Origin: Gemmiger sp.
GTDB lineage: Bacteria > Bacillota > Clostridia > Oscillospirales > Ruminococcaceae
Assembly: GCA_028710135.1 (NCBI GenBank)
Contig: JAQUSS010000007.1
Coordinates: 1-43,453, forward strand
Reading direction: 5' to 3'
Length of the DNA stretch: 43,453 nt
Of this stretch, positions 1 through 43,453 are shown piece after piece (position 1 is the first letter of the stretch; every line of letters begins with the position of its first letter). A program made the position numbers and the translations under genes. The notes beneath the pieces were generated by a model. It was not told where the DNA came from and did not search any database. It worked only from the letters and a program-made list of their open reading frames with translations.

Positions 1-864
1 CGAGGCCGCCGAGAAGAGGTGTTGCTGGCGCAGCCGCAAAATTTTGCCCTCGGTGTGGTTATCGTTGGGGTACAAAATTTTGGAAATCAGCTCGGCGCTG
101 GCGTTGTGGCTCATGGCGGTAGAATAGTTGCCCGCGTTAAAGCTGTGCATATCAAAGCTGGGTGCCTTGGCCTGCCACAAGCGCAGCTTGCTTACCCCCT
201 GGGAGTTGTAGCCCGCCACATACATATCGCTGGGCACGGCCATAACGCTGTTGTAATTTTCGTATTTAATGTGGTGGAAGCCGCCGTCCCAGGTTTCAAT
301 GGCCTGGCCGTCAAAGCGGATTTCCTGCGCTTGGTCGGGGTGGCTTTTCAGCCAAACCTGGCCGCCGGGCAGCCAGTTATCGGCAGTTTCCTGCTGCCAG
401 CCATCCACAATCTTCTGTTTAAAAATGCCGTACTCGTACAAAATGGAGTAGCCGGTGCCGGGCACACAGTCGGTTGCCATGCCATCCAGGTAGCAGGCGG
501 CCAACCGGCCAAGCCCGCCGTTGCCAAGGCCGGCATCCGGCTCCTGCTCGCAAACGGATTCCAGCTTGATATCGGCATCGGCCAGCACGGCCTCGGCCAC
601 ATCGTTCAGCCCCAAATTAAACAGGCTGGTGCGCAGGCTGCGGCCCATCAAAAATTCCATGCAAAGGTAATATACCTGCTTGTGGCCGCCGCCAAAGGTT
701 TTGGCCTGGAACTCCTTCTGCCGGTCCGACATAATTTGCCGGGTAATCAAGGCAAGGCAGCGGTAAATTTGAACATCGGAGGCAACCTCCAGCCCAACGG
801 CATACTCGCTGGTCAGCTTTTCTTTCAGCAGCTTGGCAAACTCGGTTTTGGTGTATTTCAACAA
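1..864 (-). CDS. glgP: Glycogen/starch phosphorylase, N-terminal part (truncated by window edge)
   Basis: Reverse-strand translation reads LKYTKTEFAKLLKEKLTSEYAVGLEVASDVQIYRCLALITRQIMSDRQKEF..FGGGHKQVYYLCMEFLMGRSLRTSLFNLGL..EPDAGLGNGGLGRLAACYLDGMAT, the typical GT35 N-terminus. TTG start near 861/864 with AGGAG upstream. The + ORF 19..891 is its antisense shadow. Confidence 0.9.
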   Translation of the reverse strand, partial: MLKYTKTEFAKLLKEKLTSEYAVGLEVASDVQIYRCLALITRQIMSDRQKEFQAKTFGGGHKQVYYLCMEFLMGRSLRTSLFNLGLNDVAEAVLADADIKLESVCEQEPDAGLGNGGLGRLAACYLDGMATDCVPGTGYSILYEYGIFKQKIVDGWQQETADNWLPGGQVWLKSHPDQAQEIRFDGQAIETWDGGFHHIKYENYNSVMAVPSDMYVAGYNSQGVSKLRLWQAKAPSFDMHSFNAGNYSTAMSHNASAELISKILYPNDNHTEGKILRLRQQHLFSAAS

Positions 865-1152
865 AACGAACACTCCTCTATCTGTTTTTAGGTCCTGCGG
901 CCTCGTTTTCAGGTTTCTGTAGCTTTTACAGTTTATTCTGTTGCATATTACCAATTATAATAAAAAACCGTCAGCGGCGCAAGCGATTTCAGAAAATCGC
1001 GTTAAATTCGCATTTTTAAACAAAAGGGGCTTTTTCTTATGGGTAAATTGTATTATAATAGTATCGTGTAAGTTTTTATAAAGGGGGATTTTTGGCACTA
1101 TCCCCTCATCTTTCCCGTATTTTTTATAGGAAAAACGCTAAAGGAGTTTACC

Positions 1153-1533
1153 ATGGGTGTCCCAAATTCAAAAGTAAGGCTGACCATTTGCGGTTCCAGC
1201 TATGTAATTTCCACCAACGAGAATGAGGATTATATGCAAAACCTGGCGGACCGCCTCAACCTCGATATGAACGAGATGATGTCCAGCTCGCACACCATCT
1301 CCATCACCGCCGCCGCAGTGCTTACCGCGCTGAACTACCGCGATGAGCTGGAGAAGGCAAGCGGCAGCGCCGATAATATGCGCCGCCAAATTAAAGATTA
1401 TTTGGAGGATGCGGCCTCGGCCAAGATGGCCGCCGAGGAATTGCGCCGGGAGAATGCCGTGATCAAAAAGCGGATGAACGACCTGGAAGCACGGCTGAAA
1501 CGGGCAGACATCCTGCCCACCACCGCCGAATGA
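1153..1533 (+). CDS. zapA: Cell division protein ZapA
   Basis: 126 aa, VRLTICGSSYVISTNENEDYMQNLADRLNLDMNEMM followed by a coiled-coil C-terminus; RBS AAGGAG upstream. Confidence 0.85.
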   Translation: MGVPNSKVRLTICGSSYVISTNENEDYMQNLADRLNLDMNEMMSSSHTISITAAAVLTALNYRDELEKASGSADNMRRQIKDYLEDAASAKMAAEELRRENAVIKKRMNDLEARLKRADILPTTAE

Positions 1534-3626
1534 TGGGGGACGCTGCCGCAACAAGGCCCCTGTGCCCCGCCCCCGAAATTTTAGCCCCCGCCGGCAACCT
1601 CGAAATGCTAACTGCCGCTGTGCGCAGCGGTGCCGATGCCGTGTATTTGGGGCTAACCGGCTTTAACGCGCGCCAGGGCGCGGGCAACTTTACGCCTGAT
1701 GCCCTGGGCGAAGCCGTCGCCTTTTGCCATGCGCGGGGGGTGCGTGTTCACGTTACCCTAAACACCCTAGTGTATGCCGAGGAACTGCCCGCTTTGGCCG
1801 ATAGCATCCGCGCCGTGGCCGAGGCCGGGGCCGATGCGGTGATTGTGGATGACCTTGCCACCGCCGCCCTCATCCGTAAAATTGCGCCCGGGCTTGCCCT
1901 GCACGGCAGCACCCAGATGAGCATCCACACCCCCGCCGGGGCCAAGCAGCTTGCCGCTATGGGCTTTGCGCGGGTCATTTTGGCGCGCGAGCTCTCCCTG
2001 CAAGAAATTGCCGCCATCACGGCCGATTGCCCGATTGAAACCGAGGTTTTTGTGCACGGCGCGCAGTGCATGGCCATGAGCGGCCAGTGCATGATGAGCG
2101 TGTTTTTGGGGGGCCGCAGCGGCAACCGGGGCGCGTGCGCCGGCCCCTGCCGCCTGCCCTTTGATGCTTCCAACCTGCGGCGCGGGGTGCCCGGCCAGGC
2201 CTGCCACCTGAGCCTAAAGGATATGGATGTGATCCCCCACCTGCCCGCTTTGGCGGCGGCGGGGGTTGCCATCGTTAAAATTGAAGGCAGGCTGCGCACC
2301 CCCGAGTATGCAGCCGCCGCCGTGTACGCCTGCCGCTGCGCCCTGGCCGGGCAGCCCTACGATACCACCCTGCTGGCGGATATTTTTTCCCGCTCGGGCT
2401 TTAGCGATGGGTACCTGGCCGGCAACATTGACCGTGCGCTGTTTGGCGTGCGCACCGCCGAGGATTCGGCCAAAACCAAGGCGGCCACCCCCAAAGCGCG
2501 GGAACTGTTCCGCCGGGAATATGGCCGTGTTCCGGTGCATTTTACCCTCTCCCTCTCGGCGGATGGCGCCAAGCTGACCGCCCGGGACGAGGCCGGTAAC
2601 CGCGCCATCGCCTATGGCACCGAGGAATTGCCCCCCGCCCACACCGACCCTGCCGAGGCCCTTACCCGCAGCCTTGAAAAAACGGGCGGCACCCCCTTCA
2701 CGGCGGCAGAAATCCGCATTGAAAGCGATGGCGGCCCCTGGTTTTTGCCGGGCAGCGCCGCCAACGAGCTGCGCCGCCAGTGCCTAGAAACCCTACTGCA
2801 AAAGCGCAGCGCCCCCCGGCCCCTGCCGGTGCAAGCCGCCCCGGTGCCCACCTACCCCCCACGGGCCACCCGCCCCGGCGGCCCCGCCCTGGCGGCCCGG
2901 TTTGCCCGGGTTGGCCAGCTGGCCGATTTGACAGCCGAGGAGCTAAACGCCCTTGCCTGCCTGATTTTGCCCCTGGAGGAAGCCGATGCCCTGCCCCCGG
3001 CCCTGCGGCCAAAAACCGTGCTGGAGCTGCCCCGCGCCATGTTTGGCGGGCTGGAGCGCGCCACCGCGTTGCGCCTGGCAGGCTGCCAAAAGGCGGGCTA
3101 CCTGGGCTTTGCGGCCAACAATTTGGCCCACCTGCACCTTGCCCCGCCCAATACCCTGCCCCTGTACGGCGGGCTGGGCCTAAACGTTACCAACCCGCTG
3201 GCGGCGGCCGAGTATGCCGCCCTTGGCTTAAAGGGGCTGCTGCTCCACCCCGAAACATCGGTGGCAGCCATGCGGCCCATCGGCCCCGGCATCCCCACGG
3301 CGGCGCTTTGCTACGGGCACATCCCCCTGATGCTAACCCGCGCCTGCCCGCTGCAAAATGTGCGTAGCTGTGCCGATTGCCCCAAGGCCGGTACCCTGCG
3401 CGACCGTAAAGCGCGAGATTTTGTCGTCCGCTGCGGGGGCGGGGTGCGCACCATCTACAACCCAGTGCCCCTCTACATGGGCGACCGGTTGAACGAGCTG
3501 CCCACCGATGGTGCCATCGCCTACTTTACCACCGAGCTGCCCGCCCGCGCGGCCCAGGTGCTGCGGTTGCTGCGCACCGCCGCCCCCTTTGACGGCGAGT
3601 TTACGCGGGGGCTATACTACAAATAA
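1530..3626 (+). CDS. U32 family peptidase (RlhA/YhbU-like)
   Basis: 698 aa, PEILAPAGNLEMLTAAVRSGADAVYLGLTGFNARQGAGNF and EVFVHGAQCMAMSGQCMMSVFLGGRSGNRGACAGPCRLPF are U32 signatures. Start overlaps the zapA stop (ATGA). Confidence 0.92.
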   Translation: MMGDAAATRPLCPAPEILAPAGNLEMLTAAVRSGADAVYLGLTGFNARQGAGNFTPDALGEAVAFCHARGVRVHVTLNTLVYAEELPALADSIRAVAEAGADAVIVDDLATAALIRKIAPGLALHGSTQMSIHTPAGAKQLAAMGFARVILARELSLQEIAAITADCPIETEVFVHGAQCMAMSGQCMMSVFLGGRSGNRGACAGPCRLPFDASNLRRGVPGQACHLSLKDMDVIPHLPALAAAGVAIVKIEGRLRTPEYAAAAVYACRCALAGQPYDTTLLADIFSRSGFSDGYLAGNIDRALFGVRTAEDSAKTKAATPKARELFRREYGRVPVHFTLSLSADGAKLTARDEAGNRAIAYGTEELPPAHTDPAEALTRSLEKTGGTPFTAAEIRIESDGGPWFLPGSAANELRRQCLETLLQKRSAPRPLPVQAAPVPTYPPRATRPGGPALAARFARVGQLADLTAEELNALACLILPLEEADALPPALRPKTVLELPRAMFGGLERATALRLAGCQKAGYLGFAANNLAHLHLAPPNTLPLYGGLGLNVTNPLAAAEYAALGLKGLLLHPETSVAAMRPIGPGIPTAALCYGHIPLMLTRACPLQNVRSCADCPKAGTLRDRKARDFVVRCGGGVRTIYNPVPLYMGDRLNELPTDGAIAYFTTELPARAAQVLRLLRTAAPFDGEFTRGLYYK

Positions 3627-3822
3627 GCTAGCCGCAAAAATAGCAAATACAACCGCAACCCGCAAGCCAAAAACAAAAAAGCCATCGCCGTGCGGTAGCG
3701 CCCCTGCCTGCGGCGTATTTTATTCTTGCCTTTGCCCCATTTGCCCTTTGCACCGGCTACGCGCAGGGTTTGGCAAAGGGCTTTACATGGGGGGCGCATT
3801 TAAAAATCAGAAAGAGGTTTTT

Positions 3823-4275
3823 ATGGAACGCAAGCCTGTAAAATATACCATCCTTTCGCCGGGGGCCAAGGCCCCCGCCTACGCCACCCCCGGCGCCGCC
3901 GCGGCGGACCTTTGCGCGCTGCTGGATGCCCCGCTTACCCTGGCCCCCGGCCAGCGGGCAATGGTGCCCACCGGCCTAGCCATTGAGCTGCCCGGCCCCG
4001 ATTGTGTGGCCCTTTTGTATGCCCGCAGCGGCTTGGCCGTAAAGCACGGGCTTACCCTTTCCAACTGCGTTGGGGTAATTGATAGCGATTACCGGGGCGA
4101 GGTGCGGGTTGGCTTAATTAACCAGGGCACCGACCCCTACACCATTGCCCCGGGCGAGCGGATTGCCCAGCTTTGCATTGCCCCGGTGTGGCAGGCCGAT
4201 TTTATTGCCGCCACCACCCTAACCGATACCCAGCGGGGCGCGGGGGGCTTTGGCTCCACCGGGCGGCAGGGGTAA
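3823..4275 (+). CDS. dut: dUTP diphosphatase
   Basis: MERKPVKYTILSPGAKAPAYATPGAAAADLCA..YARSGLAVKHGL..GVIDSDYRGEV..RIAQL..RGAGGFGSTG contains the conserved dUTPase motifs. Start placed at ATG 3823 with an upstream AAAGAGG; the longer ORF from 3508 is an artefact. Confidence 0.95.
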   Translation: MERKPVKYTILSPGAKAPAYATPGAAAADLCALLDAPLTLAPGQRAMVPTGLAIELPGPDCVALLYARSGLAVKHGLTLSNCVGVIDSDYRGEVRVGLINQGTDPYTIAPGERIAQLCIAPVWQADFIAATTLTDTQRGAGGFGSTGRQG

Positions 4276-4433
4276 AGGCCGCATGGGCCGCCACCGGCCC
4301 ATTTCTAATATTTTCTGAATTTCAGGAATTTGAGAATTGGTAAAATTTTCCATACAGGCTGCGTTTTTGCTTTTTTCGACGCAGTGCGCATCCTATAATA
4401 GGCAATAGGCGATAGCCGAAAGGACGTTCCAAC

Positions 4434-5006
4434 ATGGCACTTATCCTTGCATCGGGCAGCCCGCGCCGGCGGGAGCTGTTATCCCTCATCACCCCGGCAT
4501 ATACCGTACACCCCAGCGGGGTGGAGGAACGCGGCATCACCGCCGATACCCCCGCCTTGCTGGTGGCGGCATTGGCAAAGGCAAAATGCCTGGATGTTGC
4601 CGCTTTGTACCCCGCCGATGGCGATATTGTGCTGGGGTGCGATACCGTGGTGGATTGTGATGGCCGGGTGTTTGGCAAGCCCGCGTCCGAGGCCGAGGCC
4701 GTGGCCATGCTCACGGCGTTATCGGGGCGGGCGCACCAGGTACACACGGGGGTATGCCTTTGCCGGGGCGGCCCGAACGGCGTTTTGGCCGCAGCGGTGG
4801 AAACCACAACGGTACATTTTACCGCCATCTCCCCCGCCGAGCTGGCCGCCTACGCCGCCACCGCCGAACCGTACGATAAGGCGGGCGGCTACGCGATACA
4901 GGGCCACGCCGCACTGTGGTGCAGCGGCATTGTGGGATGTTACTATAATATTATGGGCCTGCCCGTACACCGGGTAGCGCAGCTACTGCGGCAATTGCGC
5001 GGTTAA
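4434..5006 (+). CDS. maf: Maf family nucleotide pyrophosphatase
   Basis: MALILASGSPRRRELLSLI..VLGCDTVVDCDGRVFGKP..GRAHQVHTGVCL..YDKAGGYAIQGHAA are the Maf family motifs. Confidence 0.94.
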   Translation: MALILASGSPRRRELLSLITPAYTVHPSGVEERGITADTPALLVAALAKAKCLDVAALYPADGDIVLGCDTVVDCDGRVFGKPASEAEAVAMLTALSGRAHQVHTGVCLCRGGPNGVLAAAVETTTVHFTAISPAELAAYAATAEPYDKAGGYAIQGHAALWCSGIVGCYYNIMGLPVHRVAQLLRQLRG

Positions 5007-5054
5007 GCGGCCCCCACCGGGCGCCCGGTAGGCAAAGGAGCAGGAAGGGCAGGT

Positions 5055-6128
5055 ATGAACAAGTTTTTAACCAGGCTGAGTGCGCTGTTTCGCGGGGGGG
5101 CGTGGCATATGTTTACCAAAGATATTGGTATCGATTTGGGCACGGCCAACACCCTTGTGTATATCAAGGGGAAGGGCATTATCATGCGGGAGCCCAGCGT
5201 GGTTGCCGTGGATACCAAAACCGATGAACTGCGGGTGCGCAGCGTTGGGCAGGAGGCCAAGGCCGTGATTGGCCGCGCCCCCGGCTCCATTGTGGCGGTG
5301 CGCCCCCTAAAGGATGGCGTAATTGCGGATTTTGATATCACCGCCGCCATGCTGCAAAGCTTTATCCGCCAGGCCTGCGGTGCCCGGTATTTTTGCCGGC
5401 CACGGGTGGTAATCTGCGTGCCTTCGGGCGTGACGGAGGTGGAGCGCCGCGCGGTGCGCCAGGCCGCCGCCAAGGCCGGGGCACGCTCGGTGCTGGTGAT
5501 TGAGGAGCCGATGGCCGCCGCCATCGGTGCCGGGCTGCCCACCAGCGAGCCGATGGGCAGCATGATTGTGGATATTGGGGGCGGCACCGCCGAGGTTGCG
5601 GTCATTTCGCTTTCGGGGGTTGTTGCTAGCCGCAGTGTACGCTGCGCCGGGGATTTGTTGGACCAAAGCATCATTGCCTTTATCAAGCGGAAATATAACC
5701 TTTTGGTGGGCGAGCGCACCGCCGAGCAGATTAAAATTGAGATTGGCTCCGCCTACCCGCTGGAGGCCGAGGCCACCATGGAAATTAAGGGCCGCAACCT
5801 GGTGGATGGCCTGCCCAAGGATATTGTGATACGCTCGGAGGAAGTGCGGGAGGCCATGAGCGAATCTCTATTGCGGATTGTGGATGCCATTAAAGATACC
5901 CTGGAATGTACCCCGCCCGAGCTTTCGAGCGATATTATTGACCATGGCATCATGCTTTCGGGCGGCGGCGCGCTGCTGCGCGGCTTAGACCAACTGATAC
6001 AAAACGAAACCGGCATTGAGGTTCATGTGGCCGAAAGCCCGCTGGACTGTGTGGTTTTGGGCGCGGGTGCCGTTTTGGATAACCCCCAGCTGGTGGGCCA
6101 CCGGCAGGAGGAAGCCAGCTACCTGTAA
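5055..6128 (+). CDS. mreB: Rod shape-determining protein MreB/Mbl
   Basis: MFTKDIGIDLGTANTLVYIKGKGIIMREPSVVAV..MIVDIGGGTAEVAVISLSG..IMLSGGGALLRGLD. Start may be ATG 5055 or 5109. Confidence 0.94.
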   Translation: MNKFLTRLSALFRGGAWHMFTKDIGIDLGTANTLVYIKGKGIIMREPSVVAVDTKTDELRVRSVGQEAKAVIGRAPGSIVAVRPLKDGVIADFDITAAMLQSFIRQACGARYFCRPRVVICVPSGVTEVERRAVRQAAAKAGARSVLVIEEPMAAAIGAGLPTSEPMGSMIVDIGGGTAEVAVISLSGVVASRSVRCAGDLLDQSIIAFIKRKYNLLVGERTAEQIKIEIGSAYPLEAEATMEIKGRNLVDGLPKDIVIRSEEVREAMSESLLRIVDAIKDTLECTPPELSSDIIDHGIMLSGGGALLRGLDQLIQNETGIEVHVAESPLDCVVLGAGAVLDNPQLVGHRQEEASYL

Positions 6129-6150
6129 TTTTGAAATGCAATTTGCATCA

Positions 6151-6196
6151 AAAACCCCGTTCCTGCCTTATTGCGGCAGGAACGGGGTTTTCTATC
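6151..6196 (+). terminator. Intrinsic terminator downstream of mreB
   Basis: Perfect 17-bp inverted repeat AAAACCCCGTTCCTGCC-TTATTGC-GGCAGGAACGGGGTTTT (6151-6167 / 6175-6191). Confidence 0.85.
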
Positions 6197-6211
6197 GCCC
6201 GGTACGGGCAG

Positions 6212-6237
6212 GGCGGCGCTTGCAGCGCCGCCTTTTT
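6212..6237 (+). terminator. Second intrinsic terminator downstream of mreB
   Basis: GGCGGCGCT-TGC-AGCGCCGCC followed by TTTTT. Confidence 0.75.
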
Positions 6238-6264
6238 AATTTGCGGTTTTGCGCTTTTTCGGTT

Positions 6265-7881
6265 TTATTTTTTGGCCGGGGCCATCGGCTGGGTGATATC
6301 CACCCCCAGCAGGTGCGCCTTGATGGCGTGTAGCCCCGCGGTTTCAACGGCAAAATTGTAAATGCCCGCCCGCAGGTAATCCTCCACCATGCGGGGCTGC
6401 TCCATCGCCACGCCGCCTATGCACAGGGGCACCTTTTTTTCCGCCGCCACCTGCTGCACCATGGCAACCAGCCGCCGCACGGCGGCGCTATCGGCGCGGT
6501 AGTATTTATCCCGCCCGCTTTGGGTGCGGGTGGCGGCACAGGTATACTGCACCAAATCGTTGATGCCCACCATCAAAAACCGGGCACCGCTCTCCACAAT
6601 CTCCTCCGCCTCCAGCGCGGCGGCGGGTATCTCAATCAGGCAGCCAAAGGGCACATCGGGGTTGAAGGTTACCTTGCGGCGGCGAAGCAATTCTTTGCAG
6701 CGCTCCACCTCCCGCATACAGGCCCGCCAATCCTCGGCGCCGCTTACCATGGGCAGCAGCACCCGCAAATCTCCCTCGGCCCCGGCCCGCAGCAGGGCGC
6801 AAATTTGCTCGTCAAACAAATCCCGGTGCTTATCCATCAGCCGCACACCACGGGTATCTAGGCCAAAAAGCTCCTGTTGGTCGGCCATGCCGGCTGAATC
6901 GCCCACATCAAAGGTGCGCACCGTAACCGAGGTATCGCCCGCGGCCTGCAAGCAGGCAACATAATGGGCATACTGGCTATCCTCCGAGGTTTCGCGCATC
7001 AGCAGCACCTCGCTGCGCACAATGCCCACCCCGTTGGCCCCGCCGGACAGTGCGTTGGCAATATCGCCGGGGTCCACACAGTTGGCCCACAGCCCAAAGG
7101 CCGTGCCATCCTTTGTCAAGCAGGGCTTGCCGTCCAGCGGGTTTTTCCGCCTGCTGCGCCGGGCCAGCAATTCGGTTTTGTGGGCCGCCTGGGCCAGCTC
7201 CTCGGTGCCGGGGTCAATCGTCAGCACCCCGCCGGTGGCATCCAACACGGCCAACTGCCCCTCGGCAACATCGGCCATGCCTTTGCCAAGCTGGCAAACC
7301 GCGGGCAGGGCCATGGTGCGGGCAATAATCATGGCATGGCTGGTGGGGCTATCGGCATCCGACACCAGGCCCAAAATCATGCTGCGCTCCACGCTCAAAA
7401 TATCGCTGGGGTAAAATAGTTCAGCCGCCAGGATGGAGGGTTTGGTCAGCTGTAGCTTTTGGCGGGGGCGGCCATCCAAAATATCAATCACCCGGCGGCA
7501 GGCATCCCGCACATCCACGCTCCGCTCCCGGATGTAATCATCGTCCACATTGTCTAGGCGGGCGGCAAAAATTTGCTCGGCCCGCTCCACCGCCACGGCG
7601 CTGCCCGCCCCGGCGGCAATATAATCGCCAATCTCGTTGGTGAAGGATTCATCCTCCAGCAGCGCAATTTGAAACACAAAAATATCTGCCTCGGGGCCTT
7701 GGGCCTTTTGTTGCAGGTGGCGCAGTTCATCCTTCGCCAATATGATGGCGGCCTCGTACAGTGCGCGCTCCTGGTTGGGGTCGCACACAATGCGGTGCAG
7801 CCCCGCCTTGCCCCGGTCAATTTTAGCCACCGGCCCCACCGCAATCCCCGGCGAGGTTTTCAGTCCTTTATAAATTGCCAC
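6265..7881 (-). CDS. PtsI-like phosphoenolpyruvate-protein phosphotransferase (enzyme I family), possibly divergent active site
   Basis: YKGLKTSPGIAVGPVAKI, SPTSHAMIIARTMALPAV (phospho-His region), GVGIVRSEVLLM, LIEIPAAALEAEEI, GINDLVQYTCAATR. GTG start at 7881 preceded by GGGAGGG. Confidence 0.85.
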   Translation of the reverse strand: MAIYKGLKTSPGIAVGPVAKIDRGKAGLHRIVCDPNQERALYEAAIILAKDELRHLQQKAQGPEADIFVFQIALLEDESFTNEIGDYIAAGAGSAVAVERAEQIFAARLDNVDDDYIRERSVDVRDACRRVIDILDGRPRQKLQLTKPSILAAELFYPSDILSVERSMILGLVSDADSPTSHAMIIARTMALPAVCQLGKGMADVAEGQLAVLDATGGVLTIDPGTEELAQAAHKTELLARRSRRKNPLDGKPCLTKDGTAFGLWANCVDPGDIANALSGGANGVGIVRSEVLLMRETSEDSQYAHYVACLQAAGDTSVTVRTFDVGDSAGMADQQELFGLDTRGVRLMDKHRDLFDEQICALLRAGAEGDLRVLLPMVSGAEDWRACMREVERCKELLRRRKVTFNPDVPFGCLIEIPAAALEAEEIVESGARFLMVGINDLVQYTCAATRTQSGRDKYYRADSAAVRRLVAMVQQVAAEKKVPLCIGGVAMEQPRMVEDYLRAGIYNFAVETAGLHAIKAHLLGVDITQPMAPAKK

Positions 7882-7925
7882 AGCATTCCCTCCCCTCGTT
7901 CCGAAAGGATACGTACCATCGTATG

Positions 7926-9113
7926 TTATTGCCATCCACTTTCCATGCTTTGGATTGCGGCGCTGGCAAGGGCCGTCACAAATTCATCCGGCGCGGCGGC
8001 GGCCATGGCGGCCTCGCCCACCAGCGCCCCCTCGCCCTTCAGCAGCGCGGGGAACTTATCGGCAGGGTCCTTCTCAAAGCTGCCCAGCACCGTAAGCCCC
8101 AGCATACGCGGGGTGTAGGGTATGGCCGGGTCAACGTGCAGGTACTCGGCGGCCATCTCCAGCGGGGCCAGGGCCCCGGCGGTGGGGGCGGTGGGGTCTT
8201 TTTCAAACACCGGCGGGTAGCCGTGCAGCCGCCGGGCCGCACCCTCGGCCAGGGCCAGGGCGGGCACCCGCGCCTTCACCTCGCCCAGCAGGCGGGTATA
8301 GCTTGTGGCAAAGGCCGCCAAAAAGCCATCCTGCGCGGGCAGTATGCCGTAGGCCGTGCCGCCCATCCGCCCAAACAGCCGCATGGTATCTAAGTAGCCA
8401 ATGCCCATGTTCCGCTCGGCACGGGTGCCGTCGAACTCAAACAGCGGGCCAAGGTCCCAGTGGCTGCGCAAAATTTTGGTGGGCAGGCCGGTGGTGTTGG
8501 GGCGGGTGTAGCCCACGCCCCCCACATCCACGCCCAGCAGCTCGGTAGCGCCCATGGTTTTGGCAAGGTCCAGCGGCATATTGTCCCGCCAGCCGCCATC
8601 AATATATTTTACGCCGTCAATCTCCCGCGGGCGCAGCGCCGGGAAGCAGGCGCTGGATGCCAGCATATATTCCTTCAGGCGGCCTTGGGGTATTTCCTCC
8701 AGCGTTTTGTGGATGCTGCGCATACTATTCATCTCGGTCAGCACCAGGCCATAGCGCACGTTGCCTGCCCGCAATGCGTCCTCATCCAGGTAACGGTCAA
8801 TCGTTTCGCCCAGGGGTTCCAGGTCAAGCCCGCCGTTTTTCAGCAGTTCCAGCAAAAATTCTTGCAATTCGGCGCTGCTTTTATCGGGGGGCAGCTCCAA
8901 CACGCCGTGGGCATCCAGTGTTTTCCACAGCGTGGCGGCCTCCTCGGCCTTGCCCATGGCCAGCAGCGCCGCGTTCAAGCAGCCCACGCTGGCCCCCGTG
9001 ATGATATCCGGTGCCCAGCCCAGCTCCTGCAAGGCCTGGTAGACCCCCACCTGATAGCTGCCCTTTGCGCCGCCGCCCGCAAACACCAGCCCACGCTTAC
9101 CGTTTTCTGCCAT
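7926..9113 (-). CDS. Patatin-like phospholipase family protein
   Basis: MAENGKRGLVFAGGGAKGSYQVGVYQALQELGWAPDIITGASVGCLNAALLA: GGGxxG oxyanion motif and GASVG nucleophile elbow; KYIDGGWRDNMPLDLA supplies the DG(G/A) motif. Confidence 0.9.
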   Translation of the reverse strand: MAENGKRGLVFAGGGAKGSYQVGVYQALQELGWAPDIITGASVGCLNAALLAMGKAEEAATLWKTLDAHGVLELPPDKSSAELQEFLLELLKNGGLDLEPLGETIDRYLDEDALRAGNVRYGLVLTEMNSMRSIHKTLEEIPQGRLKEYMLASSACFPALRPREIDGVKYIDGGWRDNMPLDLAKTMGATELLGVDVGGVGYTRPNTTGLPTKILRSHWDLGPLFEFDGTRAERNMGIGYLDTMRLFGRMGGTAYGILPAQDGFLAAFATSYTRLLGEVKARVPALALAEGAARRLHGYPPVFEKDPTAPTAGALAPLEMAAEYLHVDPAIPYTPRMLGLTVLGSFEKDPADKFPALLKGEGALVGEAAMAAAAPDEFVTALASAAIQSMESGWQ

Positions 9114-9230
9114 GATGCCGCCCCCCTCAAAAATATGGTTCTTCTGTTCTATTCGTTGCCCATCTCGTTGCCCATCCAAAGCCGGTTGCCGGGCTGGCAT
9201 AGCCAGAACGGCGAGGCGCCGGGCATAAAT

Positions 9231-9260
9231 CTATAATACTTGCTCACGCAAGTATTATAG
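9231..9260. promoter_or_regulatory. 30-bp palindrome over the predicted -10/+1 of the patatin gene promoter
   Basis: CTATAATACTTGC-TCAC-GCAAGTATTATAG, 13-bp perfect arms. On the minus strand TTGGAG (9283-9278), 18 bp, TATAAT (9259-9254). Confidence 0.55.
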
Positions 9261-9332
9261 CATTCTTTTATCCAAAACTCCAACGCTTTTCTGTCGAATA
9301 CAGGTATGTTTTTGCGCCATAAAAATGAACAC

Positions 9333-9361
9333 TTGCACCAAAGCGCCGGGGCGTGTACAAT
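9333..9361 (+). promoter_or_regulatory. SigA-type promoter for the 9410 nucleotidyltransferase gene
   Basis: TTGCAC (9333-9338), 17 bp, TACAAT (9356-9361). Confidence 0.6.
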
Positions 9362-9409
9362 AAACAGGTAAAAATTTGCAGTTATTGTAATAAAAAGGAG
9401 CGCTAGCAT

Positions 9410-10336
9410 ATGCAAAAACTTCCCATCCTTGTGGTGATGGCGGCCGGTATGGGCAGCCGATACGGTGGCCTGAAGCAAATTGACCCGGTAGGCCCCGCCG
9501 GGGAGGCCATTTTGGATTATAGCCTGTACGATGCCCGCCGTGCCGGGTTTAAAACGGTAGTTTTCATCATCAAGCATGAAATTGAGGAAGCCTTCAAGGC
9601 CAGCGTGGGGGTGCGGGCGGCGCGGGCCGGCTTTGAAGTTCGCTACGCCTACCAGCAGCTTGAAAACCTGCCCGATGGGTTTTCGGTTCCGGCGGGGCGG
9701 GCCAAGCCCTGGGGCACCGCCCACGCAATTTTGGCTGCCGAGAAGGAGATTGATGCCCCCTTTGCGGTCATCAATGCCGACGATTACTACGGCCCCGCTT
9801 GCTTCCGCTTGATTTTTGACTACTTAACCACCCATGCGGATGGTGCGCGGTATGCGTGGTCGATGGTGGGCTTTTTGCTAAAAAATACCGTGAGCGAGAA
9901 CGGCGCGGTTTCCCGCGGGGTCTGTGTGACCGATGCCGACAGCAACCTGGTATCGGTTACCGAGCGCACCCGCATTGAGCAGGCCGGGGGCAGCATCCGC
10001 TACACCGAGGATGACGGTGCCACCTGGCACGACCTGCCGCCCGAAACCCTGGTATCCATGAACCTTTGGGGCTTTACCCCCGCCTTTGTGGCCGAGGCCA
10101 AGGCCGGTTTTGCCGCATTTTTGGCAAAAAACCTGCCCACCAACCCCCTAAAGGCCGAATACTACCTGCCCAGCGTGGTATCGGCCCAATTGGCGGCGGG
10201 CCGCGCCAATGTGCACCTGCTGGCAAGCCCCGATAAATGGTATGGCATCACCTACCGGGAGGATAAACCCGGCCTGGTGGCCGCCCTGCAAACGATGGCC
10301 GCCGAGGGCCTTTACCCCACCGACCGCCTATTTTAA
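9410..10336 (+). CDS. Sugar-phosphate nucleotidyltransferase family protein
   Basis: LPILVVMAAGMGSRYGGLKQIDPVGPAGEAILDYSLYDARRAGF; INADDYYG; SMNLWGF. RBS AAAAAGGAG upstream. Confidence 0.85.
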   Translation: MQKLPILVVMAAGMGSRYGGLKQIDPVGPAGEAILDYSLYDARRAGFKTVVFIIKHEIEEAFKASVGVRAARAGFEVRYAYQQLENLPDGFSVPAGRAKPWGTAHAILAAEKEIDAPFAVINADDYYGPACFRLIFDYLTTHADGARYAWSMVGFLLKNTVSENGAVSRGVCVTDADSNLVSVTERTRIEQAGGSIRYTEDDGATWHDLPPETLVSMNLWGFTPAFVAEAKAGFAAFLAKNLPTNPLKAEYYLPSVVSAQLAAGRANVHLLASPDKWYGITYREDKPGLVAALQTMAAEGLYPTDRLF

Positions 10337-10381
10337 AATTTAAAAATTCCAGAATTTTAGAATTTTAGAAATTTGGGAGTT

Positions 10382-10443
10382 GCCAAAAAGCCAGGCTCCC
10401 TGCCACCGTTTTGGTGGGCAGGAGGCCTGGCTTTTTGTTGGCA
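10382..10443. terminator. Long inverted-repeat terminator
   Basis: GCCAAAAAGCCAGGCTCCCTGCCACC-GTTTT-GGTGGGCAGGAGGCCTGGCTTTTTGTTGGC, between convergent genes. Confidence 0.8.
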
Positions 10444-10542
10444 TAAACTACCGCGCCAACGCACAGCTTTTAAAATTTTCCGCCATTTTCAGAGCTGTGC
10501 GTTCGCCAAAATTCACTAAATTCAAAGCGGTTTTACGGTTTT

Positions 10543-11991
10543 CTATTCCGCCTGCCCGCCCGCACCGCCATCGGGGGGTGCCCATGTAAACATACGTTCC
10601 AGCGCACTTCGCAGCTTTTCGCCCACCCCGTTTGCCAAATCGTTTAGTTTTTCCAGCCGCTCTTCTATCGTGGCCGTTTCCGGGGTGGCATCCTCCGGGG
10701 TGGCGCTCTCAGCGGTAGCATCCTCTGGGGTAGAACTCCCCGCGGTAGCACTTTCGGGCGTAGCAGGCACCGGCACGGCGCTTTCTGGGGTGGCACTCTC
10801 GGGCGTAGCACTTTCAGGCGTGGCAGGCACCGGCGCGGCACTTTCGGGGGTTGCACTCTCCGGCGTGGCATCCTCCGGCGTGGCGCTCTCGGGGGTGGCT
10901 TCACTCCAAAGCAGCGGCTCGGCCTGTTCCTCCTGCAACCCCTCGGCAGGTATTTCGGGGGCGGCTTCGGGCGCAGCTTCCGGGGTGGCCGCTTCGGGCG
11001 CAGCCTCCGGCGTGGCCGCTTCGGGCGTGGCGCTCTCGGGCGTGGCCGCTTCCGGCGTGGCGCTCTCGGGCGTGGCGGGGGCTGTCACCGTCAGGCGGCA
11101 GGCGGCGGTTTTATCCCCTGCCGTGGCGGTAATGTCCACCGCCCCGGCGGCCAGGGCCGTCACATAGCCATCCTGCGTCACCGTGGCAACGGCAGGGTCG
11201 CTGCTCTGCCATTGCAGGGCGGGGGTGTTTTCCCCCATCGGCTGCGGCTGCACGGCTGCCGCCAGCACCATCCGCTCCCCCTGTTCAAGGGCAAGCGCGG
11301 CGCGGCTCAACACAACACTTTGCACGGCATCCCCCACAGAAACGGCGCAGGTCGCCGTGAGGGAGGTGCCCTCCACGCTGGCAACCACCGCAGTTTCGCC
11401 GGTGGCAACGCCCCGCACCACGCCCGAAGGATCCACCACGGCAATGGTTTCATCCAGCGAGGTATAGCGCACGGCCCCGCCCGCCTCGGTGCCGTAACCG
11501 GCATAGCCAATTTGGGTATTCAGCGGCTGGGCCTGCCCCACCGGCAGGGCCAGCGTTTGGTCAATCGATAGGCTATCGGGCAAAGCGACCACCGTAACGG
11601 CAACCTCGTAGGTGGCATCCAGCGCATCGCACCGCACCCGCACCACGGCCATGCCGGGGGCCTTGGCGGTAAGTAAGCCACTCTCGTCCACCCGCACCAC
11701 GCCGGGGGCGCTGCTTGTAAAATCGAGCGAGAAGTTTTCGCTCCCCTCCAGCGCCGCCAGGGCGGCGGTTACGGTGGCGGCATCCGGCTCCTGCCCCTGG
11801 TAGCGGGCGGCCTGCAACAGCGGGTAGGTTTGGCCGGGGGCTAGGTCAATGTTGCTGGGCAGGCTAAAATCTGCCGCGCTGCACCCGCACAGCCCCATCA
11901 CCAGGGCCGCCAGCAGGCCCAGCAGCCCCAGCTTCCACATTTTGCTGTTTTTAAAAATTCCGGCTTCACCATGTTTATAACCATGCTTCAT
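10543..11991 (-). CDS. Big2 (bacterial Ig-like) domain lipoprotein with ATPE(S/A/D) repeat stalk
   Basis: MKHGYKHGEAGIFKNSKMWKLGLLGLLAALVMGLCGCSAAD lipobox; repeated SSAPGVVRVDESGLLTAKAPGMAVVRV, TSLDETIAVVDPSGVVRGVATGETAVVAS, SSDPAVATVTQDGYVTALAAGAVDITATAG Big2 modules; C-terminal ATPES tandem repeats. GGAGGG RBS upstream of ATG 11991. Confidence 0.8.
   Translation of the reverse strand: MKHGYKHGEAGIFKNSKMWKLGLLGLLAALVMGLCGCSAADFSLPSNIDLAPGQTYPLLQAARYQGQEPDAATVTAALAALEGSENFSLDFTSSAPGVVRVDESGLLTAKAPGMAVVRVRCDALDATYEVAVTVVALPDSLSIDQTLALPVGQAQPLNTQIGYAGYGTEAGGAVRYTSLDETIAVVDPSGVVRGVATGETAVVASVEGTSLTATCAVSVGDAVQSVVLSRAALALEQGERMVLAAAVQPQPMGENTPALQWQSSDPAVATVTQDGYVTALAAGAVDITATAGDKTAACRLTVTAPATPESATPEAATPESATPEAATPEAAPEAATPEAAPEAAPEIPAEGLQEEQAEPLLWSEATPESATPEDATPESATPESAAPVPATPESATPESATPESAVPVPATPESATAGSSTPEDATAESATPEDATPETATIEERLEKLNDLANGVGEKLRSALERMFTWAPPDGGAGGQAE
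10670..11085 (-). repeat. 15-nt tandem coding repeats (ATPES/ATPEA/ATPED units)
   Basis: Degenerate 15-nt units repeated in frame in the lipoprotein gene, interrupted by a short non-repeat segment (GLQEEQAEPLLWSE). Confidence 0.85.
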
Positions 11992-12339
11992 TTGAACGGC
12001 CCTCCGCTTTACCACTACGCTTTCACGTTTTTTATCGTCTTCCACCATCCTGCCCCGGCAATTGGGTACAGATATTTATACTATACCGCCCCGCCGGGCA
12101 ATTTGCAAGCCAAAACCTGCGGTATTTCGCCTTTTCCGGCGGGTTTTGCCCTCATTTCCCTCGCAAATCCTGCGGCAGCGCCGCGCAATTTCCGCCCGGC
12201 GGCCCGGCGTTTGCCCCGCACCGGAATTGTGCGGTATTGCCCCAAACATTCACACAAATATTGCCGCTTTTGTGGTATACTGTATTTGTATATACCAATA
12301 CGCAAAATCTACGCAAAAACAACACCAAGGGGGCACAAC

Positions 12340-13248
12340 ATGGTCGATATCACCCTTTTGGGCTGCGGCGGCACCCAGCCGCTGCCCGACCGTGCGCTGG
12401 CAAGCCTGTGCATTACCACGGGCGGCACCACCACCCTGATTGATTGTGGCGAGGGTACCCAGGCCGCCGCCCGCCGGTGGGGCATCAGCATTTTTAAAAT
12501 TGATGCCGTGCTGCTCACCCATTTCCATGGCGACCATATCTTTGGCATACCCGGGCTGTGGCAAACCATGGCCGGGCTGAGCCGCACCGCGCCACTGCTG
12601 ATGGCGGGCCCGCCGGGGCTGGATGCCTTGCTGCAAACCTTTTACCGGGTGGCCGGCCCCCTGCCCTTTGCCATACGTACGGTGGAGCTGGCAGGCTGCC
12701 GGGGCAGCTTTGCGGTGCCCGGGGGGCTGATAACGGCCTTCCCCGCCAAGCACCGGGTACCCTGCTGCGGCTACCGCTATACCCTGCCCCGCGCCGGCCG
12801 GTTTGACCCTGCCCGCGCCCGCGCCGCCCAAATTCCCCTGCCCTACTGGGGCATTTTGCAAAAAGGGGAATGTGTTGGCGGCTTTGCCCCGGCCGATGTG
12901 CTGGGCCCGCCCCGCCGGGGGATCCAGGTGGTATACGCCACCGATACCCGCCCCTGCGCCGCCGTGGCCAACGCCGCCGCGGATGCCGATTTGCTGTGTA
13001 TGGATGCAACCTATGCCGGTGAGGAGGACGCAGCCAAGGCCAAGCTGTATGGCCACGCCACCTGCCGCCAGGCCGGGCAAACCGCCGCCAAGGCGGGTGT
13101 GCGGCGGCTGTGGCTGACCCACTATAGCGCCGCCGTGGTGGATACCGCCCCCGGCCTTGCCGCCGCGCAGGCGGTGTTCCCCACCGCCGAGGCCGGGTTT
13201 GACGGTAAGCGCGTATCCCTGAATTTTGACGAGGAAACGCCAAAATAA
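12340..13248 (+). CDS. rnz: Ribonuclease Z (MBL fold)
   Basis: MVDITLLGCGGTQPLPDRALASLCITTGGTTTLIDCGEGTQAAARRWGISIFKIDAVLLTHFHGDHIFGIPGL; VVYATDTRPC; LTHYSA. ATG 12340 gives 303 codons. Confidence 0.92.
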   Translation: MVDITLLGCGGTQPLPDRALASLCITTGGTTTLIDCGEGTQAAARRWGISIFKIDAVLLTHFHGDHIFGIPGLWQTMAGLSRTAPLLMAGPPGLDALLQTFYRVAGPLPFAIRTVELAGCRGSFAVPGGLITAFPAKHRVPCCGYRYTLPRAGRFDPARARAAQIPLPYWGILQKGECVGGFAPADVLGPPRRGIQVVYATDTRPCAAVANAAADADLLCMDATYAGEEDAAKAKLYGHATCRQAGQTAAKAGVRRLWLTHYSAAVVDTAPGLAAAQAVFPTAEAGFDGKRVSLNFDEETPK

Positions 13249-13269
13249 TAACATAAGGATGTGTTTTTG

Positions 13270-13629
13270 ATGGTACACAAGCACGATGAACTCTCCCCCA
13301 GTATCGTTCACAATATGCGGGGCGGCACCGGCGATGTTGCCCTTACCCGCCTGTTCCAGCCCGAGGAGTATGAAAGCCCCCTCCCGATGGTTGCGCGGCT
13401 GCGGCTGCCGCCGGGGGCAAGCATCGGCTACCACCAGCACGAGGGCGAGGAAGAAATCATCACCGTCATTTCGGGCGTGGCCGATTATAGCGATGATGGC
13501 GGCACCATCACCCTGCACGCCGGGGATTGCTGCCTTTGCAAAAGCGGGCACAGCCACAGCATCTGCAACGCCATTGAAACGGACGATTTGCAGCTGTTTG
13601 CCGTGGTTGCGGCGGTGGCCGGCAAGTGA
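13270..13629 (+). CDS. Cupin domain-containing protein
   Basis: RLRLPPGASIGYHQHEGEEEIITVISGVADYSDDGGTITLHAGDCCLCKSGHSHSICNA: cupin motifs 1 and 2. ATG 13270 suits AAGGA spacing. Confidence 0.85.
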   Translation: MVHKHDELSPSIVHNMRGGTGDVALTRLFQPEEYESPLPMVARLRLPPGASIGYHQHEGEEEIITVISGVADYSDDGGTITLHAGDCCLCKSGHSHSICNAIETDDLQLFAVVAAVAGK

Positions 13630-14012
13630 AAACGCCGCCACGCCGCTCCGTTTTCCTCACCGGGCAGGCCGGGCGGCGGGCCGGGATGCTGTTTACCCTG
13701 GCCGTGCTGGCGGTGGCCGGGGGGCTATTTTGGCTGGCGGGGCGGGGCAAAGCGCCCGGTGGGGTGGCCGTAATCCGCTATGGGCAGCCCGCCCAAACGC
13801 TTCGCGTCCCCCTCAACCAGGAGGAGCGCTACACCCTAACCTCCAACGGCTACACCATCCACCTGGAGGTAAAGGCAGGGGCCATCGCCTTTGTGGATAG
13901 CCCCTGCCCCGACCATACCTGCGAAACCTTTGGCTGGCTGCACGCCACCGGCGATTGGGCCGCCTGCCTGCCCGCCCGCGCCACCGTTACCATTGAGGAG
14001 GGCGCGCCCTAA
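13626..14012 (+). CDS. NusG domain II-containing membrane-anchored protein
   Basis: N-terminal TM segment, then VAVIRYGQPAQTLRVPLNQEERYTLTSNGYTIHLEVKAGAIAFVDSPCPDHTCETFGWLHATGDWAACLP; overlaps the cupin stop (ATGA-like). Confidence 0.8.
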   Translation: MKTPPRRSVFLTGQAGRRAGMLFTLAVLAVAGGLFWLAGRGKAPGGVAVIRYGQPAQTLRVPLNQEERYTLTSNGYTIHLEVKAGAIAFVDSPCPDHTCETFGWLHATGDWAACLPARATVTIEEGAP

Positions 14013-14074
14013 TTTCTAATTTGCCACCCTACACGGCCTATACGGCCACACGCCCTTCCACAGAAAGGACACCG

Positions 14075-14572
14075 ATGAACGCAACCTACAAGCAAGTTAC
14101 CAAAGCCCGCTATATCGCCCAGGTATCGGCCCTGGCCGAAGAAATTTTTGTTGCCCACTACCGCAAGCTGACCCCCAAGGTGGCCGCCGCCCTGGCCGCG
14201 CGCTACCAAAGCGTGGATTTGACCGATGAGGAGATTCACGCCGGGGTCAACTATTTTTTGGTTTACCTTGGCAGCGAAGCCGTGGGCTATTTTGCCCTGG
14301 ACCTTTCGCCGGCCGGCGCCCTGCAAATCACCCGGCTGTTTTTAAAAGAAAATGTTCGTGGCCGGGGCATTGGCCGGGATATTTTGGCCGCTGCCCACAA
14401 ATTGGCCGAGGGCGATAACCGCAGCCGCCTGTTTTTGCAGCTTTGGGCCAAGGATTTAAAGGCCGTGGCCTTCTGCAAAAAACGTGGCTTCCGCCTTGCC
14501 GAAACGGTGCCGATGGAGGTTTTGCCCGGCACCACGCTGGATATTTCCACCTGGGAAAAGCTTTGGCGCTGA
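14075..14572 (+). CDS. GNAT family N-acetyltransferase
   Basis: ITRLFLKENVRGRGIGRDILAAAHKLA...AVAFCKKRGFRLAETVPMEV; RBS AGAAAGGA. Confidence 0.85.
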   Translation: MNATYKQVTKARYIAQVSALAEEIFVAHYRKLTPKVAAALAARYQSVDLTDEEIHAGVNYFLVYLGSEAVGYFALDLSPAGALQITRLFLKENVRGRGIGRDILAAAHKLAEGDNRSRLFLQLWAKDLKAVAFCKKRGFRLAETVPMEVLPGTTLDISTWEKLWR

Positions 14573-14647
14573 TTGGCCCGCCGGTGCGCGCCCCACGGCC
14601 CGCACTGCCCAACATTTGCCTTTCCCGTTTTTTCAAGGAGAACACCC

Positions 14648-16081
14648 ATGAACAATGAACATCTTTTGCAAACCCTGCTTGAACATTACACCGCGCAAAA
14701 GCTGTACCCCATGCATATGCCGGGCCACAAACGCCGCCTGGCCCCCGCGCCCGGCCTGCCCTACCGGTGGGATGTAACCGAGCTGCCCGGCACCGATAAC
14801 CTGCACGATGCCCACGATATTTTGGAGCAGGCCATGCAGCGCACCGCCAACCTTTGGGGCGCGCGGCGCAGCTGGTACCTTGTAAACGGCAGCACCTGCG
14901 GCATTTTGGCCGGGGTTCGGGCCTTGGCCCCCCTGGGCAGCGAGGTAATTGCGGCCCGCAACTGCCACAAATCGGTTTACCACGCCATTGAGCTGGGTGC
15001 GCTTACGGCCCATTGGGTCACCCCGCCCATCGATAGCAGCTTTGGCGTTTACGGCAGTGTGCCCCCGCAGGATATTGCCGCCGCGCTGGAAGCCCACCCG
15101 GCGGCCCGCTGCGTAATTTTAACCAGCCCCACCTACGAGGGGGTCATCAGCGATATTGCGATGATTGCCCGCATCTGCCACGACCATAACGTGCCCCTGC
15201 TGGTGGATGAAGCCCACGGTGCCCACCTGGGCCTGTACCCCGGGTGGGAGGGTGGCGCGCTGGCGGGCGGGGCCGATGTGGTGGTGCACAGCCCCCACAA
15301 AACCCTGCCCAGCATGACCCAAACCGCCCTTTTGCACTGGAATGGCGATTTGGCCGACCCTGACGAGCTGGCCCGCCAGCTGGAGGTGTTTGAAACCAGC
15401 TCCCCCTCCTACCCGCTGCTGGCCTCCCTGGATGGCTGCACCGGGCTGCTGCAGGGCCGTGGGCGGGAGCTGTTTGCCGCCTGGGCCGAATGGCTGAACC
15501 GCTTTGACCGCCGCGCTTTTGATTTGCGCCACCTGCGGGTGCTTTGCTATGGCGGCGATAACTGCCACAACCACCCCAAATTTTACCGGCACGACCGTAG
15601 CAAGCTGCTAATCAGCACCCGCCAAACCGATTGGACGGCCCCCCAGCTTGCCACCGCCCTGCGGGAGCAGTGCAAGTTTGAAACCGAAATGACCTGTGGG
15701 GAAAATGTTCTTGCCATGTCCAGCCCCTGCGATGGCGCGGCGCTTGACCATTTTGCCTCGGCCCTGCTGGCGCTTGACCGCACGGTGGGCATCCGCCCGG
15801 CGGCCGATATTGTACCCCTGCCCCAGCCCGGCCCGGCCCGCTGCACCATTGCCGAGGCCCTGCACCAGCGCGATAAATTTAAGGTGGTGCCCCTGAACGA
15901 GGCCGCGGGCTGCGTTGCCGCCGAGTATGTGTGGGCCTACCCACCCGGCGTGCCGCTGGTTGCCCCGGGCGAGCAGATACCCTTAGCATTTACCCGCGCC
16001 TGCACTGACCTTGGCTATATTGGCACCACCCTGCACCACACCGGCACCAAAACCCCCAATACCATGCGGGTACTGGGTTGA
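14648..16081 (+). CDS. Orn/Lys/Arg decarboxylase family (PLP-dependent, fold type I)
   Basis: YPMHMPGHKRR..DVTELPGTDNLHDAHDILEQAMQRTANLWGARRSWYLVNGSTCGILA..LVDEAHGAHLG..VVHSPHKTLPSMTQTALLH (PLP lysine). Confidence 0.92.
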   Translation: MNNEHLLQTLLEHYTAQKLYPMHMPGHKRRLAPAPGLPYRWDVTELPGTDNLHDAHDILEQAMQRTANLWGARRSWYLVNGSTCGILAGVRALAPLGSEVIAARNCHKSVYHAIELGALTAHWVTPPIDSSFGVYGSVPPQDIAAALEAHPAARCVILTSPTYEGVISDIAMIARICHDHNVPLLVDEAHGAHLGLYPGWEGGALAGGADVVVHSPHKTLPSMTQTALLHWNGDLADPDELARQLEVFETSSPSYPLLASLDGCTGLLQGRGRELFAAWAEWLNRFDRRAFDLRHLRVLCYGGDNCHNHPKFYRHDRSKLLISTRQTDWTAPQLATALREQCKFETEMTCGENVLAMSSPCDGAALDHFASALLALDRTVGIRPAADIVPLPQPGPARCTIAEALHQRDKFKVVPLNEAAGCVAAEYVWAYPPGVPLVAPGEQIPLAFTRACTDLGYIGTTLHHTGTKTPNTMRVLG

Positions 16082-16107
16082 CAAACCCCCGCCCCAGCGT
16101 GTACAAT
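16078..16107 (+). promoter_or_regulatory. SigA-type promoter for the SCIFF operon
   Basis: TTGACA (16078-16083), 18 bp, TACAAT (16102-16107). The -35 box overlaps the TGA stop of the decarboxylase gene (16079-16081). Confidence 0.7.
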
Positions 16108-16143
16108 ATAAGTACTTTTTAATGATGAAGGAGTGACTGTCCT

Positions 16144-16293
16144 ATGAAGCATATCCAAACTTTGAACACCCGCGATATGGCCGAAAGCGCCAAGAGCGGC
16201 GGCTGTGGCGAGTGCCAGACCTCTTGCCAGAGCGCCTGCAAAACGAGCTGTGGCATTGCCAACCAGCCCTGCGAGAAAACCAACAAGGACTGA
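16144..16293 (+). CDS. SCIFF (six cysteines in forty-five) ranthipeptide precursor
   Basis: Direct translation: MKHIQTLNTRDMAESAKSGGCGECQTSCQSACKTSCGIANQPCEKTNKD, 49 aa, six Cys, with the SCIFF core GGCGECQTSCQSACKTSC. Too short for the supplied ORF track. AAGGAG RBS; maturase gene downstream. Confidence 0.95.
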   Translation: MKHIQTLNTRDMAESAKSGGCGECQTSCQSACKTSCGIANQPCEKTNKD

Positions 16294-16308
16294 TTTTGCG
16301 GCATTTAC

Positions 16309-16341
16309 GCCGGAATGCCCTGTGCATTCCGGCTATTTTTT
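16309..16341 (+). terminator. Intrinsic terminator/attenuator between SCIFF precursor and maturase
   Basis: GCCGGAATGC-CCTGT-GCATTCCGGC followed by TATTTTTTT. Confidence 0.8.
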
Positions 16342-16451
16342 TGGCCTGTGGGCCGGGGGCAGCGCCCCTGCCCGGCCCCACGCCGCCCCACCCGCGCCAC
16401 CAGGCCGGCCGCAAACCGGCCCCTACATACCATAAAGGAGCCAAAATTTTC

Positions 16452-17918
16452 ATGATCCATCAATACCAACTCGGCGGCTACCATATTGTGCTGGACGTTT
16501 ACAGCGGCAGTGTACACGCCGTGGATGCCCTTGCCTACGATGCCATTGCCCTGGTGGATGCCGGCACCCCGCGCGCCGCTATTGCCCCGGCGCTGCTAAA
16601 AAAATACGCCGCCCACCCCGAGGTTACCCCCGCCGATATTGAAGATTGCCTTGCCGATATCGACGAGCTGACCGCCCAGGGCAAGCTGTTTACCGCCGAT
16701 ACCTACGCCGATAAAGCGTTCGATTTTAAAAACCGCAGCACGGTGGTCAAGGCGCTTTGCCTGCACGTTGCCCACACCTGCAACCTAAACTGCGAATATT
16801 GCTTTGCCGCCCAGGGCAAGTTCCACGGCGAAGCGGGGCTGATGTCGTTTGAAACCGGCAAGCGGGCACTGGATTTTTTGGTTGAAAATTCCGGCACGCG
16901 CCGCAATTTGGAGGTTGATTTTTTTGGCGGCGAACCGCTGATGAACTTTCAGGTATGCAAAGACTTAGTTGCCTATGCCCGCAGCATTGAGGGCGAAAAA
17001 GGCAAAAACTTCCGCTTCACCCTCACCACCAACGGCATCGGCATCACCGATGAAGTCATCGATTGGGCAAACAAAGAGTGCTACAACGTTGTTTTAAGCC
17101 TGGATGGCCGCAAGGAAGTGAACGACCGCTTCCGCAAGGACCTGGCGGGCAACGGCAGCTACGACCGCATTGTTCCCAAATTTCAAAAGTTTGTGGCCGC
17201 CCGCGGGGGCAAAAACTACTATATGCGGGGCACCTTCACCCACCACAACACCGATTTTACCAACGATTTGTTCCATATGGCCGATGACCTTGGCTTTACC
17301 GAGCTTTCGATGGAGCCGGTTGTCAGCAAGCCCGGCGCGCCCGAGGCACTGACCGAGGAAGACCTGCCCCGCCTGTTTGACCAGTACGAGCTGCTGGCAA
17401 ACGATATGCTCCGCCGCGAAAAGGCGGGCGCACCCATCACCTTCTACCATTATATGGTCGATTTGGCGCACGGGCCCTGCATCTACAAGCGCATCTCGGG
17501 CTGTGGCTCGGGCACCGAGTATATGGCCGTTACCCCCTGGGGCGATTTGTACCCCTGCCACCAGTTTGTGGGGGGTGCCGCCTACAAGCTGGGCGATATC
17601 TGGCAGGGGGTAACCAACCCCGCCCTGCGGGATGAATTTAAGCTTTGTAACGTTTATGCCCGGCCCGATTGTAAAGATTGCTGGGCACGGCTCTACTGCT
17701 CGGGCGGGTGCGCGGCCAACGCCCTGCACGCCACCGGCGATATCCACGGCATCTACGAGTACGGCTGCAAGGTGTTCCGCAAACGGATGGAATGCGCCTT
17801 GATGATGAAGGTTGCCGAGAGCCTGGACCCAGCCCTTGCCGCCCGCCGCCCCGCGCCCGATGCCACCACCCCCGCCGCCGAGGAAAACGGCTGCGACAGC
17901 TGCATGGAGGATTGTTGA
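16452..17918 (+). CDS. SCIFF maturase, radical SAM/SPASM (thioether-forming, CcpM-type)
   Basis: LCLHVAHTCNLNCEYCFAAQGKFHGE (CxxxCxxC), VDFFGGEPLMNF, CGSGTEYMAVTPWGDLYPCHQFVG, CKDCWARLYCSGGCAANA (SPASM); directly follows the SCIFF precursor. RBS AAAGGAG. Confidence 0.95.
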   Translation: MIHQYQLGGYHIVLDVYSGSVHAVDALAYDAIALVDAGTPRAAIAPALLKKYAAHPEVTPADIEDCLADIDELTAQGKLFTADTYADKAFDFKNRSTVVKALCLHVAHTCNLNCEYCFAAQGKFHGEAGLMSFETGKRALDFLVENSGTRRNLEVDFFGGEPLMNFQVCKDLVAYARSIEGEKGKNFRFTLTTNGIGITDEVIDWANKECYNVVLSLDGRKEVNDRFRKDLAGNGSYDRIVPKFQKFVAARGGKNYYMRGTFTHHNTDFTNDLFHMADDLGFTELSMEPVVSKPGAPEALTEEDLPRLFDQYELLANDMLRREKAGAPITFYHYMVDLAHGPCIYKRISGCGSGTEYMAVTPWGDLYPCHQFVGGAAYKLGDIWQGVTNPALRDEFKLCNVYARPDCKDCWARLYCSGGCAANALHATGDIHGIYEYGCKVFRKRMECALMMKVAESLDPALAARRPAPDATTPAAEENGCDSCMEDC

Positions 17919-17919
17919 G

Positions 17920-19050
17920 ATGGAATACCGCGTAAACCGCCACGGCGGTGAAAAAACCAGCCTGTTGGGCCTGGGCATGATGCGCCTGCCCCTGCGCGAC
18001 CCTGCCGACCCTACCAGCATTGACGAAGAAAAAGCACAGCAGATTGTAGATTACGCCTACGCGCATGGGGTCAACTACTTCGACACCGCCTACCCCTACC
18101 ATGGCCGTATGTCCGAAAAATTTTGCGGCCGCGCCCTGGCCCGCTACCCCCGGCAAAGCTACCACCTGGCCAGCAAGCTGCCGGGCTGGCTGGTAAACGG
18201 TGCCGAGGATGTGCCCCGCCTGTTTGAGGAGCAGCTGCAAAACTGCCAAACCCCCTATTTTGATTTTTACCTCTGCCATTCGGTGCACGAGGAAAACTGG
18301 CCCCGCTACCAGGCCGCCAACGCCTACGCCCAGCTGGACGAGCGCCGCCAAAAGGGGCAAATCCACAACCTGGGCTTCTCCTTCCACGGCGGGGTGCCGC
18401 TGCTGAAGGAGGTTTTGGCCGCCGGCAAGTGGGATTTTGTTCAGCTTCAGCTCAATTATTTTGATTGGGATTACCAGGATGCCCGCACCAAATACGAGCT
18501 TTGCGCCGCCGCCGGGTTGCAGGTGGTGGTGATGGAGCCGGTGCGGGGCGGCGGCCTTGCCACCCTGTGCGATAGCGCCGCAGCCCTGCTGCAACAGGCT
18601 GCGCCGGATGCCAGCCTTGCCCGCTGGGCCATCCGCTGGGCCGCCGGGTTGCCGGGGGTGCTGTGCGTGTTATCGGGGATGTCTACCCTGGAGCAGGTGG
18701 TGGATAACACCGCCGCTATGGCCCCCTTCATCCCTCTTACCACCGCCGAGCAGGCCACCCTGGCCGATGCCTTGGCCGCCATCAAGGCGCAAAAGCTGGT
18801 GCCCTGCACCACCTGCAAGTACTGTATGCCCTGCCCCGCCGGGGTAAACATCCCGGGGATGCTGCGCATTTATAACGAGTACCGCCTGCACGGCGAAATT
18901 CCCGCCCGCCTGCGCGAAAGCTACAACGAAGCGCCCGAACCCACCCGCGCCGCGCATTGCGTGGCCTGCGGCAAGTGCAAGGCCCAGTGCCCCCAGCAGA
19001 TTGATATCCCCGCCCACATGGCCACCATCGCCGCCCTGGCAAAGGAATAA
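17920..19050 (+). CDS. Aldo/keto reductase with C-terminal 4Fe-4S ferredoxin-like domain
   Basis: RHGGEKTSLLGLGMMRLPL..GVNYFDTAYPYHGRMSE..YFDFYLCHSVHEENW; C-terminal CTTCKYCMPCPAGVNIP and CVACGKCKAQCPQQIDIP. Starts 1 nt after the maturase stop. Confidence 0.9.
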   Translation: MEYRVNRHGGEKTSLLGLGMMRLPLRDPADPTSIDEEKAQQIVDYAYAHGVNYFDTAYPYHGRMSEKFCGRALARYPRQSYHLASKLPGWLVNGAEDVPRLFEEQLQNCQTPYFDFYLCHSVHEENWPRYQAANAYAQLDERRQKGQIHNLGFSFHGGVPLLKEVLAAGKWDFVQLQLNYFDWDYQDARTKYELCAAAGLQVVVMEPVRGGGLATLCDSAAALLQQAAPDASLARWAIRWAAGLPGVLCVLSGMSTLEQVVDNTAAMAPFIPLTTAEQATLADALAAIKAQKLVPCTTCKYCMPCPAGVNIPGMLRIYNEYRLHGEIPARLRESYNEAPEPTRAAHCVACGKCKAQCPQQIDIPAHMATIAALAKE

Positions 19051-19130
19051 ACCCAGCCGCGCCCCGCCGGTGGCCCCGCAAAAATAAAATTCGAGAATAA
19101 AAATCAAAGCTGCAAAATAGAAACGCAAAA

Positions 19131-19165
19131 AACGCCCGCCCCACAAAAATGTGGGGCGGGCGTTG
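19131..19165. terminator. Bidirectional terminator between AKR and gap
   Basis: AACGCCCGCCCCACA-AAAA-TGTGGGGCGGGCGTT between convergent genes. Confidence 0.75.
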
Positions 19166-19182
19166 CGATTTATGGTGTTCGC

Positions 19183-20211
19183 TTACAGTTCAGCGAAATA
19201 TTTAATGGTGCGAACCATCTGGCTGGTGTAGCTGTTCTCGTTGTCGTACCAAGCAACAACCTGCACCTGTGCGGTGTCGTCGTCGATTTTGGTAACCATG
19301 GTCTGGGTGGCATCGAACAGGCTGCCGAACTTCATGCCGATAACGTCCGAGGAAACGATCTCGGCTTCGTTATAGCCAAAGCTGGCGCTGGCAGCGGCCT
19401 TCATGGCGGCGTTGATGCTCTCTTTGGTAACATCTTTGCCCTTCACAACGGCAACCAGGATGGTGGTGGAACCGGTGGGCACAGGCACGCGCTGGGCAGA
19501 ACCAATCAGCTTGCCGTTCAGCTCCGGGATAACCAGGCCGATGGCCTTGGCGGCGCCGGTGGAGTTGGGCACGATGTTCTGGGCACCGGCACGAGCGCGG
19601 CGCAAATCACCCTTGCGCTGGGGGCCATCAAGGATCATCTGGTCGCCGGTGTAGGCGTGAACCGTGGTCATGATGCCCGAAACGATCGGGTAGAGGTTAT
19701 TCAGGGTGTTGGCCATGGGGGCCAGGCAGTTGGTGGTGCAGGAAGCAGCCGAGATGATCTGGTCATCGGCAGTCAGCACGTTCTCGTTGACGGAGAACAC
19801 GATGGTCTTCAGGTCGTTGCCGGCGGGGGCAGAGATGACAACCTTCTTGGCACCGGCGGCAATGTGCGCCATGCTCTTCTCTTTGCTGGTGTAGAAACCG
19901 GTGCATTCCAGAACAACGTCAACACCGATGGTGCCCCAGGGGCAATCCTTCGCATCTTTAACGGCGTAGATTTTGATCTCCTGGCCGTCAACGATGATGG
20001 AATCCTCGGTGGACTCAACCGTGTGCTTTTCCTCACCGATCTTGCCCATGAAAGAGCCCTGTGCGGTGTCGTACTTCAGCAGGTGTGCCAGCATTTTGGG
20101 GCTGGTCAGATCGTTGATAGCGACAACTTCGTAGCCATCCGCCTCAAACATCTGCCGGAAAGCCAGACGGCCAATGCGGCCAAAACCATTGATTGCAACT
20201 TTAACAGCCAT
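19183..20211 (-). CDS. gap: Glyceraldehyde-3-phosphate dehydrogenase
   Basis: [88 protein letters not shown]. Confidence 0.97.
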
Positions 20212-20302
20212 AGTAAATATCCTCCCAAGATTGTTTTTTGCGCTTCCTAAAAACAAGCGGTGCGCCGCCTTACGGCAGGTTGCCGCTAACGGGTACATGA
20301 TT

Positions 20303-20331
20303 ATTGTAGCCTATTCTGCGCCAAACTGCAA
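20303..20331 (-). promoter_or_regulatory. SigA-type promoter for gap
   Basis: Minus strand TTGCAG (20331-20326), 17 bp, TACAAT (20308-20303). Confidence 0.6.
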
Positions 20332-20451
20332 GGGCGTTGTTATTCTTTTAACACAAAAAAGCAACTTTTTTTATAAATTCCCCATAAATCCTATTTTGAT
20401 GGCCGGTTTTTTCCCGTTCTATGGCCAAATTGCCATCCAACAATTAAAATT

Positions 20452-21279
20452 TTAATTCTTTTTTTCACCGGGCGTTTGGGGTGCCGGGGCCTCGGGCGGG
20501 GCGGGCAGGCAGGGGCCGGTAGCCACCCAGGCAGCGCCCAGCCCACACAGCCCCAGCAGCCCGTAGCCCAGCGCCACAAACAGCTGCGCCGCACCCGCCG
20601 CGCCGCTAAAAAACGCCACCGCCGTGTAGGGCAGCTCGGCACAGGTGGCCAGCAAAAACACCAGCAGCCCGCGGAAATATACCTCCTGCCCACAGGGGGA
20701 GCCGGGCAGGTAAAACCGCTTGGCCAGCGAAGCGAGAAACAGCAGCACCGCCATGGCGCTAAGTACACACAGCACCATGCCCACCCGGCTAACAGCAGGC
20801 GGGGCCAGCACAAAGCGCTCCATCAGCACCAGCGCGGGGGCTGCCAGGCCCGCCAAACTCCCCCAGGCGGAGGGTAGGCCGGTCTCGGCGGTGGCCGGGG
20901 CAAAGCTATCCCGCCCGCGCAGCAAAAGCCATGCTGCCGCCACCAAAAGCAGCACCCCACGCGCGCCATCCCACAGGGTACCGTTTACAATATCCATTCC
21001 TTTTAGCAGCGCGGCTACCCCCGCCACCCCAAAGGCCCCGCCGGTAACACACAGCAGCACACCCAGCCGGGGTGCCGCCGCCACAAAGCCCGCCGGGCGC
21101 AGTGCGGCAAACCGGCTGCCCACCAGGGCCACCGCCGCGCACACGCCCACCGGCAGGTAATGCCAACCGACCCACACCGTTGGGAAGCCGGTTCCCGCCT
21201 CCAAAAGGGCGCAGACCGAAACGGCGCAGCCCAGTGCCAAAGCCAGGCAGATGCCAAAGCCGATCTTCGCTTGCTTCAT
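20452..21279 (-). CDS. Hypothetical multi-TM membrane protein
   Basis: MKQAKIGFGICLALALGCAVSVCALLEAG..; several hydrophobic segments; TAGGAG RBS upstream of ATG 21279. No family recognised. Confidence 0.65.
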   Translation of the reverse strand: MKQAKIGFGICLALALGCAVSVCALLEAGTGFPTVWVGWHYLPVGVCAAVALVGSRFAALRPAGFVAAAPRLGVLLCVTGGAFGVAGVAALLKGMDIVNGTLWDGARGVLLLVAAAWLLLRGRDSFAPATAETGLPSAWGSLAGLAAPALVLMERFVLAPPAVSRVGMVLCVLSAMAVLLFLASLAKRFYLPGSPCGQEVYFRGLLVFLLATCAELPYTAVAFFSGAAGAAQLFVALGYGLLGLCGLGAAWVATGPCLPAPPEAPAPQTPGEKKN

Positions 21280-21760
21280 AAACACGCTCCTACGTATCAA
21301 ATTGCCAAAAAACCAAGCATTTTGCAGCGCCGGGGCAAACGCCCGCCGCCCTTTGTAAAATGCCGCCGATTTTTAGGCGGTTTGTTGTAACGCCGCCCCC
21401 TGCGGGGCACGGCAGGCAAAGGGGAATTGCAAAAAACACGGCACAAGCCGGTGCAGGGCGGCATATTTTTGCCCCCCGGCGCATAGCTTTAGGGTAAGGG
21501 GGGCAAGCTGTGCCCCCTTTGCGCCCTTTTTGTGTTTGCCGCTTGCCGCTTTGCCTTTATATATGGTATACGCCCTGCTATCGGCCCCCTACTTTGCCGT
21601 TTTGCGGTTTTGCGTGGGGTGCCGCCAAAGGGCGGGCAGGCGGTGGCCTGCTTGCCGCCGCCTTTTGCTTTCGCACCTCTTTATTGTATTCCCCCCCGCC
21701 ACAATTTGCAAGGGCGCACCGCCCGCGCAGCAAAAAAGCATCATCAGGAGGATTTGCCCT

Positions 21761-22822
21761 ATGAAGCACCGCCCACCCGCCCTTTTTTCAGCGCAGCGTA
21801 CCCTTGTAGCCGCCGCGCTGCTGGCCGTGCTGGCGGCGGCAGCCCCCTTTTTGTGCCTGCTGCCCCTGCCCGGGGCCAGCACCGGCGATACAGGCCCCGC
21901 TGGCAATACCGGCAATACTGGTGATACCGCCCGCGCCCTGCCCACCGCGCCGCCCGCCGCCACAGCTGCCCCCACGGCCCCGCCCACCCAGGAGCCACTT
22001 TTGGTTTGGGACGAAGGTACCGGCCAGCTTGAAACCCTATCGGTGGAGGAATACCTGGTGGGGGCTGCTGCCTGCGAGGTGCCCATCACCTGGCCGGACG
22101 AAGCCATCCGCGCCCAGATGGTGGCCTGCCACAGTTACATTTTGTACCAAAAAGCCAACGGCAGCAACCAAAACGGCGGCTACCTGACGGTAAACAGCAG
22201 CCAGTGCAGCGGCTGGGCCACCAAGGCGGTGTTATCCAGCCGCTGGGGGGACGATTACGGCAAAAACTACGCCCGGTTGCAGCTTTTGGCCCAAAGCGTG
22301 CAGTACAGCCTGCTGCTTTACGAGGGCGAGCCCGCCGCCGCCTGCTACCATGCCATCAGTGCGGGGCAAACCCAGGCCAGCCAAAATGTTTGGAAGGAGG
22401 CCCTGCCCTACCTGCAAGGGGTAGATTCCAACTGGGACCGCTACGCCGATGGCTACGAGGTGAGCATCCAATATTCCTCCCAGCAGATGCGGGATGCACT
22501 CTCGATGAATTTGGGGGTAACGCCCGAGGGTGACCCCAACACCTGGGTGGGCGATACCACCTGGGATGCCGCCGGGTATGTGGAAAGTATCTCGCTGGCC
22601 GGGCAAAGCTTTCGCGGCACGGCGGTGCGCAGCGCGCTCAATTTGCGCAGCGCCTGCTTTGCCATTGCCTGGCAGGGCAGCCAGTTTGTGCTAACCACCC
22701 GGGGCTACGGCCACGGGGTTGGCCTTAGCCAATATGGCGCTTGCGCCATGGCAAAGGGCGGCAGCACCTGGCAGCAAATTTTGGCCTACTACTACCCTGG
22801 CACCACCCTGGGGCAGGGGTGA
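21761..22822 (+). CDS. SpoIID/LytB domain-containing protein
   Basis: LSVEEYLVGAAACEVPITWPDEAIRAQMVACHSYILYQ..GYGHGVGLSQYGACAMAKGGSTWQQILAYYYPGTTL. AGGAGG RBS before ATG 21761. Confidence 0.88.
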   Translation: MKHRPPALFSAQRTLVAAALLAVLAAAAPFLCLLPLPGASTGDTGPAGNTGNTGDTARALPTAPPAATAAPTAPPTQEPLLVWDEGTGQLETLSVEEYLVGAAACEVPITWPDEAIRAQMVACHSYILYQKANGSNQNGGYLTVNSSQCSGWATKAVLSSRWGDDYGKNYARLQLLAQSVQYSLLLYEGEPAAACYHAISAGQTQASQNVWKEALPYLQGVDSNWDRYADGYEVSIQYSSQQMRDALSMNLGVTPEGDPNTWVGDTTWDAAGYVESISLAGQSFRGTAVRSALNLRSACFAIAWQGSQFVLTTRGYGHGVGLSQYGACAMAKGGSTWQQILAYYYPGTTLGQG

Positions 22823-22937
22823 CGCGCTTTTTCCCGCAAAGGGCTTGTTGCCCGCAAAAGAGCCTTTGCCGAGTAGGGGCGGTTGGTTTCCACCCCGGGG
22901 CTTTGCCGTGCTTTCTTTTTACTGGTAAAACCGATAA

Positions 22938-23192
22938 AATGCCTGTATAATATTTGAGCGCATTCACCCCTTTAGCGATGGGAACGGCCGCACCGGCAGG
23001 CTGCTGATCAATTACGAGATGCTTCGCAACGAGCTGCCGCCCGTTATTATCCCCTTTGCGCAGCGGGCAGACTATATGGGAATGCTGGCAGAGCAGAACG
23101 CCCCCGCCCTGGCCGGGCTGCTGAAAGCCCAAAGTGCCGTGGAGCAGGAACGCATCACCAGCATTCTGCACGCCCCGGTTGTGGAACCGTGA
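22938..23192 (+). pseudogene. Remnant of a Fic-domain protein (C-terminal part only)
   Basis: Open frame, no start codon, preceded by in-frame TAA at 22935: NACIIFERIHPFSDGNGRTGRLLINYEMLRNELPPVIIPFAQRADYMGMLAEQNAPALAGLLKAQSAVEQERITSILHAPVVEP*. HPFSDGNGRTGR is the Fic motif HPFxxGNGR. Not in the ORF track. Confidence 0.8.
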
Positions 23193-23291
23193 CGCAAACC
23201 GAAACAAAAATCCTGCCCAGGTTTGTAAACTAGGCGCATAACCCCGCCGCCCCCAGCCTAACGGCTGGGGGCGGCTGGGCTATATGCTTGA

Positions 23292-24656
23292 TTATGCTTG
23301 GGCCGATTTGGTTTTCGATTTTTGCGTGCCGGGCATTTTGCGGAAGGCCCGCACCATCAGCACAGCAGAGAGGATGGTTGCCAAAAAATCGCTGACGGGC
23401 TGGGCGCAAAAGATGCCAACGGTGCCCAAAAACCTGGGCAGGATATAAATAAACGGCACCAGGGCCACCACCTGCCGCAGCAGGGTGATGATGCTGGAGG
23501 CGTTCGGTTGCCCGATAGACTGAAAAAAGGTGGTGGCCAGCATCACAAAGCCAAGCACCGGCGCAATCATAAAATTTAGGCGCAGCGCCGGTACCCCAAT
23601 TTCCAACAGTTCTCCCCCGCCAAACAGATGAATCAGCGCTACCGGGAAGCACTCGGTAAGCGTCCAGATTACCGTTGTTACCCCCACCGAAAAAAGGGCC
23701 GCCTGGGTAAAGGTCTGCTTTACCCGGGCATAATTGCCCGCACCATAGTTGTAGCCGATGATGGGCTGGATGCCCTGGCTGATGCCGCTGGCCGGCATGA
23801 TGATAAAGGTCATCACGCTGGAAACAACAGCATAGGCGCTGATGGCAACATCGCCGCCATATTTGCCAAGCTGCCCGTTATACACCAGCGCAATAAAGCC
23901 CATGGCCATCTGCGCAATCCAAAAGGCAAAGCCGCAGCCTAACAGCTTTTTCCCAATCAAAAAATCGGGGCGCAGGTTCGCTTTCCCGGTTTCCACCAGG
24001 GTTTTGCCACCAAACAGCAGCCACCCGCCAAACAGGGTGGATACCCCTTGGCCAATAACCGTGGCGGCCGCCGCACCCGCCACGCCCCACCGGAACCCCA
24101 CCACAAACAGCGCGTCCAGCAGGATGTTGGTGATGGCCCCCACGCCCGTTACGCACATACCAAGAACCGGCTTGCCCGATACCCGCACAAAATCGCAAAA
24201 CACCAAGGTCAGCCCTTGAAACACGCAGCCCAGCGCAACGATGTTGTAATATTGCAGGGCCAGCGCGTAGGTGGTTTCGGTCACCCCAAACAGGGTGAGC
24301 AGGGGCTTTGAAAATACCAGCAAGATGGCCGTTAAAAGCAGTTCAAAAAAAATGGTGAGGAAAAATGCGGTGCCAAAGGCGGCATTGGCCTTTTTGTTCT
24401 CCTGTTGGCCCCGGAACAGGGTAAACAGGGTGGAGCCACCGGCGCTGCACATCAGCCCAAACGCCATCATCATAAACGAGAGCGGAAAGCAGATGGAAAG
24501 GGCCGCCAGCGCCGTGCTGCCGCTAAAATTGCCGATGAAAATACGGTCTACAATATTGTAAATGGCCGTGATGAGGAGCGAGATTGCCGCCGGGATGGAA
24601 AACCGTAAAATCAGCGGGAAAAGCTTTCCGTTTGCATAATCAGCCTGTTGCTTCAT
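23292..24656 (-). CDS. MATE family efflux transporter
   Basis: MKQQADYANGKLFPLILRFSIPAAISLLITAIYNIVDRIFIGNFSGSTALAALSICFPLSFMMMAFG; TM-rich; overlaps the marR stop. Confidence 0.92.
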   Translation of the reverse strand: MKQQADYANGKLFPLILRFSIPAAISLLITAIYNIVDRIFIGNFSGSTALAALSICFPLSFMMMAFGLMCSAGGSTLFTLFRGQQENKKANAAFGTAFFLTIFFELLLTAILLVFSKPLLTLFGVTETTYALALQYYNIVALGCVFQGLTLVFCDFVRVSGKPVLGMCVTGVGAITNILLDALFVVGFRWGVAGAAAATVIGQGVSTLFGGWLLFGGKTLVETGKANLRPDFLIGKKLLGCGFAFWIAQMAMGFIALVYNGQLGKYGGDVAISAYAVVSSVMTFIIMPASGISQGIQPIIGYNYGAGNYARVKQTFTQAALFSVGVTTVIWTLTECFPVALIHLFGGGELLEIGVPALRLNFMIAPVLGFVMLATTFFQSIGQPNASSIITLLRQVVALVPFIYILPRFLGTVGIFCAQPVSDFLATILSAVLMVRAFRKMPGTQKSKTKSAQA

Positions 24657-25096
24657 TCGTTTTCCCCCTTGGGCATGGCCTTTGCCAGCTTGTTGAGGGT
24701 GCGCACCACGGTTTGCACCTCCGCCTCGCTTACCTCCCCCATGTTTGCGGCCCACTGCGCATGGTAGCGCGTTACATATTTTTCCTCGTATTCCTTGCCC
24801 AGCGCGGTCAGGGCAACCAGCGTTACCCGCTTATCGGCGGGGCAGATATCTTTTTGAACCGCGCCTTTCTCCTCCAATTCGTTGAGGAGCTTGGTTACGC
24901 TGGGGGTGGTGATGTTGAGCTGGCGGCTAACATCGCTGACCCGCACTGCCTCCCCATCCGCCCCCAGGCGGGCGATGGCATCCAAAATATGGATATGGCG
25001 GGGCTTAAACCCGGCCGGGAGCTGTTTCATTTCTTGCGTGATGGTTTTTGCAACAAAGCAGCTATCCAGCAGCGCCTTGATTTGGTTAGAATCCAT
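24653..25096 (-). CDS. MarR family winged-helix regulator
   Basis: VRVSDVSRQLNITTPSVTKLLNELEEKGAVQKDICPADKRVTLVALTALGKEYEEKY: MarR wHTH and wing. GGAGG RBS upstream of ATG 25096. Confidence 0.9.
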   Translation of the reverse strand: MDSNQIKALLDSCFVAKTITQEMKQLPAGFKPRHIHILDAIARLGADGEAVRVSDVSRQLNITTPSVTKLLNELEEKGAVQKDICPADKRVTLVALTALGKEYEEKYVTRYHAQWAANMGEVSEAEVQTVVRTLNKLAKAMPKGENE

Positions 25097-25114
25097 GGTT
25101 TTTGCCTCCAATCA

Positions 25115-25168
25115 TTACTATAGATAATTATCTTTAGTAAGTATAGGACGAAAAAACAACCTTGTCAA
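25115..25168 (-). promoter_or_regulatory. Consensus promoter with 26-bp palindromic operator upstream of marR-MATE
   Basis: Minus strand TTGACA (25168-25163), 17 bp, TATACT (25145-25140), immediately followed by TTACTAAAGATAA-TTATCTATAGTAA (25140-25115, 12 of 13 arm positions pair). Confidence 0.75.
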
Positions 25169-25291
25169 CCGGCAGAAAGCATTTTGTTCCCCAGTTTGTG
25201 CCGCGCCCGCTGTGCGGTTTGCTGTGCGCGTTGCCCTGCCGCGTGCCCGCCAAAACCGGTGTTCTCCCCTCTGCCGCCGAGCGGGGGGCAA

Positions 25292-25330
25292 AAAACACCG
25301 GCCATGGCTTTGCGCTATGGCCGGTGTTTT
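25292..25330. terminator. Intrinsic terminator for the SBP-HK-RR operon
   Basis: AAAACACCGGCCATGGC-TTTGC-GCTATGGCCGGTGTTTT, 16 of 17 paired, just beyond the end of the response regulator gene. Confidence 0.75.
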
Positions 25331-25370
25331 ATAAAATTTTACCGTTTGCTCATTTTACCGTTTGCCCGGT

Positions 25371-26810
25371 TTACCGCTTGCCCAGTTGCCCGGCTTTGCG
25401 GTACTCGGTGGGGGTGATGCCCACATTCTGTTTGAATACCTTCAAAAAGTTTTTTTCATCGGTAAAGCCCACCTTATGGCCAATTTCTCCCACCCGGTAC
25501 TCGGTTTCGGTCAACAGCCGCTTGGCTTCCTCCACCCGCAGGGTTTGCAGGTAGCTTACAAAATTGCTGCCCACATACTGCTTGAACAGCAGCGAAAACA
25601 GCGAGTAATTCATCGATACCTCGTTGCTTACCACCGCCATGTTGAGCGATTGCGCGTAGTTGTTGCGCATAAACACCACGGCATCGCGTATTTTTTGCTT
25701 ATTGTGGTAATCGTCAAACTCGTGCGCAAGGCGCTGGGTAAAGGCATCCATCCAGCCGCCCAGCGCGGCCAAATATTCCTGCACGCTGGCATAGCGCCAT
25801 ATATCCGCAATGTTATCCAAATCCTCGTCCACCGGCAGCATGGTGCGGTAGGTGGCGGCCAACTGCTTGGCCAAGGCCCGCGCGGCATCGCCCATGGCCT
25901 CGGGCGTTAGCAGGTTATTTTGCACACGCAGGGTAAGGGCTTCCACCTGGGTGTAGGCTTCCCGCCAGCGTGAAACCCCCACCAGCTGGGTAATTTTTTG
26001 TATCTCCTTTTCCTCCACCACCCCGGCGGCGGTTTCCTCGGCGGGGGGCTGCCAGGCCAGGCAGCAGGCCCCGGGCGCAAAGTAGGCGCGGCGGTAGGCG
26101 GTGGCGGCCTCGGCACAGGCCATGTTCAGCTCGGCCAGGCCATGGTGCAACGCACTTTGGCCCAGCCGGGCGGTGGGGTCGGCATCGGTGGGGGTATCGG
26201 GCGGCACAATTAAAATGCAGTTGCCCCGTATATCGTGGATGGGCTGCTCCAGCAGGGGCGGCAAAGCCCCGGGTTGCAGGTGGCTGTAAAGCACGGTGTA
26301 GCCGCTTGGCGGGAAGGTTGCCGCATAGCGGGCCAGCAGTTTTTCCCGCTCGGCTGTGGGGATGCTGCCATCCAGCGCCAGGTAGCGCAGGGCTTGGCGG
26401 CGCAGCTGCTCGGTGTTTTCGCACTCGTGGCGGGCGGTGCTCAACTCGTTTTCCAGCTTTTGCAGGGTATCGTACAGCTTTTGCCGCTCCACAGGTTTTA
26501 GCAGGTAATCGCGCACACCGCCGCGCAGCATTTCCACCGCATAGTTAAAATCATCGTACCCGCTTACCACAATGGCAAGGGGCGGGTGGGGCAGGCTTTT
26601 GGTGCGCTGCATCAGCTCAATGCCATCCATGCCCGGCATACGGATATCGGTAATCAAAACCTCCACCGGCTGGGCGTGCAAAATTTCCAGCGCCTGCTGG
26701 CCGTTGCGGGCTTCCAGCACCGTTTCCACCGGCACCGGGGCGCGGCGCAGCATGGCAACCAGCCCCTGCCGAATCAACTTTTCATCCTCCACCACGAGTA
26801 TGGTTTTCAT
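25371..26810 (-). CDS. YesN-type response regulator (REC plus AraC HTH)
   Basis: MKTILVVEDEKLIRQGLVAMLRR..VLITDIRMPGMDGIELM..; C-terminal NYSLFSLLFKQYVGSNFVSYLQTLRVEEAKRLLTETEYRVGEIGHKVGFTDEKNFLKVFKQNVGITPTEYRK. Confidence 0.93.
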   Translation of the reverse strand: MKTILVVEDEKLIRQGLVAMLRRAPVPVETVLEARNGQQALEILHAQPVEVLITDIRMPGMDGIELMQRTKSLPHPPLAIVVSGYDDFNYAVEMLRGGVRDYLLKPVERQKLYDTLQKLENELSTARHECENTEQLRRQALRYLALDGSIPTAEREKLLARYAATFPPSGYTVLYSHLQPGALPPLLEQPIHDIRGNCILIVPPDTPTDADPTARLGQSALHHGLAELNMACAEAATAYRRAYFAPGACCLAWQPPAEETAAGVVEEKEIQKITQLVGVSRWREAYTQVEALTLRVQNNLLTPEAMGDAARALAKQLAATYRTMLPVDEDLDNIADIWRYASVQEYLAALGGWMDAFTQRLAHEFDDYHNKQKIRDAVVFMRNNYAQSLNMAVVSNEVSMNYSLFSLLFKQYVGSNFVSYLQTLRVEEAKRLLTETEYRVGEIGHKVGFTDEKNFLKVFKQNVGITPTEYRKAGQLGKR

Positions 26811-28609
26811 AGGTTCTCTCCTTCGTGTGTTGTGTACGGCAACAGCAGGGTAACGCAGGTAAATTCCTCCGCAGCGGAGGAAACACTCAAGCCATACGGC
26901 TCGCCAAACATCATGCGGATACGGTCCTGCACGTTTTTAAGCCCCAGGCCGTTGCCTGCGCCGCCGTCCGGGCAAATTTCGCCCGCAATCTGCTGCTCCA
27001 GCCGCACCACCATGGCGGGGGTCATCCCCTTGCCATGGTCAACTATTTCCAGCTTATAGTCGTTTTCCCCCGGCAGGCCGCGCAGCAAAATTTCGGCATC
27101 GGCATCCATCTCCACCACGCCATGCACCACGGCGTTTTCCACCACCGGCTGCAAGCTCATTTTGGGGATGCTTTGCTCCAGCAGCGCGGGGGGTATCTCC
27201 AGCTTTAGGGTAATCACAAAATCAAAGCGGAGGTTCATCAGCGAGAGGTAGTTTTGGATATTTTCCACCTCCTGCGCCACGGTCACATTTTTGCTGTTCC
27301 ATTTCATGCTGTAGCGCAGCAGCTTGCCCAGGCTGGTTACCGCATCGGCAATCTCATATTTTTCGTCAATTTCGGCCATCATTTTAATGGCTTCCAGCAC
27401 ATTGTAGATAAAATGGGCGTTAATCTGGTTTTGCAGCGCCCGCAGCTCGGCATTTTTGGCCAGCAGCTCCCGGTTCACATTGTCCTGCATCAGTTGGCGG
27501 ATACGGTCTAGCATTTGGTTGATGCCCCCGGCAAAACGGCCAACCTCGCTATCGGCGTTGGGGTCCTCGGGCACAGCGGCCTCCAAATCTCCCTGAGAGA
27601 AATTGCGCACCGCATCAAACGCAAGGTAAAACTGCCGCAGCATCCGCTTGCTAAGGCGGCCCACAAAGGCCAGCAGCAAAATAAACACGAGGGCCAATGC
27701 CAGCAGCACATAGCCGGTGCGGGCAGCGCTGCTCTGCCGCAAATCTGCCAGGGTGGTGAGCTGCAGGTAGCGGCAGCCGATGCTGGTGAGGGGTTGCACG
27801 GTGAGCAAAAACGGTTCGCCATGCAGGCTTACCTGGGCGGTGCCGCCGCTGGGGTTTTGCAGCAGGGTATCGATAGGCTCCGCCAGGGCTTGCAGGGCGT
27901 CATCCTGGTTTTGCCCCACCAGTAGGTTCCCGTTTAAATCGGTCAAAAAGGTGCGGGTGGTGCTGTTCTCGGCAAATAGCTCGGGCAACAGCTCCTCCAT
28001 CCGCATGGCAACCTCCAGCGTGCCCACCTTGCCCTCGGCGGCGGTGTTTATCTCGGTAATCAAGCTCATAATGTGGTGGGTAACCGCGTAGCTGGGGTAC
28101 AGTTGGTCGTCAAAATCCAGCATCCAGGAGCCGGAGGCCACCTCGCTTTCCGCCCAGGGCATCCGCTGCATCCGGCTGGCACTGTACAATAGGGGCAGCA
28201 TCTCGCTCATGGCATCGGTGACCGAATAGACCCGAATCTGATAAAGGTAGGGGTTACTTACCACCACCTTTTCCAGGCTGGCAATATCGTTATCGTAGAA
28301 GGAGAGCAGCGCGGCGGCGGGGATGCTCTCCCCCTTTTTCAGCTTGGCCAAATGGTCGGTCAGGGCCGGGGTGTTCAAAAAAACCTGGGTGCTCAGGTTG
28401 CAAAGCTCGGCGGCTTTTTCCACCTGGATGGAAAGCTGCCCGGCCCGCTGGCGTACCTCCTGCGTGCGGGTATCCACCGCAATACGGTAGACGCTGGAAA
28501 GCATATACCCGCAAAAAGCCAGCATGGGCAGCAACGCAAATAGGCAGATGACCAGCGTCATCTGCCAACTGAAGGGAATCCGGTTCAGCAGCTTTTTAAG
28601 GGGCTTCAT
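26807..28609 (-). CDS. YesM-type sensor histidine kinase
   Basis: N-terminal TM, LLAKNAELRALQNQINAHFIYNVLEAIKMMAEI (HisKA-7TM/YesM His box), GNGLGLKNVQDRIRMMFGEPYGL; start overlaps RR region (ATGA). Confidence 0.93.
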   Translation of the reverse strand: MKPLKKLLNRIPFSWQMTLVICLFALLPMLAFCGYMLSSVYRIAVDTRTQEVRQRAGQLSIQVEKAAELCNLSTQVFLNTPALTDHLAKLKKGESIPAAALLSFYDNDIASLEKVVVSNPYLYQIRVYSVTDAMSEMLPLLYSASRMQRMPWAESEVASGSWMLDFDDQLYPSYAVTHHIMSLITEINTAAEGKVGTLEVAMRMEELLPELFAENSTTRTFLTDLNGNLLVGQNQDDALQALAEPIDTLLQNPSGGTAQVSLHGEPFLLTVQPLTSIGCRYLQLTTLADLRQSSAARTGYVLLALALVFILLLAFVGRLSKRMLRQFYLAFDAVRNFSQGDLEAAVPEDPNADSEVGRFAGGINQMLDRIRQLMQDNVNRELLAKNAELRALQNQINAHFIYNVLEAIKMMAEIDEKYEIADAVTSLGKLLRYSMKWNSKNVTVAQEVENIQNYLSLMNLRFDFVITLKLEIPPALLEQSIPKMSLQPVVENAVVHGVVEMDADAEILLRGLPGENDYKLEIVDHGKGMTPAMVVRLEQQIAGEICPDGGAGNGLGLKNVQDRIRMMFGEPYGLSVSSAAEEFTCVTLLLPYTTHEGENL

Positions 28610-28661
28610 GGCGCGTATCCTTTGTCAAACTTTGGCGGTGGGGCGGGGGCCGGCAGGGGGG

Positions 28662-30266
28662 CTAGCGCATCCCCAATTTCTCTTTGGCGGCCTGCATTTG
28701 CAGGGTGGCGGCGGCTTGCACCTCGGCAAAGCCAAGGGCATCGCGCTGGGCGATAAACCCTGCCAAAATATCGTCAAACGTGGCTTCATCGGGGGCCAAC
28801 AGCAGCTGTGGCAGGGTTTTGCCCCACAGCTTTTGGATGGCGTGCTCGGCGGTTTCGGCGGCGCTGCCGTCGGCCAGCGGCAAATCGTACTGGGCGGTAT
28901 ACACGGTGTAGGGCCAGGCCCACTGCTGCATCTGGCTTAAAGCCGGGTCGTCGTTGCTGCGCCAACGGGCCTGCATGGTGTTATCCTGTAGCATCCAGTA
29001 GGTGTTATCGGCCCCCACCTGGGCCACAAAGGCCGGGTAATCGGTATCGTACAGCTTTTGGGTTTCGGGGGTGAACACGGCCTTGCCGCCCTGCATGGTA
29101 TAATTTTCACCCTCCACGCCAACGCTCGTCAGCTTTTGCCCTTCCTCGCTCATCAAAAAATCCATAAATTGGATGGCCTTGCCCGGGTTGGCGCAATTTT
29201 TGGAGATGAGCGTTACCGTCCACCCCGGCACACCGCCCCCCGGCAGGGTGTAATCGTCCCCGGCTGCATTTTTGGGGCCATCCACCGCGATGTAGGCGCT
29301 GTTGGGGTCGGCCGCATAGCGGGCGCGCTGCGGCTCAATGATATCGGTGCGCTGGTAGAGCATACAGAAATAGCGCCCCTCCAGCATTTTTTCTTCCATC
29401 TGCGCCCGCTGGTCCAAAAAGATGTCATCGGCCAGGTAGCCCTCCTGCCCAAGCTGGCGCAGGGTTTTGAGCCACGTGATATAATCGGGGTCGGTGGTAC
29501 GGTCGTACACCTTGCCGTCCTTTTCATACGGAACCGCGAGGAAATTCATCAAAAACTTATCAAACGAATCGCACCCCTGCTCGGTGAAGGCGTGCGCCCC
29601 GATGGGAATCAGCGGCTTGCCGTTTTCCACCGTGGGGTAGGCGGCAGCCGCCGCCCGCACCGCCGCCGAAAACCCCTCCGGCGTGGTCATATCCGGGCTG
29701 CCGATTGCCTCGTAAATATCCTTGCGCACCAAAAAGGTTTGGTTGGAGGAAAGGCTGACATCCTCGGCATAATCTTGCGGCAGGTAGGAGGAATTGGGGT
29801 AGCAGTAGAAATTGCCGTCACTTTGGGTGTACCAGCGGATGGCAACCTCATCGGCATCGTTATAAAATTGTGGGCAGTAGGCATCGGCCAGCTCGTTGAG
29901 GGCCAGCGCGTAGCCGTTGCTGATGAGGGTTTGGAGCTGTGGCTCCCACCAGCCGATGGTTACCAGGTCGGGCAACGAGCCGGAGGCTATCAGCGCATCC
30001 AGCTTTTCGGTTTCGTTGCCGGTGGGGGTGATAAAATTGATGCTTACCCCGGTTTTTTCGGTGATGGCATCGGATACCGCATTGCCGCCCCACTGGGCCG
30101 AAAACCAGTTGTAATGCACATACCAGCTTAAATTAACCGGCGCGGCATCGGTTACCGCCGCAGACGCCGAAGCGGCGGGTGCAGATTGCATCCCGCCGCA
30201 GGCGCTTAGGCAAAGCAAGGCTGGGCATAGCAGCATACAAATACAGTTGCGGGGTAGCTTTTCCAT
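28662..30266 (-). CDS. Extracellular solute-binding lipoprotein (LplA/YtcQ-like)
   Basis: CMLLCPALLCLSACGGMQSAPAAS lipobox; NLSWYVHYNWFSAQWGG..ITEKTGVSINFITPTGNETEKLDALIASGSLPDLVTIGWW; CANPGKAIQFMDFLMSEEGQ. Confidence 0.88.
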   Translation of the reverse strand: MEKLPRNCICMLLCPALLCLSACGGMQSAPAASASAAVTDAAPVNLSWYVHYNWFSAQWGGNAVSDAITEKTGVSINFITPTGNETEKLDALIASGSLPDLVTIGWWEPQLQTLISNGYALALNELADAYCPQFYNDADEVAIRWYTQSDGNFYCYPNSSYLPQDYAEDVSLSSNQTFLVRKDIYEAIGSPDMTTPEGFSAAVRAAAAAYPTVENGKPLIPIGAHAFTEQGCDSFDKFLMNFLAVPYEKDGKVYDRTTDPDYITWLKTLRQLGQEGYLADDIFLDQRAQMEEKMLEGRYFCMLYQRTDIIEPQRARYAADPNSAYIAVDGPKNAAGDDYTLPGGGVPGWTVTLISKNCANPGKAIQFMDFLMSEEGQKLTSVGVEGENYTMQGGKAVFTPETQKLYDTDYPAFVAQVGADNTYWMLQDNTMQARWRSNDDPALSQMQQWAWPYTVYTAQYDLPLADGSAAETAEHAIQKLWGKTLPQLLLAPDEATFDDILAGFIAQRDALGFAEVQAAATLQMQAAKEKLGMR

Positions 30267-30342
30267 GCCGGGGCCCTCCCTTGCGGTATATTATTTTTTT
30301 GCGGCCGGGTGTGCCGGTTACCGGTTACCGTATATTGGTCTT

Positions 30343-30378
30343 ATTATAGCACAAATCCGCTAAAATTTGTGCTATAAT
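30343..30378. repeat. Perfect 14-bp inverted repeat in the SBP-HK-RR leader
   Basis: ATTATAGCACAAAT-CCGCTAAA-ATTTGTGCTATAAT. Confidence 0.85.
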
Positions 30379-30434
30379 TGCCCATCCCAAGCCGGTTGCT
30401 TGGCATACACCCCATAACAATCCTGAATACGATT

Positions 30435-30463
30435 ATTATAGCACACCCTGCCCGCGCTGTCAT
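30435..30463 (-). promoter_or_regulatory. SigA-type promoter for the SBP-HK-RR operon
   Basis: Minus strand ATGACA (30463-30458), 17 bp, extended -10 TGCTATAAT (TATAAT 30440-30435). The -35 overlaps the stop codon of the permease gene (30462-30460). Confidence 0.65.
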
Positions 30464-31302
30464 TCTTTCACGCTGCCGGCGGAAATACCGCTGATGATGT
30501 AGCGAGAGAGGAAGCAGAACGCAATCATGATGGGCACCACCGAGATGGCGATGACGAGATAGACAGCACCCAAGTTGGTGGTGATATCCCGCACGGCGGA
30601 AAGGCTGGCAACCATGACGGGCAGGGGGAACTTCTCCTGCTTATTGATGAGCAGCATGGGGATAAGGTAGTTGTTCCAGCTGCCGACGAACGCGCCGATG
30701 GCCATGGTGGCAATGCCGGGGGCCATGATGGGCAGCACGATTTTGTGGAAAATCAGCAGCTCGCCCGCGCCGTCAATACGCGGGGCTTCGAGGATGCTTT
30801 TGGGCAGAACGGACAGAATATACTGCCGCAGGAAAAACACCGTAGCCGGGCTGGCGATGCTGGGCAGGATAAGCGGCAGGTAGCTGTTGATGAGCCCCAG
30901 CGAGGTGCAGAGGTTGTAGAAGCCGAGCATACTCAGCTGTGCGGGAATCATCATAAACACCAGCATGATGGTGAAAATCATCTTGTTGCCCTTGAACTTA
31001 TAGAAGGCCAGCGCGTAGGCGGTCAGGGCCGAAAAGTAGCTGACCAGCGCGGTGTTGCACACCGCCAAGAACAAGCTGTTGAGGAAGCCGCGGGGCAAAT
31101 CCAGGAAGGACATGACGGTGTTCCAGTTGGAGGCCAGCGCCGTGCCGGGCATAAAGCTGAAGCCCTTCATAATCTCGGTGCCGGTGCGGGTGGCGTTGAT
31201 GATCATGAGCAGGAACGGGATGAAGCAGAGCACAGCCAGCAGAATCAGAAAGAGGTAGAGCAGCGCCTTGACAAGGTTGGTCTGCGTTTTTTGTACAGTC
31301 AT
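30460..31302 (-). CDS. Carbohydrate ABC transporter permease (MalG-like, CUT1)
   Basis: LLYLFLILLAVLCFIPFLLMIINATRTGTEIMKGFSFMPG..SILEAPRIDGAGELLIFHKIVLPIMAPGIATMAIGAFVGSWNNYLIPMLLI (EAA loop). Confidence 0.93.
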   Translation of the reverse strand: MTVQKTQTNLVKALLYLFLILLAVLCFIPFLLMIINATRTGTEIMKGFSFMPGTALASNWNTVMSFLDLPRGFLNSLFLAVCNTALVSYFSALTAYALAFYKFKGNKMIFTIMLVFMMIPAQLSMLGFYNLCTSLGLINSYLPLILPSIASPATVFFLRQYILSVLPKSILEAPRIDGAGELLIFHKIVLPIMAPGIATMAIGAFVGSWNNYLIPMLLINKQEKFPLPVMVASLSAVRDITTNLGAVYLVIAISVVPIMIAFCFLSRYIISGISAGSVKE

Positions 31303-31305
31303 GGT

Positions 31306-32238
31306 TTAGTCCTCCTTCTCGTTCATGAGCTTGAAGGCGATGGCACTGAAGATGGCGATGATAAAGAACAGCACAAACGCCATCGCCGCCGCGTACCCCA
31401 TCTGGTTTTTGGAGAACGCCATATCAAACAGGTAGAACACCGCGGTAAACAAGCTGCGCCCGGGCGTGCCCTTGGTGCCGGAAATCAGGTACGGGATATC
31501 GAAGAGCTGCAAGCCGCCAATCAGGCTGGTAACCGCCACATACAGCATGATGGGCCGGAGCAACGGCATGGTGATGCGGGCAAAAATGGTCCAGCGGCCT
31601 GCACCGTCGATGGTGGCGGCCTCAAAATAATCGTGGTTGATGCCCTGCACACCGGCCATCAGCATAATAAAGCTGTTGCCGAACCACATCCACGCGCCCA
31701 CGATGCCGACGACGGCCTGGGCCGTCATGGGTTGGTTCAAAAAGTCTACCGGGGCGGCCACCACGTGCATTTTCATCAGGAGCTGGTTGATGGTGCCGTA
31801 CTGCCAGTCGAGCAGCGTTTTGAAGAGGAAGGCCACGCTGGTGGCGGCAATCAGGTTGGGCAGATAGAAGAGAGCGCGGAAGAGGCTCAGGCCCTTCATC
31901 CGGTACTTCATATCGTTGAAGATGATGGTCAGCAGCAGGGCCAGGCCGAGCTGTAGCACAATGTTCAGCCCCCACATTTTGAGGGTGTTGACGAAGGCAT
32001 CCCAGAATAGGGGGTCCTTCATGACGCGGGCGTAGTTATCAAGGCCGATAAAGGTTTCTTTGCCAAAGCCCTTGTAGCTCAAAAAGCTCATCTGGAAGGT
32101 GCGCAGCACCGGGTAGAGGCTGAACACCAGAAAGGTCAGGACAAAGGGGATGCAGAACAGCAGCCCAAAACGGTTTACGTCATTGGGGGCACGTTTTTTT
32201 GCCTTGGCTTCCTGCTTGGCGGCGGGTGATTGTGTCAT
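31306..32238 (-). CDS. Carbohydrate ABC transporter permease (MalF-like, CUT1)
   Basis: FGLLFCIPFVLTFLVFSLYPVLRTFQMSFLSYKGFG..YFEAATIDGAGRWTIFARITMPLLRPIMLYVAVTSLIGGLQLFDIPYLI (EAA loop). Confidence 0.93.
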   Translation of the reverse strand: MTQSPAAKQEAKAKKRAPNDVNRFGLLFCIPFVLTFLVFSLYPVLRTFQMSFLSYKGFGKETFIGLDNYARVMKDPLFWDAFVNTLKMWGLNIVLQLGLALLLTIIFNDMKYRMKGLSLFRALFYLPNLIAATSVAFLFKTLLDWQYGTINQLLMKMHVVAAPVDFLNQPMTAQAVVGIVGAWMWFGNSFIMLMAGVQGINHDYFEAATIDGAGRWTIFARITMPLLRPIMLYVAVTSLIGGLQLFDIPYLISGTKGTPGRSLFTAVFYLFDMAFSKNQMGYAAAMAFVLFFIIAIFSAIAFKLMNEKED

Positions 32239-32269
32239 GGCGGAGTCACACCTTTCTACGTATCACGCA

Positions 32270-32305
32270 CAAGGCGGAGCGGCTTTTGCAGGCCGCTCCG
32301 CCTTG
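32270..32305. repeat. Stem-loop between SBP and permease genes
   Basis: CAAGGCGGAGCGGC-TTTTGCAG-GCCGCTCCGCCTTG, 14-bp perfect arms. Confidence 0.8.
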
Positions 32306-32350
32306 CCGCGGGTCATTCGGTTCTTTTATCTTTTATACTGTCATGAAAAA

Positions 32351-33739
32351 TTAGGCTTCGGGAACCGTCAGCTCCGGGTAGGTTGCCTTGACCGTTTCAT
32401 AGAAGGTCTTCATGGCATCCTCTTTGGTGGCCTGGCCCTTTTGTACGCTGACAATGGCGGCACCGTAGGCATCCTTGATGGCATCGTCGTAGCCGGTGAT
32501 CAGGCTGTAGTCAATCTTGTCGGCCTCGGCAGAGTAGAAGGCGTAGGTTTTCTGGTTGCCGAAGGAAGCATTCTCGTAGTCCTTGTTGGCATCCAGCACG
32601 CTCTTCATCGAAACAACGTCGCCCTCGCTGGCTTCCAGCCACCACTGGCTGGTTTCCTCGTTCAGGGTGCAGAACTTGATGAAGTCAACGGCGGTTTCTT
32701 TGTGCTTGCTGTACTCGTTGACGGCAAGGAAGGTGCCGCCGCCGAAGAAGCTGGTTACGCCCGAGCAAACGCCGAATTTGCCTTTGTTGTCGCCCGCGTT
32801 ATCACGCACGATCAAAGCGCCCCAAGAAGGCATAACGTAGGAGAAGACCTGGGTGGTGGCAGCGCCGGAGGCAACCTGCTCTTTCAGGCTATCGGCATCC
32901 ATGCTCCAAACATCGTCGTCCGCGCCGATGATGGGCAGTGCGCCGGCCATCGAGTTGTACCAAGGTGCGCTCCACTCAAGGCAGTTGGCAACTTCGCCGT
33001 TCTGGTAAATTTTCACAGCGGTGTCAAAGTAGGCTTTGCGGGCATCATCGATGATGACCTCGCCATCCTTAACCCAGGGGTTGGTGCTGGTGGAGAACCA
33101 GCGCAGAGAGCCGGTATCACCGAAGATGGAGTAGCCCTTGGCCTTCAGCTCATCGGCGGTTTTGGCAATCTCGTCAAAGGAGGCAAATTTCTTGCCGATT
33201 TCATCGGGGTCATCGGTGCCGAACACTTCGGTCGCCAGATCGCGGCGGTAGATGACGGAACCGGGGGTGGCCTGGTAGCTCAAGGAGCGAAGCACGCCAT
33301 CGGTATCGGTACCGGCCTGCACCACGTAGGGAACAAGCTTCTCGTTGGCTTCGTCGGCCAGCTCGCTCAAATCGGCGCAGAAGCCAGCCTCATAGAAGTT
33401 GGGCATCATCTGGGGCTCACCGACGAAAACATCCACGTCGGTGGTTTTGCCGCCCAGCGAAGGGGTGACCTTGGAAACGTAATCGGCGGAGTCATACACA
33501 ACGACATCGACCTTGGTGCCGGTTTTCGCGGTGTACTGCTCGGCAAACTGCTTCAAGTCGTTGGAGAGGGTCCACACCGTGATGGCATCGCCCGCCGGGG
33601 CTGCCTCGCTGGTAGCGGTGGCGGCATCTGCCGGGGCGGCGCTGCTGGCCGTGCTGCTGGCGGTGCTACCGCAACCCACCATCGAAAATGCCATGGCAGC
33701 GGCCATGCTGCCTGCCAAAATTTTGTTTGCTGTTTTCAT
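32351..33739 (-). CDS. Sugar ABC transporter substrate-binding lipoprotein (CUT1)
   Basis: MKTANKILAGSMAAAMAFSMVGCGSTASSTASSAAP lipobox; DAITVWTLSNDLKQFAEQYTAKTGTKVDVVVYDSADYVSKV. Confidence 0.92.
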   Translation of the reverse strand: MKTANKILAGSMAAAMAFSMVGCGSTASSTASSAAPADAATATSEAAPAGDAITVWTLSNDLKQFAEQYTAKTGTKVDVVVYDSADYVSKVTPSLGGKTTDVDVFVGEPQMMPNFYEAGFCADLSELADEANEKLVPYVVQAGTDTDGVLRSLSYQATPGSVIYRRDLATEVFGTDDPDEIGKKFASFDEIAKTADELKAKGYSIFGDTGSLRWFSTSTNPWVKDGEVIIDDARKAYFDTAVKIYQNGEVANCLEWSAPWYNSMAGALPIIGADDDVWSMDADSLKEQVASGAATTQVFSYVMPSWGALIVRDNAGDNKGKFGVCSGVTSFFGGGTFLAVNEYSKHKETAVDFIKFCTLNEETSQWWLEASEGDVVSMKSVLDANKDYENASFGNQKTYAFYSAEADKIDYSLITGYDDAIKDAYGAAIVSVQKGQATKEDAMKTFYETVKATYPELTVPEA

Positions 33740-33857
33740 TGTTTACTCCTTCTTTTCTTGAAATTCAGGTTTGTGCCGGGGTGCTGTGTTCTCTGTGCTT
33801 TTAGTGTACCGCAATACCGGGGCGGAAAAAATGGCCCGCATTTTTCTTAGGTGTCAA

Positions 33858-33896
33858 AATTTTAGCCCCACCATCCAGAATGGCGGGGCTAAAATT
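33858..33896 (-). terminator. Hairpin terminator downstream of the GH94 pair
   Basis: AATTTTAGCCCCACCAT-CCAGA-ATGGCGGGGCTAAAATT, one mismatch, T-rich on the minus-strand exit. Confidence 0.65.
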
Positions 33897-34055
33897 GTGC
33901 AATTTGTACAAGGGCTAGGGGGCGGGTGGCGGTAAAAATGGCCCGGCTGGCAAGCGCCGCCGCCAATTTTGGCCGCTGCGCCGCCGAAATACGCCACCAA
34001 CCCGCCTAGCTGCGCGGCCGGGGCCGGGGTCGGCGTTTTGCGGGGGGTGGGGAAA

Positions 34056-37000
34056 TTACTCGGCCGGTGTTAGCTCCAGCGCCATGGCGGCCACCTGGCC
34101 GCCGCGCACCGCGCGGGCGGCGGCATCGGGCAGGGCGGGGCCACTGTAGCTGCCGGTGGTGCCATCCTGCATGGTCAGCAGCCAAGCGGATGGCTGCCAG
34201 CGCCCTGCGGTGGTGCCGTTAAAATGGTACTGCACCGGGATGCGCCCCAAGAAGGTTGCCTCCACCTTGCCATCGGCAGGCAGCAGGCGGGCGGGCAGGT
34301 GGGGGCAAAAGCTTAAAGCCAGCCCCGTGGCATTTTTGGTGAAGGGGGTGGGGCCAAACAGCATCCACTGCCACATCTGCAAAAATTCGGCGGTTGAGCC
34401 CGAAAGCCGGGCCACAAAGCCGCGCCCGTGCAGCCCCACATCGGGGTTGGCGCTGCTTGCCAAGAAGGATACATTCTCAAGCGGGCTGCGGCCATAGGTA
34501 TCCGGGTTCAAAAACGGCACGGCTGCGGCGCAGAAGGCCTCGTCAAACTGGGGGTAAAGGCCGCTTTTCAGCAGCTCCAAAATGTATTTGTATTCCATGT
34601 GCAGCCAGATGGATTCGTTTTCCAGCCAGCCACGGGTGAAGGCGCGGGCGCGCCCTGCCTCAAAGGTGAGCGGGGTCATATCCTCGTTGACCTTATACAT
34701 GGCCAGCTTGGTATCGTACAGCGCACTTTCCTTCACGGCGGCGGCCTGGGCCGCTTTTTGGGCGGCGGGCGCGGCCAGCTTCAGGCAGCGGGTCGGCCCC
34801 TCCAAAAACAGCGGCATGGTAACGGGGGTAAAGCGCCCCGGCATCAGCCCGCCATCCCGCGGCTGCACATCCTCGGCCACAAAGTAGAAGTAGGCGGGGC
34901 AGATGCCGCCGTTCAGGGCCGTGGCGCGCGCAATACCGGCGCGCACGGCCCCCTCAAACCCGCGCAGGGCCGCGGCAACCTCGGCGGCAGGCAGGGCGGT
35001 GGTATCGCCCGCCACGCCATCGGCGGTGGCGGTGCGGTAGCCCTCCTTAAGGATGTTGGCCGCATCCCAGCGGGCGTAGGCATCCGCCTGGGCATCGCCC
35101 CCCAGCGCCGCTAGGGCGCGCAGCAGGGCGGCGGTTTCACTGTAAAGCACAATTTCCTCGCCCGCTGCGTCCTGCTCCAGGGCGGTGGCGGTAAACGCAA
35201 GCAGGCGGGCCAGCTCGCAGCTTTCGGTCACAGCCGAGCCAAACAGCCCCGGCAGGCCGTTTAAAGCATCGTACCAGCCGGGCTTGCCGCCCTCCATCTC
35301 CACACCCATGCCCGCTGGGTCCAGCGTGGCATACTTGATGGCGCACAGCAGCACCAGCTTTTCCATCAGGGTGCTTTGTGCCACCGGGCCGGTGCCGTGG
35401 CCGGTGTGCATCCACTTGTTTTTGCTGGCAGCCTTGCGCTGGGTATCCAAAAACGCATACTGGCGCAGGCCGTTTTTGGTGTTGCGGTACCGCTGGGTGC
35501 GGGGCAGCACCAGGGCGCGGGTTTCGTACCAAAGGTAGGTTTTATCCTCCAGCAGCAGGGCGTGTTTGTTTTCGGGGTAAACAGCCAGGTAGCTTTCCAT
35601 CAAATCGAGGCTATAGGTCCAGTGGTCGCTCCAGTAGCCTTCGGTAAAGACGGCGTTCGGCTCGCTTTTGGCGGTGGCAAGCACCATGCCGGTAAAGCGG
35701 GCGGCATCCATCCCCTGCACAAACTGCCAGTTTTCGGCCGCCATGGCCAGCTGGCCGGGGGTAAACTCGGCGTTCAGCAGTGCCTCGGCTTCGGGGCGGC
35801 TTTGGGGGGCAAGGGCCGCCAGGGCCGCGCCCGGGTCGCCCGCGTGGTAGGTCATCGGTTCAATCACCAGCGGGTTGTAGCCATCGCTTTGGAGCAAATC
35901 AAAAAACAGATGGACGTTATCGGTGCCAACCCGTGGCTCAAACAATACGTCGCAGCGGCGGTTTTGTGCCACATCGCGGAAGTTGCCGTTGCCCTGGGAG
36001 TAATATTCGGGCGCCATGCGGAAATAGTTGTACTCCCGCTCGGGGTCGCCATGCTTGCGGCTGTACAGGTAAAATACGTTGCGGTTTTTGCCGTCCTCGC
36101 TCTCAAACACGGTCGGCACACCGCCGCGCAGCAAATTGTCCAGGTAATCTTGGCGGCAGTAGGCATCAAACACCGGGTCCGCCGTTTTGGTGGCCACGGC
36201 GGCGGTCAGCGCATCGGTCAGGGCGTTGGCCTGGGCGCGCTTTTTGGCAAACCAATCCGCACCGCCCACCGTGGCCGCAAAGGCGTGGAATTTTTCTTTA
36301 TTTTCGGCCTGGCCGTACAGGGCAAACTGGCAGGTGCTCTCGCCCGTTTGCAGGGTGACGGTTTGGCCCGAGAAGGCGCAGGGGAACAAATTGGAGGCCA
36401 CCTGCTTTGCCCCCAGCAGCGTTTGCAGCGGGGTTTGGGCAAAGCCCACCGGGGTTTGCAGGGCGGTATCGTAGCCAAAAATTTTCTCGGGCTGCACAAT
36501 CATCGGCAGCGCGCTGCCCGCCGCATCCAGGCAAAGGGCAAAGTTGCCCCCCTCCACCATGGTTACCACGGCGCTATCGGCCATGCTGGCGCGCACACGG
36601 TAGTAGGCAGCGCCCTGGGCATAGTCCTCGGCCTGCATCCAGGCCGTGGCAAGCTGGGTCATATTTTTTAGGGAATCCTGGTCAACTCCGTAGGGCACCA
36701 GGGCGGGCATACCATCCAAAATTTCAAGCTCTGCCGGGGCGGCCAGGTTGGTTACCCGCAGCACCCGGGCCAGCGCCCCCACCGGGGCACCGGGCAGCAC
36801 AAAATACAGGGCGGAAACCGAAATTTCCTCGTTTTTCCAGGTGATTTCCAGCTCGTTTGCGCCGATGCAAATGGTGCCGCAGCCATCGGCAAACGGCTCC
36901 GTAAGCTTGCCGCCGCGCTTGATAAAGGTGCGGAAGCCGGTTTGCCCCACCGTTTGGTAGGCAACATGGGCCGGCGAAAATTCCATGATGGAATGGTCTT

Positions 37001-37181
37001 TATCGCCCGCGCCAAAGCTGCACACGGCCTGGCCGCGGTTGTTGTAGTAGCACCACAGCGGGATGCCCTTGGCCCCCGCAATGCCCGGCAAAAAGCTGGA
37101 AAATACCGGCTTGCGGCCATAGTTTTCAATCTGCCAGCGGCCAAGGCCATCAAAATGGGCCGCGCCCTTCTGTTCATTCAT
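34056..37181 (-). CDS. GH94-like glycoside phosphorylase, candidate 1,2-beta-oligoglucan phosphorylase-like
   Basis: 1041 aa: [128 protein letters not shown]. Exact specificity is inference. Confidence 0.75.
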   Translation of the reverse strand: [1041 protein letters not shown]

Positions 37182-39873
37182 GTATGGTTACCTCCATGGT
37201 CAGCGTTTCGTTTTCGTCAAGCTTCAGCAGCGCGGCACGGGGGATCAGTACCCCGCCCACCGCCGCGTTATAGGGGTAGCTTTCCCCCGCAAGGGTGGCG
37301 GTGGCGGCTTTATAGGCATCCGGCTCCACAAAATGGGGGTTGTGGTAGAGTATGCGCAGCGCGCGCCCCGCAAAGCTGCATTCCACCACGGCGTTGCCGG
37401 CGGCATCAAACTGCTGGGCCGTAAGCGCCGGGGCCAGCAGCAAATCCCCCTTGCAGCCGCGCACGCCAAAGCTTTGGGTAAGCATGCACAGCAGCAGCCA
37501 GCTTGCGGCACCGGTCAGGTAGGGGTACATCCCCCGGCCCTGGGGGTCAAAATATTCGGGGATGCCGGGGTAGATGCGGCTGGCGGCAAAGTGGGCGCAC
37601 TGGCGGTACAGCGCCCCCAGCACGGCATTGCCCGCCTCCGCAAAGCCACGGCTGTACAGCGCGTAGGCATACATCACCGCCATATGGCAGAACACCGCGC
37701 CGTTCTCCTTGTGGCCGTAGGCAAAGCCGAACATCCGCCCCAAGGGCGGGGTATCTTTGCCGTAGGGGCCAAAATCGGTGTTTAGGCAATAGCCGCCGCG
37801 CACCGGGCTGTAGAGATACCAATCCGCCGCGCGGATAATTTGTTCCACCTGGGCGGGGGTTGCCGTGCCCGAAAGTACCGTGAACACCTGCCCGGTAAGC
37901 ATCATACGCACGGTATGGCTGTTGTTGCGGTTGCCCTCCACCTGGGTGCCGTTTTCATCGTAGTAGCTGTTAAACCAGCTGCGGTCGGCACCATCGGTAA
38001 CCAGCTCCTGCGCGCGTATCTTTTGCTGCAAATGGGTGGCCATGGCCGTTAAAGCCCGCTGCAAATCCGCCGTGGCAACCGGGCGCGGCCCCTTGGCCCA
38101 CGCCTCGCTTGCCTGCTCAAAATTTTTGCGGGCGGCAATCAGGCTGGCCGGGCTTTGGTACTGTTCAGCCGGGGTGGCAAGCAGGTCACAAAGCTCCCCC
38201 GCCACCTGTACGGTGGTGGTGCCGCGCCGGGCCAAATCGCTGCAAAGGTGGGCCAGGGTAAGCAGGTTGCCCGCGTAGGCGGCGGTAAAGGCCACACTCT
38301 CGCCGTTCTGGGTGGCCATATCCAGCGCATCGTTCCAATCGGCCCCGCGCAGGCGCAGCATACCGTGGGCGCCTACATCAAAAAAGGCGGCCACGTTTTG
38401 CAGCAGCAGGTGTTCCAAAATGCTGCCAGTAACGGCCTTGCCCCCCACCAGCTTGCGGGGGGCGGCGGCGGTGTCCCAATGTTCATCAAGCTTTTCGCCG
38501 CGGGCCAGGCGTTGGTCACAAAAATAACCGCGCTGCTGCATCAAAAAGTCATAGTCGCCGCTCTGCTGTAGGTAGAGGTTGACCGTCAGCAGCGGCCAAA
38601 AGCCATGGTCCATCCAAACGCGCACAATGTTGTTGCGGTCGGCCACAAACTCGCCGGGGGCACGGCCAATGATGGTGGCGTTGGTGCCATCCACCCGCAC
38701 ACCGGCAAAATAATCAAGCAAATCCTCGCGCACGGTTTCGGGCTCGGTCAATAGTAGGGCCAGGCAGTCCTGCCACAAATCGCGCCAGCCGCGCCCGCCG
38801 CGGCTATAATCGTGGTGGGGCAAAAAGCTGCACCCGCAGATCCGCCGCAACTCCGGCTGGATGGTAACCCACCGCATCCAGGCATCAAAGCCCGGGTTGC
38901 CGGTGGTAAAGCGGACGCTGCATTTTTGCTGCCAGGCCGCCTTGGTGGCCTCCAGCGCGCGCGCCACCGCACCGGGGGCCAGGTATTCCTCGCCCGCACA
39001 GTCAATGCCCAGCACCAGGGTAAACTGTGTTTCGGCACCGGGGGCCAGCAGGCAATCGGCAAAGCGGAGCGCCGCAACCATCTCGCACCCTTCGGCGGTA
39101 TCACCGGGGTGGAGCCAGGTGGGCTTTACCCCGGCCAAGGCGGCGGGGCAATCGTAGCTGCCCCCCTCGCCCACAAAGCTTTGCACACTGCCAAGGCAGC
39201 CCACCGGCCCCGCGCCGGTGGCATCGCAGCCAAGCACGGTGTAGCGCACGGTGCCGGGTTTGTGGCCCCGCTCATCAAAGGTCAGGGTGCTGTGCAGCTC
39301 CACCCCTTGCTCCAGCACACAAAGGCGCTGCAGCAGGCTGGTAACCTGGCGATGGTCGCGGATATTATCGGCGCTGCGCCCATACAGCGGGATGGCTGCC
39401 ACCGGGGTAAAGGCCAGCGGTGCGGTGCCGGTATTTTTGATGGTAAGCTGCATCAGCTCTACCCTATCGCCCCCGGCGGGCACAAAGCTTAAAATGCTTG
39501 CCTGCACGCCCAGGGCCTTATTTTCGCGCAGAACGCGCTGCCACAGCAGCCCCGCCGTAAGGGTAACCTCCTCGGCCTCGGGGCTGTGCAGCGCGGCGCG
39601 CTGCCAGGCGCTTTGGCCCGCCGCGCTCCAGGGCTGCTTGCCTGGGATGCACAGCCAAAAGTTGCGGGTGGCGCGGCTTTCGTGCAGGGTTTCGTTGCTG
39701 GCGGGGGCCAACAGGTAGGTGTTTTGCCCGGTTTTGCAATCGCCTGCCAGGGTGGGGGTAATGCTGGAGATCATGCCGCCCGCGTTGACGAGCGGGAAGT
39801 AAAGGCCGCTGGTGGCATCGGCCTTGCGGAGGGTAAAATCGCCGTTGGGGTTTAAAAATTGTAACGGTTCCAT
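37174..39873 (-). CDS. GH94 family phosphorylase (cellobiose/laminaribiose phosphorylase-like)
   Basis: 899 aa: FLPHHDYSRGGRGWRDLWQDCLALLLTEPETVREDLLDYFAGVRVDGTNATIIG; LRLRGADWNDALDMATQNGESVAF (catalytic Asp region); PLGRMFGFAYGHKENGAVFCHMAVMYAYAL. Overlaps the next gene by 8 nt. Confidence 0.85.
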   Translation of the reverse strand: MEPLQFLNPNGDFTLRKADATSGLYFPLVNAGGMISSITPTLAGDCKTGQNTYLLAPASNETLHESRATRNFWLCIPGKQPWSAAGQSAWQRAALHSPEAEEVTLTAGLLWQRVLRENKALGVQASILSFVPAGGDRVELMQLTIKNTGTAPLAFTPVAAIPLYGRSADNIRDHRQVTSLLQRLCVLEQGVELHSTLTFDERGHKPGTVRYTVLGCDATGAGPVGCLGSVQSFVGEGGSYDCPAALAGVKPTWLHPGDTAEGCEMVAALRFADCLLAPGAETQFTLVLGIDCAGEEYLAPGAVARALEATKAAWQQKCSVRFTTGNPGFDAWMRWVTIQPELRRICGCSFLPHHDYSRGGRGWRDLWQDCLALLLTEPETVREDLLDYFAGVRVDGTNATIIGRAPGEFVADRNNIVRVWMDHGFWPLLTVNLYLQQSGDYDFLMQQRGYFCDQRLARGEKLDEHWDTAAAPRKLVGGKAVTGSILEHLLLQNVAAFFDVGAHGMLRLRGADWNDALDMATQNGESVAFTAAYAGNLLTLAHLCSDLARRGTTTVQVAGELCDLLATPAEQYQSPASLIAARKNFEQASEAWAKGPRPVATADLQRALTAMATHLQQKIRAQELVTDGADRSWFNSYYDENGTQVEGNRNNSHTVRMMLTGQVFTVLSGTATPAQVEQIIRAADWYLYSPVRGGYCLNTDFGPYGKDTPPLGRMFGFAYGHKENGAVFCHMAVMYAYALYSRGFAEAGNAVLGALYRQCAHFAASRIYPGIPEYFDPQGRGMYPYLTGAASWLLLCMLTQSFGVRGCKGDLLLAPALTAQQFDAAGNAVVECSFAGRALRILYHNPHFVEPDAYKAATATLAGESYPYNAAVGGVLIPRAALLKLDENETLTMEVTIHE

Positions 39874-39976
39874 ACTAGCACCTCATTTTTTGTAGCTTTG
39901 CCTTTATTGTAACAGCGCGCGGCGGTGCATTGATATAGGCGCTTTTTCCGTGGGGTGTCATATTTTTAGCAGGGCA

Positions 39977-41332
39977 TCAATCGGTATCGCCGGTGTTGGC
40001 GGTGCCGGCAGTGTTGGCCGTGCTGCCGGTGTCATCGGTGCTGCCGTTGCCGGGGCGGCGGGGCAGGCGCGCCCAGCCATACGCCAGCGCCAACAGCGAA
40101 AGTACGCCGCTGATGCCAAACAGGGCCGCCATGCTGCCCCGTGCCCCCCAGGCGGGCTGCAACACCCGCTGCAAGCTGCTGCCCAGCAGCGCGCAGCCGT
40201 ACCCGGCCAGGCTGGCCACCGCCGCCGTTACCCCCAAATAGGTGGTGCGGCGCTGGGGCGGGCAGTTGGCGTATTGCAGGTTCATGCCCGCCATACCGGC
40301 GGCACCGCTGCCCACCGCGGTGAGCAACAGTAGCCCCACCGCGCCCGGGCGGGCGGCTGCGCCGGGCAAAAAGCACCAGCCAAACAGGCACAGGGTGGCC
40401 AGCGCCCGGGTGGCCAAAATTACGGTTGTCCAATAGGCATGGTCGGCCACGCGGCCCCACACCCAGATGGCCGCCATCCCCGCGGCGGAGGTTAACACCC
40501 CCACCGAGGTGATAAAGGTGTGGGTGAGATGCAATACGTTGAGCTGGTAAACCGATAAAAAGCCCATGGAGGCCATGAAGGAGCAATAGCACAATATCTC
40601 GTACACCAAAAGCGGGCGGTAGTGCTTATCGCGCAGGGGCAGTGCCAAATCCCGCACACGCAGGGTGGTGGGGGCCGGGCAGGGGGGCTCTTTTTCAAGG
40701 CACATCAAAACAAGGTCTACCAGAGAGCCCGCAATGCAAAAGCCATACACCCAAAGGAAGCCTTGGAAGGGTGTGCCCGCCGCGGTGGGGCCATCGAGGC
40801 AACGGCCCATCAAATAGGCAATGCTTGCGTTGGCCACCGCCGCCAAAATATCCTTGATGGCAAAGTAGCGCCCACGCCCCTCCTCCGGCGCAATTTGCAG
40901 CACCCACTGGTTGAGCGCCGGGGTTACAAACCCTGCCACCAAAAACGATACCAGGTAGAGCGCAAACGCAAAGCGGAGCTGCGATTCTTGGGTGTGGAAC
41001 AAGAGCGGTGCCAACACGGTAAAGCCCAGCGCAAAGCGGAAGCCGAAGCAAAGGCAAACGATGGAGAGCTTGCGGTGGACCCGTTTTTCAAAAAACAGCG
41101 GCGAAACCAGTTGCAGCACACAGCCCAACTGGGGTATGGCCGCAATTTGCGCAATTTGTGCCGGGGTTGCGCCCAAATAATCCAGATAACCCGCCATAAA
41201 ATTGCCCGTTACCAGGGTATACATTACAGCAGCCAGCGCCCCTTGCAACAGAAGGATGCGCTGGCTGCCTTTGCACTCTGCGGGCGTGGGGGGTACTTCC
41301 GGGTAAAACAGTTGTTTTAAACCCATCCTCAC
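39977..41332 (-). CDS. MFS family transporter
   Basis: About 12 hydrophobic segments; LLLQGALAAVMYTLVTGNFMAGYLDYLGATPAQIAQIAAIPQLGCVLQLVSPLFFEKRVHRK. GTG 41332 (GTGA overlap) or ATG 41326 start. Confidence 0.85.
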   Translation of the reverse strand: MRMGLKQLFYPEVPPTPAECKGSQRILLLQGALAAVMYTLVTGNFMAGYLDYLGATPAQIAQIAAIPQLGCVLQLVSPLFFEKRVHRKLSIVCLCFGFRFALGFTVLAPLLFHTQESQLRFAFALYLVSFLVAGFVTPALNQWVLQIAPEEGRGRYFAIKDILAAVANASIAYLMGRCLDGPTAAGTPFQGFLWVYGFCIAGSLVDLVLMCLEKEPPCPAPTTLRVRDLALPLRDKHYRPLLVYEILCYCSFMASMGFLSVYQLNVLHLTHTFITSVGVLTSAAGMAAIWVWGRVADHAYWTTVILATRALATLCLFGWCFLPGAAARPGAVGLLLLTAVGSGAAGMAGMNLQYANCPPQRRTTYLGVTAAVASLAGYGCALLGSSLQRVLQPAWGARGSMAALFGISGVLSLLALAYGWARLPRRPGNGSTDDTGSTANTAGTANTGDTD

Positions 41333-41751
41333 TGCGCAGGGCCCTCCAATTCTTGTATCAGCTCAATTTCTTCGCCATCATAACCAATCAGGTAGGCGAA
41401 CCACATATAAACGGGCTGGGGCGTGGCTTCCAAAATATCCGCGTAGGTGGGCGGCAGCTTGGGCTTTGCCCCGGCGGCCAGCGCACGGGCGTAATCGGCG
41501 TGGATATCCGCACTGCGCAGGGCCAGGTGCATCCACTCGCCGTTGGCGTGCTGGGCATGGCTGGCGGCAGGGGCCTCCTCCCCTTCAAAAACCTCCACAC
41601 AGGTGCCATCGCCGGTTTCCATCATATACACTTTTTTATCGCGGCCCCAGGTGTGCTTGATGGTAAAGCCAAGCCCCTCCTCGTAAAGCCGGACGGTATC
41701 GGCAAAATGGCCGGTGGTGATGCCGATGTGGTGTACGCCCTGTATGCTCAT
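41329..41751 (-). CDS. VOC (glyoxalase/bleomycin resistance) family protein
   Basis: MSIQGVHHIGITTGHFADTVRLYEEGLGFTIKHTWGRDKKVYMMETGDGTCVEVFEGEE..WMHLALRSADIHADYARALAAGAKPKLPP. ATG 41751 overlaps the preceding stop. Confidence 0.9.
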   Translation of the reverse strand: MSIQGVHHIGITTGHFADTVRLYEEGLGFTIKHTWGRDKKVYMMETGDGTCVEVFEGEEAPAASHAQHANGEWMHLALRSADIHADYARALAAGAKPKLPPTYADILEATPQPVYMWFAYLIGYDGEEIELIQELEGPAQ

Positions 41752-42743
41752 ACGTTTTCCTCCCGGAAGGTGCGCCAATCCAAAATCATGCTGGTGGGGC
41801 TCATGCGCGGCACCGTGATTTCGGTGTAAACCTTGTTGCACTGGGCCGGGTCACGCAGCTCGTACATAACCTCCGGCACGGTAATTTTCCCTGCGGCAAT
41901 CAGCTCCATGGCGGTGCGGATGTGCCCAAAGCTGGTGTGTACATGGAAATCGTCATTTTTGAGCGGGAGGGACCATTCCCACCCGCCGTGGATGCTGATG
42001 TAGGCGTAGAACAGCTCGTACAGCAGGGTGTGGGCATCCCAATCGGAGGTCTTTTTCCAGGGCACCCCAATCTGGAACGCCTCGGCCCCCTTGCGCAGGT
42101 AGGGTATGGCGGCGTGCAGCGCATTCTCGTTGCCGGAGCATTCCAGCAGCGCGCCAAAGCCCTGCTTTTCAGCCCCGAGGGCCTCCAGGCTATCGCCCAC
42201 ATGGGTAAGCCCTGCCTGGCGGGAGGCACTCTGCCGCTCGGGCGAGGGGTCAACCGCGTAGACGTTGAAGCCGAAGGCTTGCAGGGTGGCGGCGCACATC
42301 AGCCCCACCATCCCCTGCCCGGTAACGATCACGTTATCCACCGGCTTGGCCTTCATGCGGTAGATAGAAGTCATGGAAACAGCGGCGTAGCGCCCAAAAA
42401 TAACCTGCTCGGGCTTGGCGCCCGCCGGCACCGGGATGGCATCCTCCGCCTTGAGCTTGGCGTAGCGGGTGTGGTGGCCGTTGTGGTAGAACAAATCCCC
42501 GGGTTGGAAGCCCTCTACCCCCTGCCCCACGGCCAGCACCCGCCCGATGGAGGAGGAGCCGGTTTCCATCGGGTAGCTTTCGGGCGGGAACTGCTGGGTA
42601 AAGCCGCCCCGCTCCGAGCCGGTGGAGATGAGCGAAATCACATTTTCGCCCACAATCTCCCCCGCGGCGGGCGTGCCCTCAAATTCATGCGGCACAAGGG
42701 CAGCCTGCTGCTTTTGCAAAAAGGTAACGCGGTAATCGGTCAT
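41748..42743 (-). CDS. Medium-chain dehydrogenase/reductase (zinc-binding alcohol dehydrogenase family)
   Basis: ALVPHEFEGTPAAGEIVGENVISLISTGSERGGF..GSSSIGRVLAVGQGVEGFQPGDLFYHNGHHTRYAKL..NVIVTGQGMVGLMCAATLQAFGFNVYAVDPS. Confidence 0.88.
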   Translation of the reverse strand: MTDYRVTFLQKQQAALVPHEFEGTPAAGEIVGENVISLISTGSERGGFTQQFPPESYPMETGSSSIGRVLAVGQGVEGFQPGDLFYHNGHHTRYAKLKAEDAIPVPAGAKPEQVIFGRYAAVSMTSIYRMKAKPVDNVIVTGQGMVGLMCAATLQAFGFNVYAVDPSPERQSASRQAGLTHVGDSLEALGAEKQGFGALLECSGNENALHAAIPYLRKGAEAFQIGVPWKKTSDWDAHTLLYELFYAYISIHGGWEWSLPLKNDDFHVHTSFGHIRTAMELIAAGKITVPEVMYELRDPAQCNKVYTEITVPRMSPTSMILDWRTFREENV

Positions 42744-42765
42744 AGTTTCTCCTTTCTAGAGCGGG

Positions 42766-43453
42766 TCAAATCAAAACGGCCGCGCCATCGTAGCCAAGGG
42801 TGCGCTCCACCTTGCCGGTGGCCACCCACTCGCACCCGCGCACAAACATCTGGCGGAAGGGGCGGGGCGCAAAGCTGGCCATGGTGTTTTCGCCCAGGCC
42901 GTGGCCGGTGTAGTAGGGCCACACATGGCCCAGCACCTGGTTGAAGGTGCGGCCCTTGCCATACTGCCCCACCAGCGCAATGGGTTCATCGCAGCCGGTG
43001 CCGGGCATCCCGTGGCGGGATACCACGGCGGGGCTTGAGTAGGCGGTGGCCAGGGTGGTAAAGGGCACGTTGTGGATGTTTTTCATGGTGCAAAACACCT
43101 CATCCCGGGTATCAAAATCCGGCAGGCCCTGGGTGATGGGGTGGTTTACCGGGGCAATTTTGATATGGTGGTTGCCGTAATCGCCATGGGTGGTGGGCTC
43201 GCGCCACATCAGCATGGCCATTTTTTCCAGCTCGGGCCAGGGGTGCATCCCGGCCTCGGGCCAGTAGCAGGGGTGGTCGCCGTGCAAAAACACAAAGCCC
43301 TTGCCCCCGGCCACGACCTGCTCCAAAATATGCTGCTCCGCGGGGGTGTTAAAGCGGTAGTTGCCACAGTTAAAAATAATGGCATCGCACCCTGCAATGG
43401 CACCGCTGGCCAGGTATTCGTCAAAGCCGATATCCCCCAGCCCCGGGCCATCG
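42766..43453 (-). CDS. ThuA domain-containing protein (truncated by window edge)
   Basis: DAIIFNCGNYRFNTPAEQHILEQVVAGGKGFVFLHGDHPCYWPEAG..ITQGLPDFDTRDEVFCTM..ALVGQYGKGRTFNQVLGHVWPYYTG; frame stays open to the window end. Confidence 0.87.
   Translation of the reverse strand, partial: DGPGLGDIGFDEYLASGAIAGCDAIIFNCGNYRFNTPAEQHILEQVVAGGKGFVFLHGDHPCYWPEAGMHPWPELEKMAMLMWREPTTHGDYGNHHIKIAPVNHPITQGLPDFDTRDEVFCTMKNIHNVPFTTLATAYSSPAVVSRHGMPGTGCDEPIALVGQYGKGRTFNQVLGHVWPYYTGHGLGENTMASFAPRPFRQMFVRGCEWVATGKVERTLGYDGAAVLI

What the first reader, a model, noticed from the sequence alone, without database searches (positions are those of the whole stretch)
16078..19050. Complete SCIFF ranthipeptide locus, with a precursor missed by the ORF track
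A 49-aa peptide with six Cys (MKHIQTLNTRDMAESAKSGGCGECQTSCQSACKTSCGIANQPCEKTNKD) lies between a good SigA promoter and a radical SAM/SPASM maturase. Established: SCIFF peptides are near-universal in Clostridia and receive Cys-to-alpha/gamma-carbon thioethers, but their biological role is unresolved. Seen here: the precursor has its own promoter, terminator and a downstream redox partner gene.
Basis: partly seen in the sequence, partly recalled or inferred. Interest (0 to 1): 0.75.

Follow-up and report, generated by a model that had tools for sequence, protein, structure and literature searches.

The report
SCIFF peptide locus beside a decarboxylase

Summary
The 49-aa peptide at 16144-16293 matches the SCIFF models (TIGR03973 84.7 bits, cut-off 50; PF13165 83.5, cut-off 27), and 16452-17918 is its maturase (TIGR03974 743 bits, cut-off 425; closest solved structure CteB, 5WGG). 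The promoter (TTGACA-18-TACAAT, 16078-16107) is conserved in relatives. A terminator lies between precursor and maturase.

As a SCIFF locus it is ordinary: 128 of 147 sampled genomes of the class have one. The claimed redox partner fails: that aldo/keto reductase lies near scfAB in 3 of 77 relatives, and in none of 48 loci of the class survey.

Comparison gave three further results. (1) This peptide belongs to a clade with Gly at position 37, where CteA has Thr. (2) The recurrent neighbour of Gly37 loci is an Orn/Lys/Arg-decarboxylase-family gene: 14/17 against 0/31 Thr37 loci, which sit by yajC/secDF. Two lineages of it are linked. (3) The window's family holds both types on separate branches (AU p ~1e-11), so the locus was probably acquired horizontally. 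The decarboxylase's role is inferred only.

The parts
14648..16081 (+). Orn/Lys/Arg-decarboxylase-family PLP enzyme (short form, 477 aa); the recurrent neighbour of Gly37 SCIFF loci
   Evidence: PF01276 145 bits, PF03711; closest solved structure 2x3l, PLP-Lys motif SPHKTL intact; within 1.5 kb in 53/77 Gly37 loci and 0/46 Thr37 loci; only PF01276 gene found in this genome
16078..16107 (+). scfA promoter TTGACA-18-TACAAT, its -35 box overlapping the stop codon of the decarboxylase gene
   Evidence: near-identical site at about the same distance from scfA in 21/23 Gemmiger-lineage loci against 0.2 expected
16144..16293 (+). scfA: SCIFF precursor, 49 aa, six Cys, Gly at position 37; ribosome-binding site AAGGAGTGA upstream
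   Evidence: TIGR03973 84.7 bits (cut-off 50), PF13165 83.5 bits (cut-off 27); 157 relatives collected
16309..16333 (+). intrinsic terminator between scfA and scfB (10-bp stem followed by a T tract)
   Evidence: the arrangement recurs in relatives above expectation
16452..17918 (+). scfB: radical SAM/SPASM SCIFF maturase, 488 aa; N-terminal peptide-binding (RRE) region, CX3CX2C at CNLNCEYC, SPASM cysteines, Cys-rich tail GCDSCMEDC
   Evidence: TIGR03974 743 bits (cut-off 425); CteB 5wgg E 2.5e-156, radical SAM and SPASM cysteines aligned; tail
17920..19050 (+). aldo/keto reductase with C-terminal 4Fe-4S domain, starting 1 nt after scfB stops; a local passenger, not a conserved partner
   Evidence: PF00248 127 bits, PF13187 34 bits; near scfAB in 3/77 Gly37 loci, 0/48 in the class survey

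Best explanation
This is a bona fide SCIFF ranthipeptide locus of the Gly37 clade in a Gemmiger-type gut bacterium. The conserved promoter transcribes scfA; the hairpin after scfA ends most transcripts, so precursor is made in excess, and read-through (no second promoter-like site was found) supplies scfB (inferred from layout). The precursor's N-terminal leader binds the N-terminal recognition domain of ScfB; the radical SAM cluster cleaves SAM, and the enzyme, with two auxiliary clusters, joins Cys32 to the gamma carbon of Thr34, a loss of 2 Da (inferred by homology to CteA/CteB). Position 37 is Gly here, so the alternative Cys32-Thr37 bond cannot form. The gene that belongs with this branch is the upstream decarboxylase-family PLP enzyme: decarboxylase plus scfA plus scfB recurs as a small module in varied surroundings and has probably spread horizontally, replacing the ancestral yajC-linked Thr37 locus in this lineage. 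Most likely the two parts act in one physiological response, for example polyamine or amino-acid homeostasis tied to a peptide signal (weakest, inferred step). The adjacent reductase is incidental.
For: Family models and closest structure. Promoter and terminator conserved above shuffled controls. 156 alignable cores: Thr34 invariant in 156/156, position 37 Gly 97, Thr 58, Ser 1. Gly37 maturases form one clade (support 92, 96). Decarboxylase within 1.5 kb in 14/17 Gly37 against 0/31 Thr37 loci of the class survey, Fisher p 1.4e-9, in two arrangements (about 140 nt before scfA, or about 20 nt after scfB), from two separate decarboxylase lineages, with almost no shared gene beyond it (43 groups). 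Family f1 split over both branches, AU p 1.2e-11. The classic slot queA-tgt-yajC in the window's own genome lacks scfAB.
Against: No chemistry or expression was tested. The whole core is nearly invariant, so invariance of Thr34 is not specific evidence that it is the acceptor. Adjacency is not function: about a third of Gly37 loci (24/77) lack the decarboxylase nearby, including several Gemmiger species, and loci within a clade are not independent events, so the Fisher p overstates the case. Differential loss of ancient paralogues could mimic transfer, though no sampled genome carries both peptide types. Many of the genomes are MAGs and the window's own is 88% complete.
Confidence: 0.72

Rival explanations
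1. Purely ordinary SCIFF locus: the decarboxylase is a neighbour by shared descent only and Gly37 is neutral drift, so nothing distinguishes this locus functionally from the classic yajC-linked one.
For: Gly37 loci form one clade, so much of the adjacency is inherited once per lineage; some Gly37 genomes keep the decarboxylase unlinked (e.g. G037, G044); the decarboxylase has another home before tmk/gmk/darA/holB in Thr37 genomes.
Against: Two separate decarboxylase lineages became linked, in different orders relative to scfAB, while other neighbours turned over; class survey 14/17 against 0/31.
Confidence: 0.4
2. The aldo/keto reductase with 4Fe-4S domain is a dedicated redox partner that feeds electrons to the maturase.
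For: It starts 1 nt after scfB stops and carries a 4Fe-4S domain.
Against: Near scfAB in only 3 of 77 Gly37 loci (one of them on the opposite strand) and in 0 of 48 class-survey loci.
Confidence: 0.05
3. The product carries a different cross-link in the Gly37 clade, for example Cys32 to the alpha carbon of Gly37, or more than one thioether.
For: Position 37 differs systematically between clades that also differ in maturase lineage; in-vitro work on the Thr37 type reported Cys32-Thr37 (PMC8172795); Ser27, Ser30 and Ser35 are invariant too.
Against: Thr34, the acceptor seen in heterologous expression, is invariant.
Confidence: 0.2

Closest known systems
Thermocellin / CteA-CteB (Clostridium thermocellum), SCIFF ranthipeptide
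   Same: Same precursor family, same maturase family (5wgg, E 2.5e-156, radical SAM and SPASM cysteines aligned), same Cys32 and Thr34
   Different: Gly instead of Thr at position 37; Cys-rich C-terminal tail on the maturase; decarboxylase upstream, where Thr37-type loci usually have yajC (context of the CteA locus itself not examined)
Tte1186a / Tte1186 (Caldanaerobacter), SCIFF
   Same: Same families; one thioether reported (PMC8326336)
   Different: The reported Cys32-Thr37 bond cannot exist here because position 37 is Gly
Classic SCIFF neighbourhood ruvB-queA-tgt-yajC-scfA-scfB-secD/F
   Same: scfA before scfB on one strand, often with a terminator between them
   Different: None of these neighbours is within four genes in any of 97 Gly37 loci
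Freyrasin (PapA/PapB), Paenibacillus polymyxa
   Same: Ranthipeptide with a related radical SAM/SPASM maturase
   Different: PapB model scores 252 bits, below its cut-off of 340, here; Cys-X3-Asp motifs absent; six beta-carbon links in freyrasin (PMC8172795)

Membership tests
SCIFF precursor (TIGR03973 / PF13165) | Score above the curated cut-off over the full model | tested here: met
   84.7 against 50 over positions 1-43 of 43; 83.5 against 27 over 1-44 of 44
SCIFF precursor (TIGR03973 / PF13165) | Six cysteines in about 45 residues | tested here: met
   Cys 21, 24, 28, 32, 36, 43
SCIFF precursor (TIGR03973 / PF13165) | Adjacent dedicated maturase | tested here: met
   scfB starts 158 nt after the scfA stop codon; a same-strand downstream maturase in 147 of 157 loci
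SCIFF maturase ScfB (TIGR03974) | Equivalog score above cut-off and above sibling models | tested here: met
   743 against 425; next best NF040492 521.6 against its 855
SCIFF maturase ScfB (TIGR03974) | CX3CX2C radical SAM motif and SPASM auxiliary-cluster cysteines | tested here: met
   CNLNCEYC; SPASM cysteines aligned with CteB 5wgg
Ranthipeptide | Non-alpha thioether formed by the radical SAM enzyme | not testable with these tools
   Needs co-expression, MS and NMR; Thr34 and Cys32 are present, Thr37 is absent
Orn/Lys/Arg decarboxylase family (OKR_DC_1) | PF01276 match with PLP-binding Lys motif | tested here: met
   145.3 bits against 27; SPHKTL aligned with 2x3l; motif in 56 of 57 adjacent homologues
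Orn/Lys/Arg decarboxylase family (OKR_DC_1) | Which amino acid, if any, it decarboxylates | not testable with these tools
   All NCBIfam decarboxylase models are far below their cut-offs
Dedicated redox partner of ScfB | Conserved linkage of the aldo/keto reductase with scfAB | tested here: not met
   3/77 Gly37 loci, 0/48 in the class survey

The most novel reading that the evidence does not exclude
The Gly37 SCIFF loci are a distinct, horizontally spreading branch in which a decarboxylase-family PLP enzyme is a functional third component: it changes the peptide, or makes or removes the small molecule (for instance a polyamine) that the modified peptide responds to. That would give the near-universal but functionally obscure SCIFF system its first metabolic handle.
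Probability: 0.25. Interest if true: 0.75.

Novelty: new member of a known kind. Interest (0 to 1): 0.42.

Why it matters
SCIFF peptides are in most Clostridia, yet what they do is poorly known. A natural clade lacking Thr37 is a ready test of the two conflicting published cross-link sites. A decarboxylase gene linked to it from two separate lineages is a concrete, testable lead to function, and because that gene lies elsewhere in classic genomes it would be overlooked there. Signs of horizontal replacement also qualify the usual picture of SCIFF as a purely vertical core locus.

Tried and rejected
(a) Aldo/keto reductase as conserved partner: rejected, 3/77 and 0/48. (b) RNA element in the intergenic region: no Rfam match in the window. 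(c) A repeat between scfA and scfB (16404-16426 looked repeat-like by eye): no repeat found, and its exact core occurs once in the held genome. (d) A first gene caller based on the longest ORF gave spurious antisense genes and lost 32 loci; replaced by a codon-usage caller, and decarboxylase and reductase adjacency recounted by profile search. (e) A first decarboxylase tree mixed in wrong ORFs for some loci, seen as very long branches; rebuilt. (f) A first AU test called Gemmiger rows non-family and so overstated the conflict; repeated with only genomes of known family code. (g) Adjacency explained by the tmk/holB operon being next to scfAB: not supported, no tmk, gmk, darA or holB was recognised among the groups printed beyond the decarboxylase in Gly37 loci (not all 43 groups were annotated), while they follow it in Thr37 genomes. 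(h) Literature search for SCIFF with YajC: no paper held; SCIFF with decarboxylase: five papers, none evidently about this link from title and abstract; an attempt to open what I took to be the original SCIFF paper found it not held, so prior description of either link cannot be excluded.
Full report
What is there. It passes both curated SCIFF models with wide margins (84.7 bits against 50; 83.5 against 27), and the gene starting 158 nt after its stop codon, 16452-17918, passes the SCIFF-maturase equivalog (743 against 425) and none of the sibling maturase models shown. Its closest solved structure is CteB, 5WGG/5WHY, at E 2.5e-156, with the CX3CX2C motif and the SPASM cysteines aligned. The genome holds one SCIFF gene and one maturase of this family; a second hit at 31% identity is another radical SAM protein. 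The nearest relatives are Gemmiger.

Control elements. A near-consensus promoter (16078-16107) overlaps the stop codon of the upstream gene. Taken over the 3.4-kb region such sites are not rarer than chance, so conservation is the evidence: 87 of 97 Gly37 loci have a site of at least 10/12 in the 170 nt before scfA, against 3.1 expected in shuffles, and in the Gemmiger lineage 21 of 23 against 0.2, with the -35 box 61-68 nt before the gene. The hairpin with T tract at 16309-16333 lies between scfA and scfB; such terminators occur between the two genes in 38/97 and 24/48 loci of the two types (2.2 and 0.4 expected). I read this as a device to make more precursor than enzyme; that is inference.

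Distribution. 128 of 147 genomes sampled from the class have the peptide and 126 the maturase above cut-off; none of the 14 control genomes has either above the cut-off. In the window's own family 50 of 61 have the peptide. So the locus as such is ordinary.

The claimed redox partner. A profile of the aldo/keto reductase finds it near scfAB only here, in one other Gemmiger MAG (L035) and, on the opposite strand, in L067: 3 of 77 Gly37 loci with adequate flanks, none of 46 Thr37 loci, and none of 48 in the class survey. It is a passenger.

Two SCIFF types. Of 157 peptides, 156 have an alignable core. Thr34 is in all 156; position 37 is Gly in 97 (including the window), Thr in 58 and Ser in one. 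Two published assignments conflict: Cys32-Thr37 from in-vitro work, and Cys32-Thr34 through the gamma carbon from co-expression in E. coli (reviews PMC8326336 and PMC8172795). In the Gly37 clade the first is impossible. This does not prove the second, because almost the whole core is invariant and Cys-to-Gly37 is conceivable.

The neighbourhood follows the type. Thr37 loci sit in ruvB-queA-tgt-yajC-scfA-scfB-secD surroundings; YajC is within four genes in 39 of 58, and none of these genes is near any of 97 Gly37 loci. Gly37 loci instead have an Orn/Lys/Arg-decarboxylase-family gene within 1.5 kb: 53 of 77 overall, and 14 of 17 in the class survey, which was not drawn by similarity to the window, against 0 of 31 Thr37 loci there (Fisher p 1.4e-9). 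It lies mostly either about 140 nt before scfA or about 20 nt after scfB, on the same strand in all but one case. Genes beyond it share almost nothing (43 groups). A tree of the enzyme separates two linked lineages: the window's (27 before scfA, 7 after scfB) and another of 23, all after scfB, whose nearest kin are genes of family-f1 genomes with no such link. In many Thr37 genomes sampled, the enzyme precedes thymidylate kinase, guanylate kinase, the cyclic-di-AMP receptor or holB. It keeps the PLP-lysine motif in 56 of 57 linked copies; the closest structure is 2x3l. Its substrate is unknown. In the window's genome it is the only PF01276 gene found.

Horizontal replacement. Gly37 maturases form one clade (92 and 96). 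The window's family f1 is split: 12 rows sit with order-mates on the Thr37 side, while six rows (window, G037, G023, G006, G018, G044) lie inside the Gly37 clade among many other families; holding f1 together is rejected, AU p 1.2e-11. The window's genome still has queA-tgt-yajC-DUF3792 with no scfAB there. Transfer with loss of the old copy is the simplest reading; ancient duplication with differential loss is possible, though no sampled genome has both types.

Co-occurrence. Within f1, the decarboxylase family is found in 20 of 21 SCIFF-positive genomes that I compared and 3 of 10 SCIFF-negative ones (p 3e-4). One of the ten (G048) has a maturase cut at a contig edge, some hits are more distant decarboxylases, and shared descent is not controlled, so this is only suggestive.

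Mechanism. Shown: genes, motifs, family membership, conserved promoter, hairpin, clade and neighbourhood. Inferred by homology: leader binding by the N-terminal domain, SAM cleavage, one gamma-thioether from Cys32 to Thr34 (CteB has an open site on auxiliary cluster I to which a substrate Cys binds; PMC6231123). Inferred weakly: that the decarboxylase acts in the same response as the peptide. Disruption of the SCIFF genes in C. beijerinckii lowered sporulation genes and raised agr (PMC8102284), so a signalling role is the best existing lead.

Verdict.

Noticed in passing
L090:7081-7923, L119:6804-7088, L129:7885-8169: Two SCIFF units fused head to tail in one reading frame, in one small branch of the Gly37 clade: a natural two-unit precursor.
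   Followed up: partly
L193 (G049, a 0.7-Mb genome): SCIFF peptide with Cys32 replaced by Ala, the only loss of a core Cys among 156, although an intact-looking maturase (594 bits) lies elsewhere in that genome.
   Followed up: partly
G142 (f36), L173: SCIFF gene present in a 99%-complete genome with no maturase above cut-off.
   Followed up: partly
L133, L151, L158, L164, L166, L168, L169, L171, L173, L193: Precursor without a maturase in the fetched stretch; in most of these genomes the maturase is elsewhere, so the pair is not always linked.
   Followed up: partly
window 17870-17915: Maturase ends in a Cys-rich tail GCDSCMEDC; tails with three or four Cys are common in the Gemmiger lineage and rare elsewhere.
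   Followed up: partly
L256:4000-7361: queA-tgt-yajC-DUF3792 in the window's own genome, the classic SCIFF slot, without scfAB.
   Followed up: yes
window 10543-12048 (-): Long predicted surface-type protein with a C-terminal run of TPESA/TPEAA repeats.
   Followed up: no
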